A DNA stretch of 64,000 nucleotides, taken from the NCBI RefSeq assembly GCF_000970305.1, contig NZ_CP009517.1, forward strand, positions 2,666,001 to 2,730,000, in the 5' to 3' direction. The translations under genes and the position numbers were made by a program. This DNA comes from Methanosarcina barkeri 3 (GTDB lineage Archaea; Halobacteriota; Methanosarcinia; Methanosarcinales; Methanosarcinaceae). Position 1 is the stretch's first letter, and every line of letters begins with the position of its first letter. A model generated the notes under the pieces. That model did no database searches, was not told where the DNA came from, and worked only from the letters and a program-made list of their open reading frames with translations. Below are positions 1 through 64,000 of the stretch, piece by piece.

Positions 1-147
1 AATACGGTTATGATGCCATTCTGTTGATTCGTTATCATTTGTAAAAAGAGGACTTGAACAGGTTAGCGTATGCTATCGACTAAAATACCGACTATTTAAC
101 ATTTTGGTAAATGATCCCCAAGAAAATGACACGAAGAGGAGTTTACT

Positions 148-2280
148 ATGGAAAAAATACATATTACCTTAAGTAATCAGCAGCAATTGAGAAGAATTAT
201 CTCCATGCTGCTGACGGTGACAATAATTTTTTTATTGTTCCCGGTCAATGCGTATGCCTACGATTCTACAGTGGAAAACTGCACCAGCACTACGATCATC
301 AACTGCGCGTCAGAAAACGCATCCTATGCGGATGGGGAAGAAACAGGAGTATTGACCCGAACAACAGGAATATTGGTAGTAGCGCACGGCTCTCCGGAAG
401 ATAAATGGAACCAACCTGTACGGGATGCCGTAGAAGATATTGATTGCCCGTACCCGGTAGAATTGGGTTTCCTGGAACATGTTGAGGGAGAAGACATCGG
501 AACAGCAATTGCCAATCTGGAAAAGCAAGGTGTCGAACATATTATCACCGTGCCGATATTTGTGGCCTCGGCTTCGGATCATATTGAAGAAATCAAATAC
601 ATCTTGGGACTCCCCAGTTCCATTAAGGAAAAGGAAGCAACTGAGGCAGGGTTGAAAGTAATTTCTCACAATGCTGAGATTGAAATGACACCAGCCCTGG
701 ACGACCACCAATTGGTAGCGGAAATTCTGGATGACCGTATTGCAACGGTTAGCCAGCAGGCAGACAAGGAAATTGTAGTGTTGGCCGCTCACGGGACCTC
801 TGACGCGGCAGACCTGGCCGTTTGGAAAAAGAACCTGGCTTCTTTAGGGCAACAGCTCAAAGAGAATTACAAGTTCCTGAATGTTGATTATGGCTTTGTG
901 GCACTGGGCGAACCTAACATCAGGACGGTTGTAGAAGCCAAACAAAAGGAAAATCCCGGAGCTTCCATTATTGTTATGCCTGTGATGCTTTCCGAAGGCA
1001 CGTTCACAGGTACCAGGATTCCTGAAGTTCTAGACGGATTAACTTACTTATATCCGGCAGAAGGACAGCGTTCTTTACTGCCTCACGATGACATTTCTAA
1101 TTTGATCGTTGCCCGTGCCTATGATGCCATGGGAGTTTTTGCAGGAGGAAACGGAGCAGAGAATTCTCCTTATCAAATCGCAACAGCAGAGCAGCTTGAT
1201 CAGGTGCATAACTACCTGAATAAGGACTTTGTTTTGACGGCGGACATCGACCTCTCCGGCTACAAAAACTGGGAACCAATTGGTGCTTTCAAGCCTTTAT
1301 CTGAAAAACCGGAGGATGAAGAGACCCCGGATCCGGAAGTGGCTTTTACGGGAACCTTTGATGGTAATGGGCATACAATCTGCAATGTGGCCATTAATCA
1401 ACCTGAGGGCATGTCAGTAGGTTTGTTCGGATGCATTGTCGGAAAACAGAATAATCCCTGCTCTATATCCAACCTTAAGGTGAAATGCGCTAATGTGATT
1501 GGAAACTTTTGTGTCGGCGATGTCATTGGCTTTCAATATGGGAACTGCATCCTGGAAAACATAACTCTTACCGGCAATAATACGGCACGAGGTAATATCT
1601 ACGTAGGTGGTATTTTGGGTGGCAGCGATATGGGTAACGACTCTGCAGAACTGAAAGACTGCAATGCTGCAGCTGATATCGTGGTTTTGGGTGATTTTGG
1701 AAATTCGGCGGGTGTTTTAGGTGGCGCTCTGAATGCTTGCTCAGTAATCAATTGCACTGCAACAGGCACGGTAACCGGGGAAGGTGATGAATATTTTGCA
1801 CTGGGCAGCCTGATAGGCGGCGTGTTTGAGGGAGTTGCCGTTATAAACTGCCATGCTGATGATGTTTCTATCACTGCTTCGGGTGAAAACGATACCATGA
1901 TCGGTGGACTTCTGGGTTATGCGGGAACTTATGATGAGGATGCCCCTACACAGATAGCCGAATGCTCGACGAATGTTACTATGAAAGTGTCGGACAGCAC
2001 TGAACGCGTAGGTGGGTTGATAGGTGGCAGCTTTTATCATGATTTGTATGCTGATGCAAGACCTATACCTGCATCTTATGCGATATCCTGTTGTGCTACT
2101 TCAGGTAGTATCATCGGTGGTGGAAACGAAGTCGGAAGTATCGCTGGTTATGCTTACAATTCTACCGTGAAAAACTGTACCAGCACTATGACCATTAACT
2201 GTGTATCAGATCACGTACCTCAGGTAGGACTATATGAAAGTTCATTTGCTGATGGCAATGAAACAGAATCTGACTCTTAA
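148..2280 (+). CDS. Secreted CbiX-like chelatase domain fused to GLUG-type adhesin repeats
   Basis: 710 aa. Residues 1-37 form a signal peptide with a hydrophobic stretch ending at AYA. Residues 73-330 resemble the CbiX/CbiK cobaltochelatase fold duplicated in one chain: the motif VVAHGS (His80), VPIFVASASDH (His145) and a second LAAHGTSD (His215). Residues 331-710 are a GLUG-type region (PYQIATAEQL, DIDLSG, FDGNGHTI, then GGLLGYAG-like turns) typical of secreted adhesin-like proteins. A GAGGAG ribosome site lies about 9 nt before the ATG. Codon use looks less AT-rich than the flanking DNA, so transfer is possible. Family knowledge: CbiX inserts cobalt into sirohydrochlorin in the cytoplasm, so export is unexpected. 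Binding of a tetrapyrrole or metal at the surface is my inference. Catalysis is unproven. Confidence 0.75.
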   Translation: MEKIHITLSNQQQLRRIISMLLTVTIIFLLFPVNAYAYDSTVENCTSTTIINCASENASYADGEETGVLTRTTGILVVAHGSPEDKWNQPVRDAVEDIDCPYPVELGFLEHVEGEDIGTAIANLEKQGVEHIITVPIFVASASDHIEEIKYILGLPSSIKEKEATEAGLKVISHNAEIEMTPALDDHQLVAEILDDRIATVSQQADKEIVVLAAHGTSDAADLAVWKKNLASLGQQLKENYKFLNVDYGFVALGEPNIRTVVEAKQKENPGASIIVMPVMLSEGTFTGTRIPEVLDGLTYLYPAEGQRSLLPHDDISNLIVARAYDAMGVFAGGNGAENSPYQIATAEQLDQVHNYLNKDFVLTADIDLSGYKNWEPIGAFKPLSEKPEDEETPDPEVAFTGTFDGNGHTICNVAINQPEGMSVGLFGCIVGKQNNPCSISNLKVKCANVIGNFCVGDVIGFQYGNCILENITLTGNNTARGNIYVGGILGGSDMGNDSAELKDCNAAADIVVLGDFGNSAGVLGGALNACSVINCTATGTVTGEGDEYFALGSLIGGVFEGVAVINCHADDVSITASGENDTMIGGLLGYAGTYDEDAPTQIAECSTNVTMKVSDSTERVGGLIGGSFYHDLYADARPIPASYAISCCATSGSIIGGGNEVGSIAGYAYNSTVKNCTSTMTINCVSDHVPQVGLYESSFADGNETESDS

Positions 2281-2577
2281 AATCCCATGGCAGTTAAGAA
2301 GCAAATAAACGCGACACTTATTGATACTGCAATAGGATTTTTTATTACATTTTTGAAGATTTTCGTTTGGGAAAGCTTCCCAAACTCCTTTTTGGAAAAA
2401 GCTTGTTAGCATAACAGACTTTTGAATTTATGGCAAATAATTTTCCAGTCTTTTTAAAAAGCTTTAATGTAAAGACACGATTTTTTACCTTTTCCTCTAT
2501 CGTTAGGACTCAAAAAAAGAACTGTGATATTTCCCTTAAAACAAATGAGAATTATTGAAGTGATTGCTTAAGGAATT

Positions 2578-2652
2578 GTTAATACCTAGACCTGCTAATA
2601 CTTGGACCTGTTAAATACTGGACCTGCTAATACCTGAACCCGTTAATACTTG
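2578..2652. repeat. Imperfect tandem repeat (unit about 17 bp)
   Basis: Four to five degenerate copies of a unit like ACCTGCTAATACTTGG are visible, with variants such as ACCTGTTAAATACTGG. It lies in non-coding DNA. Confidence 0.6.
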
Positions 2653-2711
2653 TTTTTTCTTTTCAAAGAATTATAAAGTCCTCTCATTCAAGTCCTATTT
2701 GTTATAGTTTA

Positions 2712-2824
2712 GGGTTTACGCAGTTGGACTTAAAAACCAGCAGCATCAAACCAAACTGTATAAAATGTAGCTTTAATCTGCAATCTTTACCGTGATTGAT
2801 TTTGTTTTTTAAGTGCCTAAGTCC
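2712..2824. mobile_element. Degraded MITE-like inverted-repeat element
   Basis: 113 bp. The left end GGGTTTACGCAGTTGGACTT and the right end AAGTGCCTAAGTCC are imperfect inverted repeats. They match the termini of the better-preserved 133-bp element at 23948-24080 (ends GGACTTACGCA / TGCGTAAGTCC). No coding capacity. The left end is flanked by TA. Because the ends have diverged, this copy is probably old and immobile. Confidence 0.5.
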
Positions 2825-4376
2825 TGATAGTTAACAGAATTTATTAAACTCCTGGCGAAGTGTAAAAATTCATTTTGTAAATACGAATAAGGTACCATAT
2901 ATAGAAGAAAATTGATTATAAAGAATAAATTTGATAATAAAGAATAAAGTTAAATGGAAAGAATGAAGTTGATAATAGCAATAATAATTCATAATTAAGC
3001 ATAATTTTCGGATACCCAAAAATTATATATATCATCCAGTCTATTTCACATATGTAGTAAAGATTAGTAAGACAAAATATATTATGTCAATATAATAAGA
3101 ATATCAAAAAGTAGATAGAGCACTGAACACGCTGGAAAACAGGCCAAAAATCTATATTGCTCGTAAGTGAATTTTTAATGGATATTTTTGGAGACTGTTT
3201 TGACTGTAACCAAAGAACATCATTACAGAGTATTAAAGAACCTGGCGAGTTCAAGCTGAACATTACAGCCTATCTCTTGGAAAATGGAGGTGAAAATGAA
3301 AGTTATTGAAACGGAAAGAGATTAACTTATCTTTTTGTATGCCTCTTAAAAAACTGTCTGTAAAATATTGCATAAATGCATAAATGTGAAGTTAGTAGGT
3401 ATGGACCTTAAAAAGCGGTTAAAAGATGAGCTGTGAGATAAATATCCGAGAAGTGTGCCAATTTCTGTAAATCAAAATATGAGAAAATGCCATATACGAA
3501 GAACAGACCACAACCAGTACTCAAAAATTTGATTTATAATTTACAGCAAATTTATAACACTGGAATATTTTAGAATTTTACAAAAGTTTCTATGTATTCC
3601 GAAATCTCGGAATTGAGTATTCAACAGCTTAAATGAACGCTTGAAGGTCGCCAGGTGATAGAAAAATAGAGCACGTTGAAATGTAGCAGGTAACGGTTCC
3701 GTTCCATTCCTCCTGCTTTGATTCTTGCAAAATGCAGGTTTGAGATGTTTCGGAAAAACCTGGTTTCAACGTTTGGTTTATATGAACTCAAAAAAAAGAG
3801 AGTGCTATAAACAGACAAAAAGAATATAAAAAATCAATAAATGTAGACTGTCGAGTTCAATAGCCAAAGTTCCTCCTGAACAAATGCTGGCAAATAGACC
3901 ACACAATGAATCACTCCATAGGATCAAAAACTGGATAAATTTACTACATAGCTTTAGAACATTAGGGCAACAGGTTTCAAACATAGGCTTTTGAACTCTT
4001 CAGGACCAATGGAAAGGAAGAACAGGACAGTGATACCTCCTATAACTTGGACACACACTCCCGGAAAAAATCCGTTCTGTGTCTTCCTCCATTAGAACTT
4101 CTACACTACTTGATCTCCTAAACTGCCTTATTAAGTATAAACTCTAAATTTGTGCTCAAAAATGGTGATATAAAATGGAATACGAACTGGAAGAAGTTGA
4201 GAGAGACTATATCGAATTCAGAAAAGAAATAGGAGAAGATTAGAACGGAATAAGAAGTCATATCTGAAAATAAAGACGTGTTTACAAACGTATTGCTGAA
4301 AAACAGGACTTACTCCTTTTGAAAAACAATTATCTGACTGTTTCCTGATAATGTTTTAGAAATAATTAAAACATTA

Positions 4377-5527
4377 GAGGATTTCGATTAACCCTAGATT
4401 TTTTTCTTCACGGGAATTCCTTTAATTTCTCAATTTAATTCTCTACTAAATTCCTCATTTTATTTTTCCTTATCCTTAATTTTGATTTTAAAGATAGCTT
4501 CCGCTATCTTCAATACACTCCTTTTATTTTCAATGTCTTTAGTTGGTGTAGATTATAACAGAAAGCCGTATACAGCATCTTTAAATTTACTCTTTTAACC
4601 GTAGTAACAAGAACTTTTCCCGCTTTGAATGTCTCTTTCGTTACTGCGTATACTCGTTCTCCTGGAATTCTTTTTGAGCTAATTCTCTTGTTTCTTAATA
4701 TATCTTTTATTCCAAGAGCGTGTCCCCTGACTGCTCTTTTCATTGTTGCATCATAACCTTTCGATTTTGCTCCAAAGTATCCTCTGTCCCTATAAACCAC
4801 TTCATCCTCCTCTGACAAATCTACCTGAGAATCATGTACAGATGCAGTTGTTGTTTTGAATCTTCTTATCAACTCATAATCTCTATCTATTATGCTATGG
4901 AGCTTATATCCAAAGTGAGACTTTCCTCCCTTCTTTGTCCAGGTTCCATCTTTACTCCTTCTTGTTTTTGCCTCATTTCCTCGAGGTTTCTCAGCTTTTG
5001 CATGTCCTGGATCTGAATGGATAAAAGTGGCATCTTGAATCATTCCCTTTTTTATTTTTAGTCCAAGAGCGTCAAGCTGATTTTGCAACTGTTCCCATAT
5101 TTCTTCTTCTTTGCCATTTTTAATTATTCTCTCCCTGAATAACCATACAGTGGAACTATCCGGTATGTATTCTGGAAAACCAAGGAATTTTCTAAAAGAA
5201 ATTCGATCAATGCATTGCTTCTCAAGCTCAGGGTCAGAAAGACCATGCCATTGCTGTAGAACAAGCATTTTAAAAATCACAATGACATCAGTTTCAGGCC
5301 TGCCGCCTGAAACTGTTTTGTTAGAATACATTGACTCAAGAATAATACGAAAAGGTTTCCAGTCAATTAAGGAATCAATCTCAGCAAGTTTATCTCCAAC
5401 AGATTCAAGACGTTTGTATTCTTCTTTAAGAGCAAAATCAGTAAGGGTTTTCATGAATATAGATAAATGTGAACAGATTTAAAATAAACCAGGATTGAAA
5501 GCAAAGCATAGGTTTATCGAAGTTCTC
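4377..5527 (-). mobile_element. IS5-type insertion sequence, apparently complete
   Basis: About 1.15 kb enclosing one transposase gene on the minus strand. The imperfect terminal inverted repeats are 4377-4397 and 5507-5527, about 15 of 21 positions matching when one is reverse-complemented (core TTCGAT.AACC). Both ends are flanked by the direct repeat ATTA (4373-4376 and 5528-5531), which fits the 4-bp target duplication known for IS5-group elements. The intact transposase and target duplication suggest a fairly recent insertion into the decayed spacer. Confidence 0.75.
4510..5454 (-). CDS. IS5-family DDE transposase
   Basis: 314 aa, full length. The N-terminal part (about 30-110) is the helical DUF772-type region seen in IS5 transposases (RPETDVIVIFKMLVLQQW, FRKFLGFPEYIPDSSTVW). 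The catalytic core shows D141 in IQDATFIHSD, D223 in VVYRDRGYFG and E266 in PGERVYAVTKETFK, consistent with a DDE triad. The gene fills most of the insertion sequence. No frameshift or stop is seen, so the protein could be active. It would cut and rejoin the element's own inverted repeats. Confidence 0.9.
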   Translation of the reverse strand: MKTLTDFALKEEYKRLESVGDKLAEIDSLIDWKPFRIILESMYSNKTVSGGRPETDVIVIFKMLVLQQWHGLSDPELEKQCIDRISFRKFLGFPEYIPDSSTVWLFRERIIKNGKEEEIWEQLQNQLDALGLKIKKGMIQDATFIHSDPGHAKAEKPRGNEAKTRRSKDGTWTKKGGKSHFGYKLHSIIDRDYELIRRFKTTTASVHDSQVDLSEEDEVVYRDRGYFGAKSKGYDATMKRAVRGHALGIKDILRNKRISSKRIPGERVYAVTKETFKAGKVLVTTVKRVNLKMLYTAFCYNLHQLKTLKIKGVY

Positions 5528-5588
5528 ATTAGATCGTTTACAGGAAAAGCTTTATTAAAACGTTCTCACTATTCAAGTTTCAATTCCT

Positions 5589-5886
5589 CTTTAATTCAAC
5601 TAATTACCCTTTAATTCAACTAATTACCTTTTGTTTAAATAATTCCCTTTATTTCAACTAATTATCCCTTGATTCGGCTAATTTCCTTTAGTTCAACTAA
5701 TTGTACTCTAGTTCAACTAATTGTTCTTTAGTTCAACTGATTATCCTTTGGTTTGGCTAATTTCCTTTAGTTCAACTAATTGTCCTTTAGTTCAACTAAT
5801 TTATCTTTGTTCAACTAATTTATCTTTGTTCAACTAATTTATCTTTGTTCAACTAATTTATCTTTGTTCAACTAATTTATCTTTGT
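5589..5886. repeat. Tandem repeat array, units of 19-20 bp
   Basis: About 15 units built on TTCAACTAATT. The left part uses variants of TTTAGTTCAACTAATTGTCC. The right end (about 5804-5886) is a nearly perfect 19-bp unit TTTGTTCAACTAATTTATC. No start codons or coding frame. It lies between the insertion sequence and the metalloregulator gene. Confidence 0.9.
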
Positions 5887-6161
5887 TGATTTTTAATCTA
5901 TAATTAGCGTTTAAGAATGTACTCTCTTCAAACTGTATGAGTAAAAAGTAAATTTCATATGTTCACTGAAAAACTCAAGAATTAATTAATTCAAGAAAAC
6001 ACGCTCAAAAAGCACGTTTAATTTCATAACTGTATGATGAAATTACATGACGATTATCCAGTTAGAAAGTTTTCCCTTGAGTTGAAGAGGATACTTAAAA
6101 ACTATTGTTTATATAGATGGCACCCGTTCAATACAGTATCCTTATATGTCTTTTCTGCATA

Positions 6162-6191
6162 ATTAAATATAATAATCGAATAATATTCGAT
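6162..6191 (+). promoter_or_regulatory. TATA-like box and 17-bp perfect palindrome before the DtxR-type gene
   Basis: An archaeal TATA-like stretch ATTAAATATAATAA (about 6162-6175) is followed directly by ATCGAATA-A-TATTCGAT at 6175-6191, a perfect 17-bp inverted repeat. It ends 22 nt before the ATG at 6214. A palindrome at the likely transcription start is where an autoregulating metal-dependent repressor would bind. The site is seen; the regulator assignment is inferred. Confidence 0.6.
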
Positions 6192-6213
6192 ACGCAAAAA
6201 GGGTTTGAGTTTT

Positions 6214-6696
6214 ATGACAACGGAAAGAGATGAAGATTACCTGAAGATTATCGCTTCAATTGTTGAAGAAAAAGGATATGCCAAAGTTAAAGATGTAGCT
6301 AAAGAGCTGGAACTCGGCCCATCGACTGTAACTGGCATGTTCAAAAAACTCGACAAGGAAGGTTACATAAACTATGAAAAATATGGAGGGGTAACCCTCA
6401 CAGAAAAGGGAACCGAAATCGCACATAAGACTAAAGAGACATACGGCATGCTCAAAGAATTTCTCATGCATCTTGGGGTTAGTGAGACAATTGCAGAGGA
6501 AGATGCCTGTAAGATTGAGCATATCCTGAATCCAAAAACTGCAGAAACATTTAAAAAATTTGTAGAATTCACAGCTCAAAAAGAAGAGCCAAAAATCTGT
6601 ATAGAACATTTCAGGCATTTCGTTAAAACAGGAGAATATGTTCACTGCTCCCCAGAAACAAGAGATAAATGCCCTGTTCACGGAAAAAAGAAATAA
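6214..6696 (+). CDS. DtxR/MntR-family metal-dependent transcriptional regulator
   Basis: 160 aa from the ATG at 6214. An upstream in-frame TTG at 6205 sits directly on the GGG ribosome site and is unlikely. Residues 1-65 are a winged helix (VKDVAKELELGPSTVTGMFKKLDKEGYI). The dimer and metal region follows: D8, and the C99-E102-H103 cluster (DACKIEHIL) aligns with the DtxR/MntR metal ligands. The C-terminal tail adds a Cys/His cluster (CIEHFRHF, HCSPETRDKCPVH) that could bind a further metal. In this family Fe2+ or Mn2+ binding drives operator binding and represses metal uptake genes. Which metal applies here is unknown. Confidence 0.85.
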   Translation: MTTERDEDYLKIIASIVEEKGYAKVKDVAKELELGPSTVTGMFKKLDKEGYINYEKYGGVTLTEKGTEIAHKTKETYGMLKEFLMHLGVSETIAEEDACKIEHILNPKTAETFKKFVEFTAQKEEPKICIEHFRHFVKTGEYVHCSPETRDKCPVHGKKK

Positions 6697-6939
6697 GAGA
6701 TTTTCGTCTATCTTTTTGGAATTAAAAGTAATTGTTTTTGATCAATAAGTTTGCAAGTTATTGAATTTGGATTTTCCAGGAATTGTGTTTGTGTTCATTA
6801 CTTCGTTATAACGGACTTTATTTGGAAACAGGCTATCAATGGACCTGGGTGGAGCAAACATTCTAAATGTTAGATCTTTAGCATTGAATATTTAACATTG
6901 AATATTTAACGTTGAATATTTTCTTTTTACAATTTTTCA

Positions 6940-7289
6940 TATGAAATGGCAGAATATTAATATTACTTTATTAATATGACCTTTCAAGTTTTAAATCCAG
7001 ATCTTTCAGGTTCCAATAGAATTAATACCTGGTAATTAATCTGAATTTTAAATCCCTGGTAAAAAATCTGTATTTTATTTACTCCTCAAGCTATGATTCT
7101 AACTTTCTAATTATCGTTAATTTGTAAATCTCATTAAACCGTGAATGCTATTAATAAAACAGCTAATTTATGATCGCCATGACAAACACACCAAGGCTTA
7201 TCGCATGGGAACTGACTGCAGGGTGCAACCTGAACTGCATACACTGCAGGGGAACTTCCACCTCCTCCGTTCCAGCAGGTGAACTGGTT
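6940..7289 (+). repeat. Duplicated copy of the ahbD upstream region and 5' coding end
   Basis: This stretch matches 10433-10730 over most of its length, including the identical block AATATTAATATTACTTTATT, the block TCGTTAATTTGTAAATCTCA and the first 39 codons of ahbD with a few substitutions. The middle of the spacer differs, so this copy is about 50 bp longer. The match stops abruptly at 7289. Confidence 0.85.
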
Positions 7290-7292
7290 TGA
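7170..7292 (+). pseudogene. 5' fragment of ahbD (radical SAM heme synthase)
   Basis: A 40-codon open frame almost identical to the start of the ahbD gene at 10615: MIAMTNTPRLIAWELTAGCN..., including the whole CxxxCxxC iron-sulfur motif. It then runs into unrelated sequence and a TGA at 7290. It cannot encode a working enzyme. The ribosome-binding context and promoter region are copied too, so a 40-residue peptide could be made, but this is not shown. Confidence 0.85.
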
Positions 7293-7513
7293 ATGTCAAT
7301 ATAAATAAATGTAGAGTCGTCCGTAGAGTCATGAAGTTCGTTTTTTTACATTGTGAAAAACATCTGCAATAACTGTAGCCTTATAAGTTTTCTGCCCATA
7401 GCCTCAAACAATCAAAGATCTGTGAATAAGTATGGATTCAAAAAAGTGCAAAAACAGTAAGCTTGAAGATTTCATCAAGAAAAATTCATAACGGACTAAA
7501 GGAATTAAGTTAT

Positions 7514-7596
7514 GAAGTTCAGATCAACTTTCCAGGCTCACCTGAACTCCACATGCCCAGAGGCACGATTATGTTAGCTTTGCGTATATTAAAAAT
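7514..7596. repeat. Copy of the leader hairpin region found at 8510-8592
   Basis: A degenerate copy of the inverted repeat before the 8643 gene: GAAGTTCAG ... CTGAACTCC, then ATGCCCAGAGGCA and a shared tail ATGTTAGCTTT. It lies just downstream of the truncated regulator gene, so the two copies bracket that gene. Confidence 0.6.
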
Positions 7597-7646
7597 TTAA
7601 CATGTGTTGATAGTATATAAAACTATCCAAAGGTCTTAAGCTAGTG

Positions 7647-8204
7647 CTATAAGAAATGCTGTACTGAGAAGGTGCAGACAACAGGGGTTCTTTCTTTTAC
7701 TCTTTCAGAGATAGAATCGGTATATCCTTCGGTTACCACGGATGATATACCGTGTATATGGTCTGCTTCTTTAAGCATTCTTAACTGATTGTTGTAGACA
7801 TCAAGGATCTTCATACCTTTATCCTTGAGGACTTCAGAATCGTAAAGACATCCGATTTCTTTTAACAAAGGAATGGGAATTTCTTCGAGGTAATGTTTCA
7901 ACCAGAAATGCTTAAATTTATTAATTGCCCAAAATATTACAAAAGAGTCAGCTATTCCTGAAGCCACAATTTTCCCTGCTGACGTCAGGAAATACTCGTG
8001 TCCTTTTGTTTCTATCAGATGATCTGCTTCGAGTTTCCTGAGCTTTGGAATTAGTGCCTGAGACGTACTTCCGGTAATTTCACGCAGCTGGGGAAGTTTT
8101 TTACTGCCCTCGTTTAATGATAGAAGTATCTCTGTTAGAAGTCTTGATCTATATATTGCCTGAACGCCATCATCCATCTTCTTATAAATTTCGAAACCGT
8201 TCAT
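7647..8204 (-). pseudogene. Winged-helix regulator, probably C-terminally truncated
   Basis: 185 aa from the ATG at 8204 (an in-frame ATG at 8219 is also possible). GGAG lies 8 nt before 8204. The N-terminal half is a winged helix (LLSLNEGSKKLPQLREITGSTSQALIPKLRKLEADHLI). The following EIPIPLLKEIGCLYDSEVL and IHGISSVVTEGYTDSISE resemble the DUF1724-type archaeal regulators common in Methanosarcina. Those proteins are normally longer, about 250 aa from memory. Here the frame ends soon after VKERTPV in an unrelated tail (VCTFSVQHFL), so I read it as 3'-truncated. It may still bind DNA. Confidence 0.6.
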
Positions 8205-8468
8205 TTCCGGTCTCCGCATCTATAGATTTTTTTCCTCGCCTTCTTATTAAATTGTTTTGACGTAATATATTCTTTTCTTTTGTTGAGGCATGTATATTGC
8301 TATTATTTTTGTCAATTTTATGATTTAGTTAAGAAAAGAATACCAGATTATTTGCTAAAAGTAGGTCGAACTTCAGATGTCAGTTAGAGCTCTGAAATTT
8401 CGTTATTTTTGATGAAAAATAGAATTGGTTTAACGAATGTTAATCATGTTGATGAAAAATTCATCATC

Positions 8469-8482
8469 GAAATAAATATATA
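8469..8482 (+). promoter_or_regulatory. Likely promoter (BRE/TATA) of the 8643 operon
   Basis: CGAAATAAATATATAG resembles an archaeal BRE plus TATA element. Counting about 25 nt downstream puts the transcription start near 8505, just before the hairpin at 8510-8551. The position is inferred from sequence only. Confidence 0.45.
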
Positions 8483-8509
8483 GAAGAATATTATGAGAGA
8501 TTTTTGAAT

Positions 8510-8592
8510 GTGAACTTCAAACAAACCTTCCAAAGCACATTTGAAGTTCACATGCCCTGAGGCAAGGGTTTGTGTTAGCTTTATGAATACTT
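8510..8592. promoter_or_regulatory. 5' leader hairpin upstream of the 8643 gene
   Basis: GTGAACTTCAAA (8510-8521) and TTTGAAGTTCAC (8540-8551) are a perfect 12-bp inverted repeat with an 18-nt loop. A smaller TGCC-CTGA-GGCA hairpin follows at about 8553-8564. If transcription starts near 8505 the structure would sit at the mRNA 5' end. A degenerate second copy is at 7514-7596. Function unknown. Confidence 0.6.
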
Positions 8593-8642
8593 AAAGCTTG
8601 CTTAATCTTGCCTCCTGGGATAACTGAACTGAGAGGTGAATT

Positions 8643-9662
8643 ATGATGTTACGAAATAGAAAAATTGCCGTAAATATGCTAATTGCGGCAGTTTTGATAA
8701 TGAACATACTGTTAATGCCAGTGGTATCTGCTTACGAAACTCCTGACTATGATTGGAAGCTGAAAAAAGCGGTCTCTTATGGTGGAATAAATGCATATAC
8801 AGCTGCTACTGTTGGTCGTTTTACTGCACCATATATTCCTTCAAGGAACGCATATGAATACAATTACCGTATAACTGGCGTGGGAGAAACACGTACTTCT
8901 AGCGGGGGATCTACAGCAGCGTGCAGGGTTCAGGCTGTTGAAATAAAAGAATTAGAAAATAAGGCAAACCAGGCAATGTGGACTAGCACAGATTCACAGC
9001 GCATAGGTGCATGGCCCAGATCTGACGGTAATAGTGCTTATTATGCAGACGTTGCCTATACAATATCTTCTATTGCAATCAGTTATATAAACTCTTATGC
9101 AAATTTTGCTATTTCAGCGGCTACTCTTGTATCTTCTCTGCTCAGCGGTTGTGATGAGCAACAAGATGGGGAGACTATATGGCGAGAGTGGGAATATGAT
9201 CCAGATAAAACAGACGTTGGACATTTTTTCTGGTGGCTTAATGACATCAAGCCGGGTCAAACGGTTAAATTCTCTGTAGGAGACTACTTATTTGGTCCAT
9301 CTTATGAAGTAGCAGGTGTTAAATGGACATTTACCGTAACGGCTCCAAGTCGTGCTCCGAGTAAAATGACTGAAGTAGAAAAGAAAAAGTACGGGATAGA
9401 AGTAATTCCTTTGAATCAACTGAAGACGCGTTCAAGTGAGCTTAATCTAGCCCCGGAAACAGTCGAAGAGTTGATTGAATATGGAGAACCTGTGTATGTT
9501 GCACACAACCTTCCTGTTGAAGTGGTTTCATGTGAGCCTATTGATAAAGAAGAAGTAATCTCTAAACTTCTGGAAGGCAGTAAGTATTCAAGGAAGGAGT
9601 TGTTCGGACCTGTAAACCCATTTGTTAATAAAACAAATAAAAGTGAGGAATCTCTTTCTTGA
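8643..9662 (+). CDS. Secreted protein of unknown function
   Basis: 339 aa, or 338 from the second ATG. GAGAGGTGAATT supplies the ribosome site. Residues 1-31 form a signal peptide ending VVSA. The mature part has no family I recognise. It is rich in Tyr, Ser and Thr, with a Cys pair (C95, C177 region) and a more charged C-terminal third (TEVEKKKYGIEVIPLNQLKT). A mildly hydrophobic stretch, ISSIAISYINSYANFAISAA, may be a surface or membrane patch. It overlaps the next gene by 4 nt (TTGA), so the two are probably co-translated and may work together at the cell surface. Both lie in a block bracketed by ahbD 5' copies. Confidence 0.7.
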   Translation: MMLRNRKIAVNMLIAAVLIMNILLMPVVSAYETPDYDWKLKKAVSYGGINAYTAATVGRFTAPYIPSRNAYEYNYRITGVGETRTSSGGSTAACRVQAVEIKELENKANQAMWTSTDSQRIGAWPRSDGNSAYYADVAYTISSIAISYINSYANFAISAATLVSSLLSGCDEQQDGETIWREWEYDPDKTDVGHFFWWLNDIKPGQTVKFSVGDYLFGPSYEVAGVKWTFTVTAPSRAPSKMTEVEKKKYGIEVIPLNQLKTRSSELNLAPETVEELIEYGEPVYVAHNLPVEVVSCEPIDKEEVISKLLEGSKYSRKELFGPVNPFVNKTNKSEESLS

Positions 9663-10189
9663 AAAATAAAATCTGGACTGTTTTAATAGTTGCTATATCC
9701 CTTGCAACTATTTTATTTTTCTTTTACGAAGTAGATAATCGCTCCGATAATTCTTCTGGAAATAATTGTGGAAGGATTAACAGACAGCCTGGATCAGAAA
9801 TACTAAGAAAAATATACGTAAATGACAGCAATTTTCAAAACCTGACAAAAGGAAATTATTCAGGCTCAGGTGGAATCTTCAATGAAACAGGGGAATCTGT
9901 AGCATATATCAGGATTAATGGCTCGTATATTCACGAAGCCACTATTGAGATGCAAAACGGGACATTAAAAGCCATTGGGCCGGATGATTCCCTGGAAGAT
10001 CTTTATAGGGAAGCTGATTCCCTGAACGGGTCCGTAATATCCGTTAATTCGCAAATCACCGGTGGAGAATTCTATATAATAACTATCGACACGCCAAACG
10101 AAACAGTGAAATCCATTGAGAAAGTGGACAAGTTGCCTGAATGGACAGGAACTGAAGAAGTAGTTTCAGAGGAACTTATTGGTAAGTAA
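9659..10189 (+). CDS. Membrane-anchored extracellular protein of unknown function
   Basis: 176 aa starting at TTG 9659, which overlaps the previous stop (TTGA). GAGG lies 9 nt upstream. One N-terminal transmembrane segment (about 5-23, IWTVLIVAISLATILFFFY) is followed by an extracellular domain with many N-x-S/T sequons (NSS, NLT, NYS, NET, NGS, NGT). This fits an S-layer-associated or glycosylated protein. I do not recognise the fold. Tight coupling to the 8643 gene suggests a shared role. Confidence 0.65.
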   Translation: MKNKIWTVLIVAISLATILFFFYEVDNRSDNSSGNNCGRINRQPGSEILRKIYVNDSNFQNLTKGNYSGSGGIFNETGESVAYIRINGSYIHEATIEMQNGTLKAIGPDDSLEDLYREADSLNGSVISVNSQITGGEFYIITIDTPNETVKSIEKVDKLPEWTGTEEVVSEELIGK

Positions 10190-10614
10190 AAATTGGTTTC
10201 CATTTGAGTTATTTACGTTCGAACTGTTCCCATTAAGGTTTCTATAAACCCAAAAAGCAAAGAGGGACTGAGAAAGCCCAATCAGATTCTAATAATCGTC
10301 AAAAGATAAAGAAAAGCTGTGTTTGTGCCCCCTCTTTTCCGCGTTTTTTTCACTGTTAATCATTTAATGATAGAGCCTTCAGTCCTCCCTTAGACGGAGA
10401 CTTTATCTTTTTTCTCTTTTACAAGTAATCATCTGAAATGAGAGAATATTAATATTACTTTATTAATATGACCTCTCAAGTTTAAATTACATTAACTCGG
10501 TCAAACTGAATCTCCCCCATATTCAGCCCTTAGATTATGATTTTAACTTTCAGATAATCGTTAATTTGTAAATCTCATTAAACTTTGATTGCCATTAATA
10601 AAAACAGCTAATTT
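10190..10614. other. Spacer upstream of ahbD
   Basis: 425 bp without a gene. Its right part (from 10433) is the second copy of the segment duplicated at 6940-7289 and probably holds the ahbD promoter. I see no clear TATA box that I would place with confidence. Confidence 0.6.
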
Positions 10615-12224
<1,610 letters not shown>

Positions 12225-12228
12225 AATT

Positions 12229-12687
12229 ATGGATAAAACGGATGTAAAACTGCTAAAACTCGTGCAGGACGGAATTCCTATCACTCATTCCCCTTTCAAA
12301 GAGTTTGCTTCTGAACTTGGAATCAGTGAACAGGAGGTTGTAGACAGGCTTAAAAATCTCCAGAAAGCTGGGAAGATCCGCCGCTTTGCGGCTTCAATAG
12401 GACACAGAGCCATAGGCATAAAAGCCAATGCAATGTGTGTCTGGAATGTTCCCGATGAGCAGATCGAAACGGTAGGGAATATCATGGCTGAATTTCCCGA
12501 AGTTACGCACTGTTATGAACGCCCCCGCTATCCTGACTGGCAGTATAATCTGTTTACAATGGTCCATTCCTATAACCCCGAAGACTGCGAAAAAGTAGCT
12601 GAGAAGATTTCGGAAGCTACAGGAATTAAAGACTACACCCTTTTCTTCAGTGAAAAAGAGTTCAAGAAAACAGGAGTCAGGCTTTAA
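12229..12687 (+). CDS. ahbB: AhbB, siroheme decarboxylase subunit
   Basis: 152 aa from ATG 12229, with AGGTGA 5 nt upstream; an in-frame TTG at 12211 lacks a ribosome site. It is an AsnC/Lrp-like paralogue of AhbA: helix-turn-helix about 3-55 (VKLLKLVQDGIPITHSPFKE) and a ligand-binding part with RRFAASIGHRAIG and EVTHCYERPRYPDW. The conserved His and Arg residues here are the ones implicated in substrate binding in AhbB proteins. Separated from ahbA by 4 nt, so the two subunits are translated together. Confidence 0.87.
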   Translation: MDKTDVKLLKLVQDGIPITHSPFKEFASELGISEQEVVDRLKNLQKAGKIRRFAASIGHRAIGIKANAMCVWNVPDEQIETVGNIMAEFPEVTHCYERPRYPDWQYNLFTMVHSYNPEDCEKVAEKISEATGIKDYTLFFSEKEFKKTGVRL

Positions 12688-12795
12688 GTATTAAATAAGT
12701 ATTAGATAAGTATGAAATAAATATTAAATAAATATTAAATAAATATTAAATAAATATTAAATGAGTATTAAATGAGTATTAAATAAGTATTAATT
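12688..12795. repeat. Tandem 11-bp repeat between ahbB and sirC
   Basis: About ten copies of AAATAAATATT with AAATAAGTATT and AAATGAGTATT variants fill almost the whole spacer. It separates sirC from the tight ahbDAB operon, and copy-number change would alter that spacing. Confidence 0.9.
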
Positions 12796-12838
12796 ATGTG
12801 TGTTAACTAATTACTTTTATATTTTGAGGTCCCTAAAA

Positions 12839-13513
12839 ATGGCTGAAAAAAATAATTTTCTCCCCCTCATACTTGACCTTTCAGGCAGAAAAATAGTGAT
12901 TTTCGGAGGTGGGTCTGTCGGGGAACGTAAAGCCGAACTTTTCTGTGGCTGTGCGGACACTATTGTTGTCAGCCTCGACTTTTCCGAAAGGCTGAAGGAA
13001 CTTGAGGCATCAGGGCAGATCTGTCTTTCAAGGCTTGACCTTGCGGCAGCAGAAGACTCCAAACTGAGGGAAATCATTTCAGGGGCTTTTCTTGTTATTC
13101 CTGCAACCAGCAGTTCCGAACTTAACCGGAAGATTGCTGATATTGCAGGGGAAAGCGATATTTTGATTAATCAGGTAGACACTTTAGGTAATGTCGTAAT
13201 CCCATCAGTGATAAAAAGGGGAGACCTTGTAATCGGGATTTCCACTCTCGGGCACAGTCCTGCAGTCTCAAAATATACCCGCAAGCAAATTGAAAGTGTG
13301 ATAACCCCTGCATATTCCGACATGATCCGGCTTCAGGATGAGCTCAGGAGTTACCTCAAGCAGCATGTAACAGAACAGAAGCAGAGAAAGACAATTCTCT
13401 GGAAAATTCTGGAAAGTGAAGCCGTATGGAATGGTTTCTCCGAGTCTTACGAAAAAGCCGCTGAAAGAGCATACGCAATAATTTCAGGTTACCTGGAAAA
13501 TTTCGACAGATAA
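12839..13513 (+). CDS. sirC: SirC, precorrin-2 dehydrogenase (siroheme branch)
   Basis: 224 aa from ATG 12839, with TTGAGGTCC 8-10 nt upstream; the GTG at 12800 in the same frame lies in spacer sequence. An N-terminal NAD-binding Rossmann motif VIFGGGSVGERKAEL is followed by ATSSSELNRKIA and FNQVD-like INQVDTLGN and IPSVIKRGDLVIGISTLGHSPAVSK, all characteristic of the CysG-N/SirC/Met8p family. It oxidises precorrin-2 to sirohydrochlorin. Whether it also inserts iron, as Met8p does, cannot be told from sequence. The C-terminal helical part (160-224) is typical. Confidence 0.9.
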   Translation: MAEKNNFLPLILDLSGRKIVIFGGGSVGERKAELFCGCADTIVVSLDFSERLKELEASGQICLSRLDLAAAEDSKLREIISGAFLVIPATSSSELNRKIADIAGESDILINQVDTLGNVVIPSVIKRGDLVIGISTLGHSPAVSKYTRKQIESVITPAYSDMIRLQDELRSYLKQHVTEQKQRKTILWKILESEAVWNGFSESYEKAAERAYAIISGYLENFDR

Positions 13514-13692
13514 AAAGATGACCTAAAAAGATGACCTGAATCAAAATATTCTGCAAATGGAAGATTTAAATAAAATAATACGTAAACAAAATTCGTTTGT
13601 GAAAAAAGGCTTAGGAGTTGCGGACAAAGCTTAATTTACAACTCCTTATATTATTATTCTATTCCTGTATTCATTCTATCCGGAGGCTCTCT

Positions 13693-15066
13693 GTGACAGA
13701 AATCTCAAGTATGGTTATATCCCATAAAAAAGCAAAAGTTGAGGAAATGGAGTCCGCCTGGCACGGAGATCTGGACGGCTTGCTCCAGCATTTATATAAA
13801 CATGAATACGTTTATGAGTGTGTTGTCTTAAAAACCTGCAATCGTGTTGAAATTTACGTTGTTTCCCCCAAGAGCAGCAGTATTCTTTTCTCTTTTGCAA
13901 AGGAAATGGGAGCTTCCACTCATATTATGGACTTCTATGGGCATGACGAATCCCTTGAACACCTGCTCAGGCTTGCTGGCGGACTTGAATCTATGATTGT
14001 TGGGGAAGACCAGATTCTCGGGCAAATAAAGGAACTCTACGCCTATTCCAAAAAATCGGGAACGACGGGAAAAATCCTTGACACTGCCTTTGATAAAGCT
14101 ATTCAGGTAGGAAAACGTATCCGTAATGAAACACGGATCAATAAAGGGTCGGTGTCCATAGGTTCTGCAGCTGTGGATCTTGCAGAGGAGATTCTGGACG
14201 GACTCACAGGAAAAACGGTGCTCGTGATAGGGGCAGGAGAAATAGGAGTCCTTGTAGCAAAGGCCCTGGCTGAAAAGGATATCGAGGCAATCTACATTGC
14301 TAACCGTACCTTCAAGAAAGCTGAAGAAATTGCCTACGAACTGGGAGGGTACGCAGTCAGGCTCAATGATGTCCAGACTCAGCTTAAAAATGCTGATGTT
14401 GTAATTAGTGGTACAGGTGCTCCTCATTACATTTTAACTCGGGAAATAGTTGAAAAAGCCATAAAAGACCGGGATAAAACCCGTAAACTTCTCTTAATTG
14501 ATATAGCAAACCCCAGGGATATCGAGGAATCAGTTGCTGAACTCGACAACGTGGAACTATGCAATATTGACAATCTCAGAGTGATCAGTGAGAAGACGCT
14601 TAAAATGAGGAAAGAAGAAGCTAAAAAAGCCGAGGCTATAATTCAGGAGGAGATTAAGCTTTTAAATCTCCAGTACAAACGCCAGAGAGCCGATAGAATC
14701 ATTTCTGACCTTTACAAGCAAATTTACGATGTAAGGATACGAGAAAGGGAAAAAGCAGTTAACAGGCTCTGTGCTTACCATACTATAGGGGAAATCGAAA
14801 CCGAGGTGCTTGACGATCTCACTCATTCCATCGCAAACAAAATTCTTGCCGAGCCTACCAAAGTTCTCCGCCAGGCCGCAGAACTCGGAAACGACGAGTT
14901 CCTTGACGTAGTTTCAAGGATCTTCTGCCTTGAAAAAGACAGAGTAAAGGTGGAAAAAATGAAACCTGATTGCGAGAAAATGAAATCCGACTGCGGGATA
15001 AAGGTAGAAAAAATAAAACCCGATTGCGAGAGTGGGATAGATAGGATTTCTGAAAAAAGTAACTAA
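13693..15066 (+). CDS. hemA: Glutamyl-tRNA reductase
   Basis: 457 aa from GTG 13693, preceded by CGGAGG at 13680-13686. The open frame extends upstream to TTG 13618, but those residues are not family-like. C49 in KTCNRVEIY is the nucleophile that forms the thioester with glutamate. GGLESMIVGEDQILGQIKELY and the Rossmann motif VLVIGAGEIGVLVAKAL (NADPH) follow, then a C-terminal dimerisation helix. It reduces glutamyl-tRNA to glutamate-1-semialdehyde, the first committed step of C5 tetrapyrrole synthesis. The last 35-40 residues are an unusual repeated tail (KMKPDCEKMKSDC, KIKPDCES) beyond the normal end of the family. Confidence 0.95.
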   Translation: MTEISSMVISHKKAKVEEMESAWHGDLDGLLQHLYKHEYVYECVVLKTCNRVEIYVVSPKSSSILFSFAKEMGASTHIMDFYGHDESLEHLLRLAGGLESMIVGEDQILGQIKELYAYSKKSGTTGKILDTAFDKAIQVGKRIRNETRINKGSVSIGSAAVDLAEEILDGLTGKTVLVIGAGEIGVLVAKALAEKDIEAIYIANRTFKKAEEIAYELGGYAVRLNDVQTQLKNADVVISGTGAPHYILTREIVEKAIKDRDKTRKLLLIDIANPRDIEESVAELDNVELCNIDNLRVISEKTLKMRKEEAKKAEAIIQEEIKLLNLQYKRQRADRIISDLYKQIYDVRIREREKAVNRLCAYHTIGEIETEVLDDLTHSIANKILAEPTKVLRQAAELGNDEFLDVVSRIFCLEKDRVKVEKMKPDCEKMKSDCGIKVEKIKPDCESGIDRISEKSN

Positions 15067-15094
15067 TAAAAAAGGATCAGAAGTTACTAAAATT

Positions 15095-15275
15095 TGCAGA
15101 TAATTCGCAGATGATTTACACATAATTCACAGATGATTTACACATAATTCACAGATATTTTACAGGTAATTCATAGATAATTTACAGGTAATTCATAGGT
15201 AATTTACAGGTAATTTACAGATAATTCATAGATAATTTACAGGTAATTCGCAGATAATTTACAGATAATTCGCAG
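15095..15275. repeat. Tandem repeat array between hemA and hemB
   Basis: About a dozen imperfect units of roughly 15 bp (TAATTCACAGATGAT, TAATTTACAGGTAAT and variants). The spacer otherwise holds only the hemB ribosome region. Confidence 0.88.
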
Positions 15276-15287
15276 AGAAGTGATCAA

Positions 15288-16262
15288 ATGTTTCCAGATG
15301 TCAGGTTAAGACGATTGAGAAAAGGAAAGATCAGGAACCTTGTGCGTGAAACTACCTTGTCCGTAGACGACCTTGTTCAGCCTATTTTTGTGAATGAGAC
15401 TATCGATTCTGCTGTTGAAATTCCTTCCATGCCCGGAATATATAATATTCCTCTCTCCGAGGTTGCAAATGAGGCAAAAGAGATTGCAGAACTTGGAATT
15501 CCGGCGGTGATCATTTTCGGAGTTCCTGCATTTAAGGACGCGGAAGGCAGTTCTTCGTATGGGGAAACCGATGTTGTCCAGGAAGCTGTCAGGAGAATCA
15601 AAGCTGAGCTTGGAGACGAACTTGTTGTGATCACGGATGTCTGTATGTGTGAATACACAAGCCATGGACACTGCGGAATTGTTGATTTCGAAACGAAAGA
15701 AATCCTGAATGACCCTACCCTTGAAGTACTCGGAAAGATTGCAGTAAGCCACGCAAAGGCAGGTGCTGATATGGTGGCCCCGTCGTGTATGATGGATGGG
15801 ATGGTAGAAGCTATCAGGCAAGCACTTGATTTTAGCGGGTTTGAGAATATTCCGATCATGTCCTATGCCGCAAAATATCATTCATGTTTCTACGGGCCTT
15901 TCAGGGAAGCCGCTGAGTCAGGATATTCTTTCGGAGACCGTTCTACCTATCAAATGGACCCTGCAAACGGCAATGAGGCTATCAGGGAAGTAACTCTTGA
16001 TGTAGCTGAAGGCGCAGATATAATAATTGTAAAGCCAGCTCTTCCTTATCTTGATATTATCTACAGGGTCAAGACGGACTATGGGATGCCAACTGCTGCA
16101 TACAATGTAAGTGGAGAATACTCCATGATCAAAGCCGCCGCAGCTAATGGCTGGCTTGATGAAAAGAAAGCAATTTACGAATCCCTCATCTCAATCAAAA
16201 GGGCAGGAGCCGACATTATCATCACCTACTTTGCAAAAGATGCTGCCCGCATGTTGAAGTAA
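15288..16262 (+). CDS. hemB: Delta-aminolevulinic acid dehydratase (porphobilinogen synthase)
   Basis: 324 aa, the usual length. The zinc-binding cluster C119-x-C121-(7)-C129 sits in [14 protein letters not shown]. The two Schiff-base lysines are K196 (YAAKYHS) and K249 ([10 protein letters not shown]), at the same places as in E. coli HemB. The enzyme condenses two 5-aminolevulinate molecules to porphobilinogen in the cytoplasm. It follows hemA and precedes hemL, completing glutamyl-tRNA to porphobilinogen in three neighbouring genes. Confidence 0.96.
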
Positions 16263-16745
16263 GTGCCTCTTTTTCAGGCGCTCCTTCTTTTTAAGACTTA
16301 TTCCATTTTTTCCTCTTTCCACCTTTCTGTCTTTCAAGTCTATTGCCCATTCCACTTACGAGCCTACCAAGTTCATCAATAACTGCTTAATAGAGGGAGG
16401 CTCTGTTATAAGATAAAAAGTGAACACAGTAAGGTGTAAAGCACCTTAACTTAAAGTGCAACAAATGTATAAAATATAGTTAATATTAATATAGTTCAAC
16501 ACAGTTCTGTTTGTATAAAACATAATTTTTTCAGTATAAACTATCTCCATGTGCAATTTAAGTTCAATTCAAAAAATTAACTTAAAATTCAGAAATTAAC
16601 TTGAAATCCACAAATTAACTAAAACTTAGAAATTAACTTAAAATTCAAAAATTAACTTAAAATTCAAAAATTAACTTAAAATTCAAAAATTAACTTAAAT
16701 TTATTAATAGTTTATAGATTTTCAGTTCAATCCGGTGAGATTTCC
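16263..16745. other. Spacer between hemB and hemL
   Basis: 483 bp without a gene. It holds a small perfect hairpin TAAGGTG-TAAAG-CACCTTA at 16430-16448 and a tandem array at 16568-16703. TTTAAG and pyrimidine-rich stretches right after hemB (16280-16330) could end transcription. A separate hemL promoter is plausible but not pinned down. Confidence 0.55.
16568..16703. repeat. Tandem 19-bp repeat upstream of hemL
   Basis: About seven units of AAATTCAAAAATTAACTTA. The last four are nearly identical and the first ones diverged. It ends about 30 bp before the hemL ribosome site. Confidence 0.9.
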
Positions 16746-18020
16746 ATGATATCTGAGGTAACACTTGAGAAGTCCAGACAGATGTATGAGAAAGCAAAGA
16801 CCCTCATTCCTGGTGGGGTAAGCAGCCCTGTACGCGCAATAAAACCCTATCCGTTCTATACGGCATCAGCTAACGGTTCAAAAATAAAGGATCTTGACGG
16901 AAACGAATACATAGATTACTGTCTGGCTTACGGCCCTGCTCTTCTTGGGCACAATCACCCTGTAATAAAAGAAGCTATTAAGGCCCAGCTCGATAAAGGA
17001 TGGCTCTACGGAACTCCTACCGAGCTTGAAGTAACCCTTGCAGAGAAAATTGCAGGGTATTATCCCAGTATCGATATGCTCCGTTTCGTATCCACGGGTA
17101 CTGAAGCCACGATGAGTGCCCTTCGGCTTGCACGCGGCTTTACGGGAAGAAACAAATTCATCAAAATTGAAGGCGGATTTCACGGGGCTCATGATGCGGT
17201 TCTGGTAAAAGCAGGATCAGGAGCTACAACTCTCGGAGAGCCGGATTCGCTTGGAATACCTGCAGATTTCACGAAATATACCCTGCAAGCTCCTTATAAT
17301 GATATTGAAGCAATGTCCGAGCTTGTGGAGAAGAACAGGAACGAGCTGGCTGCGGTCATCATCGAACCAGTGCTCGGGAACATAGGTCCGATAACTCCCC
17401 TTCCCGGATACCTGGAAGAACTCAGGAAACTTACCCTGGAAAACGACGTGCTTCTTATATTCGATGAGGTTATTACCGGATTCAGGCTCGCAATGGGAGG
17501 AGCACAGGAATACTTCGGGGTTGTACCCGACATGACCACTCTTGGAAAGATCGTGGGTGGAGGGCTGCCTATTGGAGTTTTTGGAGGCAAGCGTGAAATC
17601 ATGGAAATGATCTCACCATCCGGCCCGGTCTACCAGGCAGGAACTTTCAGCGGAAGCCCCTGTTCCGTGGCTGCGGGCATTGCAGTGCTTGACTATCTGG
17701 AACAGGAAAAGATCCACGAAAAAGTCAATTCGAAAGGCGATTACATACGGGCTGTACTTGCAGAAATCGTTGAGGACGAAGGGCTTGATTACAGCGTATG
17801 CGGAATTGCTTCGATGTTCAAGATTTTCTTTGGAGCCGAACCTCACAACTACCAGGAGGCCCTGAAGTGTGATAAGGAAGGTTACCTTGCTTTCTTCCAC
17901 AGGATGCTCGCAAGCGGAGTTTTCCTCCCTCCTTCACAGTTTGAAACAAATTTCGTCTCTGCAGCTCACAGCGAAGAAGATATCGAAAAAACTCTTAAAG
18001 CATACACTGAAAATCTTTAA
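16746..18020 (+). CDS. hemL: Glutamate-1-semialdehyde 2,1-aminomutase
   Basis: 424 aa, class-III aminotransferase fold. K268 in [14 protein letters not shown] binds pyridoxal phosphate, matching K265 of E. coli Hem[29 protein letters not shown] and the TFSGSP loop are family signatures. GGTGAG lies 8 nt before the ATG. It converts glutamate-1-semialdehyde, the HemA product, to 5-aminolevulinate for HemB. Followed by hemC after 48 nt. Confidence 0.97.
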
Positions 18021-18068
18021 GTGTATTTATTTTAAGCAGATTTGCATCTTTGAAAACGAGGATTTAAT

Positions 18069-19019
18069 ATGATCATAGGTACGCGGGGCAGTCAGCTTGC
18101 ACTTGCCCAGGCCGAGAATGTTGCACGCCTTTTGAAAGCACAGGGCGTTGAAACCAGCTTGAAAATTATAAAAACCAGCGGAGACCGATTTACTGATAGG
18201 CCTCTGCATGCAGTATCGAGTGGAGTTGGGGCTTTTGTCAGAGAACTGGACGAAGTTATGCTTGCAGGAGAAATAGATATCGCTGTGCATTCCATGAAAG
18301 ATATGCCAACAGTTCGTCCACCTGCCCTTCCAACCGCAGCTGTTCTGAAGCGGGATACTCCATTTGATATCCTGCTGACTTATGACGGGACACCCCTGGA
18401 TGAACTGCCTGAACAGTCCATTATAGGTACCAGTTCCCTGAGGAGGACAGCCCAGATCAAGCGCTACAGGCCTGACCTTATTACTCAGGATTTAAGGGGC
18501 AATATAGATACAAGGCTCAGGAAGCTTAAAGAAGGAAAATATGATGGTATTTTGCTTGCCAAGGCAGGGCTTGAACGCCTGGGCTGGGAACTTGAAGGAG
18601 AAATTCTTTCTCCCGATTTCTTCTGCCCCTCTCCAAATCAAGGTACGGTTGCAGTTGTCACAAGGGCAGACACTGAGGCTGAAGCTGCAGTTTCCAGGCT
18701 TGACCATACCGACAGCCGGATTGCCACCGAAATTGAGCGCATCCTGATTTCCGAACTTGGGGGAGGCTGCACTACTCCTATAGGTTCTTATGCCGAAATT
18801 AAGCCTGACCGAAAAGAAATCCATGTGCGGGCAGAGGTTCTTTCCCTTGACGGAGAAGAAACTGTCGGCATAAACGAATTTATTCCTATGGCAGGAGGAA
18901 TTGAAAAAGCTAGGGAACTCGGAAGCAGACTTGTACGGATGGGTGGAAAGAGACTTGCTGAAGAAGCGCTCCTGAAGCTTTCCAGAGATTCGTGCGACTC
19001 AGATGATTTGTACGAATGA
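18069..19019 (+). CDS. hemC: Hydroxymethylbilane synthase (porphobilinogen deaminase)
   Basis: 316 aa. GTRGSQLALAQA at the N terminus, the Arg-rich substrate region GTSSLRRTAQIKRYRPDL and GNIDTRLRKL are typical. C234 in GGGCTTPIGSYAEI is the residue that carries the dipyrromethane cofactor. The enzyme polymerises four porphobilinogens to hydroxymethylbilane. The next enzyme, uroporphyrinogen III synthase (hemD), is not in this window. Confidence 0.97.
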   Translation: MIIGTRGSQLALAQAENVARLLKAQGVETSLKIIKTSGDRFTDRPLHAVSSGVGAFVRELDEVMLAGEIDIAVHSMKDMPTVRPPALPTAAVLKRDTPFDILLTYDGTPLDELPEQSIIGTSSLRRTAQIKRYRPDLITQDLRGNIDTRLRKLKEGKYDGILLAKAGLERLGWELEGEILSPDFFCPSPNQGTVAVVTRADTEAEAAVSRLDHTDSRIATEIERILISELGGGCTTPIGSYAEIKPDRKEIHVRAEVLSLDGEETVGINEFIPMAGGIEKARELGSRLVRMGGKRLAEEALLKLSRDSCDSDDLYE

Positions 19020-19070
19020 TAACACAAAATGATAATGCAAATCATATAACAGGGCAGAAAGGAGCCAGCT

Positions 19071-19976
19071 ATGTATACTCTTACAGGACTTAAACTTAAA
19101 AATCCGACCATTCTTGCAGCCGGGATACTTGGCACAACCGGGGCATCGCTGTGCAGGGTTGCACGTGAAGGAGGAGCAGGTGGCGTTGTAAGCAAATCCA
19201 TAGGTCCCATGCCTAAAACCGGGCATCCCAACCCAAGCATGGTCAAGTTTGAATGCGGATTTCTAAATGCCATGGGACTTCCGAATCCTTCCTATCCCAG
19301 TTTTCTCCAGGAACTCGATATTGCAAAAAAGGACTCAGGAGTTCCGGTGATTGCAAGCATATTCGGTGGAAACCCTGCCGAGTTTAAGGAAGTTGCCGAA
19401 GGTCTGCTCCCTGCGAAACCCGATGCTTTTGAGCTTAATGTAAGCTGCCCGCATGCAGAAGGATACGGAGCTGCAGTCGGCTCTAACCCCTGCCTTGTAG
19501 AGGCAATTACAGCCGCAGTAAAAGAAACGGTGAATGTGCCTGTATGGGTTAAGCTTACCCCTAATGTTTCTGACATTACCTGCATCGGTAGTGCGGCTGA
19601 ATCCGGAGGCGCAGATGCGGTTGTTGCAATTAATACCTTAAAAGGGATGGCTATAGATATCGAGTCCGGATATCCTGTCCTGGGAAACCGTTCAGGCGGG
19701 CTTTCAGGAAAAGCCGTCAAACCCGTAGCTGTCAAATGTGTTTATGACCTCTATACGGCCCTAGAGATCCCTGTAATAGGAGTAGGAGGAGTATCCTCCT
19801 GGCAAGATGCAGTAGAAATGATGATGGCAGGAGCTGCGGCTGTCCAGGTCGGATCGGCTGTTTATGACAGACTTGATATCTTCTCTGAAATCAGTAAAGG
19901 TATCGAAACTTTCCTGCAGAGGAAAGGATATTCGGATGTAAAAGAATTAATAGGACTTTCCCATGAGATGGTCTGA
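19071..19976 (+). CDS. pyrD: Dihydroorotate dehydrogenase B, catalytic subunit
   Basis: 301 aa, preceded by AGAAAGGAG. FMN-binding TIM barrel of class 1B: N-terminal [13 protein letters not shown], the NVSCP motif with C126 as the expected catalytic base, [10 protein letters not shown], and [23 protein letters not shown] for phosphate binding. It oxidises dihydroorotate to orotate in pyrimidine synthesis and passes electrons to PyrK. The stop overlaps the pyrK start by 1 nt (TGATG). The 51-nt gap after hemC suggests possible readthrough from the heme cluster. Confidence 0.95.
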
Positions 19977-20755
19977 TGCTTCCTCTTAATGCTACAATAA
20001 CAAGGATAGATGAAGAGTCCCCTTCGGTAAGGACTTTCTTCTTTGATTTCCAGTTTGAGACCATGAAGCCCGGCCAATTTGTAATGGTCTGGGTCAGGGG
20101 TGTGGACGAGGTGCCAATGGGCCTCTCGAGTAAGAATTCCATAACTGTCCAGAAAGTGGGGGAGGCAACTTCAAAACTTTTTGAGTTGAAAGAAGGGAAT
20201 TCTTTCGGGTTAAGAGGACCTTTCGGAAAGGGCTTTTCCCTACCTTCAGAAGGAGAAAAAACTCTGGTTATTGCAGGAGGGGTCGGAGCTGCTCCCCTTG
20301 CTCCTTATGCCGAGGCAGCGAAGAGTGCAGGCTCGGAGGTGCATACTGTGCTTGGAGCGCGGAGTGCGGATGACCTTCTTTTTGAGAAACTCTTTGCAAA
20401 AACAGGAAAAATCTTCATTTCTACGGATGACGGCTCAAAGGGAACAAAGGGCTTTGTGACCGATGTGCTAAGTAGCCTCGACCTTTCAGTTTATGACAAA
20501 ATTGCGGTCTGCGGGCCGGAAATAATGATGGCTTCGGTTTTCAGGCTCCTTGAAGACAGAAAAGTTCTTGAAAAATCCGAATTCAGCCTTCACCGCTATT
20601 TCAAATGTGGTTTAGGAGTTTGCGGGGCATGCTGTATAGATAAGTCCGGGCTCAGGGTTTGCAGGGACGGACCTGTGTTTTCAGGTGTGCAGCTCCTGAA
20701 TTCCGAACTTGGAAAGTATACCCGGGATGCCAGTGGGCGAAGAGTTAAAATTTAA
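19976..20755 (+). CDS. pyrK: Dihydroorotate dehydrogenase B, electron transfer subunit
   Basis: 259 aa. Ferredoxin-reductase-like: FAD domain (about 1-95, [28 protein letters not shown]), NAD domain ([25 protein letters not shown]) and a C-terminal 2Fe-2S motif in [20 protein letters not shown]. It takes electrons from the PyrD flavin to NAD+. Translational coupling with pyrD through the 1-nt overlap fits the known PyrD2K2 complex. Confidence 0.95.
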
Positions 20756-20828
20756 GTTTGAATATATCCTTTTAAAGAATGAAGGAAAGCAGACTAAGTC
20801 ATTCCAGTAAGCAGGAGAAGACCTAGAT

Positions 20829-21563
20829 ATGATTGGAAGGTTCAGATCAGGAGATGAGATTTTTTACGGAGATATTGAAAATGGACGCGTGTATCCAAAA
20901 GGTGGAGTTCCCGCAGGAATCTTTAACCTTTCGGAACTTCGCGTCCTCCCACCTGCATCTCCTTCAAAAATAGTATGTGTCGGCCTGAACTACCGGGATC
21001 ATGCCGAAGAGATGCACATGGAAATCCCGGAAGAACCTGTCCTCTTTTTGAAGCCTCCTTCAGCGGTTATCGGGCATGAAGACAAGATAATTTATCCGGA
21101 ATCCAGTTCCAGAGTAGAATATGAAGCCGAACTTGCATTCGTTATAGGTAAACGTTGCAAGAATATATCAGCCTCAAAGGCCCTGGATGTAATTGCTGGT
21201 TATACCTGCTTTAACGACGTGACTGCACGGGACCTCCAGTATAAGGACGTGCAGTGGACAAGATCAAAGAGCTTTGATACCTTTGCAGCTTTTGGACCTT
21301 ATCTCGCTTCTCCCGATGAAGTTAATATCTCGGATGCAAAGATTGCCTGCAAGGTAAACGGGGAAACCAGGCAGGCTTCCAGCACTTCAAACCTTATTTT
21401 TGATATTCCATATCTTATTGAATTTATCACCGAGATCATGACCCTGGAAGTAGGAGATGTCATTGCCACAGGGACCCCTCCTGGAGTTGGAGAACTTCAG
21501 CGCGGAGATATTGTGGAAGTTGAAATCCAGGGAATCGGAACACTTAGAAACGAGGTTGTCTGA
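20829..21563 (+). CDS. Fumarylacetoacetate hydrolase (FAH) family protein
   Basis: 244 aa. The FAH fold is shown by VGLNYRDHAEEM, the acidic metal ligands in VEYEAELAFVIGK and FNDVTARDLQ, SFDTFAAFGPYL and the late TGTPPGVGEL. In this family a Mg2+ or Mn2+ site hydrolyses or decarboxylates acylpyruvates such as acylpyruvate or oxaloacetate. The exact substrate here is not evident. It overlaps the next gene by 1 nt and follows pyrK after 73 nt, so it may share the pyrDK transcript. Confidence 0.85.
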   Translation: MIGRFRSGDEIFYGDIENGRVYPKGGVPAGIFNLSELRVLPPASPSKIVCVGLNYRDHAEEMHMEIPEEPVLFLKPPSAVIGHEDKIIYPESSSRVEYEAELAFVIGKRCKNISASKALDVIAGYTCFNDVTARDLQYKDVQWTRSKSFDTFAAFGPYLASPDEVNISDAKIACKVNGETRQASSTSNLIFDIPYLIEFITEIMTLEVGDVIATGTPPGVGELQRGDIVEVEIQGIGTLRNEVV

Positions 21564-21868
21564 TGCTGCTTGAGCCAATAGGAAATGAACTTGACCTTAC
21601 CGAGCGCCATCTTCTGGTGCTTAAGAAAGTGATTGAAGAAGCTCCCATCGGGATTCTAAAACTTTCAGAAGTCACCGGAATGCAGAACCATAAAGTGCGC
21701 TACTCGCTCAGAGTCCTTGAGCAAGCCAACCTTATCAAGCCCTCGGCTCAGGGTGCCGTACCCGGAGATGCGGTTCCGAAATTTCTTGAGGAATTTGAAA
21801 TCGAGTTTAAGAAAATAAGCGAGAAAATATCTCGTATCCAGAAGATAGAAGATTCCATCCCAAAATAG
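21563..21868 (+). CDS. Small archaeal winged-helix protein
   Basis: 101 aa, starting in the stop of the previous gene (TGATG). Residues 14-62 form a helix-turn-helix (LLVLKKVIEEAPIGILKLSEVTGMQNHKVRYSLRVLEQANLI), and the C terminus is a probable coiled coil (FEIEFKKISEKISRIQKIEDSI). It looks like an archaeal predicted transcriptional regulator or adaptor. Translational coupling to the FAH gene suggests a linked role. Target unknown. Confidence 0.75.
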   Translation: MLLEPIGNELDLTERHLLVLKKVIEEAPIGILKLSEVTGMQNHKVRYSLRVLEQANLIKPSAQGAVPGDAVPKFLEEFEIEFKKISEKISRIQKIEDSIPK

Positions 21869-22155
21869 ATCCGCATTCATTTAGTAGGCGAAAAAGTTGT
21901 CTATCTTTTTTCTTTTATACTAATTCTCTTGTTCCTTTTTAACTATCTTTTCCTTTTTTGAGGGATTGACTGAACCTATCTGAATTCTAACTTTTTCAGT
22001 TATTGAAATCCTCAAGGTTTCTCCTCTACTTTTACCTCCTGATGAGTTCTCTTGTATTACATTTTATCTAAATTGAAATTTAACTAAAAAAATTTAAAAA
22101 TTAAAATTACGTTAAAGTATTATTTTATTAAATGAAAAAGAATGGAGAAGGATTC

Positions 22156-23919
22156 GTGAAGACTAACAAAAAATTATATTCAGGAACCTTAGCTGCAGTA
22201 GCCCTGATTTTATTTTTAATATTCATTTCGTCCACGGTATCGGCAACTACAGAGCAGCCAGGAGAAGGACAAATCACTATCACAGAAGAACAAATCAACG
22301 ACATTCAGTCTGAATCTTCAACTCAATTTTCGGAGTCAGCACAGAATATCAATAAGTTATATGGCATAAATTTTAGCCCCTATATGGAAGGGCAGAGCCC
22401 AGATTATGGATCTAAGATAGACAAAAAACAAGTCATGAATCGTATGAAAATAATGGCACCATATACTGAGTGGATACGAACTTATGGAACGGAAAATGGC
22501 CTGGAGTATGCTGGCCCAGTAGCTCATGAAATGGGGATTAAGACTGCAATTGGTGCATGGCTTAGTGGAGATACTGAAGCAAATGAGAGACAGATAAGTA
22601 AGTTGATCGATGAAGCTAAGGCTGGTAATGTTGATCTAGCTATAGTAGGTAGTGAAACGTTGCTAAGAAATGATCTTTCAGAAGATCAGCTTATTGAGTA
22701 TATCAAGCGTGTTAAACAGTCAGTACCCGCCGGCGTTAATGTTACAACAGCCGATACATATAGCGAGCTTCTGGCTCATCCTAAGGTAATGGATGAGTGC
22801 GATGTTATCATGTATAATAGCTACCCCTACTGGGAAGGTATCAGCATTGATAAAGCAATGGATCTTCAGGACAGCCGTTATAAGAATCTAGTTAATAATG
22901 TAAAGAATAAACCAGTCATTGTCTCTGAAACCGGATGGCCCAGCGCAGGAAACACGATTGGGAATTCTGTACCATCAGCTAACAACTCAGCCACGTATTT
23001 TTATTATTTTGTGTCATGGGCACGTAATAATAGTATTCAGTATTTTTACTTTGAGGCGTTTGATGAAACATGGAAAAGTGTTAACGAAGGCCCACAGGGT
23101 GCTCACTGGGGAGTATGGGACAAAGATGGCAATATGAAGCCTGGGATGGAAAAGGTCTTAAAGATCCCTCAAGCAAGTTTTTCGGGATCTCCTATTTCAG
23201 GAAACATTCCGCTGAAGGTTCAGTTTACTGATAAAAGTGCCAATAGTCCTACTTCCTGGAAATGGAGCTTTGGAGACGGAAAATCTTCAACAACTAAAAA
23301 TTCGGTACATACATACAGTAAAGCTGGAAAGTATACTGTCAGCTTGACAGTAAAGAATGCCGCCGGAACAAACACAAAAACAATAAAGGATTATATAACT
23401 GTAAAAACAGCTCCTGTAAAACCTGTTGCTGCATTCTCTGCATCCCCAACTTCAGGATATGCACCACTGAAAGTAAAATTTACTGACAAAAGTGCCAATA
23501 GTCCTACTTCCTGGAAATGGACTTTTGGAGATGGAAAAACTTCGACATCCAAGAGTCCTGCATATACCTACAGTAAAGCAGGAAAATATACTGTCAGTTT
23601 AACAGTAAAGAATGCCGCAGGAAGCAGTTCGAAAACAATAAAGAATTATATCGTCGTAAACGCATTGAAAGCTCCGGTTGCTTCTTTTTATGCTTCTCCA
23701 AGGTCAGGAAAAGTACCACTGAATGTGCAGTTTACTGACAAAAGCAGCAATAGTCCAACTTCATGGAAATGGAGCTTTGGAGACGGAACTTATTCAACAG
23801 CCAAAAACCCTGTACATAAGTACAGTAAAATCGGAAAATACACTGTCAGCTTAACAGTGAAAAACGCCAAGGGAAGCAATACTAAAACCATATCTAATTA
23901 TATCATAGTAAAAAAATAA
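22156..23919 (+). CDS. Secreted GH17-like beta-glucanase with three PKD domains
   Basis: 587 aa from GTG 22156, with GGAGAAGG 5-12 nt upstream. The open frame reaches ATG 22132, but every paralogue here begins at the equivalent of MKTNKKL, which supports the GTG. Numbering from 22132: signal peptide to about residue 38. A GH17-type barrel spans 75-345 (YGINFSPYMEG, GAWLSGDTEANERQI), with E175 in VGSETL as likely acid/base and E266 in VSETGWPS as likely nucleophile. Three PKD domains (about 348-428, 432-512, 517-595) each carry WKWxFGDG and YTVSLTVKNAxG. It probably cleaves beta-1,3-glucan outside the cell or acts on surface polysaccharide. Confidence 0.85.
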   Translation: MKTNKKLYSGTLAAVALILFLIFISSTVSATTEQPGEGQITITEEQINDIQSESSTQFSESAQNINKLYGINFSPYMEGQSPDYGSKIDKKQVMNRMKIMAPYTEWIRTYGTENGLEYAGPVAHEMGIKTAIGAWLSGDTEANERQISKLIDEAKAGNVDLAIVGSETLLRNDLSEDQLIEYIKRVKQSVPAGVNVTTADTYSELLAHPKVMDECDVIMYNSYPYWEGISIDKAMDLQDSRYKNLVNNVKNKPVIVSETGWPSAGNTIGNSVPSANNSATYFYYFVSWARNNSIQYFYFEAFDETWKSVNEGPQGAHWGVWDKDGNMKPGMEKVLKIPQASFSGSPISGNIPLKVQFTDKSANSPTSWKWSFGDGKSSTTKNSVHTYSKAGKYTVSLTVKNAAGTNTKTIKDYITVKTAPVKPVAAFSASPTSGYAPLKVKFTDKSANSPTSWKWTFGDGKTSTSKSPAYTYSKAGKYTVSLTVKNAAGSSSKTIKNYIVVNALKAPVASFYASPRSGKVPLNVQFTDKSSNSPTSWKWSFGDGTYSTAKNPVHKYSKIGKYTVSLTVKNAKGSNTKTISNYIIVKK

Positions 23920-23947
23920 ATGAATATTGTAAATTCAAACGATAATA

Positions 23948-24080
23948 GGACTTACGCACTTCAGGAATAAAATCAAATATAGTAAAGACTGTAGATTAAA
24001 ATCACTTTTTAAACAGTTAACAGTCTTCAAACAGTTAACCGTCTGATACTGTTGATTTTTCAGTTCAACTGCGTAAGTCC
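23948..24080. mobile_element. MITE-like element, 133 bp, TA-flanked
   Basis: Terminal inverted repeats GGACTTACGCA (23948-23958) and TGCGTAAGTCC (24070-24080) are perfect over 11 bp. TA lies immediately outside both ends, as expected for Tc1/IS630-type insertion. The interior has repeated ACAGTTAAC motifs and no coding capacity. A degraded relative lies at 2712-2824. The mobilising transposase is not in this window. Confidence 0.7.
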
Positions 24081-24181
24081 TAGATAAAAAACGAAGTCAG
24101 AAAAGAGTGAGAAAGTTATTTGCTGACTTTTATCATATAGAGTAGTATTTTTGAGAGAAAAAAATTGTCAATGGTAAACCT

Positions 24182-24442
24182 TACTAGTGCATCGGTTCTC
24201 AAATATATACATAGTAAGAAAATAATTACAATTTATGACGCAACTATTATTTTAAAGTCATATGCAATTCTGTAACACGGAAAAGGCAGCCGGTCGTGGA
24301 GTGATTCGATCTGGATATTATAACCACGGAAAGCACGGAAGACACGGAAAAAACATACCTTTACTAGTTATCCGTGTCTTCCGTGCTTTCTGTGGTTTTC
24401 AAAAATACATTTCTGAAATAGTTTGGAATCGATGCACTAGTA
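24182..24442. mobile_element. Inverted-repeat element with an inner 27-bp stem
   Basis: Outer arms TACTAGTGCATCGGTT (24182-24197) and AATCGATGCACTAGTA (24427-24442) pair with one mismatch. Inside, 24322-24348 and 24371-24397 are 27-bp inverted repeats with one mismatch and a 22-nt loop, built on a 9-bp period (CACGGAAGA-like). It looks like a non-autonomous element. The short open frame across it (NHGKHGRHGK) is a by-product of the repeat. Confidence 0.65.
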
Positions 24443-24782
24443 CGTAATAGAGTCTTCTAGAATTGGTGGAAAGGTAAAAACTATTTTTCGGGTTTACAAG
24501 GTAGTATAGAAAATATACTCAAAATGAGAAAGCAATCTGAATTAATGCTGAATTAATTATTGAATTTTTTAGATGGATCTATTATCTCTTGGAAAGAAAC
24601 TAAATACTTTAACACAATTTTCGAGTTATATCCAGAAATCCACCAATAAGTAAAATTTTGAAAATGTACATATTATCGTTTGTTAGATTCAGTAATTAAT
24701 TATATAAAATTATACAATTGATCATATTTTGTTGTTGGATCTAATTCTGAATATAAATAATAAGTATTTGGGAGAAGCTTCT
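24443..24782. other. Spacer upstream of gltX
   Basis: AT-rich, no gene seen. The gltX promoter is probably in 24660-24760, where several TATA-like runs (TTATATAAAATTATAC) occur, but I cannot choose one. Confidence 0.5.
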
Positions 24783-26498
24783 ATGACCTTAAGTCCTGAA
24801 GATATTAAAACAATTGAAAAATACGCTTATCAAAATGCTGTAAAATACGGGAAAGCCCCCCAACCTAAAGCTGTAATGGGCAAAGTTATGGGGGAGTGCC
24901 CTCAACTCAGATCTGACCCAAATGCCGTATCTGAGGCTCTTGAAGTTATTATTCCCGAGATTGCAAAGGGAAATCCTGAAACCTGGGAGGCAAAGCTTTC
25001 GGAAATTGCCCCCGAGCTTATTGAAGCCCTTAGTGTAAAAAAGGAGCCTGATAAGGGTTTAAAACCTCTTGAAGGAGCAGAAAATGGCAAGGTTGTAATG
25101 CGTTTTGCCCCGAATCCAAACGGGCCCGCAACCCTTGGTAGTGCAAGAGGAATGGTAGTTAATTCCGAATACGTGAAAATGTACAACGGAAAATTTGTCC
25201 TGCGTTTTGATGATACTGATCCTGATATAAAGCGGCCTATGCTTGAGGCTTATGACTGGTATCTCGACGACTTCAGATGGCTTGGGGTTGTGCCTGACCA
25301 GGTTGTTTATGCTTCGGATCATTTTCCTCTCTATTACGATTACGCAAGAAAACTTATCGAAATGGGCAAGGCTTATGTCTGCTTCTGTAAAGGAGAAGAT
25401 TTCAAGCGGTTTAAGGATGCAAAACAGGCTTGCCCGCACAGGGATACCAGCCCTGAAGAAAACCTCATGCACTGGGAAAAAATGCTTGCCGGAGAATATG
25501 AAGACCAGCAGGCGGTGCTGAGGATCAAGACCGATATAAAGCACAAAGACCCTGCGTTGAGGGACTGGGGAGCCTTCAGGATAAGAAAAATGTCGCACCC
25601 CCGCCCTGAAATCGGGAACAAGTATATTGTCTGGCCGCTTCTTGATTTTGCAGGTGCAATCGAAGACCACGAACTGGGAATGACTCACATCATCCGGGGT
25701 AAAGACCTTATAGATAGTGAAAAGCGGCAGGGATATATCTACAAATATTTTGGCTGGAAGTACCCTAGAACAACCCACTGGGGCAGGGTCAAGATCCATG
25801 AGTTTGGAAAATTCAGTACCAGTACCCTGAGAAAAGCTATCGAGGCAGGGGAGTACAGCGGCTGGGACGACCCGAGGCTCCCTACAGTCCGGGCAATCAG
25901 GCGTCGCGGAATCCAGGCCGAAGCCCTCAAGAAGTTCATGATAGAGATGGGAGTCGGAATGACTGACGTAAGCATAAGCATGGAGTCTCTCTACGCCGAA
26001 AACCGCAAAATCGTGGACCCCATTGCAAACCGTTATTTCTTTGTCTGGGATCCTGTAGAACTGGAAATTACAGATGCGGAACCGACAGTTGCTAAGCTTC
26101 CTCTTCATCCTACTGACCATACAAGAGGACTCAGGGAAATTGCTGTAGGAAATAAGGTTCTTGTCTGCACTGAGGATGTTGAAAAATTGGAAGTGGGTTC
26201 TGTTATCCGCTTAAAAGATTTCTGCAATATAGAGGTTACTTCCCTTTCCCCGCTTCAGGCAAAGCTCTCTGATGTTTCTCTTGAAGCCCTTAAAAAAGCA
26301 AAAGCGAAAATTATCCACTGGGCCCCGCTTGACGGAATAAATGTGAAAGTACGCGGCCCTGAAGGTGATATCAATGGAATAGGTGAGCAGGGAATCGCAG
26401 CCGAACTTGACAAAATCGTACAGTTCGAACGCTTCGGTTTTTGCAGAATTGATGCAGTAAATAAAGGAGAAGTTGTGGCGTACTTTGCCCACAAATAA
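24783..26498 (+). CDS. gltX: Glutamyl-tRNA synthetase, archaeal type
   Basis: 571 aa from ATG 24783 with GGGAG upstream; the frame extends to 24729, but those residues are not typical. Class I synthetase of the archaeal/GlnRS-like type, with an N-terminal helical extension (1-100). The HIGH signature is replaced by TLGS in RFAPNPNGPATLGSARG (117-120), and the KMSKS region reads KFSTSTLRK. RFDDTDPDIKRP, the glutamate-AMP region and a C-terminal beta-barrel with DCxNIEV-like DFCNIEV are present. It charges tRNA-Glu, also used for Gln-tRNA by transamidation and for heme via HemA. Confidence 0.95.
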   Translation: MTLSPEDIKTIEKYAYQNAVKYGKAPQPKAVMGKVMGECPQLRSDPNAVSEALEVIIPEIAKGNPETWEAKLSEIAPELIEALSVKKEPDKGLKPLEGAENGKVVMRFAPNPNGPATLGSARGMVVNSEYVKMYNGKFVLRFDDTDPDIKRPMLEAYDWYLDDFRWLGVVPDQVVYASDHFPLYYDYARKLIEMGKAYVCFCKGEDFKRFKDAKQACPHRDTSPEENLMHWEKMLAGEYEDQQAVLRIKTDIKHKDPALRDWGAFRIRKMSHPRPEIGNKYIVWPLLDFAGAIEDHELGMTHIIRGKDLIDSEKRQGYIYKYFGWKYPRTTHWGRVKIHEFGKFSTSTLRKAIEAGEYSGWDDPRLPTVRAIRRRGIQAEALKKFMIEMGVGMTDVSISMESLYAENRKIVDPIANRYFFVWDPVELEITDAEPTVAKLPLHPTDHTRGLREIAVGNKVLVCTEDVEKLEVGSVIRLKDFCNIEVTSLSPLQAKLSDVSLEALKKAKAKIIHWAPLDGINVKVRGPEGDINGIGEQGIAAELDKIVQFERFGFCRIDAVNKGEVVAYFAHK

Positions 26499-27211
26499 TT
26501 TCTGGAAGAAGGTGGACAGGAAACTGTTCTCTTTTCTTTTGCTCACTTTTTTTAATTTTTTCATTTTTCCCAATTTTTTATCTGAAAGTGTCTGTAAGTT
26601 GTTAATTTGATATTTAAAAATGAGCTCACTCGGCTTTTTGGTCATTTTATAGAGAGTTTTTAATTTTGTGATTTTCAGCAGCGCTTCCTATCTAATTTCT
26701 TGACTCTTTTAAAGCTTATTTGAAACTCTCAAAAGTTTTTCTTTTATCTGTCTTTCCGCAGATGTTCTCTTAAAATGAATAATTTTCTTGCTATCGTTTT
26801 TGGAGAAATTTCCAGAAATTTAGTATTGAGATTATCTGAGATCTCAATTGTTGCTACCAAAAAACAAGAGGGAAAACCTTTACTGAATATTATAAGGTTT
26901 AAATGGATGAGTAAACGGAGACATACAATTTAAAATAATGGAAAGAGACGTGGGGAAAAACGATATCGGGAAAAATAGTGAAATTTATCAGACATCTGCG
27001 GAAAGTGGGTTTTACTTTTTTATACTGAAAAATTTCGCTATTTTTGTACGGATTTACTGCGACCTCTATTCATTTTCTCGAAATAAATTCTCTAAAATTA
27101 CACATTTTCTTAAAGCTTAGATTTAAATGACAAAGTTTAAAAATGTAAATATGTCTAAATTATTAACATTTTTTATATTAAAAATAAATTAAAAGTTGAG
27201 GAGTAGGATAA
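26499..27211. other. Spacer between gltX and the first TolB/PKD gene
   Basis: 713 bp, AT-rich. Pyrimidine-rich sequence right after gltX (TTCTCTTTTCTTTTGCTCAC) could terminate transcription. A 60-codon open stretch at 26938-27120 has no ribosome site or recognisable motif. The leader GAGGAGTAGGATAA before 27212 is shared with paralogues. Confidence 0.5.
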
Positions 27212-29257
27212 ATGAAAATTAACAAAAATTTGCATTCCATGGCCTTAGCTTCATCAGCCCTGGTTTTACTTTTGATTCTCGTTTCATCTACTGTATCGGC
27301 GGCTACTGAGCAAACTGCTTCGCTCAAGATCAATAAAACTCAGATTACCACCAGTGGATCAGCAGCGTTTCCTTCTATATATGGTGACAGGATAGTATGG
27401 GAGGACTGGCGTAACGGGAACCGGGATGATGGACCCTTCAATATTTACATGTACAATATCTCCACTCACAAGGAAACTCAAATTACTACCAGTGAATCGG
27501 CAGTGTCTCCTGTTATCTACGGTAACAGGATAGTATGGCTGGACGGGCGCAATGGAAACATTCAGAATGATACCGAGGGAGGACATGATGTCTACATGTA
27601 CGATCTCTCCACTCACAAGGAAACTAGGATAACCAGTAGCACAATCCCTGCTGATGGATTCGGGTATGACCTCGGGATCGCTATCTCCGGTAACAGGATA
27701 CTGTGGGGTGGCACATATCATTATTGCATTTATGATATTTCCACTCAGAAGGAAACTCAGGTCGACGATGTGCCAATAATCAATCCTGCTTTTTTCGGTA
27801 ACATAATAGTGGGGGTATCTGATATTGATGGACGCCCGAGCAATCTCACAATGTATGATCTCTCCACTCATAAGGAAACTCAGATTACCAACAGCGGTTC
27901 AGCATTTAGTCCTGATATTGACAATAACATTATAGTGTGGGCAGATGAGCGCAGGGAAGATGAAGTTTACCACTCCGAGATCTACATGTATGATCTTTCC
28001 ACTAAGAAGGAAACTCAGATTACCAATAGTAGATCAATATTTTATTATAGTCCTGCAATCTCCAAGGACAGGATAGTGTGGGAGGATTATAATAATGGAA
28101 ATATTTACATGTATAATCTCTCAACTCAAGAAGAAACTCACACTAACAATACATCAGTTAGGGGAGGATTTGATTTCTATGGTGATAAGATAGTGTGGAC
28201 GGATTGGGGCAATGAAAATGAAAAACCCAATGTCTACATGGGTACTCTCACCAGTTCAAACCTGCCAACTGCTGCCTTCTCTGCATCTCCAACCTCAGGA
28301 AAAGCCCCAATGAAAGTTCAGTTTATTGACAAAAGTACAGGAACACCAAAGAAATGGAAATGGAGTTTTGGAGATGGAACAACTTCAACCAAACAGAATC
28401 CAACGCATAAGTATTCCAAAGCAGGAGTTTATACTGTTAAACTTACAGTAACAAATGCTGCCGGCAGTAACACGGTAACAAAAACGAATTATATAACCGT
28501 GGCAGCAAAACCTGCTGCTGCATTCTCTGCATCTCCTACATCAGGAAAAACACCTTTAACCGTTAAATTTACTGACACAAGCGCAGGGACACCGATCAAA
28601 TGGAAATGGGATTTTGGGGACGGAACAACTTCAACCAAACAGAATCCAACGCATAAGTATTCCAAAGCAGGGAAATATACAGTAACCCTCACAGTAACCA
28701 ATGCAGCAGGCAGCAACACAGTAACAAAATCAAATTATATAACTGTGACAGCAAAACCAGTCGCTGCATTTTCTGCATCTCCAACTTCAGGAAAAGCTCC
28801 GTTAGACGTTAAATTTACTGACAAAAGTACCGGATCAACAACGAAATGGAAATGGGATTTTGGAGACGGAACAATTTCAACCAAGCAGAATCCAACGCAT
28901 AAGTATTCCAAAGCAGGAAAATATACAGTAGCCCTCACAGTAACCAATTCGGCAGGCATCAACACGGTGACAAAATCAAATTATATAACCGTAACAAGAA
29001 CTTCGCAAGCTCCCGTTGCAGATTTCTGGGGCTGGCCACTCTCAGGAAAAGCGCCACTAAAGGTAACATTTACGGAGACGAGCAAAGGATCGCCAACTTC
29101 ATGGAAATGGGATTTCGGAGATGGAAAATCTTCAATAGAAAAGAGTCCAGTACACACATATTCAGCAGCAGGAACTTATACAGTTAAACTTACAGCAACA
29201 AATGCAGCAGGAAGTAGTACAAAAACAAAATGGAACTATATAAAAGTGGCAAAGTGA
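27212..29257 (+). CDS. Secreted TolB-like beta-propeller protein with four PKD domains
   Basis: 681 aa. Signal peptide 1-30 (ends STVSA). Residues 35-345 are six to seven propeller blades of the type YGDRIVWEDWRNG...DIYMYDLSTHKETQIT, as found in methanosarcinal surface proteins. Four PKD domains (about 350-430, 432-510, 514-593, 598-681) carry WKWxFGDGTTS and YTVKLTVTNAAGS. The last is of the FWGWPLSGKAPLKVTF subtype shared with the 43371 gene. Likely exported to the envelope for adhesion or binding; no catalytic motif seen. Its closest paralogue is the 32278 gene. Confidence 0.85.
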   Translation: MKINKNLHSMALASSALVLLLILVSSTVSAATEQTASLKINKTQITTSGSAAFPSIYGDRIVWEDWRNGNRDDGPFNIYMYNISTHKETQITTSESAVSPVIYGNRIVWLDGRNGNIQNDTEGGHDVYMYDLSTHKETRITSSTIPADGFGYDLGIAISGNRILWGGTYHYCIYDISTQKETQVDDVPIINPAFFGNIIVGVSDIDGRPSNLTMYDLSTHKETQITNSGSAFSPDIDNNIIVWADERREDEVYHSEIYMYDLSTKKETQITNSRSIFYYSPAISKDRIVWEDYNNGNIYMYNLSTQEETHTNNTSVRGGFDFYGDKIVWTDWGNENEKPNVYMGTLTSSNLPTAAFSASPTSGKAPMKVQFIDKSTGTPKKWKWSFGDGTTSTKQNPTHKYSKAGVYTVKLTVTNAAGSNTVTKTNYITVAAKPAAAFSASPTSGKTPLTVKFTDTSAGTPIKWKWDFGDGTTSTKQNPTHKYSKAGKYTVTLTVTNAAGSNTVTKSNYITVTAKPVAAFSASPTSGKAPLDVKFTDKSTGSTTKWKWDFGDGTISTKQNPTHKYSKAGKYTVALTVTNSAGINTVTKSNYITVTRTSQAPVADFWGWPLSGKAPLKVTFTETSKGSPTSWKWDFGDGKSSIEKSPVHTYSAAGTYTVKLTATNAAGSSTKTKWNYIKVAK

Positions 29258-29262
29258 CTGCA

Positions 29263-29409
29263 ATTTTGAAAACGGTTGTAAACCTCCTGGGGTTCTATAA
29301 GATTAGATTTACAGTAAGTAATGTGGAAGGCAGCAGTACTGTAACGAAGACAAACTTCATAAAGGTGACAACAAACACAAGGCTGGGAACATACTCCGAA
29401 AGTAAATAA
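29263..29409 (+). pseudogene. Orphan 3' end of a lost PKD protein
   Basis: Just downstream of the 27212 stop, in another frame, the sequence reads RFTVSNVEGSSTVTKTNFIK and then VTTNTRLGTYSESK and stop. This is nearly the same as the C-termini of the 32278 and 34512 proteins (KVTTNTRPGIYSESK). The following AAACTGAATTGGAAAAAGAA also matches the 3' flank of 34512. It is the remnant of a deleted or recombined paralogue. Confidence 0.85.
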
Positions 29410-29441
29410 AACTGAATTGGAAAAAGAAAAAGATCAACGAG

Positions 29442-29489
29442 AAAGGGCAGTGATAGTATCATTGATACTATATGATAAACACGCCCTTT
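29442..29489. terminator. Nested inverted repeat after the PKD remnant
   Basis: Outer arms AAAGGGC (29442-29448) and GCCCTTT (29483-29489) enclose a perfect ATAGTATC-ATT-GATACTAT hairpin (29453-29471). It could be a transcript-end structure or a protein-binding site. Confidence 0.45.
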
Positions 29490-30051
29490 GACCTTATTTT
29501 ACAATAATTGAAAGCCATCCTCATACTCCCAATTATTCAATAACTGGCTCCCAAGATCTAATTAATTAACTTTTTTAGCTAATGTGGAATTCTCAATGTT
29601 TTCGCTTCACGCTTTTGTGCCGAAATATTTGTGTTTCTACACTGATCCGCTTCAATCAGATATTTTTACATAAATCCTTGGAATGCGGATTCAATTAGAG
29701 TCAGTCATTTTCCAACAAACTCATAGTATTATACATTGTATATTTTCCAAAATTTTTTTTAAAAAATACAAAAATATTTTATAATATAACCTGTATAAAC
29801 CTAGATGTCAACTCAGCAGTTGAACAACAGAAAGTGAAAAACCTTTCAGAAGAGTTGACCCGGCTAGAGGCCGTATTAGTAAAAAAAGTAATTATTGACC
29901 AGAAGGAATAACATCCTATGGTGGTCAGTAACAGGTTTTGAGTGATAGAAGCCAAAACTCTAATATCCGGCCCCACCTCCAATGACCGATCCCTATAATG
30001 TGATTGGAGAGTGAGACTCTGTGTGCAACGTGTCCGCCCCACATAAATCGC
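29490..30051. other. Spacer with a short coding-like relic
   Basis: Mostly AT-rich. Around 29800-29912 one frame reads NSAVEQQKVKNLSEELTRLE and continues to a stop, a coiled-coil-like tail without a start or upstream domain. The next 140 bp (to about 30045) are less AT-rich than the surroundings. It may be a relic of a mobile-element gene, but I cannot identify it. Confidence 0.35.
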
Positions 30052-30195
30052 AGAGAACTGAATTAGATAGATTCAAAAATATTACGCAGACGTAATAAGA
30101 ATCTTTGAATTACCGTATAGACCCGGCATAATTAGATTATTCATATACTCGGTCTAATTAGATAGTTCGGAAAAACATTACGAGTACGTAATATG
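30052..30195. promoter_or_regulatory. Repeated palindromic sites ATTACG-N4-CGTAAT
   Basis: Two perfect 16-bp palindromes ATTACG-N4-CGTAAT lie at 30081-30096 and 30177-30192, 96 bp apart. Each is preceded by a similar AATTAGATAG...TTC..AAAA segment. They stand upstream of the repeated leader of the beta-helix gene and could be operators. The binding protein is unknown. Confidence 0.5.
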
Positions 30196-30239
30196 GAATT
30201 TTGAGAAATATCTGGGAAAGAGTATGCGATTATCCTGGA

Positions 30240-30366
30240 GTTTTTGAGTTTGCTCAAATTCGAATTCCAACCTAGAGGCGATACGATGCTAAAAAGACAG
30301 ATAGGAACCCTATTCCTGACACCATGTCTTATTTTAACAACCGTATCAACTGTTGGAGATATATAA
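30240..30366 (+). repeat. Leader and signal-peptide copy 1 (26-codon open frame)
   Basis: First of three tandem copies (period 138-140 bp) of the beta-helix gene's 5' end: TTTTTGAGT..., the ribosome region AGGCGATACG, ATG at 30286 and 26 codons beginning MLKRQIGTLFLTPCLILTTV, then TAA at 30364. The peptide is only a signal sequence. Confidence 0.75.
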
Positions 30367-30376
30367 CTATCTTATA

Positions 30377-30510
30377 GTTTTTTGAGTTTACGCAGATTCC
30401 AAATCCAACCCAAAGGTGATACGATGCTAAAAATAAAGCAGGAAACCCTATTCCTGATACCATGTCTTAGTTTAACTGCCGTATGTGCTTTTGGGAAGAA
30501 TAGGCTCTAA
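30377..30510 (+). repeat. Leader and signal-peptide copy 2 (28-codon open frame)
   Basis: Second tandem copy: TTTTTTGAGTTTACGCAG, AAGGTGATACG, ATG at 30424 and 28 codons beginning MLKIKQETLFLIPCLSLTAV, stop at 30508. Start-codon context matches the intact gene at 30564. Confidence 0.75.
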
Positions 30511-30563
30511 CCCTATGGAATTTTGAGTCCACTCAAGTTCCAAACCAACCCAAAGGTGATACG

Positions 30564-31532
30564 ATGCTAAAAAGACAGATAGGAAACTTACTCCTAGTAA
30601 CATGCCTTATTTTAACAACCGTACCAGCTGCGTTAGGCGCACAGAATACAATAACTGTAAATCCGACATCTGGATCAGATGCCCAGACTGCGATTAATAA
30701 TGCAATAAATTCCGTAGCATCAGAAGCAACATCAGGTAACCCGGGATATGTTATCCTAGGTGCTGGCACTTACAAGATAAGTGCACCTATAGTTTTGAAA
30801 TCTAACGTGGTACTGAAAGGGGCAGGCGACGATACAATAATCTTTGCCACCGGTTCAGTTTGTAACTCCGCAGGAGCATCTGCATATATATTCGGGTCAG
30901 GTGTCTCCAACGTTGAAGTATGTGACCTTCAGTTCAAAAGTACAGCAACCGGACCAGGTGATGGAGGCCACGGAGATTATAGAAACTGCATACAGTTCAG
31001 ATCTTCGAGTGATAGTAAAGTACATGATATTTTATTCACTCGCTATCTGTATGGCGACGGTGTAAGAATCAGTAAAAGTTCTGGAATAGAAGTATACAAT
31101 TGCAAAATGCATTCCGTAGGACACGACGGTGTATCTTTCTTATCAGGTACTAAGAATTCCAGGATGTATAACTGTGATGTTGAGGTTCAAACCAACACAG
31201 GTGTAAGGATAGACAACTGCGCAAATATTGAAGTGGATCACAATACCTTCTCAGGTAGTGCCGGATCTGGCTGGTGCTGCGTTGAACTGGAAAATTCACT
31301 GACAAACGCAAATGTCCATCACAACATAATGCATGACTTCAAAGGCTCAAGCAGCAGTGCAGGCGTTGGAAATATCCACGCAAGCGGGTCTATTAGTGTT
31401 CATGATAACGTTATGTGGAATGTGTCACCTTACGTTGCAGTAGGATCAGGCTCAAACATATTAGGACCGTCAGATCACAGTGTTGAGAATTGGGTAGCAA
31501 AAGGGTACGGATACGGCTCTCTTGACAACTAA
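30564..31532 (+). CDS. Secreted right-handed beta-helix protein
   Basis: 322 aa. Signal peptide 1-26 (LTTVPAALGA). The mature protein is a parallel beta-helix: an opening TYKISAPIVLKSNVVLKGAG, then coils such as VEVCDLQFKS, SKVHDILFTR, IEVYNCKMHS, SRMYNCDVEV, IEVDHNTFSG, ANVHHNIMHD and ISVHDNVMWN. This is the pectate-lyase/polygalacturonase-like superfamily, used in Methanosarcina for cell-wall polysaccharide (methanochondroitin) turnover. Activity is inferred only. The ribosome site AAGGTGATACG and signal sequence are preceded by two tandem partial copies. Confidence 0.8.
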   Translation: MLKRQIGNLLLVTCLILTTVPAALGAQNTITVNPTSGSDAQTAINNAINSVASEATSGNPGYVILGAGTYKISAPIVLKSNVVLKGAGDDTIIFATGSVCNSAGASAYIFGSGVSNVEVCDLQFKSTATGPGDGGHGDYRNCIQFRSSSDSKVHDILFTRYLYGDGVRISKSSGIEVYNCKMHSVGHDGVSFLSGTKNSRMYNCDVEVQTNTGVRIDNCANIEVDHNTFSGSAGSGWCCVELENSLTNANVHHNIMHDFKGSSSSAGVGNIHASGSISVHDNVMWNVSPYVAVGSGSNILGPSDHSVENWVAKGYGYGSLDN

Positions 31533-31621
31533 TTCAACAAACACGATGAGACGTTGCAAATTAAGAGTTCTGCAACATAAAGGTGCAACATAAAGTACCG
31601 AATTGTATAGTTCGAGCTGTA

Positions 31622-31750
31622 TAGTTCGAACATCTTCAGTTTTTGCAGAACAACGGAAGAGGAGAGAAAAAGTTGTGGCTTATTTTGCCCACAAATAATT
31701 ATCTGGAAGAAAGTGGACATGAAACTGTTTCCTCTTTCTTTAATTCACTT
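31622..31750 (+). repeat. Copied 3' end and downstream flank of gltX
   Basis: Matches 26421-26550: AGTTCGAAC..CTTC.GTTTTTGCAG, then GTTGTGGC.TA.TTTGCCCAC, AAATAA and TCTGGAAGAA.GTGGACA.GAAACTGTT. The frame still ends in VVAYFAHK and stop (31696-31698), exactly 5200 bp after the gltX stop. It shows that a segment starting in gltX was duplicated. Confidence 0.88.
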
Positions 31751-31910
31751 TTATTCTTCTTTCTTTAGTTCACTTTTATTTTTCTTTGATTCACTTTTAT
31801 TCTTCTTTCTTTGATTCACTTTTATTCTTCTTTCTTTGATTCACTTTTATTCTTCTTTCTTTGATTCACTTTTATTCCTCTCTCTTTAATTCACTTTTAC
31901 TTTTATTTTT
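31738..31910. repeat. Tandem 25-bp pyrimidine-rich repeat
   Basis: Six or so units of GATTCACTTTTATTCTTCTT plus TCTTT. The central ones are identical. It starts where the gltX-derived copy ends (TTTAATTCACTTTT), so the array may have grown from that 3' flank. Confidence 0.9.
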
Positions 31911-32277
31911 GTATCTTTTTATGCCTGCTGAACACCATACGCAGTTTTTTACATTATCTAGACATATCTTCCTTGAAAATTATATAGATTGATTACTCAT
32001 AATAAGTATCATATATTAGGCAGTTAATAATTATAGCCAGTTGTGTATTAAGAAAATGCCTAAAGAAAACTAAGTTTTCCGTTTTTACTTTTTTTACCGA
32101 AAAATCCTGGGAATTTTTAAACGGATTGATTGATCCAGCTCCTGTAAATGAAAATTTTCCTTATTAGGGAATTTACGAGTCCGATATTACGAGTCCGATA
32201 TTTAAAAGAAATATCAAAATTAGGAGCGTATCCGGTATTTTAGACTAGGCATTCTAAATAAACCTGGAGGAATATAA
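31911..32277. other. Spacer upstream of the 32278 gene
   Basis: No gene seen. CCTGGAGGAATATAA is the ribosome site of the next gene. The short duplicate TACGAGTCCGATAT (32166-32198 region, two copies) stands about 90 bp before the start. Confidence 0.45.
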
Positions 32278-33864
32278 ATGGGGAACAAACGAAAGTTGTG
32301 TTCATTAGCCTTAGTTTCAACATTTATGATTTTACTTTTAATAATTGTTTCATCCATAGCATCTGCAACTACTGAACAGAATGCTCAGCTCAAGATCATT
32401 GAGACTCGAATAACCACCAGTGAATCAGCAATTCATTCGGCAGTTTATGGTGAGAAGATAGTGTGGGAAGACTATCGCAATGAAGATTCTACGAGTATCT
32501 ACATGTACAATCTCTCCACTCACAAAGAATCTCAAATCACTAATAATGAATCAAACCAGTGTTATCCAGCCATCTACGATGACAAAATCATGTATGAGGA
32601 CGATCGTAATGGAAATTGGGATATCTATATGTACGATTTATCCAATTCCAAAGAAACTCAGATAACCACCAATACATCAGATCAGTACTATCCTGCAATC
32701 TACGGTAACAAGATAGTGTGGCAAGATTGGCGCAATGATAATGGAAGTCAGACTAATAGTGATATCTACATGTACAATCTTTCTACTAAAAAAGAAACTC
32801 AGATAACCACTAATACAGCAGATTCATGTTATCCTATAATTTATGGTAGCAAGATAGTATGGATGGACGATAGCAATGACGAGTATTTTCTACGCGGTGA
32901 TATCTACATTTACGATTTATCCACTAAAAAGCAAACCCAGATTACAACAAGTGGAGCAGCCCGCTATCCTAAAATCTATGGTAATAGGATAATCTGGGAT
33001 GATCGTCAGAATATCTCAGTGTATGACCTATCTACTCACAATGAAACTATAATTAGCGTCTATGGGGATATGGGATCTACTGCTATCTATGGTGATAAAA
33101 TAGTATGGGGGGAAGGATGTCCTCCCGAAGCTGGGGATTGCCAGATGTACGATCTCTATATGTACAATCTCTCCACTTCCAAAAAGATTCAGCTCACAGA
33201 CAACGGATCACCGAAGGGTAAGGTCTCTATGTTTCAGAATAGGATAACTTGGACAGATTATCGAAATTTTGTAAATAACCCATACCAAGACCCATATTCA
33301 AATCCAGATATTTATCTGATAACTCTTGATTCAATCTCTCCGGTTGCTGCTTTTTCGGCATATCCAACCTCAGGAAAAGCACCATTGATTGTGAAATTTA
33401 CCGACAAAAGTGCAGACTCGCCAACAAAATGGAAATGGAATTTTGGAGACGGAACAACTTCAACCAAACAGAGCCCAACTCATAAGTATTCCAAATTAGG
33501 AAGTTATACTGTTAAACTTACAGCAACAAATGCTGAAGGTAGTAACACAGCAACAAAAACAGATTATATAAAAGTGGTAACAAAACCGGTTGCAATCTTC
33601 TCTGCGAAACCTACCTCAGGAAAAGCGCCATTAACTGTTGTTTTTACTGATAAAAGTACAGGAATAGTAACTAAGTGGAAATGGAGTTTTGGAGACGGAA
33701 AAACTTCAACTCAGCAGAATCCGAAACATCAATATCTACAGGAAGGAAACTATAAAATTACACTTACAGTAAGCAATGCAGCAGGCAGCAATACTATAAC
33801 GAAGACAAATTTCATAAAAGTGACAACAAATACAAGACCGGGAATATACTCCGAAAGCAAATAA
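32278..33864 (+). CDS. Secreted TolB-like beta-propeller protein with two PKD domains
   Basis: 528 aa. Signal peptide 1-31 (SSIASA). Propeller blades at about 40-350 repeat the pattern YGxKIVWxDxRN...DIYMYNLSTKKETQITT. PKD domains follow at about 357-437 and 440-520, and the C-terminus is VTTNTRPGIYSESK. Paralogue of the 27212 gene and probably arisen with it by segmental duplication (see the gltX 3' copy upstream). It has two fewer PKD domains. Extracellular binding or structural role inferred. Confidence 0.85.
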   Translation: MGNKRKLCSLALVSTFMILLLIIVSSIASATTEQNAQLKIIETRITTSESAIHSAVYGEKIVWEDYRNEDSTSIYMYNLSTHKESQITNNESNQCYPAIYDDKIMYEDDRNGNWDIYMYDLSNSKETQITTNTSDQYYPAIYGNKIVWQDWRNDNGSQTNSDIYMYNLSTKKETQITTNTADSCYPIIYGSKIVWMDDSNDEYFLRGDIYIYDLSTKKQTQITTSGAARYPKIYGNRIIWDDRQNISVYDLSTHNETIISVYGDMGSTAIYGDKIVWGEGCPPEAGDCQMYDLYMYNLSTSKKIQLTDNGSPKGKVSMFQNRITWTDYRNFVNNPYQDPYSNPDIYLITLDSISPVAAFSAYPTSGKAPLIVKFTDKSADSPTKWKWNFGDGTTSTKQSPTHKYSKLGSYTVKLTATNAEGSNTATKTDYIKVVTKPVAIFSAKPTSGKAPLTVVFTDKSTGIVTKWKWSFGDGKTSTQQNPKHQYLQEGNYKITLTVSNAAGSNTITKTNFIKVTTNTRPGIYSESK

Positions 33865-34511
33865 ACTCTTAAATTAAAAATTATGAAAAAGATTGATACT
33901 AGAGGAGTGGGAGATTACTTATTAAATCTGACAAAAGGATTACGTTTCCCTTTTTTCCCAGATATGAAATTTAAACGTTTTTTGCCAAATCTGAGACTTA
34001 ACCTTCTCTTTTTGATTTTAAGTGATTTATAATGCTTTAAATAATTCGACCTTTAAATCGATTTTAGACTTTTAATTAGTACTTACAATTGAAGTGTTCT
34101 CAGTTAGTATCTACAATTTAGCTGAGAAAGATAATGACGCTAAAACTTGAATTGCTTTAATAATAAAACATTGATTAAATATTAACTTAGTTTTACAGAT
34201 TAAATAATTGAGAATAAAACATTGATTAAATATTAACTCAGTTTTACAGATTAAATAATTGAGAATAAAACATTGATTAAATATTAACCTGATTTTACAG
34301 ATTAAATAATTGATAATAAAAATATAATAAACTTGAAAAGTGCTTTATATAAGGACAAGATATCACTATTTTTGGAGAATTTTTGCAAATTTTTTACTTT
34401 CTTGTAGAGAAAATTTCACAGCCGACCATTTGAAAAAGTTGAGGGAGAATTTTGAAGATCCCACCGTATATTGAAAATATCACAATAACGAAAGATAGAG
34501 GAGTAGGATAA
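33865..34511. other. Spacer upstream of the 34512 gene
   Basis: No gene. It holds three 51-bp direct repeats (34162-34314) and the leader AGAGGAGTAGGATAA before the ATG, shared with the 27212 gene. Confidence 0.55.
34162..34314. repeat. Three tandem 51-bp repeats
   Basis: Units at 34162-34212, 34213-34263 and 34264-34314 begin AATAAAACATTGATTAAATA and end AATAATTGA(G/T). They differ at only a few positions. Confidence 0.92.
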
Positions 34512-36137
34512 ATGAAAACTAACAAAAAATTGAATTCAGTAGCTTTGACATCAATAGCTCTGATTTTATTTTTAATTTTCGTTTCATCTGCGGCATCAGC
34601 AGCTACTGAGCGAAGTACTTCGTCTCTTGGGAAATATGCATATATTACAAACGAGTTGGACAGTACTCTCTCCATAATTGACACAACAACAAACACTGTC
34701 ACAGCTACCGTGCCTGCAGGAAACGAACCTGCTGCAGTTGCAGTTAACCCGGATGGGACAAAGGTATATGTGGCGAATTTTTACCTGTGGAACGATGAAA
34801 CTATCCTTTCAGAATCAACTGACACAAAGTTAGCATTCTTAGAGAGAACAGCGGAACATGTGGCAAGCGATGAAGGAGCCATCTCTGTAATTGACACAGC
34901 AACAAACACCCTTAAAGCTACTGTGCCTGTAGGAAGCCTCCCTGCCGGAGTTGCAGTCAGTCCGGACGGAACAAAGGTATATGTAGCGAACCGGGGTAGC
35001 AACACTGTTTCTGTAATCGACGCAGCTACAAATACTGTTACAGCCATTATGGATGTAGGGAGCGGTCCTAATGGAATTGCAGCTAGTCCGGACGGAACAA
35101 ATGTATATGTAACGAATATGTACAGTGACACTGTTTCTGTAATCGACGCAGCTACAAATACTGTTACAGCTACAGTGACCATAGGAAGCTATCCCTGGGG
35201 AGTTGCAGTTAGCCCGAGTGGAACAAAGGTATACGTATCAAGCACCGGTAGTGATACTGTCTCTGTAATTGACACCGCAACAAACAAGGTTACAGCCACG
35301 GTGCCTGTAGGAAGTTCTCCAATTGGAATTGCAGTCAAACCGGACGGAACAAAGGTGTACGTAGCGAACGAAGAAAGTAACACTATCTCCGTAATTGACA
35401 CAGCTACAAACAAGGTTACAGCTACAGTGACTGTAGGAAACTATCCTCTGGGAATTGCAGTCAAACCGGATGGAACAAAAGTATATGTGGCAAATTCTAA
35501 CAGCAATACTGTATCTGTAATTGATGCAGCTACAAACAAGGTTACAGTCACTATTCCTGTAGGAAATGAACCTATTGCTTTCGGGCAGTTTATAGGTCCT
35601 CTCTCACTGGCTCCTTTCGCAAGTTTTTCTGCGAAATCAACAGAAGGAAAAGCTCCGTTAACTGTTGCCTTTACTGACAAAAGCACAAGATCTCCAACTA
35701 AATGGAAATGGGAATTTGGAGACGGAACAACTTCAACCAAACAGAACCCAACTCATAAGTATTCCAAAGTAGGAAGTTATACTGTTAAACTTACAGTAAC
35801 AAATGCCAAAGGCAACAACACGGCAACAAAACCAGATTATATAAAAGTGGTAACAAAACCGGTTGCAAACTTCTCTGCGAAACCTACTTCAGGAAAAGCC
35901 CCATTAACTGTCGATTTTACTGACAAAAGCACAGGAATAGCAACTAAGTGGAAATGGAGCTTTGGGGACGGAAAAGTTTCAACAGAAAAGAATCCCAAAC
36001 ACCGATATTTACAGGAAAGAAACTATAAAGTCACACTTACGGTAAGCAATTTGGCAGGCAGCAGTACTATAATGAAGACAAATTTCATAAAGGTGACAAC
36101 AAACACAAAGCCGGGAATATACTCCGAAAGTAAATAA
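34512..36137 (+). CDS. Secreted YVTN beta-propeller protein with two PKD domains
   Basis: 541 aa. Signal peptide 1-30 (SSAASA). Residues 38-365 are YVTN-type blades, each of the form GTKVYVANxxSNTVSVIDTATNKVTATVPVGxxPxGIAV. The second blade has an unusual insertion of about 35 residues (NDETILSESTDTKLAFLERT...). Two PKD domains (about 372-450, 452-530) and the YSESK tail follow. YVTN propellers are surface-layer proteins in Methanosarcina. No enzyme motif. Confidence 0.87.
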   Translation: MKTNKKLNSVALTSIALILFLIFVSSAASAATERSTSSLGKYAYITNELDSTLSIIDTTTNTVTATVPAGNEPAAVAVNPDGTKVYVANFYLWNDETILSESTDTKLAFLERTAEHVASDEGAISVIDTATNTLKATVPVGSLPAGVAVSPDGTKVYVANRGSNTVSVIDAATNTVTAIMDVGSGPNGIAASPDGTNVYVTNMYSDTVSVIDAATNTVTATVTIGSYPWGVAVSPSGTKVYVSSTGSDTVSVIDTATNKVTATVPVGSSPIGIAVKPDGTKVYVANEESNTISVIDTATNKVTATVTVGNYPLGIAVKPDGTKVYVANSNSNTVSVIDAATNKVTVTIPVGNEPIAFGQFIGPLSLAPFASFSAKSTEGKAPLTVAFTDKSTRSPTKWKWEFGDGTTSTKQNPTHKYSKVGSYTVKLTVTNAKGNNTATKPDYIKVVTKPVANFSAKPTSGKAPLTVDFTDKSTGIATKWKWSFGDGKVSTEKNPKHRYLQERNYKVTLTVSNLAGSSTIMKTNFIKVTTNTKPGIYSESK

Positions 36138-36523
36138 AACTGAATTGAAAAAAGAAAAAGATCAAGGCTAAAAGGTAATTGGGATTATTGCTCAAGTGAA
36201 ATAAAACCATCCTTTTACCTTGTTTGACTGAATTCATAAGTATTTGTAGATTTACAATTTTTCAACGCCTTAGTATCAATGTAAAAATTTTGACTTTTTT
36301 AAGCTGATTTGAAATTCTTAATGTCTTCTTTTGTGTTTTTTTCGCTGCAGAGTCGAGAAGTCCATACAAGACTCATTTATACTGGCATCTTTTTCTTGAG
36401 TAAACTTTCGTAAATTAAAGAATTTTTGTAAAACTAATATTCAAAGAGAAAGCTAAAAATTGACATATGTTCCAGAATATAACTATTCTGTTATAAAAAA
36501 ACAAATTAAATAAAGGTAGGATA
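36138..36523. other. Spacer between YVTN/PKD genes
   Basis: 386 bp, AT-rich. The first part (AAACTGAATTGAAAAAAGAA) is the conserved 3' flank of this gene family. No gene or array seen. Confidence 0.45.
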
Positions 36524-38557
36524 ATGAACATCAACAAAAAACTACATTCAATAGCCTTTGCATCAGTAACTGTAATTTTATATTTAATTTTTGTTTCTTC
36601 TGCAGCATCGGCAGTTACTGAACAAAGCGCTTCGCCAGCGGAGTCATATGCATATATTACGAACAATTGGAACAGCTCTGTCTCGGTAGTTAACACAGCT
36701 ATGGATACTGTTATAACTACTATACCTGTAGGAAGCAATCCTGATGGAGTTGCAGTTAACCCGACTGGAAAGGTATATGTGACGAACAATGGGGATAACA
36801 CTATCTCGGTAATTGATACAGCTACAAATACGGTTACAGCAACTGTACTTGTAGGAAGCAATCCTGATGGAGTTGCAGTAAACCCGGCTGGAACAAGGGT
36901 ATATGTAACGAACGCTAACAGTGATACTGTATCTGTTATTGACACAGCAACAAATAAGGTTACAGCCACGGTGCCTGTAGGAAGCTATCCCTGGGGAGTT
37001 GCTGTTAACCCGGATGGAACAAAGGCGTATGCGGTGAACTATAATAGTAATACTGTCTCCGTAATTGACACAGCAACAAATAAAGTTGCAGCCACTATTT
37101 CTGTAGAAGAATATCCTTCAGGAGTTGCAGTAAGCCCGACAGGAACAAAGGCTTATGTAACTAATAATTATAATGTCTCGGTAATTGACACTACGACAAA
37201 CAAAGTTACAGCCACTGTGCCTGTAGGAAGCTTGGCTTGGGGAATTGCAGTTAATCCCGACGGGACAAAGGTATATGTGACAAACTCTGACAATGACACT
37301 GTTTCTGTAATTGATACGGCAACAAATAAGGTTACAGCCACGGTGCCTGTAGGAAGTGGTCCGGAAGGAATTGCAGTTAACCCGGATGGAACAAAAGTAT
37401 ATGTGGCGAACTATTACAGTGGCACCATCTCTGTAATTAACACAACAACTAATAATGTCACAGCCACAATAAATATAGGATACTATCCAGTTGCTTTCGG
37501 GCAGTTTATAGGTTCTGTCCCAGTACCAGAACCAGTAATCCCTGTTGCAAATTTCAGCAGCAATGTCACTGCTGGTTATGCCCCTCTTTCAGTTAAGTTT
37601 GTTGATATTTCGAAAAATGCGACAGAATGGAAATGGGATTTTGGAGACGGAACAACTTCAACTCAGCAGAGTCCGGTTCATAAGTATTCAAAGGCAGGAA
37701 CATATACTGTAAACTTAACAGTAAAAAATGCTGAAGGCAGCAATACAACAATAAAAACAGACTATATAAAAGTGACAGCAAAACCTGTTGCAAACTTCAC
37801 CAGCAGTGTTACATCAGGAAAAGTGCCATTAAATGTCGTCTTTACTGACACAAGCACAGGAACGCCTGCTGGATGGAAATGGAACTTTGGAGATGGAACT
37901 ACTTCAACCCAGCAGAAACCGACTCATAAGTACTCTAAAGCAGGAACATATACTGTAAACTTAACGGTAAAGAACGCTGCAGGTAGTAACACGGCAACAA
38001 AAACAGATTATATAAGTGTGACAGAAAAACCGGTTGCAAACTTCACCAGCAGTGTTACATCAGGAAAATTACCATTAAGTGTTACCTTTACTGATAAAAG
38101 TACTGGGACACCAACTAAATGGAAATGGAGTTTCGGAGACGGAACTACTTCAACCCAGCAGAATCCCATTCATAAGTATTCAAAGGCAGGAACATATACT
38201 GTAAACTTAACAGTAACGAATACTATAGGCAGTATCACTGTAACAAAAACAAACTATATAAAAGTTGTAACAAAACCGGTTGCAGACTTCACCAGTAGTG
38301 TTACATCAGGAAAAGCACCAATAAATATCGCCTTCAGTGATACAAGCACAGAAACACCAATAAAGTGGCAGTGGAATTTTGGAGACGGGACAACCTCAAC
38401 CCAGCAGAATCCCATTCATAAGTATTCAAAGGCAGGAACATATACTGTAAACTTAACAGTAACGAATGCTGCAGGCAGTAACACGGCAACAAAAACAAAT
38501 TATATAAAAGTGATAGAAAAACCGATTGCTGCAATCTCTGCGAAGTCTACCTCATGA
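36524..38557 (+). CDS. Secreted YVTN beta-propeller protein with four PKD domains, C-terminally shortened
   Basis: 677 aa. Signal peptide 1-30. YVTN blades at about 38-335 (VYVTNNGDNTISVIDTATNT, repeated) are followed by four PKD domains (about 345-425, 427-505, 507-585, 587-665) of the ANFTSSVTSGKxPL subtype. The frame stops within the first strand of a fifth PKD domain, at AKSTS. Downstream DNA still resembles that fifth domain, so the gene lost it by mutation. The remaining protein is probably functional. Confidence 0.87.
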   Translation: MNINKKLHSIAFASVTVILYLIFVSSAASAVTEQSASPAESYAYITNNWNSSVSVVNTAMDTVITTIPVGSNPDGVAVNPTGKVYVTNNGDNTISVIDTATNTVTATVLVGSNPDGVAVNPAGTRVYVTNANSDTVSVIDTATNKVTATVPVGSYPWGVAVNPDGTKAYAVNYNSNTVSVIDTATNKVAATISVEEYPSGVAVSPTGTKAYVTNNYNVSVIDTTTNKVTATVPVGSLAWGIAVNPDGTKVYVTNSDNDTVSVIDTATNKVTATVPVGSGPEGIAVNPDGTKVYVANYYSGTISVINTTTNNVTATINIGYYPVAFGQFIGSVPVPEPVIPVANFSSNVTAGYAPLSVKFVDISKNATEWKWDFGDGTTSTQQSPVHKYSKAGTYTVNLTVKNAEGSNTTIKTDYIKVTAKPVANFTSSVTSGKVPLNVVFTDTSTGTPAGWKWNFGDGTTSTQQKPTHKYSKAGTYTVNLTVKNAAGSNTATKTDYISVTEKPVANFTSSVTSGKLPLSVTFTDKSTGTPTKWKWSFGDGTTSTQQNPIHKYSKAGTYTVNLTVTNTIGSITVTKTNYIKVVTKPVADFTSSVTSGKAPINIAFSDTSTETPIKWQWNFGDGTTSTQQNPIHKYSKAGTYTVNLTVTNAAGSNTATKTNYIKVIEKPIAAISAKSTS

Positions 38558-38871
38558 AAACAACAATAAATGTCGCTTTTACTGACAAGAGTACAGGAAC
38601 ACAACTTCACGGAAATGTAAATTTGGAGATGAAACAAACTCAATAGTTTAAATTTGATATGTGAGTGTTCAAAAGCAAGAAATTATACGGTGACATTACA
38701 GTAAGCAACGCTGCTATAACACAATAACAAAAACGAATACATAAAAACAAATCACGTAAAAACAGACTACGTAAAAACAGACTACGTAAAAACAGACTAC
38801 GTAAAAACAAATTACATAAAAGTACAACAAATACAAGATCAGATAAACACTGAAAGCAGTAGCCCTTAAAT
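38558..38871 (+). pseudogene. Decayed fifth PKD domain of the preceding gene
   Basis: The conserved TCAGGAAAAGCACCA of sister domains reads TCATGAAAACAACA here: GGA became TGA and one base is lost. Further on, VAFTDKSTGTQ, NYTVTLQ-like and VKTDYVKTDY remain in mixed frames with stops, ending INTESSSP and stop. The 3' flank AAATTGAAAAAAGAAAAAGA is the family's usual one. Confidence 0.85.
38739..38813. repeat. Five tandem 15-bp units in the decayed PKD tail
   Basis: Units ACGTAAAAACAGACT (middle three identical; outer two ACATAAAAACAAATC and ACGTAAAAACAAATT). The period of five codons repeats the linker VKTDY, so it grew from the coding linker KTNYIK. Confidence 0.9.
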
Positions 38872-39794
38872 TGAAAAAAGAAAAAGATCACAAGACTAAA
38901 GGGTAGTGGGGAAATCATTTATTAAGTCTGACAAAAAATTATTTTTGTCTTATTTGATCAGAGTTGAGAATTTGCCTTCTCTTTTCGCTTTGAGTGATTA
39001 ATTCTGGTCCTAAATATTGAGTTTTTTACTCCATTTGAGACTTTTAAAATCCAGTTATTTTTATGCCAAATATCCGTTTTTTCTATATAAATCCATATTT
39101 ACCACTGTTTTATGGGAAAAACTCCCGTAAATTGAATGATCTACATAAATCTGCATTTCATAAATTTATATAGTATTTTTACATTTTCATCTTTTTATAT
39201 TTTAATTTTTTACTTATAAACTTTTAGTTTTTTTACATGTAGTTTTTAAATTATTTATATAGGTTCATTTTAGAATTCAAAATTTATTATTTATTATTCT
39301 TTTTGAAAAATTATAGAATTTACGATACTAGAAACATACCCCCAAAAATTTTGATAGTTGAAAACAAAATAGCTTTTAGGATAGGCTCAATAAATGTAGT
39401 CTTTCTGAAATTGGTTTTTGTATTTCTGAGACTTCCAATTTATAATAATTGATTAACTTTTTTAGATAGTACTCAGGCATCAAGGTTTAATTTTTCTATA
39501 AAAATCTGGCTTATAAAACTATTAAGGAAAGGTTAGTATATGTAATAGTGCACTAGATATAAAGTAAAATTATACACTATAGTATTATAAAATTGAAAAT
39601 AAGTCATAAGGCCTATATAAAGAGGAATGTTTTGTTATTAGATTTATTTTATGTGATAATTATAAATTAGCGGAAAATTTTGGATCAAGGTTCTTTAATT
39701 ATTGTTTTAGCGGATGATATATGCACAATGAACTGCATGTAATTTCCTTGATAATACTAAAAGATATTATTAATAAAATTAGAAAGGTACTATC
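38872..39794. other. Long AT-rich spacer
   Basis: About 0.9 kb. Apart from the family 3' flank at its start and the ribosome site GAAAGG before 39795, I see no gene, array or clear signal. Confidence 0.5.
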
Positions 39795-42047
39795 ATGAAA
39801 AAAAATTTGAAAACAAAAAACAGTTTAAATGTAAGGAAAAAAGCAGCAATCCTCAGTGGATTTCTGGTTCTACTTATGATTATAGGCTCCTCGATAGCGA
39901 TAGCTGATACGAACTCTTCGGACAATAATAAAGCCTTAAAGGTTGGACTTGCACCAATAAACCCCGATTTTGTAAAGTATCAGCAAGAAAAAATTTCCAA
40001 TCAGCTATCTTTTGAGGGACATAAAGCTGGTTTAATCCCCTCAATTGTGGATCTTAGTCATCTGGGCAGTGTTTCTAGCAGAATAGCATCTTATCAATCA
40101 AAATATGATCTGCGGAGCCTGAACAAAGTAACTTCTGTGAAAGATCAGGGTAATGCAGGATCTTGTTGGGCATTTGCAACCTATGGGTCTTTGGAATCAT
40201 ATTTACTGCCTGGAGAAAATTGGGATTTTTCAGAAAATAATCTTAAAAACATGCTTTCCAATTCTGCGCCAGAAGGTTTTGATTTTCGAGAGGGAGGAAC
40301 TTCAGGTATGTCAACTGCCTACCTAGCCCGTTGGAGTGGGCCAGTGAAGGAAAGTGATGACCCTTATAGTGATTCGTCAACATATTCATCAAATGAACTT
40401 GGACTTCCTGTATATAAACATGTACAAAATGTTTTATTCCTTCCAGGCAGACAAGGATCTCTGGACAACAATGAAATAAAATCTGCAATTATAAAATATG
40501 GAGCAGTCTCTACAGGCTTATACTCCGGTGGTAACAACTTTTACAATTATTATTCTGCTAGTAAACATAGTTTTTACTATAATGGATCTTCGTCCTCTGA
40601 CCATGGAGTGGACATTGTAGGCTGGGATGACTCGTACAGTAAAAACAATTTTACTAAAATCCCGCCCGGAAATGGAGCTTTTATTGTGAAAAATAGTTGG
40701 AGTAAAGATTTTGGTGAGAATGGATACTTCTATGTTTCCTATTATGACTCAAATATAGGCGCCGATAATACTATCTTCACAGCTGAAAACACTGATAATT
40801 ATAAAAATATATATCAGTATGATCCATTCGGATGGACTACTACTATGGGATATGGCGGATCCACTGGCTGGTCTGCAAACATCTTTACTGCAAAATCAAG
40901 TGAGACTCTTAAAGCTGTAAGTTTCTATACTACGGATTCAAACTGCAACTATGAAATTCATATATATACTAACATATCGTCCAGTCCTATAAATCAAGCC
41001 GGTCCGGTTATTTCCCAGAGTGGGAAAAGTTCCTATGCAGGCTATCATACGATACCTCTGAACTCCGGAGTACAGCTCAAAGCCGGTCAAAAGTTCTCAG
41101 TTGTCCTGAAGCTTAAGACCACAGGATATGGTTACCCGATTGCCATAGAATACCCGTACCCAAACTACAGTAGTAAAGCAACAGCAAATGCAGGAGAGAG
41201 TTTCGTCAGTTCTGACGGAAATGACTGGACTGACATAACAAAATATTACTCAAATACGAATGTATGCATCAAGGCCTTCACCTCAACAGGAAGTGCATCT
41301 CCTGTAGCAGACTTTTCTGCGAAACCTACTTCTGGAAATACGCCATTAAGTGTCACTTTTACTGACAAAAGTACTGGTTCACCTACCAGTTGGACGTGGA
41401 ACTTTGGAGATGGGACTTCCTCAACAACTAAGAGCCCTGTACACACATACAGTAAAGCAGGAAAATATACTGTAAGCTTAACAGTAAAGAATAACAAAGG
41501 CAGTAACACTAAAACAATAGGTAATTATATAAATGTAGCAGAAGCCCCAATAAAGCCAGTTGCTGTTTTTTCTGCAACGCCGACCTCAGGAAAAGCACCA
41601 GTAAATGTCGCTTTTACTGACAAAAGCACAGGAACGCCGACGAAGTGGAAATGGACTTTTGGGGATGGAACTACTTCAGTCCAGCAGAATCCGGTTCATA
41701 AGTATTCAAAAGCAGGAAATTATACTGTGGCTCTTACGGTAGTCAATGCCAAAGGCAGTAGCACACTAACAAAAGCAAATTATATAAAAGTGATAACAAA
41801 GCCTGTTGCTGCCTTCTCTGCATCTCCAACCTCAGGAAAAGCTCCATTAAACGTTAAATTCACTGACAAAAGCACAGGAATACCAACGAAGTGGCAATGG
41901 AATTTTGGAGATGGAACAACTTCAACCAAGCAGAATATAACGCATAAGTATTCAAAAGCAGGAACATATACTGTTAAGTTAACAGTAACAAATGTTGCTG
42001 GCAGTAACACTAAAACAATTTCTGGATATGTTACAGTGAAAAAATGA
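39795..42047 (+). CDS. Secreted papain-like (C1A) peptidase with lectin-like and three PKD domains
   Basis: 750 aa. N-terminal signal or anchor 16-37. The catalytic domain spans about 103-330: C124 in KDQGNAGSCWAFATYG, H270 in SSDHGVDIVGWDD and N300 in FIVKNSWSKDFGENGYFYVSYYD are the papain Cys-His-Asn set, with Q118 for the oxyanion hole. Residues 340-495 (YDPFGWTTTMGYGGSTGWSA, YEIHIYTN, LKAGQKFSVVLKL) resemble the beta-sandwich lectin-like domain that follows many archaeal and bacterial C1A peptidases. Three PKD domains fill 502-750. Likely a cell-surface protease; residues 38-100 may be a propeptide. Confidence 0.9.
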   Translation: MKKNLKTKNSLNVRKKAAILSGFLVLLMIIGSSIAIADTNSSDNNKALKVGLAPINPDFVKYQQEKISNQLSFEGHKAGLIPSIVDLSHLGSVSSRIASYQSKYDLRSLNKVTSVKDQGNAGSCWAFATYGSLESYLLPGENWDFSENNLKNMLSNSAPEGFDFREGGTSGMSTAYLARWSGPVKESDDPYSDSSTYSSNELGLPVYKHVQNVLFLPGRQGSLDNNEIKSAIIKYGAVSTGLYSGGNNFYNYYSASKHSFYYNGSSSSDHGVDIVGWDDSYSKNNFTKIPPGNGAFIVKNSWSKDFGENGYFYVSYYDSNIGADNTIFTAENTDNYKNIYQYDPFGWTTTMGYGGSTGWSANIFTAKSSETLKAVSFYTTDSNCNYEIHIYTNISSSPINQAGPVISQSGKSSYAGYHTIPLNSGVQLKAGQKFSVVLKLKTTGYGYPIAIEYPYPNYSSKATANAGESFVSSDGNDWTDITKYYSNTNVCIKAFTSTGSASPVADFSAKPTSGNTPLSVTFTDKSTGSPTSWTWNFGDGTSSTTKSPVHTYSKAGKYTVSLTVKNNKGSNTKTIGNYINVAEAPIKPVAVFSATPTSGKAPVNVAFTDKSTGTPTKWKWTFGDGTTSVQQNPVHKYSKAGNYTVALTVVNAKGSSTLTKANYIKVITKPVAAFSASPTSGKAPLNVKFTDKSTGIPTKWQWNFGDGTTSTKQNITHKYSKAGTYTVKLTVTNVAGSNTKTISGYVTVKK

Positions 42048-43370
42048 GTGAACATTATATGGAAAAAGCAGTAAAAAAGTCGCGCTAAAAGTAATAGAGA
42101 CATAATAAAAATAGTAAAAACATAATAAAAATAGTAAAAACATAATAAAAATAGTAAAAACATAATAAAAAGAGTAAAAAAGCATAATAAAAGTAGTAAA
42201 AAAGCATAATAAAAGTAGTAAAAACATAAGGTTTGTTTCTGTTATTCGCTTTGTTTCTTCCATTATGACAGAAATAGACCTTAATTCTTTATTATAATAA
42301 TTTCTATCAGGTTTTCTTAGCTTCCTGTACCTCAATCTCTTTCTAAGTGATGCTGCTTTAATCTTCAGCAGGTATTCTCAATAAATAATACTCTTGCAAT
42401 CACTTTTTGGTAATTATTCAAAAATCTGAAGTTACCGGCAGTATATTATTGTTGCTATAATTTGGATTTTATGATACGAACTGCATCGGCATACATTAAA
42501 TAAAAATTGTAGCCAAAAAAGAAGTTTTTGGGCAAGAATTAGAAACTTTTTAATATAAAATATCTAAATATAGATTTAATCAAAATTAGTGGAATAAAAT
42601 AGATAATTTCCGCCATGTAGGATCTAACATGCAATCAATATGATTAGAGCTCTCTATAATGGTTCTTTCTGACATAGAATATGGAAACAATATGAGCACC
42701 GACCGTTGAGTAATTTAAGACAGAATGACACCAAACTAAACTAAACTAAACGGGTTTGAACTTAATAATTTTTGTTAGACCTGCAGATTGTCTATAGATG
42801 CAACCCGGTTTTCATGATTTAAAGTCTCTGGTCCAGTCTGTCAATTAGAATAACGCAAAAGTCATTGCATTATAGAATTGAGTTTTAAAACAAAAAACCT
42901 GTATTCGGCAGGCCGACATTAAGATTTGAGTGTTTTTCAGGATAGGTATACTCTTCAAACCGTAGGGAAAAACAGATAACACATATTGCCGAAAGTTTAA
43001 AAATTTACTTAAGTATAAAAATATGTTAAAACTAAAACACATAAAACTAGTTAGACTTTCAAAACATGTGATAAAATTATTCTAGGTTTTTATTTAGAAT
43101 ATTTCCCTTGAAAAGTAGAGGATGTCATGATAGCGCTTTTCAAGCATCCTATTAATTAGCCCTATATTTAACGCGTGTTAACATATATTTACACTGTTAA
43201 CATATGGTAAACAATTGTCATAAAGTAGAGTCATTGACTATATATTCAAACCATATTTTCAATCGTTTGTGTAGGATGGAACATAAGTTCCCAAAAACGT
43301 TATCAGTGAAAAATATTTGGAAAACAGATTCACCTGCCGTATGTAGGACAAAACATAATGGAGTAAGACA
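42048..43370. other. Long spacer with a tandem array and a possible relic
   Basis: 1.3 kb without a gene. A tandem array occupies 42097-42225. On the minus strand, 42230-42350 reads LRKRLRYRKLRKPDRNYYNK and ELRSISVIMEETKRITETN, which looks like a piece of a lost coding region, but I cannot name it. The rest is AT-rich. Confidence 0.45.
42097..42225. repeat. Tandem repeat of about 20 bp
   Basis: Six or seven units of AGTAAAAACATAATAAAAAT. The last three have an extra AG (AGTAAAAAAGCATAATAAAA). Non-coding. Confidence 0.88.
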
Positions 43371-46148
43371 ATGAAAATGAACAAAAAATTGTGTTCAGTA
43401 GCCTTAGCTTCAACAGCCATTGTTTTATTTTTAATTTTAACATTATCTACTACATCGGCAGCTACTGCACAGAGTACTTCTAACACGGCTAAATACGCAT
43501 ATATTACGAATAGTGGGGCCACTACAGTCTCTGTAATTGATACAGCTACAAATAAGGTTACAGCCACCGTGAATGTAGGATCCAATCCATACGGAGTTGC
43601 AGTAAACCCGAAGGGAACTAAGGTATATGTAGCAAGCGATGTCAACGATGCGGTCTCTGTTATTGATACAGTCACAAATAAAGTTACAGCCACGGTACCT
43701 GTAGGCTCCGATCCCTGGGGAGTTGCAGTAAACCCTGATGGAACAAAGGTATATGTGGCAAACGAAGGCAGTGGTACTGTCTCGGTAATTGACACTGCAA
43801 GCAACAAGATTACAGCTACAATAAAAGTAGGAAATTATCCTTACGGAGTTGCAGTTAACTCGGCCGGAACAAAGGTATATGCGGTAAATGACCTCGATAA
43901 CACTGTTTCTGTAATTGACACTGCAAGCAACAAGGTCACAGCCACGATAACTGTAGGAGATCTCCCTACCGGAGTTGCGGTTAATCCGGCAGGAACAAAG
44001 GTATATGTGACGAACGAACACGACGTCTCTGTTATCGACACAGCCACAAATAGGGTTACAGCCACGGTGACTGTAGGGAAATATCCATGGGGAGTTGCAA
44101 TTAACCCAACAGGAACAAAAGCATACGTAACAAATTATGGGGACAGCACAGTCTCTGTTATTAATACAGCCACAAACAAGGTTACAGCAACAATAAGAGT
44201 GGGAAGTTATCCTTTAGGAGTTGCAATCAATCCGGAGGGAACAAAGGCGTACGTGGCGAACGAAGAAAGTAACACTATCTCCGTAATTGACACAGCTACA
44301 AATAAGGTCACAGCCACGATAACTGTTGGAAAGGAGCCTGTTGCCTTCGGGAAGTTTATAGGTTCTGTTCGAGTACAAAACTCAAAAAGTCCTGTTGCTA
44401 CATTTTATGCGTCTCCAAAATCAGGAAATGAACCTTTAAGCGTTAAATTCACTGACAAAAGTACAGGAAAACCCACTAAATGGAAATGGGATTTCGGAGA
44501 TGGAACATATTCAACCTTGCAGAATCCAACTCATAAGTATTCCAAAGCAGGAAAATATACTGTTAAACTTACCGTAACAAATGCAGCAGGCAGTAGTACA
44601 GAAACAAAATCAAAATATATAACCGTTACAACAACTTCCCAAGCTCCAACTGCTGTATTTTATGCATCTCCAAAATCAGGAAATGCACCTTTAAGCGTTA
44701 AATTTACTGACAAAAGTACAGGAAAACCCACTAAATGGAAATGGGATTTCGGAGACGGAACATCGTCAACAGCTAAGAACCCGACCCATAAGTATTCCAA
44801 AGCAGGAAAATATACTGTTAAACTTACAGTAACGAATGCTGCAGGTAGTAACACGCTAACAAAACCAAAGTATATAATAGTGACAGCAAAACCAATTGCT
44901 GTGTTTTATGCATCTCCAAAGTCAGGAAATGCACCTTTAAGCGTTAAATTTACTGACAAAAGTACAGGAAAACCCACTAAATGGAAATGGGATTTCGGAG
45001 ATGGAACAAGTTCAACAGCTAAAAATCCGACTCATAAGTACTCCAAAGCAGGAAAATATACTGTTAAACTTACGGTAACAAATGCTGCAGGTAGTTTCAC
45101 GCTAACAAAATCAAAGTATATCATAGTGACAGCAAAACCGACTGCTGTATTCTATGCATCTCCAAAATCAGGAAATGAACCTTTAAGCGTTAAATTCACT
45201 GACAAAAGTACAGGAAAACCCACTAAATGGAAATGGGATTTCGGAGATGGAACATATTCAACCTTGCAGAATCCAACTCATAAGTATTCCAAAGCAGGAA
45301 AATATACTGTTAAACTTACCGTAACAAATGCAGCAGGCAGTAGTACAGAAACAAAATCAAAATATATAACCGTTACAACAACTTCCCAAGCTCCAACTGC
45401 TGTATTTTATGCATCTCCAAAATCAGGAAATGTACCTTTAAGCGTTAAATTTACTGACAAAAGTACAGGAAAACCCACTAAATGGAAATGGGATTTTGGA
45501 GACGGAACATCGTCAACATCTAAGAACCCGACTCACAAGTATTCCAAAACAGGAAAATATACTGTTAAACTTACAGTAACGAATACTGCAGGCAGTAACA
45601 CGCTAACAAAATCAAAGTATATAATAGTGACAGCAATTTCCCAAATTCCGGTTGCGGACTTCTGGAGTTCTCCACTTTCAGGAAATGTTCCACTAAAGGT
45701 AACATTTACGGAGATTAGCAAAGGATCGCCAACGAAGTGGAGATGGGATTTTGGAGATGGGACATACTCAACACAAAAGAGTCCAGTACACACATATTCA
45801 GCTGCAGGAACCTACACGGTTAAACTTACAGCAACAAACGCAGCAGGAAGTAATACAAAAACAAAATCGAATTATATAAAAGTGTCAGGAACCTCTCAAG
45901 TCCCAACTGCAGATTTCTGGGGATGGCCGCTTGCAGGAAAAGCACCGTTAAAGGTTACATTCACAGAGACAAGCAAAGGCTCTCCAACGAAGTGGAGATG
46001 GGATTTCGGAGATGGGACATACTCAACACAAAAGAGTCCAACACATACATACTCAGCTGCAGGAACTTACACGGTTAAACTTACAGCAACAAATGCAGCA
46101 GGCAGTAGTACAAAAACAAAATGGAATTATGTAAAAGTGACAAAATGA
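43371..46148 (+). CDS. Secreted YVTN beta-propeller protein with seven PKD domains
   Basis: 925 aa, the largest of the family. Signal peptide 1-30. Seven to eight YVTN blades lie at about 38-325 (KVYVANEGSGTVSVIDTASN and similar). Seven PKD domains follow at about 340-925: five of the FYASPKSGNxPLSVKF subtype and two of the FW..PL.GxxPLKVTF subtype also seen at the end of the 27212 protein. PKD1-2 and PKD4-5 are nearly identical in DNA, showing a recent internal duplication of 747 bp. Envelope role inferred. Confidence 0.88.
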   Translation: MKMNKKLCSVALASTAIVLFLILTLSTTSAATAQSTSNTAKYAYITNSGATTVSVIDTATNKVTATVNVGSNPYGVAVNPKGTKVYVASDVNDAVSVIDTVTNKVTATVPVGSDPWGVAVNPDGTKVYVANEGSGTVSVIDTASNKITATIKVGNYPYGVAVNSAGTKVYAVNDLDNTVSVIDTASNKVTATITVGDLPTGVAVNPAGTKVYVTNEHDVSVIDTATNRVTATVTVGKYPWGVAINPTGTKAYVTNYGDSTVSVINTATNKVTATIRVGSYPLGVAINPEGTKAYVANEESNTISVIDTATNKVTATITVGKEPVAFGKFIGSVRVQNSKSPVATFYASPKSGNEPLSVKFTDKSTGKPTKWKWDFGDGTYSTLQNPTHKYSKAGKYTVKLTVTNAAGSSTETKSKYITVTTTSQAPTAVFYASPKSGNAPLSVKFTDKSTGKPTKWKWDFGDGTSSTAKNPTHKYSKAGKYTVKLTVTNAAGSNTLTKPKYIIVTAKPIAVFYASPKSGNAPLSVKFTDKSTGKPTKWKWDFGDGTSSTAKNPTHKYSKAGKYTVKLTVTNAAGSFTLTKSKYIIVTAKPTAVFYASPKSGNEPLSVKFTDKSTGKPTKWKWDFGDGTYSTLQNPTHKYSKAGKYTVKLTVTNAAGSSTETKSKYITVTTTSQAPTAVFYASPKSGNVPLSVKFTDKSTGKPTKWKWDFGDGTSSTSKNPTHKYSKTGKYTVKLTVTNTAGSNTLTKSKYIIVTAISQIPVADFWSSPLSGNVPLKVTFTEISKGSPTKWRWDFGDGTYSTQKSPVHTYSAAGTYTVKLTATNAAGSNTKTKSNYIKVSGTSQVPTADFWGWPLAGKAPLKVTFTETSKGSPTKWRWDFGDGTYSTQKSPTHTYSAAGTYTVKLTATNAAGSSTKTKWNYVKVTK

Positions 46149-46418
46149 CAACGGACTGAACGTGCTATAAAAATCAGTTTTGCTGATCTGATAGCAGGTT
46201 AATTCGGTTCTCAAAATTAACCATTTAAAAAAATGAATAAAAAGAACTACTCAACCTGGGAAATAAATAACTAGCCGTCTTTAATAGGATTAACTAAAAT
46301 AGAATTCTTTGAATTTGTTTCCGTTAATCACGGGCTAGTTATTGCTTTTTACTTTTGCAAACAGTTTATAAGCAATTAATTAAAACATTTTGATTTTTAT
46401 TATTTAACTCGAAGTAGT

Positions 46419-48737
46419 TCAAAGCTTTTCAGCAAGGCTTCCGAAATTCATCTGGCTTGAAGCCTCGGACTCCGGCTCATTTTCACTGGTGGATGTGACA
46501 TGCGCAAAAAATTCTTCCACTAGACTTCCTACGTCCCTGGGTGCAATGTCTATGAACTCTTTCTTTTCTTCAGGCGGAAAATAGTTAAAAACTGAAAATT
46601 TGCCAAGTTTATGCATCTGTGAGCCCTGGTAGCGCGAATCAAGGAGAATCCTTACCCCGTAGTCTTCAGGAGAACGTACTATTCTTCCCATTGCCTGCCT
46701 GACCTTTCTAATTGTCGGCACCTGGACTGCAAACTCCCAGCCTTCCCCAGAGCCAAAAACAGCATCATAAGCAGATTCAACTGCCTTAATTCGGTCATTT
46801 AGAGCAGGGTATCCGACTCCCACTATAATCACTGTCCTGCCCCTGGAATCTCTGAAGTCAACGCCTTCACTTAATGTTCCCCAGAGATAGGTTATAAGTA
46901 AAGCTTTTCCTCCCTGCTCTCCTATTTTGAAGAATTCCTTTCGGATTTCCTGGGCTGAGACCCCCGTTTCATCAAGGAAAATGGGAATAGAAAGTTCAGG
47001 TTCAAGGAGTTTGGTATAGCGAAGTGCTTCGGCATAGCTCTGGAAATAAATAATCACATTTCCAGGCGATGCAATAGTAGCTGCAAGCAGGGCTTCTTTC
47101 ACGTTCTCAAGCGTGTCCGGGCTGTCCCGGTTCTTTGAAAAAAGGGGAGGGATGGAAACCGTGAGGGTCAGCCTTCTTTCTATTGGAAATGTCGTTCCGT
47201 AGGAAATCTCTTCTACTTCCCTTGAGATGCCAAGCGTGGACTTTATCATTTCAAAGGGCCGGAGTGTAGCCGACATTAACACTGCCGAATAAATGGAATC
47301 AAACAAGGGCTGGGTCACATTTTTAGGGATGCACGTGAAAAGCTCGATCCTGCTGGCAATTTTATCGCTTTTGAAATCTCTGCGCACGTTCACAATTGGA
47401 TAGTAATTTTGCCTGTCCGAAAGTACGAGGTAAGAAGATAAAAAGTCTGCAACATATCGGATCTGGGAACGTTTCGGAACTGTAAGAAGCCCTTTTTTGT
47501 AGTTCTCCGCATAAAGTTCTTCCAGCCTGCCTCCGAACTCGCCAATCTCCCTCAACCGGGTCAGGACTTTTTCCTCATCCGCAAAACCTTCCTTTATCGC
47601 CTCCCGTAAAAAGCGAGCTTTCAGGATGTCAAACCGCTCGTAGGGATCACTTATCTGAATATCTTGCCAGTGTTTTCCAAGCCTGTTTCTTTCTCCGAAT
47701 TTCAATTTTGAGTCACAGGTATCTCTAAGAGCGTTAAGGAGGCAGGTAAACAGCCTTTTTGCATATAATCTAGCCGCATAGTCCTGGTCAAGAGGAATTC
47801 CACCTCCGGAACCAGTTTCTTTTCCTAACATAAGTGAATTGTGAGATTCGGGAGTTTCGCCTACTTCCGAAAGGGCTTTTTCAATAGTCAGTTCCGAGAG
47901 CATTATTGAAGAATGGGAACGGGCAGACGCCTCAATATTATGAGCTTCGTCAAAGATCAGGATAATGTCTTCAGGATCGCGTTCGAGCCATTTAAGTAGC
48001 ATCATAAAAATTTCGCCACTGAGGACGTGATGAAAATTGCAAATTAGAAGTTCGGCGTTTTTGAGTTCTTTTTTCAGCAGTTCATATCCGCACATGTCCC
48101 GGTCTTCGGCATACTCCAGGATTTCTTCCGGGCTCTTTACATCAGAAAAAAGCCAGTTAGAAAATTCATTACCTTCAAATTTCAGAACTTCATATAATTC
48201 AGGGCAGGAATTGTTCCTTAAAGCCCGAGTTCTTTTCTTAGTTTCTTCGAGTTCTTTTTCAAGCTCGGTCCTGAGGGCATAAAGAGTAGGGTCTTTTGTC
48301 CGTTTGTATTTCTCATAGGCGTCCTTGAGCTCTTTTTCTTTTGAAGAAACTTCTCGTTCAAGGTCAAGGAGGTCATAGGTATTTTCCCCTTTGAGCCTGC
48401 ATTCTTCGTAATCGAGATTTTCAGGGCACATCGAAGTCTTGCCCTTAAAAACGATTGTTTTTATGTCGTTGCCCCGTGAAATATCTCTTGCCTCATTTAT
48501 AAATTGGACCATCTGTTGATGGACATTAGTGACTATAATAACGACCTTATTGAGTTTTTTCCCCACACTCAATGCAGGGGCAAGTGCGCTTAAAGTCTTG
48601 CCTGTCCCACACGCTCCTTCAAAAAGCACGATTTTTTCGCTCAGGAGAGCCGAATGAATCTTCTCCATTGCTTCTGCCTGATTAGGGTAACAGCTCTGTT
48701 TCGTAAAATACCGCATATATCCGTTCTTTTGCATCAT
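46419..48737 (-). CDS. XPD/Rad3-like superfamily 2 DNA helicase with Fe-S cluster
   Basis: 772 aa. Walker A GACGTGKT (41-48), DEAH box (263-266, IFDEAHNIE) and C-terminal motifs (ITYLWGTLSEGVDF, QAMGRIVRSPEDYG) define a DEAH helicase of the XPD/DinG type. Cysteines C104, C113, C178 and C216 are placed like the XPD 4Fe-4S ligands. Between C113 and C178 sits a highly charged predicted coiled coil (SSKEKELKDAYEKYKRTKDP...) longer than I expect in XPD. It is probably a 5'-3' DNA repair helicase. The exact subgroup (XPD, FANCJ-like or DinG-like) is uncertain. It stands alone, convergent with the PKD gene. Confidence 0.88.
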   Translation of the reverse strand: MMQKNGYMRYFTKQSCYPNQAEAMEKIHSALLSEKIVLFEGACGTGKTLSALAPALSVGKKLNKVVIIVTNVHQQMVQFINEARDISRGNDIKTIVFKGKTSMCPENLDYEECRLKGENTYDLLDLEREVSSKEKELKDAYEKYKRTKDPTLYALRTELEKELEETKKRTRALRNNSCPELYEVLKFEGNEFSNWLFSDVKSPEEILEYAEDRDMCGYELLKKELKNAELLICNFHHVLSGEIFMMLLKWLERDPEDIILIFDEAHNIEASARSHSSIMLSELTIEKALSEVGETPESHNSLMLGKETGSGGGIPLDQDYAARLYAKRLFTCLLNALRDTCDSKLKFGERNRLGKHWQDIQISDPYERFDILKARFLREAIKEGFADEEKVLTRLREIGEFGGRLEELYAENYKKGLLTVPKRSQIRYVADFLSSYLVLSDRQNYYPIVNVRRDFKSDKIASRIELFTCIPKNVTQPLFDSIYSAVLMSATLRPFEMIKSTLGISREVEEISYGTTFPIERRLTLTVSIPPLFSKNRDSPDTLENVKEALLAATIASPGNVIIYFQSYAEALRYTKLLEPELSIPIFLDETGVSAQEIRKEFFKIGEQGGKALLITYLWGTLSEGVDFRDSRGRTVIIVGVGYPALNDRIKAVESAYDAVFGSGEGWEFAVQVPTIRKVRQAMGRIVRSPEDYGVRILLDSRYQGSQMHKLGKFSVFNYFPPEEKKEFIDIAPRDVGSLVEEFFAHVTSTSENEPESEASSQMNFGSLAEKL

Positions 48738-49135
48738 ACATTTAACCTGGGATTTCTCCGATTTCCAATGTTTTCAGTGACTTATTTCAGTGACTTATGC
48801 TTGTTGATGAATAGCGAATAGAACTTTTAAAATTTTTAATGTTTCTGAAAATAGTAATAATGAAATATTAGTAATTATTTTAAATTTACTCAGTATCAGT
48901 CTATTCTAATGTTTTAGATCTTCTTAATGCTTTAGATTTTCCGGATAAAAGCAAAATTCAACGTTAACATTTAAAATTCAAGCTAACACTTGAAATTCAA
49001 ACTAAAATTTTAAAATTTAATATTAAAAATTAAGATAAAGGAAGATTATTACTTTTACTTGTTGCGCAGAGCGTCGTTTGTAAGCCTCTATCTTTGGCTT
49101 ATTCTCGATGTCAGGATCTATTTTCCACCAGGTGA
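48738..49135. other. Spacer between the helicase and HxlR genes
   Basis: 398 bp, AT-rich, with a loose repeat of TTCAARCTAACACTT near 48958-49010. It should contain the helicase promoter on the minus strand. No gene. Confidence 0.45.
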
Positions 49136-49486
49136 TTACTGCTTATCCAGTACGCATTCTCTTCCGAGATACTTAACTCCCCATTTGCAAAGAGCCTCAA
49201 GGACCGGAAGTACGGTCATTCCGAATTCGGTTAGTGAGTATTCAACTTTAGGAGGGATTTCAGGATAAACTTCCCTGAGAATAAGCCCGTCTTCTTCGAG
49301 CTCTCTGAGCTGTTTCGTAAGCATTTTGGGTGAAATACCTTGCATACTTTGCTGGAGCCCTGAAAACCGCAGTTTTTCTGTCCTCAACTGCCAGAGAATA
49401 ATAGGCTTCCATTTTCCGCCAATTACCTCCAGGGTTGCTTCCACAGGACACTGACAATGTTTGTTATTCCTTATCTCACTCACCAT
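49136..49486 (-). CDS. HxlR-family transcriptional regulator
   Basis: 116 aa from the ATG at 49486; an in-frame TTG 18 nt upstream is less likely. Winged helix of the HxlR (DUF24) type: CPVEATLEVIGGKWKPIILWQL, LRFSGLQQSMQGISPKMLTKQLRELEEDGLI, and the wing VYPEIPPKVEYSLTEFG. Cys in KHCQCPV near the N terminus is where redox- or aldehyde-sensing members react. It is divergent from the Isf-like flavoprotein gene at 49861, so that gene is its probable target. Confidence 0.9.
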   Translation of the reverse strand: MVSEIRNNKHCQCPVEATLEVIGGKWKPIILWQLRTEKLRFSGLQQSMQGISPKMLTKQLRELEEDGLILREVYPEIPPKVEYSLTEFGMTVLPVLEALCKWGVKYLGRECVLDKQ

Positions 49487-49651
49487 ATGCTCACATACTA
49501 TCAATTTTGTTAGTTACTATCCTGATTGCATGTATAGTATATAAGTATAGTTACTGCAAATTAAACATCAATAAATACATTTTCGAAAAGAAAGAAAAAT
49601 TCGGCATAAATTGGAAAATTAATCCGGTATAAATTGAAAGAAAATGAAACT

Positions 49652-49831
49652 CAGGTCAGACCCAAATTCAGGTTAGACCCAAACTCAGGTTAGACCCAAA
49701 TTCAAGCTAGACACAAGTTCAAGCTAGACACAAGTTCAAGCTAGACACAAATTCAAGCTAGACCTGATTTCAAGTTAGACCTGATTTCAAGTTAGACCTG
49801 AAATCAGTCAGAATCAAATTCAGGTCAGATC
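49652..49831. repeat. Tandem 18-bp repeat in the HxlR-flavoprotein divergent spacer
   Basis: Ten units such as GTTAGACCCAAATTCAAG and GCTAGACACAAGTTCAAG. It takes up half of the divergent intergenic region and ends 15 bp before the flavoprotein ribosome site. Confidence 0.9.
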
Positions 49832-49860
49832 CAGTTTAAAGAATAAGAGGCGTGAACAAA

Positions 49861-50418
49861 ATGAAAGTTATAGGTATTGTAGGAAGCCCCCGAAAGAATG
49901 GAAACACGAACATTCTTGTCCAGCAGGTCCTGGAAAGCGCAGCAGAAGCAGGTGTCGAAACCCGGACATTTATTCTCAACGAGATGAACTACAAAGGCTG
50001 CCAGGGCTGCGGATACTGTAGAAGCCATGACAAATGCAAGCTTGAAGATGATCTTACGGAAGTATTCGATGAACTTGCGTCAGCAGACGGAGTTGTCTTT
50101 GGTTCTCCGATTTATTTTGGCCAGTTTACAGGCCAAATGCGGCTTTTCCTTGACCGTTGCTACTCCCTTATAAATGCTGACTTCTCTCCTCGTCTCCCTG
50201 TCGGGAAAAAGGCGATAATTGTCGGAGTTCAGGGAGCTCCTGACCCAGAAGCCTTTAAAGGGGTCTACGAAGAGTTCAAAGGGCAAGTTTCCGGCTTCAT
50301 GCAGGCAGAAGTAAAGGATGTCCTTATAGGAGTTGGCTATAACATTCCGGGTGAGGTCAAGAATAATATAGAGCTTATGGAAAAAGCAAAAAATGCAGGT
50401 CTTAACCTGTTCAAATGA
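49861..50418 (+). CDS. Iron-sulfur flavoprotein (Isf family)
   Basis: 185 aa from ATG 49861 with AAGAGG 10 nt upstream (GTG 49852 touches that site and is rejected). Flavodoxin-like fold: GSPRKNGNTNILV binds FMN phosphate, and GSPIYFGQFTGQMRLFLDR is typical of NADPH-FMN reductase/Isf proteins. C47-x2-C50-x2-C53-x5-C59 is the compact 4Fe-4S motif of Isf. In Methanosarcina, Isf-type proteins reduce O2 or H2O2 using ferredoxin electrons. An oxidative-stress role is inferred from family and the neighbouring regulator. Confidence 0.88.
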   Translation: MKVIGIVGSPRKNGNTNILVQQVLESAAEAGVETRTFILNEMNYKGCQGCGYCRSHDKCKLEDDLTEVFDELASADGVVFGSPIYFGQFTGQMRLFLDRCYSLINADFSPRLPVGKKAIIVGVQGAPDPEAFKGVYEEFKGQVSGFMQAEVKDVLIGVGYNIPGEVKNNIELMEKAKNAGLNLFK

Positions 50419-50568
50419 AGGAAAAAATAAATAAAAATAAAACCGAAACTAAAGAAGCGGGAACCCAAAACGGGAAGAAAATAAAAAAGGGTGAGAAAAA
50501 CAAAGGGTTAGAAAAACCTGGAAAAATTTCCTCGCCCAGATTTTTCAGGGAAGAATAGGAGTCTGAAT

Positions 50569-51093
50569 ATGGAAACTCTTGAAGCAATCCACACTCGCCG
50601 AAGCATTCGAAAATATACTGACAGGCCTGTTCCGAGAGAGCTTGTTACCGAACTTCTCAGAGCTGCAATGAGTGCTCCGTCAGCAGTCAACACCCAACCC
50701 TGGATCTTTATTATTATTGATGACAGGAAGCTCCTTGATGAAGTCCCTACTTTCAGCCCTTATGCAGGCATGTGCAGGGAAGCTCCTCTTGCAATTCTTG
50801 TCTGTGGGGATACAACTCTTGAAAAAGTTCCAGGGTACTGGGTTCAGGACTGTTCGGCAGCTACCCAGAACCTCCTGCTTGCAGCTCACGATGCCGGGCT
50901 TGGGGCAGTCTGGACCGGGATCTATCCGATGAAGGACCGGGTTGAAGGTTTCAGGAAAGCCTTTGGACTGCCTGAACACGTAATTCCTCTAGCTTTTGTA
51001 CCCTTAGGTTATCCTGACCAGAAACCAGGTCCTCAGGACAGGTTTGATAAAACAAAAATCTACCACAACAGGTACGGCCAAAAAAGAGAGTGA
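50569..51093 (+). CDS. Nitroreductase-family FMN oxidoreductase
   Basis: 174 aa, preceded by AATAGGAGT. METLEAIHTRRSIRKYTDRPVPRELV with SAPSAVNTQPW and the late GLGAVWTGIYP are nitroreductase signatures that bind FMN in a dimer interface. It has an extra Cys pair (GMCREAP, DCSAATQN). Substrate not evident. It lies 150 nt after the Isf-like gene on the same strand and may belong to a redox-stress set with it and the ABM protein. Confidence 0.9.
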   Translation: METLEAIHTRRSIRKYTDRPVPRELVTELLRAAMSAPSAVNTQPWIFIIIDDRKLLDEVPTFSPYAGMCREAPLAILVCGDTTLEKVPGYWVQDCSAATQNLLLAAHDAGLGAVWTGIYPMKDRVEGFRKAFGLPEHVIPLAFVPLGYPDQKPGPQDRFDKTKIYHNRYGQKRE

Positions 51094-51202
51094 GACTGTA
51101 AAGCCGGCAGAACAAAATTTATACCAACTACAACAGCAATAAAGATAAGTATTGAAAGTACGAAATTCAGGAAAATAATTTTTACTAAACGCTGGTGATT
51201 TT

Positions 51203-51493
51203 TTGACAATACGTGTGGTTGCAAAAAATTATGTCAAACCTGAGAAGACTCAGGAATTTTTAGGATTATGCAGAAAACTCGTTGAAGCATCATTAAAGGA
51301 TGAAGGCTGCATCGATTATGGGCTGTACCAGGAACTTGAAAACTCAGGAAACCTGACATTCTTAGAAGAATGGAAAGATGAAAAAAGCCTTGATCAGCAT
51401 TTAAATTCCAGTCATTTTAAAGAAATATTTCCATTGCTTTCGGAATATCTTGAAAAAGAAACTGAGGTTAATGTCTATAGAAAAACACTGTAA
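51203..51493 (+). CDS. ABM-domain (YgiN-like) monooxygenase
   Basis: 96 aa from TTG 51203, with GGTGAT 4 nt upstream; no ATG or GTG is better placed. One antibiotic-biosynthesis-monooxygenase ferredoxin-like domain: IRVVAKNYVKPEKTQEFL, EGCIDYGLYQELENSGNLTFLEEWKDEKSLDQHLNSSHF. Proteins like YgiN act on quinols or serve heme-degradation-like roles without a metal. Substrate unknown. Confidence 0.85.
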   Translation: MTIRVVAKNYVKPEKTQEFLGLCRKLVEASLKDEGCIDYGLYQELENSGNLTFLEEWKDEKSLDQHLNSSHFKEIFPLLSEYLEKETEVNVYRKTL

Positions 51494-51753
51494 TATTTCA
51501 GGTGTGTTTCATCTGTTTAATTTTTAACCTCTTCTCGAACAATTTTGGGAGATCAATACCGTATTAATGCAGTAGTAAGTAAATTAAAAAGAAGAAAGTA
51601 GATATGGCAGAGAAAAGTCAAGATCAATAACAATATTCTTCTGTTCCAGACAAGAACCCTTTTGAGGGTAAAATATGAGATGTGTTTTGAAAGTGATTTT
51701 GCTGCAAATAGTAAATTCATAATATGAGTCAATAAAGTATAATGTTTACTATT

Positions 51754-52050
51754 TTATGTAGAGTTTTCACTTTTCATTTCATTCCACAGCTCTTCAATTA
51801 CTATCTCTTCTTCAGGGCTTGCATTCTCAAGCAGGTGTTCAAGATCCTTCATCTCAGAATCAAACTCTTGAATTTCAGCCTCAGTAAGTCCCGCTTCGAG
51901 ATTTTCATCCGGTTCGCCATTTTTCATCTCAGCAACGTCTGGGTCTGCCTTTGATTCTTTTACTTCAGATGCACTATCTTCGACACAACCGGACCCTGCA
52001 AGCCAGACAATTAAAGCTGACAGTACGAGCAGGTGAGCAAATTTGACCAT
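51754..52050 (-). CDS. Small acidic lipoprotein
   Basis: 98 aa from ATG 52050, with GAGGAGG 6-12 nt upstream. A signal sequence ends in the lipobox LAGSGC. The mature part is very acidic (KADPDVAEMKNGEPDENLEA, EAEIQEFDSEMKDLEHLLEN) and probably helical. No family recognised. It follows the 52340-52062 gene after 11 nt, so the two form an operon. Confidence 0.7.
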   Translation of the reverse strand: MVKFAHLLVLSALIVWLAGSGCVEDSASEVKESKADPDVAEMKNGEPDENLEAGLTEAEIQEFDSEMKDLEHLLENASPEEEIVIEELWNEMKSENST

Positions 52051-52061
52051 TTTCTGCCTCC

Positions 52062-52340
52062 TCAATTATTTGATTTTTTTTCTTGCTTGTAGTCTGAGTT
52101 TCTGTTCCTATCTTTTACACTGAAATTGACCTGAAGCCTTTCCTTATCTATCGCAGAATCACCAGCGTCACCTGTGTAATGATTAGATAGATTGCGGACA
52201 CCTTCGCTTATATACTTACTTTGATTGTCTTTTCCGCGTTCAGAGGAATCTTTGGTAGCGAAGGAGACTTTCGGAATTATGCTAAATAATATTAACATTG
52301 TAAAATAAGCCATAAATAGAAAAACTTTTGATTCTTTCAT
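52062..52340 (-). CDS. Small secreted hydrophilic protein
   Basis: 92 aa. ATG 52340 with GAGGGGGT upstream. Signal peptide 1-29 (IPKVSFA). The mature part is charged and low-complexity (KDRNRNSDYKQEKKSNN), probably disordered. First gene of a two-gene unit with the acidic lipoprotein; together they offer one basic and one acidic partner. Function unknown. Confidence 0.6.
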   Translation of the reverse strand: MKESKVFLFMAYFTMLILFSIIPKVSFATKDSSERGKDNQSKYISEGVRNLSNHYTGDAGDSAIDKERLQVNFSVKDRNRNSDYKQEKKSNN

Positions 52341-52818
52341 CTGACCCCCTCATTCAGTTGAAAGTTTGTTATATTGTTTATGGAATAAGGTAAATATAAA
52401 CATTCTTTTCAGAGAGTTTATCAACTTTTTTGGAGAGCTTATCAACCATGTATCTCTGACGATGAAGTATGTATTTCTAACAATGGGATTAACTCTAGTG
52501 AATATCCACTAAAAAACATATTTTAATGTAAAATATTCGGATTTCTAGGTATATAAAAATTAAAAACTTTAAATGTTAGGCATGCTTAAGAGTTAATTAC
52601 CTATAAATCTGAATATAAATAATTAATATGTTTAAATAGAAATAACGCCCTGGTTATATTCCATTGAGGAATATATTACTGGATTGTAAGCAACTATGCC
52701 AGTTCTACCTGAAAGATAGAGAAAAACCTGAAGGGAGATCAATTCGAAAAAGGAAGAGGAAATAGAGAATAAGAATAGAGAATAGAGAGTAAAAACAGTC
52801 CAGTGGAGGAACAAAGAA
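52341..52818. other. Divergent spacer between the small secreted protein and the flavoprotein
   Basis: 478 bp with no gene. A TATA-like TTTAAATAGAAA (52631-52642) could drive the 52819 gene, giving a leader of roughly 150 nt. Confidence 0.4.
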
Positions 52819-53403
52819 ATGAAAGTTGTTGCGTTTAACGGAAGTCCGAGAAAAGAAGGAAATACAGCTATCCTTATAAAGTATGTCCTTGCAGAACTTG
52901 AAAAGGAAGGAATAGAAACCGAAGTTATGCAGGTAGGAGGAAAAAAAATTCACGGCTGCACAGCTTGCGGGAAATGCTACGAAAAAATGGATAAGAAATG
53001 TATAAATGACAAGGATATAGTCAACAAATGCATTGAAAAAATGATTGAAGCCGATGGCATAATTCTAGCTTCGCCTACTTATTTTGCAGACTTAACTCCC
53101 GAACTTAAAGCTTTAATTGACAGGGCAGGTTTTGTTGCTAAAGCCAACAGCGAAATGTTCAGGCATAAAGCCGGAGCTGCAGTTGTTGCAGTGAGAAGAG
53201 CAGGCTCAATTCACGTTTTTGACTCAATCAACCATTTCTTCACAATTTCACAGATGATAATCCCGGGATCAAGCTACTGGAATATGGGAATAGGGCTTGC
53301 CGAAGGGGACGTTGAAAAAGATGAAGAGGGCATTCAAACAATGCAGACTCTGGGCCAGAATATGGCATGGCTTTTGAAGAAGCTCAATGCCAAGCCTTTT
53401 TAA
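52819..53403 (+). CDS. Iron-sulfur flavoprotein (Isf family), second copy
   Basis: 194 aa with GTGGAGGAAC before the ATG. FMN-binding [13 protein letters not shown] and [18 protein letters not shown], with C47-x2-C50-x2-C53-x7-C61 for the 4Fe-4S cluster. The spacing before the last Cys is two longer than in the 49861 protein. The C-terminal part differs ([30 protein letters not shown]) and resembles flavodoxin-like NAD(P)H reductases. Likely role in electron transfer or oxidative stress. Confidence 0.87.
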
Positions 53404-53452
53404 AAAAGGCTTGAGCGAAAACCCCCTTTCAGCGAAGCAAACTTGAAACGAA

Positions 53453-54253
53453 TTAAAATTTTACCCGCCATTCGCTGGCGAAGATGAGCATGGATTCGTT
53501 TCTAAGCTGGCCTATGAGGCATACGTTTGCTTTTTTTGCGGCTTCAACGCCTGAGTCGAAGGGCATGGATTTGGTGGCTATAAGAGGGATCCCTGCTCGA
53601 GCGGCTTTTATGACCATATAGGCAGGCTGCCGACCTGTAGAGAGCATGTAATGTTGTGAGAGGTCAAGACCTTTGAGAAAGGCAGCCCCTACGGCTTTGT
53701 CTACGGCATTATGCCGTCCAACGTCAACTATTTGCACTGCAAGTTTTCCGTTTCGGTCTATCAGGGCTGCCAGATGGGTTCCTCTGGTAAGTTTGTATGT
53801 GTCAGATTCAAGGTATTCTGTACCTGTAAAAACGATTTGCGGTTCAAACATAGAGTCAGAATCTACAAAAAGTTCTCTGCTGGCCTTTTCTTTTTTTCCG
53901 GCTTTTCCAACTTCTTTAACTTCTTTAACTTCTTCGACTTCTCTGGCTTCTTCGACTTCTCCGGAGTTTTCTGTGTAGATATCCTGGCTCTCCTTTCGAG
54001 TCCGGACACGAATAGTACTGCCTTCTACCTCAATATTTTCGATTTCCCTGAAACTGACAATTCCTTCTGTAATCAGGTGGCCGACAGCAAGTTCTTTAAG
54101 TTCGAGCGGGGAGGCAAAAAGTGTCGTAAAGAGTTTTCCATTGAGAAAAAGCTTAATAGGGCATTCCTTTGCGAGCAGTACTTTAACATCTTCAGATCTG
54201 CCGTCTGAGTATATTCTTTTTGCAGGATAAGGAGTGGTATATTTTTCGGGCAT
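53453..54253 (-). CDS. fdhD: FdhD-like protein lacking the CXXC motif
   Basis: 266 aa. The FdhD/NarQ fold is clear from LFASPLELKELAVGHLITEGI, RGTHLAALIDRNGKLAVQIVDVGRHNAVDKAVG and STGRQPAYMVIKAARAGIPLIATKSMPFDSGVEAAKKANVCLIG. FdhD transfers sulfur from IscS-type desulfurases to bis-MGD cofactors, in E. coli using a CXXC at 121-124. Here that region is replaced by a charged low-complexity stretch (residues 98-126, EVEEAREVEEVKEVKEVGKA). Only C31 and one late Cys remain. It may serve the Mo/W formylmethanofuran dehydrogenase, since no formate dehydrogenase is near. That is inferred. Confidence 0.85.
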   Translation of the reverse strand: MPEKYTTPYPAKRIYSDGRSEDVKVLLAKECPIKLFLNGKLFTTLFASPLELKELAVGHLITEGIVSFREIENIEVEGSTIRVRTRKESQDIYTENSGEVEEAREVEEVKEVKEVGKAGKKEKASRELFVDSDSMFEPQIVFTGTEYLESDTYKLTRGTHLAALIDRNGKLAVQIVDVGRHNAVDKAVGAAFLKGLDLSQHYMLSTGRQPAYMVIKAARAGIPLIATKSMPFDSGVEAAKKANVCLIGQLRNESMLIFASEWRVKF

Positions 54254-54321
54254 ATGAATCGGTTTTCTCGCTTTTTGAGTATATGGAAAACATATGTATC
54301 CATATGCTTTTTTTCTTTCCG

Positions 54322-55830
54322 TTAGCTAAGAGAAACTGTAAGGTAATCGATATAGAAGGTACCCTGTTCGTTATTGTCAGTACTAACTTTCAAGTTAAGT
54401 ACAAGGTCTGAAGGCGAAGCTGGTGATACTGAAAATGTACTACTGTAAAGATTCCAGTTACCCGTAGGTAGATGATTTATTGAAGAAGTACTTTCTCCTG
54501 CAAGCAACATTTCCATTTTTGGCCCACTATAATTAAGGTCATCTGCATGGTACTTATAAATTATCATAACTGTTACCTGGGATGGACTGAAATCAAAACC
54601 ACTATAGTTGTTAAATTTGAATGTTAATTCAACATTACTATTATTGTTTAGATGCTGTGAGAACTCATTTTGAGGGCTATAAGGAGTTAAATCTACACCT
54701 GGGGAGTTTCCTGATGGTAATGGGGACTTTGAAGGATCATAATCTTTAAGAATGGAAGAGTCAGGAGACGGAGACAATGCTATACTATTATGCATTCCAG
54801 TAAATGTGTCAAAACAGTACCGTTGATTTAGCTTCATCAAATTAGAATTGAGATTATTTCCTTCTCCAAGCTCTACACCTATTGTCGTTTTACTTATATA
54901 GAGTCTTTCGAGATTTTTGGTGCTATTGGGCAGGAAAGAGAAGCGCACATGGCCAGAACCCTTCAAGTGTCGAACGGTATAATCTTCTTCGGGTCTGAGC
55001 TCTTTTTCTTGTGCAATTTCATTGAAGTATTCAATCCACGCATCTGGGTACCTTGTGACAATTGTCAGATTAAATGCTTTGATAGACGTGCTTGTGTTTT
55101 TGTAGTCATTGCTATCGAATACAGGTTCTGTTTTGTACCCTGTTAGTTGAAGTGGAACGACAGTATTTGATGATATAAAATCGCGCTTCCCTGAAAGCTG
55201 AACTGTTTGAATTATAACTGTGTAGTTATTTTCGTTAGTCTTATTTTCGATAGTTATTGAAGGCGGTTGTCTCATTACGGAACTTTTACCATTTGCAAGA
55301 ATCAAAGCTCCGTTTTCATACCTGATGACCTGGTCAGGATACTGCTTGTTTTCAGAGTAGCAGGTGATTCCTCCACACTCAAAAGTAATGTTGTCAGGTG
55401 TTATTTTTTGAGAAGGATTGCGCATTACTACTGTCATTGCATATCTTTCAGTATTCACCTCAAGTTTTCCATTCGATTTCAAAGGTTCTAAAAAAGGGAT
55501 TTCTCCTCCTCCAAGATCTATAGGAGCAGTTACTGAAATGTTATTACTTGCAGTATTGTTTAATTCCATGAGTCTGGAGAGTACATCAATATTAGTTTTT
55601 ACTACCCACATATCGTTCAATATATCATACATATAGTTCTGTTCAGCATCGTTTTTCCACTCTGGAACGTATTCAAGCCTGACTACTGAAGCTATTGTAA
55701 ACACAAGTCCCAATAATAGTATTGCTATAACAGCTGTTGCAGCAGCGGACTCAGATTTTGAAAAACGGAAAAATAGCCCTACTTTTCCCTCTTCTGTCCC
55801 TTTTCTTTTAGTGGAGGCATTCGGGAGCAT
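54322..55830 (-). CDS. Type IV pilin-like envelope protein
   Basis: 502 aa. A basic N-terminal segment (KVGLFFRFSKSE) is followed by a class III type hydrophobic segment (SAAATAVIAILLLGLVFTIASVV, about 27-49), as in archaeal pilins processed by EppA/PibD-like peptidases. The large extracellular part begins YVPEWKNDAEQNYMYDILND and includes DLGGGEIPFLEPLKSNGKLEV, shared with the 56920 protein. It ends in a beta-rich domain (about 380-502) with a carbohydrate-binding look. Third gene of a minus-strand cluster of three pilin-like proteins. Confidence 0.7.
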   Translation of the reverse strand: MLPNASTKRKGTEEGKVGLFFRFSKSESAAATAVIAILLLGLVFTIASVVRLEYVPEWKNDAEQNYMYDILNDMWVVKTNIDVLSRLMELNNTASNNISVTAPIDLGGGEIPFLEPLKSNGKLEVNTERYAMTVVMRNPSQKITPDNITFECGGITCYSENKQYPDQVIRYENGALILANGKSSVMRQPPSITIENKTNENNYTVIIQTVQLSGKRDFISSNTVVPLQLTGYKTEPVFDSNDYKNTSTSIKAFNLTIVTRYPDAWIEYFNEIAQEKELRPEEDYTVRHLKGSGHVRFSFLPNSTKNLERLYISKTTIGVELGEGNNLNSNLMKLNQRYCFDTFTGMHNSIALSPSPDSSILKDYDPSKSPLPSGNSPGVDLTPYSPQNEFSQHLNNNSNVELTFKFNNYSGFDFSPSQVTVMIIYKYHADDLNYSGPKMEMLLAGESTSSINHLPTGNWNLYSSTFSVSPASPSDLVLNLKVSTDNNEQGTFYIDYLTVSLS

Positions 55831-55885
55831 TTTCGAAACCTTAAGTTTGAATTTTGATATTTTAAATATTTTCCTTGCTTCCTTT

Positions 55886-56920
55886 TCAATTCAAGCCAAT
55901 TCCAGGTTCAGCCTTGATCACAGTTTCACTAACATATAATCCCCTCAAACCCTTTGTGTTTGTTTGGGGAAACGTCAAACGTACGAATGGAACTTCAGGA
56001 GGACATTCAAGGTCATAATCTAAGGAATCTATGTTTGCGTCCTTAGTTATTTTCTTAAAATACTGTTCCCAAGCTGCAGGATGTTCTGTCCAAACGGTTA
56101 ATTCCAGTTTCGTTAAGTTTTCTCCAACTGTTTCGTTGATTTCATACAAAGGTCTATAGTCTCTATAATTAATTCCTATAAGGCGAAGAGAGCACCCTCT
56201 ATTTGAGGAAACAACCTTTGGGGGAACATATGGTTGGAACACTCTCACATTATTTATAGTGAAATTATATTTAGTTGCTGTAGAATTGTCATCTAGCGCC
56301 TTGGAAATACGAATTGAAGGATAGAGCATCATAACTGACTGGTCTTCCTGGCCAGGAACTTGATTCTGGTTAAGAATTATAGCTCCGTTTTCGTAACTGA
56401 AAGCCTGATCAACATAGTAATTATTCTGAGAATTGTAGGTAATAGTACCACAGTTGATTAACTGAGTACGACTGGTAGAACCGTTGGGTGTTACTACTGT
56501 TGCTACTATGCCTATCTTACAATTATCTTTATTTACAGCGAGAGTTCCGCTCGATTTTATAGAGCCTACAAGTGGGAGGTCTCCCCCACCCATATTGAAA
56601 GGCACACTCATGATTAACTGAGGAGCTGAAGAGCTAGGGTTCAAAGAGTTAGAATAGGAAGATTCCGGATTTGAAGCCAGGATGATTGACATCATATCTA
56701 TTTTTGACTTAACTTCTGCCATATCTTCACATACATCCCCCATATGAGAGTATTCAGCATCGTTTTTCCACTCAGGAACACAGCCCACATATACGATAGT
56801 TAATGCCGACGATATGATTCCCAGCAACAATACTGCCCCAATAACAGTTGATGTTGCAAATTCCGAATGGGAAAAAAACTTTTTTTCGAATCCGATTTTG
56901 TCTGAATTAATTTTTTGCAT
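55886..56920 (-). CDS. Type IV pilin-like envelope protein
   Basis: 344 aa from ATG 56920 (a GTG 15 nt upstream is an alternative start). Short basic leader, then the hydrophobic segment TSTVIGAVLLLGIISSALTI. The ectodomain is paralogous to the 54322 protein: VPEWKNDAEYSHMGDVCEDM, FNMGGGDLPLVGSIKSSGTLAV, FSYENGAIILNQNQ, WEQYFKKIT. It lacks the extra C-terminal domain of its neighbour. It lies 55 nt upstream of that gene in the same direction, so they are probably co-transcribed minor pilins. Confidence 0.72.
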   Translation of the reverse strand: MQKINSDKIGFEKKFFSHSEFATSTVIGAVLLLGIISSALTIVYVGCVPEWKNDAEYSHMGDVCEDMAEVKSKIDMMSIILASNPESSYSNSLNPSSSAPQLIMSVPFNMGGGDLPLVGSIKSSGTLAVNKDNCKIGIVATVVTPNGSTSRTQLINCGTITYNSQNNYYVDQAFSYENGAIILNQNQVPGQEDQSVMMLYPSIRISKALDDNSTATKYNFTINNVRVFQPYVPPKVVSSNRGCSLRLIGINYRDYRPLYEINETVGENLTKLELTVWTEHPAAWEQYFKKITKDANIDSLDYDLECPPEVPFVRLTFPQTNTKGLRGLYVSETVIKAEPGIGLN

Positions 56921-56959
56921 TTTTTCAGCCCCCACGCCTTAGTCCCATGGACTTTTACA

Positions 56960-57976
56960 TTAAAAATCCACTTTAATTCCTATGAAGTCTACGCAATAAT
57001 ATTTATCAGTGGCTGCGTTTTCAGTGGTTGTGTTTCCAGTGGCTGAAAATCTGACTACCAATTTTTGAAGTTTCTCAGTAGTATTGACATAATACGGTGC
57101 TAAATTTATATCAAAGACAGTCTCACCGTCAGCCTCGCATTGTGCAAAATTATAATTTTCTTTCATAGTATAATCTATTCTCACCCAGTCAGAACCATTA
57201 TATATAGAAAGTGGAAACTCATTCGGGCTACAATCATGAGATTCATAAATTATTTTTAACTGAACCTGGCTTAACGGATCTGAAATCTCCATTTCATCCG
57301 TATCTATCCCAAATTGAAACTCCTGATATACAAATTGGTCTTTTGGAACTGAGTCTTTTGTATAAATACCATCACTGATGGCATCAACCATCTCGGTAGG
57401 CTGCCATCCCCCATTCTCTATGGAGTTACTGTAAACACTCCCATAAGGGTGTGGAGTTATCCACTCAGGAACTTTCCAGGAACCTCTCTGGAGTACTGCT
57501 CTCTGGATTACCTGATCGGATAGCTTATCGATAAAAAATATATCTATGTCTTCTCCTGCCTTGAGTTCAATGCTCTCGGTATTAATTTCTATGCAATCAC
57601 CAAGAGTGAAAACATCATCACTGGAAGCAGTTCCATTGGGGTTTTTAACAGTAAAGTCGTTACTATTACTATCAAATTCCCCTTTTTTCTCCCCATTGAC
57701 ATTAACAATTATTTTGATAGTAGACTCATCAATGGCTTCCCCTCCGCGATGGATGATCTGTAAAGTACTGGTACTTCTATTGAAATTCTCTTGCAGATCG
57801 GTATTCGGAGTATGTTCCGGTTTTACAACTCCCCCATCGGAAAATACGGCCAGCCCTATTGTAGAAAAAGCCAGAACTACTATACTCATCATGAGCAATT
57901 GCCCATATACTTCTGAAACTCCCCGGCAGTCCTGGTAAAGTACACAGCGCTTTTTGCCCTCCACGATAAAAACCAC
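56960..57976 (-). CDS. Type IV pilin-like envelope protein
   Basis: 338 aa from GTG 57976; another GTG four codons later is possible. Leader with DCRGVSEVYGQ before a hydrophobic segment (LLMMSIVVLAFSTIGLAVFS, about 27-47), a typical archaeal prepilin arrangement. The ectodomain starts with a beta-sandwich (STLQIIHRGGEAIDESTIKI, IEINTESIELKAGEDIDIFF) as in archaeal pilin-like proteins. It ends with a second beta-rich domain. First gene of the minus-strand cluster, divergent from the major pilin gene at 58264. Confidence 0.72.
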   Translation of the reverse strand: MVFIVEGKKRCVLYQDCRGVSEVYGQLLMMSIVVLAFSTIGLAVFSDGGVVKPEHTPNTDLQENFNRSTSTLQIIHRGGEAIDESTIKIIVNVNGEKKGEFDSNSNDFTVKNPNGTASSDDVFTLGDCIEINTESIELKAGEDIDIFFIDKLSDQVIQRAVLQRGSWKVPEWITPHPYGSVYSNSIENGGWQPTEMVDAISDGIYTKDSVPKDQFVYQEFQFGIDTDEMEISDPLSQVQLKIIYESHDCSPNEFPLSIYNGSDWVRIDYTMKENYNFAQCEADGETVFDINLAPYYVNTTEKLQKLVVRFSATGNTTTENAATDKYYCVDFIGIKVDF

Positions 57977-58133
57977 TTCCTAAAAATTTAATTACCATTT
58001 TTCTAAAGTGTATTTAATGGAATATTAACTTGACTGTCTGAGAAAATTTATTAAGGTAGAGTTGCTTATAGATATCTTGCTGAAATATTTTGCTATGATA
58101 ACATAGTTTATTCTTTGTTACACCCAGCAAAAG

Positions 58134-58148
58134 TTTAAATATATATAA
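58134..58148 (+). promoter_or_regulatory. TATA box of the pilin gene
   Basis: TTTAAATATATATAA lies 116 nt before the ATG at 58264. It predicts a start near 58170 and a leader of about 90 nt. AGGAGGGAG just before the ATG is a strong ribosome site, which fits a highly expressed pilin. Confidence 0.5.
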
Positions 58149-58263
58149 GAAGTTGAGTACAAACAGTCGGAATAAAAACATATTGTTAATTTTATTATCA
58201 GGTGTTAAAGGTATCTGGCAGTCTGTTACTGTCCTAATACATTTAACCAGGAGGGAGAAACAT

Positions 58264-58776
58264 ATGGATTTCAAGAAATTATTTAGAAAAGATGATAAAG
58301 CAGTTTCCCCGGTTATCGGTGTCATTTTGATGGTTGCAATTACCGTCATCCTTGCCGCCGCAATCGGTTCTTCAGTATTTGGTATGGGACCTGCTAAGTC
58401 TGCACCGCAGGCGAATCTTGAGATTAAAGCAGCTGGAATTACTAATAGTGGTAGTACTAGCGCAGTAGCATCTGTAAAAATCGAACACCTAGGAGGAGAC
58501 ATAATTCGTTTCGAAGACAGTGAAAAAACAAAAGTTACTGCGTCCCTTGAAAACGGTCAGTCTTATACAATCGGGGCTGCAAATAATGCTATTACAGCTA
58601 ATCCTGCCGGTCTTGGCACCTTAGATGTGGGTTCTGTAAAGACGCTCAAATTAGCGGATGGAGCTGGAGTAAACGCTTTTGTAGGAGTCGAACCTAAGTC
58701 TGGTAACACTGTCCATATCAAGATTATCGATGTCCAGACCAATCAGCTTATCTGTATCAAGGATGTAAGGCTTTAA
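58264..58776 (+). CDS. Archaeal type IV pilin
   Basis: 170 aa from ATG 58264, preceded by AGGAGGGAG; upstream in-frame residues are not pilin-like. The N-terminus MDFKKLFRKDDKAVSPVIG with VILMVAITVILAAAIGSSVF is the textbook archaeal pilin domain (DUF1628/PF07790 type): basic leader, class III cleavage before the hydrophobic assembly helix. The remaining 125 residues form a small beta domain. It would be processed by a prepilin peptidase and assembled by a PilB/PilC system that is not in this window. The three pilin-like genes across the divergent spacer may be minor subunits. Confidence 0.88.
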   Translation: MDFKKLFRKDDKAVSPVIGVILMVAITVILAAAIGSSVFGMGPAKSAPQANLEIKAAGITNSGSTSAVASVKIEHLGGDIIRFEDSEKTKVTASLENGQSYTIGAANNAITANPAGLGTLDVGSVKTLKLADGAGVNAFVGVEPKSGNTVHIKIIDVQTNQLICIKDVRL

Positions 58777-58967
58777 AAACAAGTTTAAGTACCTCAAAAA
58801 GGCACTTTTCCTTTTTTTACTTAATTTGTTTTAATCTTGAACTCGTTCTTCATTTTCGATTTTTGTCATATGGCTTTTACCTGTTTTAACTTTAATACTG
58901 CTTAGGAATATACTAATAGAATCTATCTCTAAACTAATTTTATTTTCATACTCAAAAAGAAAAAAAG
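58777..58967. other. Spacer after the pilin gene
   Basis: AT-rich with T-rich runs (CCTTTTTTTACTT at about 58809) that could end the pilin transcript. No gene. Confidence 0.4.
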
Positions 58968-59037
58968 AATCGAAGGGGAACTCTAATCCTCAACCTGCTA
59001 ATTACGAGTCAACCTCTATACCGCTAACTATGACGGC
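58968..59037 (-). pseudogene. tRNA-Thr-like relic
   Basis: Read on the minus strand, this stretch aligns along its whole length with tRNA-Thr at 59951-60022 (for example GCCGTCATAGTTAGCGGTAT versus GCCGTCGTGGCTTAGCGGTA, and a shared CGTAAT around the anticodon). The acceptor 3' strand and T arm are corrupted, so it should not fold. The 60 bp beyond its 5' end also resemble the flank of the real gene. Confidence 0.8.
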
Positions 59038-59146
59038 AAATCTACAGGGAAAATAAGAAGACTTAAAACCCCGATTAAAAGTTCGATTATTTTATTCTTT
59101 AGGGCTTTGTTTGTAATTTTATGGCTCAAAACGTTTGTATTGGCTA

Positions 59147-59449
59147 TCAGTCTTTATTCACTTCATTACAGGTGTTCCATCTGTTATAGGAGATATATGA
59201 CTCACATTCAGTGTTACATCCCCCTGTAGCCAGAAGTCCAAAAGTACACCTGTCAATCTGAATATGTTTAGGTCTACTGCTATCGTTATTCACAGGCTCA
59301 TACCAGTACTTATGATAAATACAATCATTCGTTACGTGACTTTGTATTATTTTTTGGGTTTTTGAATGATTGAAGCCGTTAAATAAGGAAAATAATGATA
59401 AAGTTTGAGAATTTAAAAGGATGTTAGAAAATAGTTCTTTTATACTCAT
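59147..59449 (-). CDS. Small Cys-containing protein of unknown function
   Basis: 100 aa from ATG 59449, with GGGGGG 7-12 nt upstream; upstream codons in frame are ignored. No signal peptide or transmembrane segment. The N-terminal half is helical (IKELFSNILLNSQTLSLFSL). The C-terminal half holds the cysteines (DCIYHKYWYEP, RCTFGLLATGGCNTECESYI, NTCNEV). The leader-plus-Cys-rich-core look recalls precursor peptides, but no modifying enzyme is adjacent. It sits between the tRNA-Thr gene and its relic. Confidence 0.5.
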   Translation of the reverse strand: MSIKELFSNILLNSQTLSLFSLFNGFNHSKTQKIIQSHVTNDCIYHKYWYEPVNNDSSRPKHIQIDRCTFGLLATGGCNTECESYISYNRWNTCNEVNKD

Positions 59450-59950
59450 TATATACCCCCCTTTTAATTTAAGAAACGCAACATATAAAAAAATTACCAT
59501 GTGTAAACACATAAGAAAAACATGTTTTCTACTCCTAACTAAGAACGTTATTCTGTGCCATCAATTATTATAGAACATGCTAACATTCAGGCCTTCAATC
59601 ATGTATGGAATCTGGTTTCAAATCAATATTTTGGAGAACTATCGAAAAATAAAGTAATTTTCATTGATTTTCGTTAACCGAATAATCATGAAATTAAGTT
59701 TCTAATTTACTGATCAAAGAAAAAAAGATGCTTGTGAATACTTTAAATTAGAGTTCTATCGCCAAAAGATGAAAACAGGAAAGAAAGTCTCCTGCTTTTC
59801 CGATGAGCATGGTTCCATTTTCATCATAATAATTATCCTTACTCAAAATATCCATAACCAGCGAATTTATTCCTCAAAATCGAATATATAAAGACCTGTA
59901 CTTTATCCCAATCCCAAAAAAGATGATTTGATCCAGAAAAATAAAAAAAG
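59450..59950. other. Spacer between the small Cys protein and tRNA-Thr
   Basis: 500 bp, AT-rich. The stretch after the tRNA 3' end (59938-59949, on the minus strand a T-run CTTTTTTTAT) is a likely terminator of the tRNA. No gene seen. Confidence 0.45.
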
Positions 59951-60022
59951 AGCCGCCGGGGGGACTTGAACCCTCGACCTGCTGATTACGAATCAGCCGC
60001 TATACCGCTAAGCCACGACGGC
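59951..60022 (-). tRNA. tRNA-Thr (anticodon CGU)
   Basis: 72 nt. Acceptor GCCGTCG pairs with CGGCGGC (one G-U), D arm GGCTTAGCGGTATAGC, anticodon stem GCTGA/TCAGC around loop TTCGTAA (anticodon CGT, reads ACG), T arm GAGGGTTCAAGTCCCCC. Discriminator U, as usual for archaeal tRNA-Thr. CCA is not encoded. T-run follows the 3' end. Confidence 0.95.
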
Positions 60023-60166
60023 AAATACACAGAAAGATTGAGCAGACTTAATACATAGATCAAGAATTTAATTATTTCGCTCGGGCGGAGCCATTTGCTT
60101 TTGCAACGCCTGGATAATCCTTACATTATTTAAATAATGCGGCCACCTTTTTAAGGTTTTAGCTTC

Positions 60167-60322
60167 CTTTAAACAATTCTGTCACCCCTTTAAACAATCC
60201 TATCATCCTTTAAACAATCCTATCATCCTTTAAACAATCCTATCATCCTTTAAACAATCCTATCATCCTTTAAACAATCCTATCATCCTTTAAACAATCC
60301 TATCATCCTTTAAACAATCCTG
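60167..60322. repeat. Tandem 20-bp array that overlaps the trm5 stop codon
   Basis: Seven to eight copies of CCTTTAAACAATCCTATCAT. The last copy (to 60322) lies inside the trm5 coding strand: read on the minus strand it is AGG-ATT-GTT-TAA-AGG, the codons for R-I-V, the stop and the following base triplet. The array thus repeats the gene's own end. Confidence 0.92.
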
Positions 60323-61320
60323 GCCTCTATACAGATATTATACTGATGAGGAGCATACGAACGGACTACCCTTTTATCCAGAACCTCGATTTTTCTTCCT
60401 GCTTTTTCCGCAGCTTTCCTTACGAGTTCTATAGAGCTTTCGAAGAGGTCGTCTTCAGGAGTTATTCCATAATAATGGATTATTCCACCGGACTTTGTCA
60501 GGAGAACTGCAGAGTCCAGGAATTCAGAGGCGCTATGAGGCAAATTCATAATCACATGATCGGCACTGCCTGCAAACTTTTTTGCTTCTTCCCTGGCATC
60601 ACCCTCGACTGCTTCAATATTTTTTGCAGAATTGAGAATAATATTTTCTCTGAGATAATACACAGCATCCGGATTTTTATCGATTGCCAGGACTTTTGAA
60701 GGCTTTTTGCTCTTTGCGATCAGAATACTGTAAGGTCCGACGCCTGCAAACATATCGACAACAGTATCCCCTTCCTTAATCCAGGAAAGAATTCTTGAGC
60801 GCTCGGTTGAAAGGCGGGGAGTAAAATAAGCCCGTGCAAGATCGACTTTGTAGCGGCAGCCGTATTCCCTATGAATGGTTTCGGTTCTCATCTCGCCTGC
60901 AATAACCTCAAATTCTCTAACCCGGAATTCTCCGGTAACAGGAGTAAGAGGCTTGAGCACAGTTTTGATATTCGGCTGAGTCTGAAGTAGGGCATCGGCA
61001 ATTCTTGAGGCTTTCTGTTTATCAAGCTCAGGATCTTCCAGCAGGGCGATGTCCCCTATAACTTCATAAGCAGGGCTGAAACCAAGCAGGTTTTCCGGAA
61101 CAGGTTTCTTTTCCTGGAGCTTGAAGTCGAACTCGATAAACTCAATTTCTTCGGGAAAATTTTCAAGCTCATCAGGAGCAGGTTCTCTGCTCAGGGGAAG
61201 GTAAAGAAATGCTTCATCTGAACCTATTTTTACGGAATTATCCAGAATTTCAAGCTCAAGGAGTATTCTTCGTACAGTTTCTCCTTTCTTTTTAGGAACT
61301 TTTATGCACTGCCGTTTCAT
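60310..61320 (-). CDS. trm5: tRNA (guanine37-N1)-methyltransferase Trm5
   Basis: 336 aa. Archaeal Trm5b layout: N-terminal domain 1-70, middle RNA-binding domain with REYGCRYKVDLARAYFTPRLSTER (the conserved R and substrate loop), then Rossmann methyltransferase with VVDMFAGVGPYSILIAK (AdoMet), DKNPDAVYYLRENI, and the NPPY-like motif IMNLPHSASEFLD. It makes m1G37 next to the anticodon, which prevents frameshifting. The stop codon lies inside a tandem repeat. Start ATG at 61320; an upstream ribosome site is weak. Confidence 0.93.
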   Translation of the reverse strand: MKRQCIKVPKKKGETVRRILLELEILDNSVKIGSDEAFLYLPLSREPAPDELENFPEEIEFIEFDFKLQEKKPVPENLLGFSPAYEVIGDIALLEDPELDKQKASRIADALLQTQPNIKTVLKPLTPVTGEFRVREFEVIAGEMRTETIHREYGCRYKVDLARAYFTPRLSTERSRILSWIKEGDTVVDMFAGVGPYSILIAKSKKPSKVLAIDKNPDAVYYLRENIILNSAKNIEAVEGDAREEAKKFAGSADHVIMNLPHSASEFLDSAVLLTKSGGIIHYYGITPEDDLFESSIELVRKAAEKAGRKIEVLDKRVVRSYAPHQYNICIEARIV

Positions 61321-61564
61321 GGAAAATCGCCTTTCGGAAGCCTAAGGCTATCCTTCTATTAATAAACTACCTCAAACTCTGTCTTCTTCGGTTACTTATC
61401 CGGCTATTTGTCCGACTTTGCGTTTTAAACAAGCCTGAAAAGATATAAGTAAATTTTCGGAAAAGGAAAATGCCTCAGAAACTTTGTTTCCAAAGGGATC
61501 TTTAATCCTGAGATTTATTTGAAAATAAGGTGAAAAACTCAACTTGACTTTAGGGGTGCTAAGA

Positions 61565-61993
61565 TTGGTAATGGGAGTAAGCATTAACCAGATCAGGAAA
61601 ATCTCGCTTGGACTGCAGGTTTCTACCCTACTAACCTATATGTTTGGATTTACTGCGCTGAAGCTGAGCGGTTCAAAAAAAGAAGGAATCCAGAGACACG
61701 GGAAAATAAACACTCTCGGATACACCCTGGGAGCCTTATCTTTACTGTATATGATGTACTCCGGACTAAGGCTCATAATTGCTAGGGCAGCTCCTTCAAT
61801 CATGTATATTCACGGTACCTTTGGGCTTATAACTCTGGCTCTTAGCTCCTTATTTGTAGCTAACAGATGGAGCTGGAAAACTATCAAGAACATGAGGACT
61901 CTTGTAGTTCTGTTTCTGTCGACTTTCAGCGGAGGAGTATACATGTTTTCACGGCTCTATAAACAAAGGACACCTGCAGAAAAGAGTGAGTAA
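61565..61993 (+). CDS. Four-helix membrane protein (possible heme-binding type)
   Basis: About 142 aa. The start is uncertain: TTG 61565 has AGGGGTG 7 nt upstream, ATG 61571 is close by, and the frame opens at 61544. Four predicted transmembrane helices (QVSTLLTYMFGFTAL, TLGYTLGALSLLYMMYSG, IMYIHGTFGLITLALSSLF, TLVVLFLSTFSGGVYMFS). QRHGKINTLGY and YIHGTFG place one His near each of helices 2 and 3, as in small cytochrome b561/DUF420-like proteins. Heme binding is a guess. Divergent from trm5. Confidence 0.65.
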   Translation: MVMGVSINQIRKISLGLQVSTLLTYMFGFTALKLSGSKKEGIQRHGKINTLGYTLGALSLLYMMYSGLRLIIARAAPSIMYIHGTFGLITLALSSLFVANRWSWKTIKNMRTLVVLFLSTFSGGVYMFSRLYKQRTPAEKSE

Positions 61994-62390
61994 AAGAAAT
62001 TACACCATCAGCGAATCTAAACCTAAAAATCGTTTTATAGATAATTATGAGTTCACTGATAATCATTAACCTAAAGGAGACCATCCATATAGGTTTTTAC
62101 AGGAATTTCCGAGTAAGTTGCTTCGCAGATAGTAACCAGAAATCCCAGGATAACTGGTTAATCTGAGAAAAATAATTTGGGACAACTGGCCTGAGTACAG
62201 GTGAACTTTTGGGATAGTTGAACTTAACTTTTGGGATAGTTGAACTTAACTTTCGGGATAGTTGAACTTAACTTTCGGGATAGTTGAACTTAACTTTTGG
62301 GATAGTTGAACTTAACTTTTGGGATAGTTGAACTTAACTTTCGGAATAACCGAAGTTTCAGGGTATCTTAGCTTTCAGGAAAGCTGAAGC
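61994..62390. other. Spacer between convergent genes with a tandem array
   Basis: 397 bp without a gene between the membrane protein and the LysE gene, which face each other. The right part is the 22-bp array at 62211-62342. Further degenerate units (GGAATAACCGAAGTTTCAGG, GGAAAGCTGAAGCTCAGG) follow. Confidence 0.6.
62211..62342. repeat. Six tandem 22-bp repeats
   Basis: Units start at 62211, 62233, 62255, 62277, 62299 and 62321: GGGATAGTTGAACTTAACTT plus TT or TC. Nearly identical, non-coding. Confidence 0.94.
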
Positions 62391-63047
62391 TCAGGATAAG
62401 TGAATCGAGTTATTGTAGTTAAGCATGAAGTACAACCCAAAAATTATCAGGAATACCCCACAGGTATAAAGAATATATCTATGCATTTTTTGGGAAAGCA
62501 GGGTTTTACCATGGCCGAACGATCCGGATACGACAGTAAACCAGCCCAGGTCTGCAGTCCAGTGTCCGATCATATAAGCCATTGCTATTATGACTCCTAA
62601 TTCATACTCCTTAAGTACAAGTGCACCACCAGCAGTCAGCCACCAGATCCAGAAGTATGGGTTAGAAACCGAAGTAACAAGACCAATCAAGCTAGGATTA
62701 GAAAAAAGCTTCAAGCCTGGAGATTCCTTAGAAGTTTTCACATACGAAGATGTAGATCTTGCTTCCTTTAAAGTAAGAAGCCCAAATACCAGAAGTGAAA
62801 GCCCTCCTAGAAGGAAAATTAAAGAAATCATGTCACTATCGACAAGCGAAGCAGCTCCTAACAGAATCAACACATAGAGCACAGCTTCCACGAGCATATG
62901 CCCGAATACCACCTGTGGGCCTGCAAGCCAGCCTTTCTTCAACGAAATCTCTATAGTTGCAAAAAGCATCGGGCCAGGAACGAGTGCGCCTGTAAGCCCT
63001 ACAGAGAAACCTAAAAGAAGAGCTTCCAAAACTTCAATTGTTAGCAT
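62391..63047 (-). CDS. LysE/RhtB-family exporter
   Basis: 218 aa, six predicted transmembrane helices. GFSVGLTGALVPGPMLFATIEISLKKGWLAGPQVVFGHMLVEAVLY contains the LysE-type G-x-x-PGP motif. SLIGLVTSVSNPYFWIWWLTAGGA is the second conserved block. LysE/RhtB proteins export amino acids or similar small molecules. Substrate unknown. Start ATG 63047. Confidence 0.88.
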   Translation of the reverse strand: MLTIEVLEALLLGFSVGLTGALVPGPMLFATIEISLKKGWLAGPQVVFGHMLVEAVLYVLILLGAASLVDSDMISLIFLLGGLSLLVFGLLTLKEARSTSSYVKTSKESPGLKLFSNPSLIGLVTSVSNPYFWIWWLTAGGALVLKEYELGVIIAMAYMIGHWTADLGWFTVVSGSFGHGKTLLSQKMHRYILYTCGVFLIIFGLYFMLNYNNSIHLS

Positions 63048-63312
63048 TATGGACCAAGAACTTAAAAGTATCTAAGATTCTTTTTTGAAAGTAAATTTCC
63101 GCAAGCAGAAAGATCCAGATAAATTGACTTAAATAAAACAAACCAGTAAAAAAATAGGGCATCTCTATTTTATAGAGAAAACCTACTGGCAAAAAAACAG
63201 GAAATTTAGAGACAATTTCAGTATCTCTTTCGATTAATTTTTTAAAATTTGCATTGCGCAAACTAATCATGCTGCAGCTCGGGTTTTTCAAGCCTTTTGA
63301 AAAAGGTTTGAT

Positions 63313-63999
63313 TTAGAGAATAATCTCAATATCCAGTTCTTCTGCAAGCTCTTTATACCTGTTTCGGATAGTGACTTCCGTAACCCCGGCTACATCCGCA
63401 ACTTCCCGCTGAGTTCTCCGTTCACCACAGAGAATGGACGCAATATAAATTGCAGCAGCAGCAACTCCTGTCGGACCCCTTCCGCTTGTGAGTTCCTTTT
63501 CGGAAGCCTGCCTCAGGATCTCAACACTCTTGGACTGGACTTCTCCTTTAAGGTTAAGGCCTGAACAGAACCTTGGAACGTAGTCGATCGGAGATGTAGG
63601 CATGAGCTTTAGTGCAAGTTCTCTGGAAATAAAGCGGTAAGTTCTTCCGATTTCTTTCCGGCTAACTCTTGACACTTCTTCAATTTCATCAAGAGTTCTT
63701 GGAACGCTGCACTGACGGCAAGCAGCATAAAGAGCTGCTGCGGCAACGCCTTCAATGCTTCTTCCACGGATAAGGTTTTTGTCCACAGCTTTTCTGTAGA
63801 CGACAGCTGCGGTTTCCCTCACAGTTCTTGGAAGACCGAGAGCGGAAGCCATTCTGTCCAGTTCGGATAATGCAAATGCAAGGTTTCTTTCAGTTGCGTT
63901 ACTTACACGGATTCTACGCTGCCATTTTCTTAAACGATAGAGTTGAGCACGATTTTTTGAAGAGATTGACTTTCCATAGGAGTCGCGATTCCTCCAGTC
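63313..63999 (-). CDS. tfb: Transcription initiation factor B (TFB), 5' part beyond the window
   Basis: C-terminal 228 residues; the gene continues past the window's right edge and the coding frame stays open to 63999. The visible part starts [20 protein letters not shown] and [21 protein letters not shown] (linker to core), then two cyclin-like repeats: [20 protein letters not shown] and [19 protein letters not shown] in the first, [20 protein letters not shown] and [20 protein letters not shown] in the second. A helix-turn-helix ([20 protein letters not shown]) reads the BRE. The zinc ribbon and B-finger should lie to the right. TFB recruits archaeal RNA polymerase to TBP-bound promoters. 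Confidence 0.95.
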
Positions 64000-64000
64000 A

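Follow-up and report, generated by a model that had tools for sequence, protein, structure and literature searches.

An exported CbiX-type chelatase on a GLUG scaffold at the feo locus of Methanosarcina barkeri 3, a candidate for iron release from haem-like molecules

The characterised CbiX, SirB and CfbA enzymes insert metal, and this forward direction is the known chemistry of their family. SirB, or CbiX(L), of B. subtilis (5zt7–5zta) has two CbiX lobes in one chain with a His/Glu/His site in the first, as does the protein encoded at 148–2280 of the 64,000-nucleotide stretch of Methanosarcina barkeri 3 DNA analysed here (hereafter the window). Unlike that protein, SirB is cytosolic, serves sirohaem and cobalamin synthesis, and has no signal peptide, GLUG or FmdE region. 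The archaeal sirohydrochlorin nickelochelatase CfbA, or CbiX(S), differs in being a cytosolic, single-lobed homodimer. Desulfovibrio CbiK (2xvx) is, like the window protein, an exported class II chelatase, in this case periplasmic, but it is bacterial and lacks a GLUG/FmdE scaffold.

Oxygen-dependent haem oxygenases are unusable for strict anaerobes. In B. fragilis, use of haem iron requires FeoAB together with the CobN-like BtuS1/2, the removal of the iron taking place in the periplasm (PMC6460266). The haem dechelatase HmuS is thought to hand Fe(II) to FeoB, and the 2025 HmuS study describes how archaea use their HmuS homologues as unclear (PMC12583661). For M. barkeri, salvage of metalloporphyrins has been suggested as a task of CobN-like BtuS proteins (PMC10846266). 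Class II chelatases that are exported are already known, as are, separately, haem dechelatases that act with Feo, and iron acquisition by methanogens and their relatives is poorly known. Our searches of the open-access literature (CbiX/GLUG, FmdE/FeoB and DtxR/FeoB with Methanosarcina) returned no description of the window protein, nor of an exported CbiX pair on a FmdE/GLUG scaffold at archaeal feo loci. To our knowledge, the role discussed below is the first iron-extracting one proposed for the CbiX family. An exported class II chelatase at feo genes makes archaeal anaerobic haem-iron salvage testable in the genetically tractable M. acetivorans.

The reading frame starts with ATG, is open throughout and occurs once in the 4.56-Mb genome, which is a single contig (Table 1). 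Its N-terminus has the features of a Sec signal peptide, with Arg15-Arg16, a stretch at residues 17–33 whose mean hydropathy of 2.66 is the highest in the protein, and an AYA/YD site that follows residue 37. The N-terminal sequences of relatives from other genera differ, yet a hydrophobic start segment is likewise present, in keeping with the signal peptide claimed earlier from the DNA letters alone. We saw no C-terminal membrane anchor in the protein, so its retention at the surface is only putative. Pfam CbiX matches two stretches (E 2.6e-23; 82.8 bits against a curated cut-off of 22), as expected from the two half-domains originally described; CbiK also matches (E 3.5e-6). The Glug profile covers residues about 331–685 (E 7e-15; 54.8 bits, cut-off 20.5), in agreement with the roughly 370 residues of GLUG-like repeats reported before, and this is the sole GLUG protein found in the genome.

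Table 1. Features of the window discussed in the text (positions count from the first letter of the window).
Feature	Position	Strand	Basis
Exported CbiX-type chelatase–GLUG protein, 710 aa	148..2280	+	ORF, Pfam, orthologs, dN/dS <1
Predicted Sec signal peptide, residues 1–37 (NAYA/YDS)	148..258	+	hydropathy and sequence; inferred
Degenerate copy of GLUG-domain end, residues 38–68	259..351	+	79% DNA identity, first 21 codons vs C-terminal copy
Chelatase lobe 1, residues 73–199: His80 (385–387), Glu110 (475–477), His145 (580–582)	364..744	+	Pfam/NCBIfam, conservation
Chelatase lobe 2, residues about 208–325: His215; second His replaced (SEGTF)	769..1122	+	second CbiX stretch, CfbA alignment
GLUG domain, predicted right-handed beta-helix	1138..2202	+	Pfam Glug, model, IgA1 protease match
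Junction of 574-codon in-frame deletion vs M. spelaei	1202..1207	+	copy A switches to copy B
Second copy of 28-bp palindrome	3000..3027	.	2 mismatches; conserved in L009, L010, L040, L051
DtxR/MntR-family metalloregulator, candidate locus regulator	6205..6696	+	Fe_dep_repress 9e-19, Fe_dep_repr_C 2.8e-13
Haem genes: radical SAM; NirDL/Ahb-like pair; SirC-like	10615; 11661..12687; 12800		
Haem genes: HemA; HemB; HemL-type aminotransferase; HemC	13618; 15288; 16746; 18069		

Across six divergent exported chelatase domains, 40–55% identical to that of the window, His80, His145, His187, His215 and His313 do not vary, and position 110 is Glu or Asp. The three histidines singled out in the original prediction (80, 145 and 215) are thus all present and conserved. 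By position, we take His80, Glu110 and His145 to correspond to His10, Glu43 and His76 of the SirB metal site. An AlphaFold model built from four sequences, drawn only from the window and loci L009 and L010, reached pLDDT 65 and pTM 0.55, with a good first lobe and a poor end of the second. The best structural match of this low-confidence model is SirB (Z 12.8, with 22% identity and an rmsd of 6.5 over 215 residues), followed by CfbA (Z 12.7 over 117 residues, rmsd 4.0) and then ferrochelatases, and periplasmic CbiK (2xvx) is also among the matches (Z 10.0). The superposition envisaged at the outset placed SirB and CfbA first, with CbiK lower, and the matches support a chelatase fold for the model rather than the geometry of its metal site.

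By profile, the protein belongs to the CbiX (PF01903) class II chelatase superfamily, chelatase activity itself being predicted. CfbA is its closest family by profile score, but it reaches 79.2 bits against the CfbA nickelochelatase equivalog NF033198, below the cut-off of 120. Pfam finds no CobN-Mg_chel domain (PF02514) in the protein; the three matches in the genome are located elsewhere. It is neither a CfbA equivalog nor a HmuS/CobN protein, and it may work like HmuS. The ordinary CfbA-type gene of the genome is a separate one (C1:3773334). That the window gene is a misplaced CfbA paralogue is ruled out by the missed CfbA cut-off and because several families conserve the exported form.

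The GLUG domain was modelled as an all-beta solenoid (pLDDT 70, pTM 0.75). The six structures that match it best are all beta-helices, each from an IgA1 protease or a putative one (Z 24.0–27.6), after which scores drop to a Z of about 16. These matches came from the structural aligner; Foldseek alone gave no significant match to the model. The window protein shares the GLUG beta-helix of the IgA1 protease stalk (Z 27.6) and lacks the protease, the helix bearing a chelatase instead. GLUG-repeat proteins have also been reported in Methanimicrococcus (PMC9723798). The adhesin label given to these repeats found no sequence support. GLUG is a beta-helix scaffold, which on its own does not imply adhesion, and in other genera it is swapped for FmdE-like or other domains: Pfam FmdE matched eight of eight members from those genera, sometimes alongside further N- or C-terminal regions. 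A search for the same domain order succeeded in M. spelaei (94–95% identical), while most exported relatives carry the FmdE-like domain and not GLUG. The FmdE-like domain had no match among PDB sequences. By these comparisons, the invariable part of the exported family is signal peptide plus chelatase, and the scaffold differs. Elsewhere in the M. barkeri genome, a stand-alone FmdE-like gene (L107:11370-11954) adjoins a gene for an exported, C-terminally anchored CobN-like protein of 1460 aa (L107:6433-10815; both near C1 2774433-2779954), so that FmdE is found with exported chelatases of both class I and class II.

Within Methanosarcina the protein is modular. The M. spelaei form has 1,284 residues in the order chelatase, GLUG, extra domain, GLUG; the form encoded by a MAG has two chelatases in 1,650 residues; and in G075, presumably M. 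acetivorans, a single frame of 4,226 residues contains 7 CbiX and 26 Glug stretches. Residues 38–68 of the window protein look like a trace of a tandem module array such as these multi-module relatives have. M. spelaei is the closest named relative at the locus, with the same order and 94–96% DNA identity, and the window gene equals its gene minus exactly 574 codons, in frame, the extra domain included; the junction indicates that the deletion arose by recombination between two GLUG module starts. The extra domain of the long relatives matches ZinT weakly in one of four sequences (E 0.019, far below the curated cut-off) and has no PDB match. In comparison with M. spelaei, dN/dS ranges from 0.23 (NG86) to 0.40 (YN00) in the chelatase and from 0.23 to 0.38 in GLUG, while the MAG copy gives 0.16 to 0.21; by these ratios, all below 1, the gene is under purifying selection.

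Three features lay outside the original prediction: the GLUG-end copy at residues 38–58, the DtxR-family regulator and, just beyond the window edge, feoA, feoB and feoC immediately upstream of the chelatase gene. Bacteroides HmuS/BtuS have the same proposed task in an anaerobe, which is to supply FeoB by taking iron out of haem before it enters the cytoplasm. They are of an unrelated, large class I fold (CobN-like) and lie in a haem-uptake operon with an outer-membrane receptor, the feo genes being elsewhere in the genome, whereas the window protein sits in the feo locus itself. The M. acetivorans order is feoA, feoA, feoB, a small gene, feoC, an ABC half-transporter pair, an LCM-type methyltransferase, the chelatase and dtxR, and from feoB onward that of M. 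spelaei is the same. The ABC-ABC-LCM genes present in these relatives are absent from the window genome's locus. The dtxR-family gene is conserved in the relatives' locus, and the regulator scores nearest to MntR models. In G082, a member of the genus without the chelatase, feoAA-feoB-feoC-dtxR is retained and feoC and dtxR are adjacent. At locus L009 the half-transporter pair lies between feoC and the methyltransferase (L009:2177-5711); among single half-transporters in the PDB, its first member is nearest to YbtP and IrtA (6p6i_A, E 1.3e-91; 7wiu_A, 8.8e-86), and the second is near TM_0288 and YbtQ.

Linkage to Feo extends well beyond the genus. With genus and family assignments used as labels of relatedness, a profile search (E up to 1e-25) of 393 genomes of the phylum Halobacteriota detected the exported form in 28, which belong to seven families. 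Of the 24 genomes examined with FeoB_C, 15 have FeoB no more than 10 kb from the exported chelatase, where 0.36 would be expected (P 3e-22), and by genus this holds for 10 of 13 (P 1e-14). These P values are only indicative, since they come from a model in which placement is random and genomes are independent; the other nine of the 24 genomes have no FeoB within that distance. Among cytosolic-length CbiX genes of the same genomes, counted from printed gene positions, FeoB is as close in just 1 of 26 (Fisher P 8e-6). The conserved linkage exceeds chance, and the tie to iron uptake is well supported. The exception is genus g11, which has ZnuABC instead of Feo, as the preceding gene in two loci. 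There the chelatase gene is followed by an LCM gene and a small exported protein, with an exported CobN near in one locus. The g11 exported protein (about 240 aa, VPSLPLILEGSV...; L042, L043, L044, L046 and L047) has no Pfam or NCBIfam match where tested, and the LCM-type methyltransferase is intact in four loci and present only as fragments in L047. FeoA proteins of about 235 aa are encoded beside exported chelatases at L050:1942-2649, where the protein has three FeoA stretches, and, as its relatives, at L083, L086, L088-L090, L093 and L099.

A perfect 28-bp palindrome, TATAATTTTC-N8-GAAAATTATA, lies outside the window at C1:2665714-2665741, about 410 bp before the chelatase start codon, and its right arm runs into a TATA-like sequence. 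With up to 2 mismatches allowed, the copy downstream of the chelatase gene (Table 1) is the only other site in the whole genome. Searched with a fixed spacer at the same tolerance, 31 Methanosarcina genomes contain six sites, and the reversed control none; five of the six are in chelatase or chelatase-remnant loci, and the sixth is ~70 bp before feoA in G082. A copy with 4 mismatches and a near-identical spacer lies before feoA of the window genome, and a weaker one precedes feoA in G075 too. We infer that this palindrome, common to the feo and chelatase transcription units, is a shared operator, and its position suggests binding by the DtxR-family protein, which would give a candidate DtxR-family regulon in Methanosarcina.

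The operator copy within the window is contained in a stretch of about 1.6 kb (2756–4384) with no ORF above 65 aa. Identity over this stretch is 95.6% with M. spelaei and about 80% with G078, and the stretch could hold a non-coding RNA; Rfam found no match in it and just one tRNA in the window. A 22-residue ORF, MEYELEEVERDYIEFRKEIGED (4175–4243, +), begins about 1.15 kb after the operator copy, and in four Methanosarcina genomes its peptide agrees up to the last residue despite DNA differences. It is possibly a metal-regulated small protein.

Taken with the feo neighbourhood, the protein is likely to belong to a locus for metal uptake, chiefly of iron. Export, the chelatase fold and the conserved metal-site residues make handling of a metal or tetrapyrrole outside the cell reasonable, and the proximity to feo across many archaea, together with the shared DNA switch here, suggests that the cells strip iron from external haem-like molecules. 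By analogy with Bacteroides HmuS/BtuS, the explanation we favour is that the protein is an exported demetallase, a class II counterpart of those enzymes, which would supply FeoB by releasing Fe(II) from haem or sirohaem; we regard this reading as evenly balanced between right and wrong. Against it count the metal-inserting direction of the characterised enzymes, ZnuABC as the neighbour in genus g11, the nine genomes with no FeoB inside 10 kb, the loss of ABC-ABC-LCM from the window genome and the poor second lobe of the model. The chelatase–GLUG protein would be secreted by Sec, the locus probably being under DtxR-family control and putatively iron-regulated, and the GLUG beta-helix would hold the two-lobed chelatase outside the membrane. 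Haem or sirohaem from lysed cells would be bound in the cleft between the lobes, the chelatase would run in reverse, with the His80/Glu110/His145 site taking Fe(II) out, and FeoB would import the released ion. The capture of metal or tetrapyrroles at the surface, as first suggested, stands as far as export, fold and site residues go; its genomic link is now to FeoABC, a DtxR-family regulator and a shared operator, not to haem synthesis. Cobalt or a corrinoid as the target, also raised then, gained no specific support.

The two lobes might instead be a non-catalytic surface binder that concentrates Fe(II) or another divalent metal near FeoB or ZnuABC, with no tetrapyrrole involved. The linkage to Feo and ZnuABC alike and the conserved metal-site residues would agree with such a role, and the several chelatase modules of the 4,226-residue chain would suit a sponge. 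However, the entire two-lobed domain is 40–43% identical between genera, beyond the needs of a few metal ligands, and we consider this unlikely. We find it decidedly improbable that the protein works as a forward chelatase outside the cell, inserting Fe, Co or Ni into a tetrapyrrole or re-metallating a damaged one for cofactor supply or detoxification. Tetrapyrrole synthesis is cytosolic, the genome has its separate CfbA-type gene, and the neighbours are metal importers with no synthesis genes among them, even though insertion is what the family is known for and a forward role has been proposed for the exported CbiK of Desulfovibrio, one of the structural matches.

The window gene could also be a shrinking relic of a larger surface protein whose ancestral job is gone. 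It has lost 574 codons with the extra domain, and the ABC-ABC-LCM genes are missing; moreover, no more than 5 of 31 Methanosarcina genomes retain any part of the gene, and G078 has a 54-residue remnant. Against this, the frame is intact, dN/dS remains low, and the operator and metal-site residues are retained, which leaves us strongly doubtful of a relic. Acquisition of zinc (or manganese), in which the chelatase would take Zn from complexes for a ZnuA-type receptor and the Feo link would reflect general metal limitation, draws on the adjoining ZnuABC of genus g11, the weak ZinT-like match and the MntR-like scores of the regulator, but most genera have Feo and not Znu as neighbour and the ZinT match is far under its cut-off, making zinc very improbable. 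More far-fetched still is a porphyrin acting outside the cell as an archaeal metallophore in Methanosarcina and its relatives, with multi-module surface chelatases loading and unloading the tetrapyrrole carrier, the LCM methyltransferase perhaps tailoring it, the YbtPQ/IrtAB-like ABC pair perhaps importing it and FeoB taking the freed iron.

The haem cluster (Table 1) lies 8 kb away and outside the chelatase transcription unit, as its reported lack of operon linkage implied. It is ruled out as the main clue to function, being beyond a transposase-like ORF, repeats and the regulator. The repeats comprise an AT-rich tandem array at 5589–5878 (about 15 copies of a 19-bp unit) between the transposase-like ORF (4510–5454, −) and dtxR. 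A 39-residue fragment at 7170–7286 shares 97% identity with the beginning of the radical SAM protein of haem-synthesis type encoded at 10615 and, from this identity, is a duplicated remnant of it. Farther along the window, 22132–46148 encodes seven PKD-domain surface proteins, several with beta-propellers, and one of the PKD surface proteins (39795–42047) also has a papain-like protease and a lectin-like domain.

Follow-up and report, generated by a model that had tools for sequence, protein, structure and literature searches.

A probable insertion scar at the tRNA-Thr(CGU) gene of Methanosarcina barkeri 3 and the MITE-like repeat within its small gene

Archaeal elements that integrate into tRNA genes (SSV-, pNOB8- and pT26-2-type elements, and attR fragments) share a layout in which the insertion lies between direct repeats of the tRNA gene, one copy remains intact on its own promoter, the copy at the far end is decayed and unoccupied sites exist in relatives. 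The locus of M. barkeri 3 described here displays each of these features and is a scar of this known kind. It differs from the described elements in that no integrase accompanies it, its cargo is one gene and its repeat comprises the whole tRNA together with ~55 bp of 5' flank. The casposons of Methanosarcina presumably represent another case of tRNA-associated insertion, their likeness to the scar being that the genus is the same and that a tRNA gene is used; according to published abstracts they encode cas1, a gene that was not seen at the scar. As described in a review (PMC8371274), the att sites of archaeal tyrosine recombinases are 40-60 bp long with a preference for the 3' end of tRNA genes, and some archaeal att repeats reach outside the tRNA.

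The more novel part of the locus is a frame-neutral, MITE-like repeat within the cargo gene. Rickettsia palindromic elements and other MITEs of coding genes are likewise short inverted-repeat elements with an open frame, found in frame within genes of their hosts and retained there. The Methanosarcina repeat differs from the Rickettsia elements in being archaeal, in its dimensions (100 bp plus an 8-bp duplication, always 36 codons) and in being found in two host genes only, most copies lying outside long open reading frames. In-frame insertion of the Rickettsia elements is mentioned in a review of MITEs that also lists archaeal examples (PMC10969869); the word Methanosarcina is absent from that review. 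A search of titles and abstracts retrieved no paper on Methanosarcina MITEs or on inverted repeats with target duplications in this genus.

An intact and a degenerate tRNA-Thr copy around a small gene

The window, that is, the whole 64,000-nt stretch analysed (G000:C1:2666001-2730000), belongs to a host genome of one 4.56-Mb contig, and the relatives with which it was compared are Methanosarcina (30 genomes of the genus). ARAGORN recognizes one tRNA in the whole window, a tRNA-Thr(CGU) on the minus strand (59950-60022), which Rfam matches as well (59951-60022, 62.6 bits). With its flanks (59937-60078), this intact gene aligns without large gaps to 58954-59093, on the same strand, where a degenerate tRNA-Thr (58968-59037) is found. 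The resulting ~140-bp repeat includes the entire tRNA, ~55 bp of 5' flank and ~13 bp of 3' flank. Hence the tRNA-Thr gene and degenerate full-length copy with matching upstream flanks reported in the initial annotation are confirmed, their coordinates being correct to a base or two, and the repeat is longer than was described there, extending into the 3' flank. The relic retains the anticodon letters CGT and is recognized as a tRNA by neither ARAGORN nor Rfam. A tRNA-Thr search of the host genome (E <= 0.001) gave matches at the intact copy and the relic alone, and the former is the sole intact, functional-looking copy in this genome. General features common to tRNA genes could in principle create a resemblance by chance or between unrelated tRNA genes; this explanation is extremely improbable here, as the flanks, like the tRNA, match, the relic has kept its CGT and the local alignment score of 103 compares with a maximum of 41 over 500 shuffles of the relic side.

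On the right, the scar is flanked by a trm5/TYW2-family tRNA methyltransferase gene (60310-61320, minus strand; Pfam TRM5-TYW2_MTfase, E 5.8e-55). This gene occupies the 5' side of tRNA-Thr in all genus loci compared, whereas the 3' side differs between loci. In the window, the 3' neighbour and left flank of the scar is an archaeal type IV pilin gene (58264-58776, plus strand; Pfam Pilin_N, E 5.4e-22), and a pilin cluster lies on this side in seven genomes (G000, the host, and G015, G019, G022, G012, G027 and G028). A 20-bp tandem repeat (60165-60321; 7.8 copies, 96% match) is also present between the tRNA and trm5.

The sole credible gene between the two tRNA copies encodes a 100-aa Cys-containing small protein, hereafter C100 (59147-59449, minus strand; start codon at 59449, stop at 59147-59149). 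The earlier description of this protein as alone between the copies stands, although part of its gene is a dispersed repeat that had gone unremarked. Upstream of C100, conserved stretches (59456-59490, minus strand) with a TATA-like motif (59482-59490) and a G-rich, ribosome-binding-like motif (59456-59461) are shared by all six genomes that carry the gene. Two further upstream stretches (59621-59692 and 59783-59871) match other places in the genus, five in G018 and one each in G006 and G024, and are perhaps other dispersed repeats; a G027 match to 59621-59726, considered as a possible shared spacer, was discarded because it consists, in part at least, of another dispersed repeat, present at these five G018 places.

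C100 is a genuine gene of Methanosarcina and a rare one. Of 185 genomes from the order, 6 have it in full or nearly full form. It therefore does not belong to the core genome, membership of which would have counted against the proposal of the initial annotation. In the named collection, its matches are in M. spelaei MC-15 and four Methanosarcina MAGs. The gene resides at three or more different genomic places, and since the copies of G008 and G018 lie away from any tRNA-Thr seen, it also moves without the tRNA. Among G000, G015, G019 and G022, the C-terminal half has a dN/dS of 0.09-0.16; the N-terminal part is looser (the G000-G019 ratio of 4.95 derives from few changes), and the frame of the G018 copy is disturbed near its end. 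The protein has no match in Pfam, NCBIfam, PHROGs, PADLOC or, by sequence, the PDB. The possibility of a phage, plasmid or defence gene was dropped, as 50,697 phage records, 72,556 plasmid records and PADLOC gave no match, and 40 pattern stretches in viral contigs included no confirmed case. The AlphaFold2 model (mean pLDDT 43.6) is too low in quality for use. Our guess is a small Cys-containing, perhaps metal-binding protein.

Occupied and empty sites in relatives and the order of events

The order pilin-relic-C100-tRNA-trm5 of the window recurs in G015 and G019. These two genomes and G022 also share the tRNA gene copies that form direct repeats at either end of the insertion. In G022, contig C108 carries pilin, relic and C100, followed by another tRNA-like copy, the third, whose anticodon is CAU, and the intact tRNA-Thr and trm5 are on a separate contig, C96. 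Because each of these contigs contains one end of a cation-transport ATPase gene, in equal direction, we infer the order relic-C100-CAU copy-ATPase-tRNA-Thr-trm5. The CAU copy (L061:2654-2726) derives from tRNA-Thr, although ARAGORN classes it as tRNA-Met. By eye, a pair in its T-stem looks broken, so this copy is probably decaying.

Empty sites, the existence of which the initial annotation had left to be checked, were found in G012, G027 and G028. These genomes have the order pilin-tRNA-trm5 without relic and without C100, with pilin-tRNA spacers of about 220, 1040 and 410 bp, respectively, and the intact tRNA and 5' flank of the window match the three sites at 93-95%. With an empty site in relatives and a gene outside the core genome, the idea of an insertion survives, with an integrase as its putative agent.

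We had considered the empty sites as the ancestral state and dropped this interpretation, since a larger tree puts G022 outside the rest. Three genes alone left the placement of G022 unsettled; 8965 aligned columns gave (G022,((G000,G015,G019),(G012,G027,G028))), with a support of 94/96 for the seven-genome clade, and rejected the grouping of G022 with the other occupied genomes (p 1.2e-5) as well as with the empty genomes (p 2.1e-5). Both groupings were also rejected by the 5.5-kb hem-pyr stretch alone; the 3.5-kb trm5-side stretch rejected the first of them (occupied genomes, p 0.0005) and did not reject the second (empty genomes, p 0.075). As the gene tree sets G022 outside them, the empty sites are more likely secondary losses, and the insertion is most likely older than the clade and was lost in G012, G027 and G028. 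A site that is empty in relatives is not necessarily in its ancestral state. The dS of C100 between G000 and G022 (0.34) compares with 0.35-0.48 for the neighbouring trm5, lysE-like and TFB genes (the last two names being our own assignments) and would be as expected under vertical descent since the split of these genomes; alternatively, C100 may have been transferred between lineages.

Junctions and mode of entry

The reading that we consider the most probable one, with somewhat better than even confidence, is that the 1-kb stretch originated from an old insertion by incoming DNA carrying C100 and tRNA-Thr, with both endpoints in the tRNA-Thr(CGU) gene. The incoming DNA would have contained C100, with the MITE already inside on arrival, as cargo beside its own copy of tRNA-Thr with a promoter. 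Most likely circular, this DNA would have undergone Campbell-type recombination with the resident tRNA gene before the split of the seven-genome clade. Such an event would leave [resident 3' flank]-tRNA-[incoming 5' flank] at the pilin-side junction and [incoming 3' flank]-tRNA-[resident 5' flank] at the trm5-side junction. The trm5-side copy, retaining the resident promoter, would stay functional and the pilin-side copy would decay. G012, G027 and G028 would later have lost C100 and one tRNA copy, as by recombination between the repeats. The circular form of the incoming DNA, the losses at the empty sites and a site-specific integrase as the agent are all presumed; homologous recombination would give an equal layout.

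The flanks can be compared with this expectation, because the relatives make resident and incoming flanks of a tRNA insertion scar distinguishable. On the left, the pilin-relic spacer of G022 resembles the pilin-tRNA spacers of the empty sites up to the 3' end of the tRNA, both in G028 (score 85, shuffle maximum 32, 0/300) and in G012 (score 42, shuffle maximum 26, 0/300). For G000, G015 and G019, none of six comparisons with the empty sites detected similarity in the relic-proximal part of the spacer, so that the exact left junction depends on G022; the first 40-90 bp past the pilin gene do match the empty sites in these three genomes. Turning to the inner flanks, that on the 3' side of the intact tRNA of the window contains no detectable copy of the G012 or G028 3' flank beyond an A/T run, and at two sites the relic 5' flanks have states found outside the clade instead of those common to all seven clade tRNAs. 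A tree uniting the relics with the clade tRNAs is disfavoured (AU p 0.028, 140 columns; an exploratory test run after the two sites had been noticed), and monophyly of the relics has a support of 63/0. Judged from these alignments, the outer flanks are resident (the left one from G022 only) and the inner flanks appear non-resident, which corresponds to the outcome of a Campbell-type event inside the tRNA gene.

The initial annotation had offered a simple tandem duplication as its alternative. In this case, the chromosomal tRNA-Thr transcription unit would have been duplicated, C100 would have been inserted between the copies and one of them would have decayed. Such a history would agree with a repeat that includes the promoter-side flank and the full tRNA, as in a plain segmental duplication, with the lack of an integrase and with the occurrence of C100 elsewhere without tRNA-Thr, and the age of the relic could fit an ancient event. 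We nevertheless judge it less likely than a tRNA-flanked insertion, and unlikely overall: two events are needed at one spot, the 3' flank of the intact tRNA contains no detectable copy of the G012 or G028 flank beyond an A/T run, and the relic 5' flanks do not have the states of the clade tRNA flanks, so any duplication must predate the clade. In addition, tRNA fragments on the 3' side of tRNA-Thr in other species suggest a general insertion site.

These fragments were found in a comparison of 29 loci, that is, the window and 28 others with a resident tRNA-Thr(CGU). An extra tRNA-Thr-like sequence in the same orientation is present on the 3' side of the tRNA in at least nine of them (G000, G015, G019, G022, counted across its two contigs, G018, G011, with two, G020, G013 and G014), a lower bound because some contigs stop shortly past the tRNA; none was detected on the trm5 side at E <= 1e-4 in the 29 loci. 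The G020 and G013 fragments are 43 nt long and span exactly the anticodon loop to the 3' end, which is the classical att form. The 3' side of tRNA-Thr(CGU) thus looks like a recurrent insertion site. The islands read on this side have ordinary cargo, which by eye includes a sensor kinase-like ORF (G020 and G014) and a transporter-like ORF (G013). In G018 (L064:7483-18304), a 10.7-kb stretch between two tRNA-Thr(CGU) copies contains transposases and metabolic genes, likewise named by eye, with no integrase seen.

An integrase was sought around the locus itself. Tyrosine integrases (PF00589) are absent from the 3' side of the tRNA near the locus in 30 genomes, and the nearest ones, in G009 (8.5 kb) and G007 (14-20 kb), are both on the trm5 side. 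None lies beside C100, where the initial annotation had suggested looking, and a G018 ORF adjacent to C100 (L063:8556-8927), considered as the N-terminal part of an integrase, was dropped as unsupported by Pfam and PHROGs. The window insertion carries no replication or mobility gene, only C100, which matches neither Pfam nor PHROGs. Moreover, its ~140-bp repeat is longer than the 40-60 bp or so of an att core in the 3' half of a tRNA and reaches the 5' flank of the tRNA, and is therefore not a normal att repeat. With no 3'-side integrase and a repeat that includes the 5' flank, we infer rather than demonstrate integrase-driven entry. The originally proposed scar of an integrated element is thus partly supported: the evidence favours an old tRNA-flanked insertion but gives no support for an integrase close to C100 or to the locus, for an att repeat of the normal type or for empty sites as the ancestral state.

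The same observations lend some weight to integrase-free entry, by homologous recombination with foreign Methanosarcina DNA in which C100 adjoined tRNA-Thr. A repeat far longer than an att core and the lack of a nearby recombinase would be expected in this case, and the first relic of G022 with its 5' flank has its closest match (87%) outside the clade, in the G021 tRNA locus. However, the common homology amounts to only about 140 bp, and the att-like fragments of G020 and G013 at the same gene suggest integrase use, so that we regard this route as rather improbable.

The MITE-like repeat within C100

Codons 3-38 of C100 correspond to a 100-bp dispersed repeat and an 8-bp target duplication, the match to the repeat covering about residues 5-38. 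In the window, the single copy of this MITE-like repeat (59337-59431, minus strand) matches positions 5-99 of the 100-position model R1 (E 1e-15) and has a decayed 8-bp duplication. The model, built from 18 copies, detects the repeat (E <= 0.01) in 26 of the 30 genus genomes, with up to 113 matches per genome. C100 had also been considered as a dispersed family over its whole length, an interpretation that was abandoned since its many weak matches are to the 100-bp repeat and not to the gene. The consensus ends, GAGACTTTTT and AAAAAGTCTC, form terminal inverted repeats; single copies fold into long hairpins, and RNAalifold on the repeat alignment found no consensus pair.

Copies of this family include the one of the window (59337-59431) and those at L132-L151 and L190-L229. 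For the count of target duplications, L138, the second L139 match and the six C100 copies, reported apart, were removed from 67 matches. In the remaining 59 copies, the mean flank match over 8 bp is 0.555, as compared with 0.372 after permutation (maximum 0.439 of 300), and 10 have a perfect 8-bp duplication, against 0.19 expected; of the lengths from 3 to 12, only 8 bp stands out. Among the C100 copies, the two 8-bp flanks agree at 8/8 positions in G008, 7/8 in G015, 6/8 in G022 and G019 and 4/8 in G000; the G018 copy scores 3/8 as counted and reads as identical if a small end deletion is allowed.

Since 100 + 8 = 108 bp, each insertion adds 36 codons and is frame-neutral. Insert-free homologues of C100 (a 55-aa protein in G018:C17 and another in G007:C29), although of weak similarity (34-37%), have their first conserved Cys at residue 7, exactly 36 residues before its position in C100 (residue 43). 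We consider it moderately probable that this Methanosarcina MITE, having an open frame of its own, can enter genes without breaking them, that in C100 it came to form the N-terminal third of a small protein which is conserved and has spread between species, and that it is the equivalent, in archaea, of the Rickettsia palindromic elements. With insert-free homologues that differ at the exact predicted position, C100 provides a clear and testable example of coding sequence derived from a mobile repeat in archaea.

Outside C100, 32 of 61 copies are open in some frame, and one of the 61 (G011:C53) lies in an ORF with at least 100 codons on both sides, a count made on short fetched flanks. This second host gene is a repeat-rich ORF of 419 aa (L052:4233-5492) with the MITE in frame and flanks that match at 6/8 positions.
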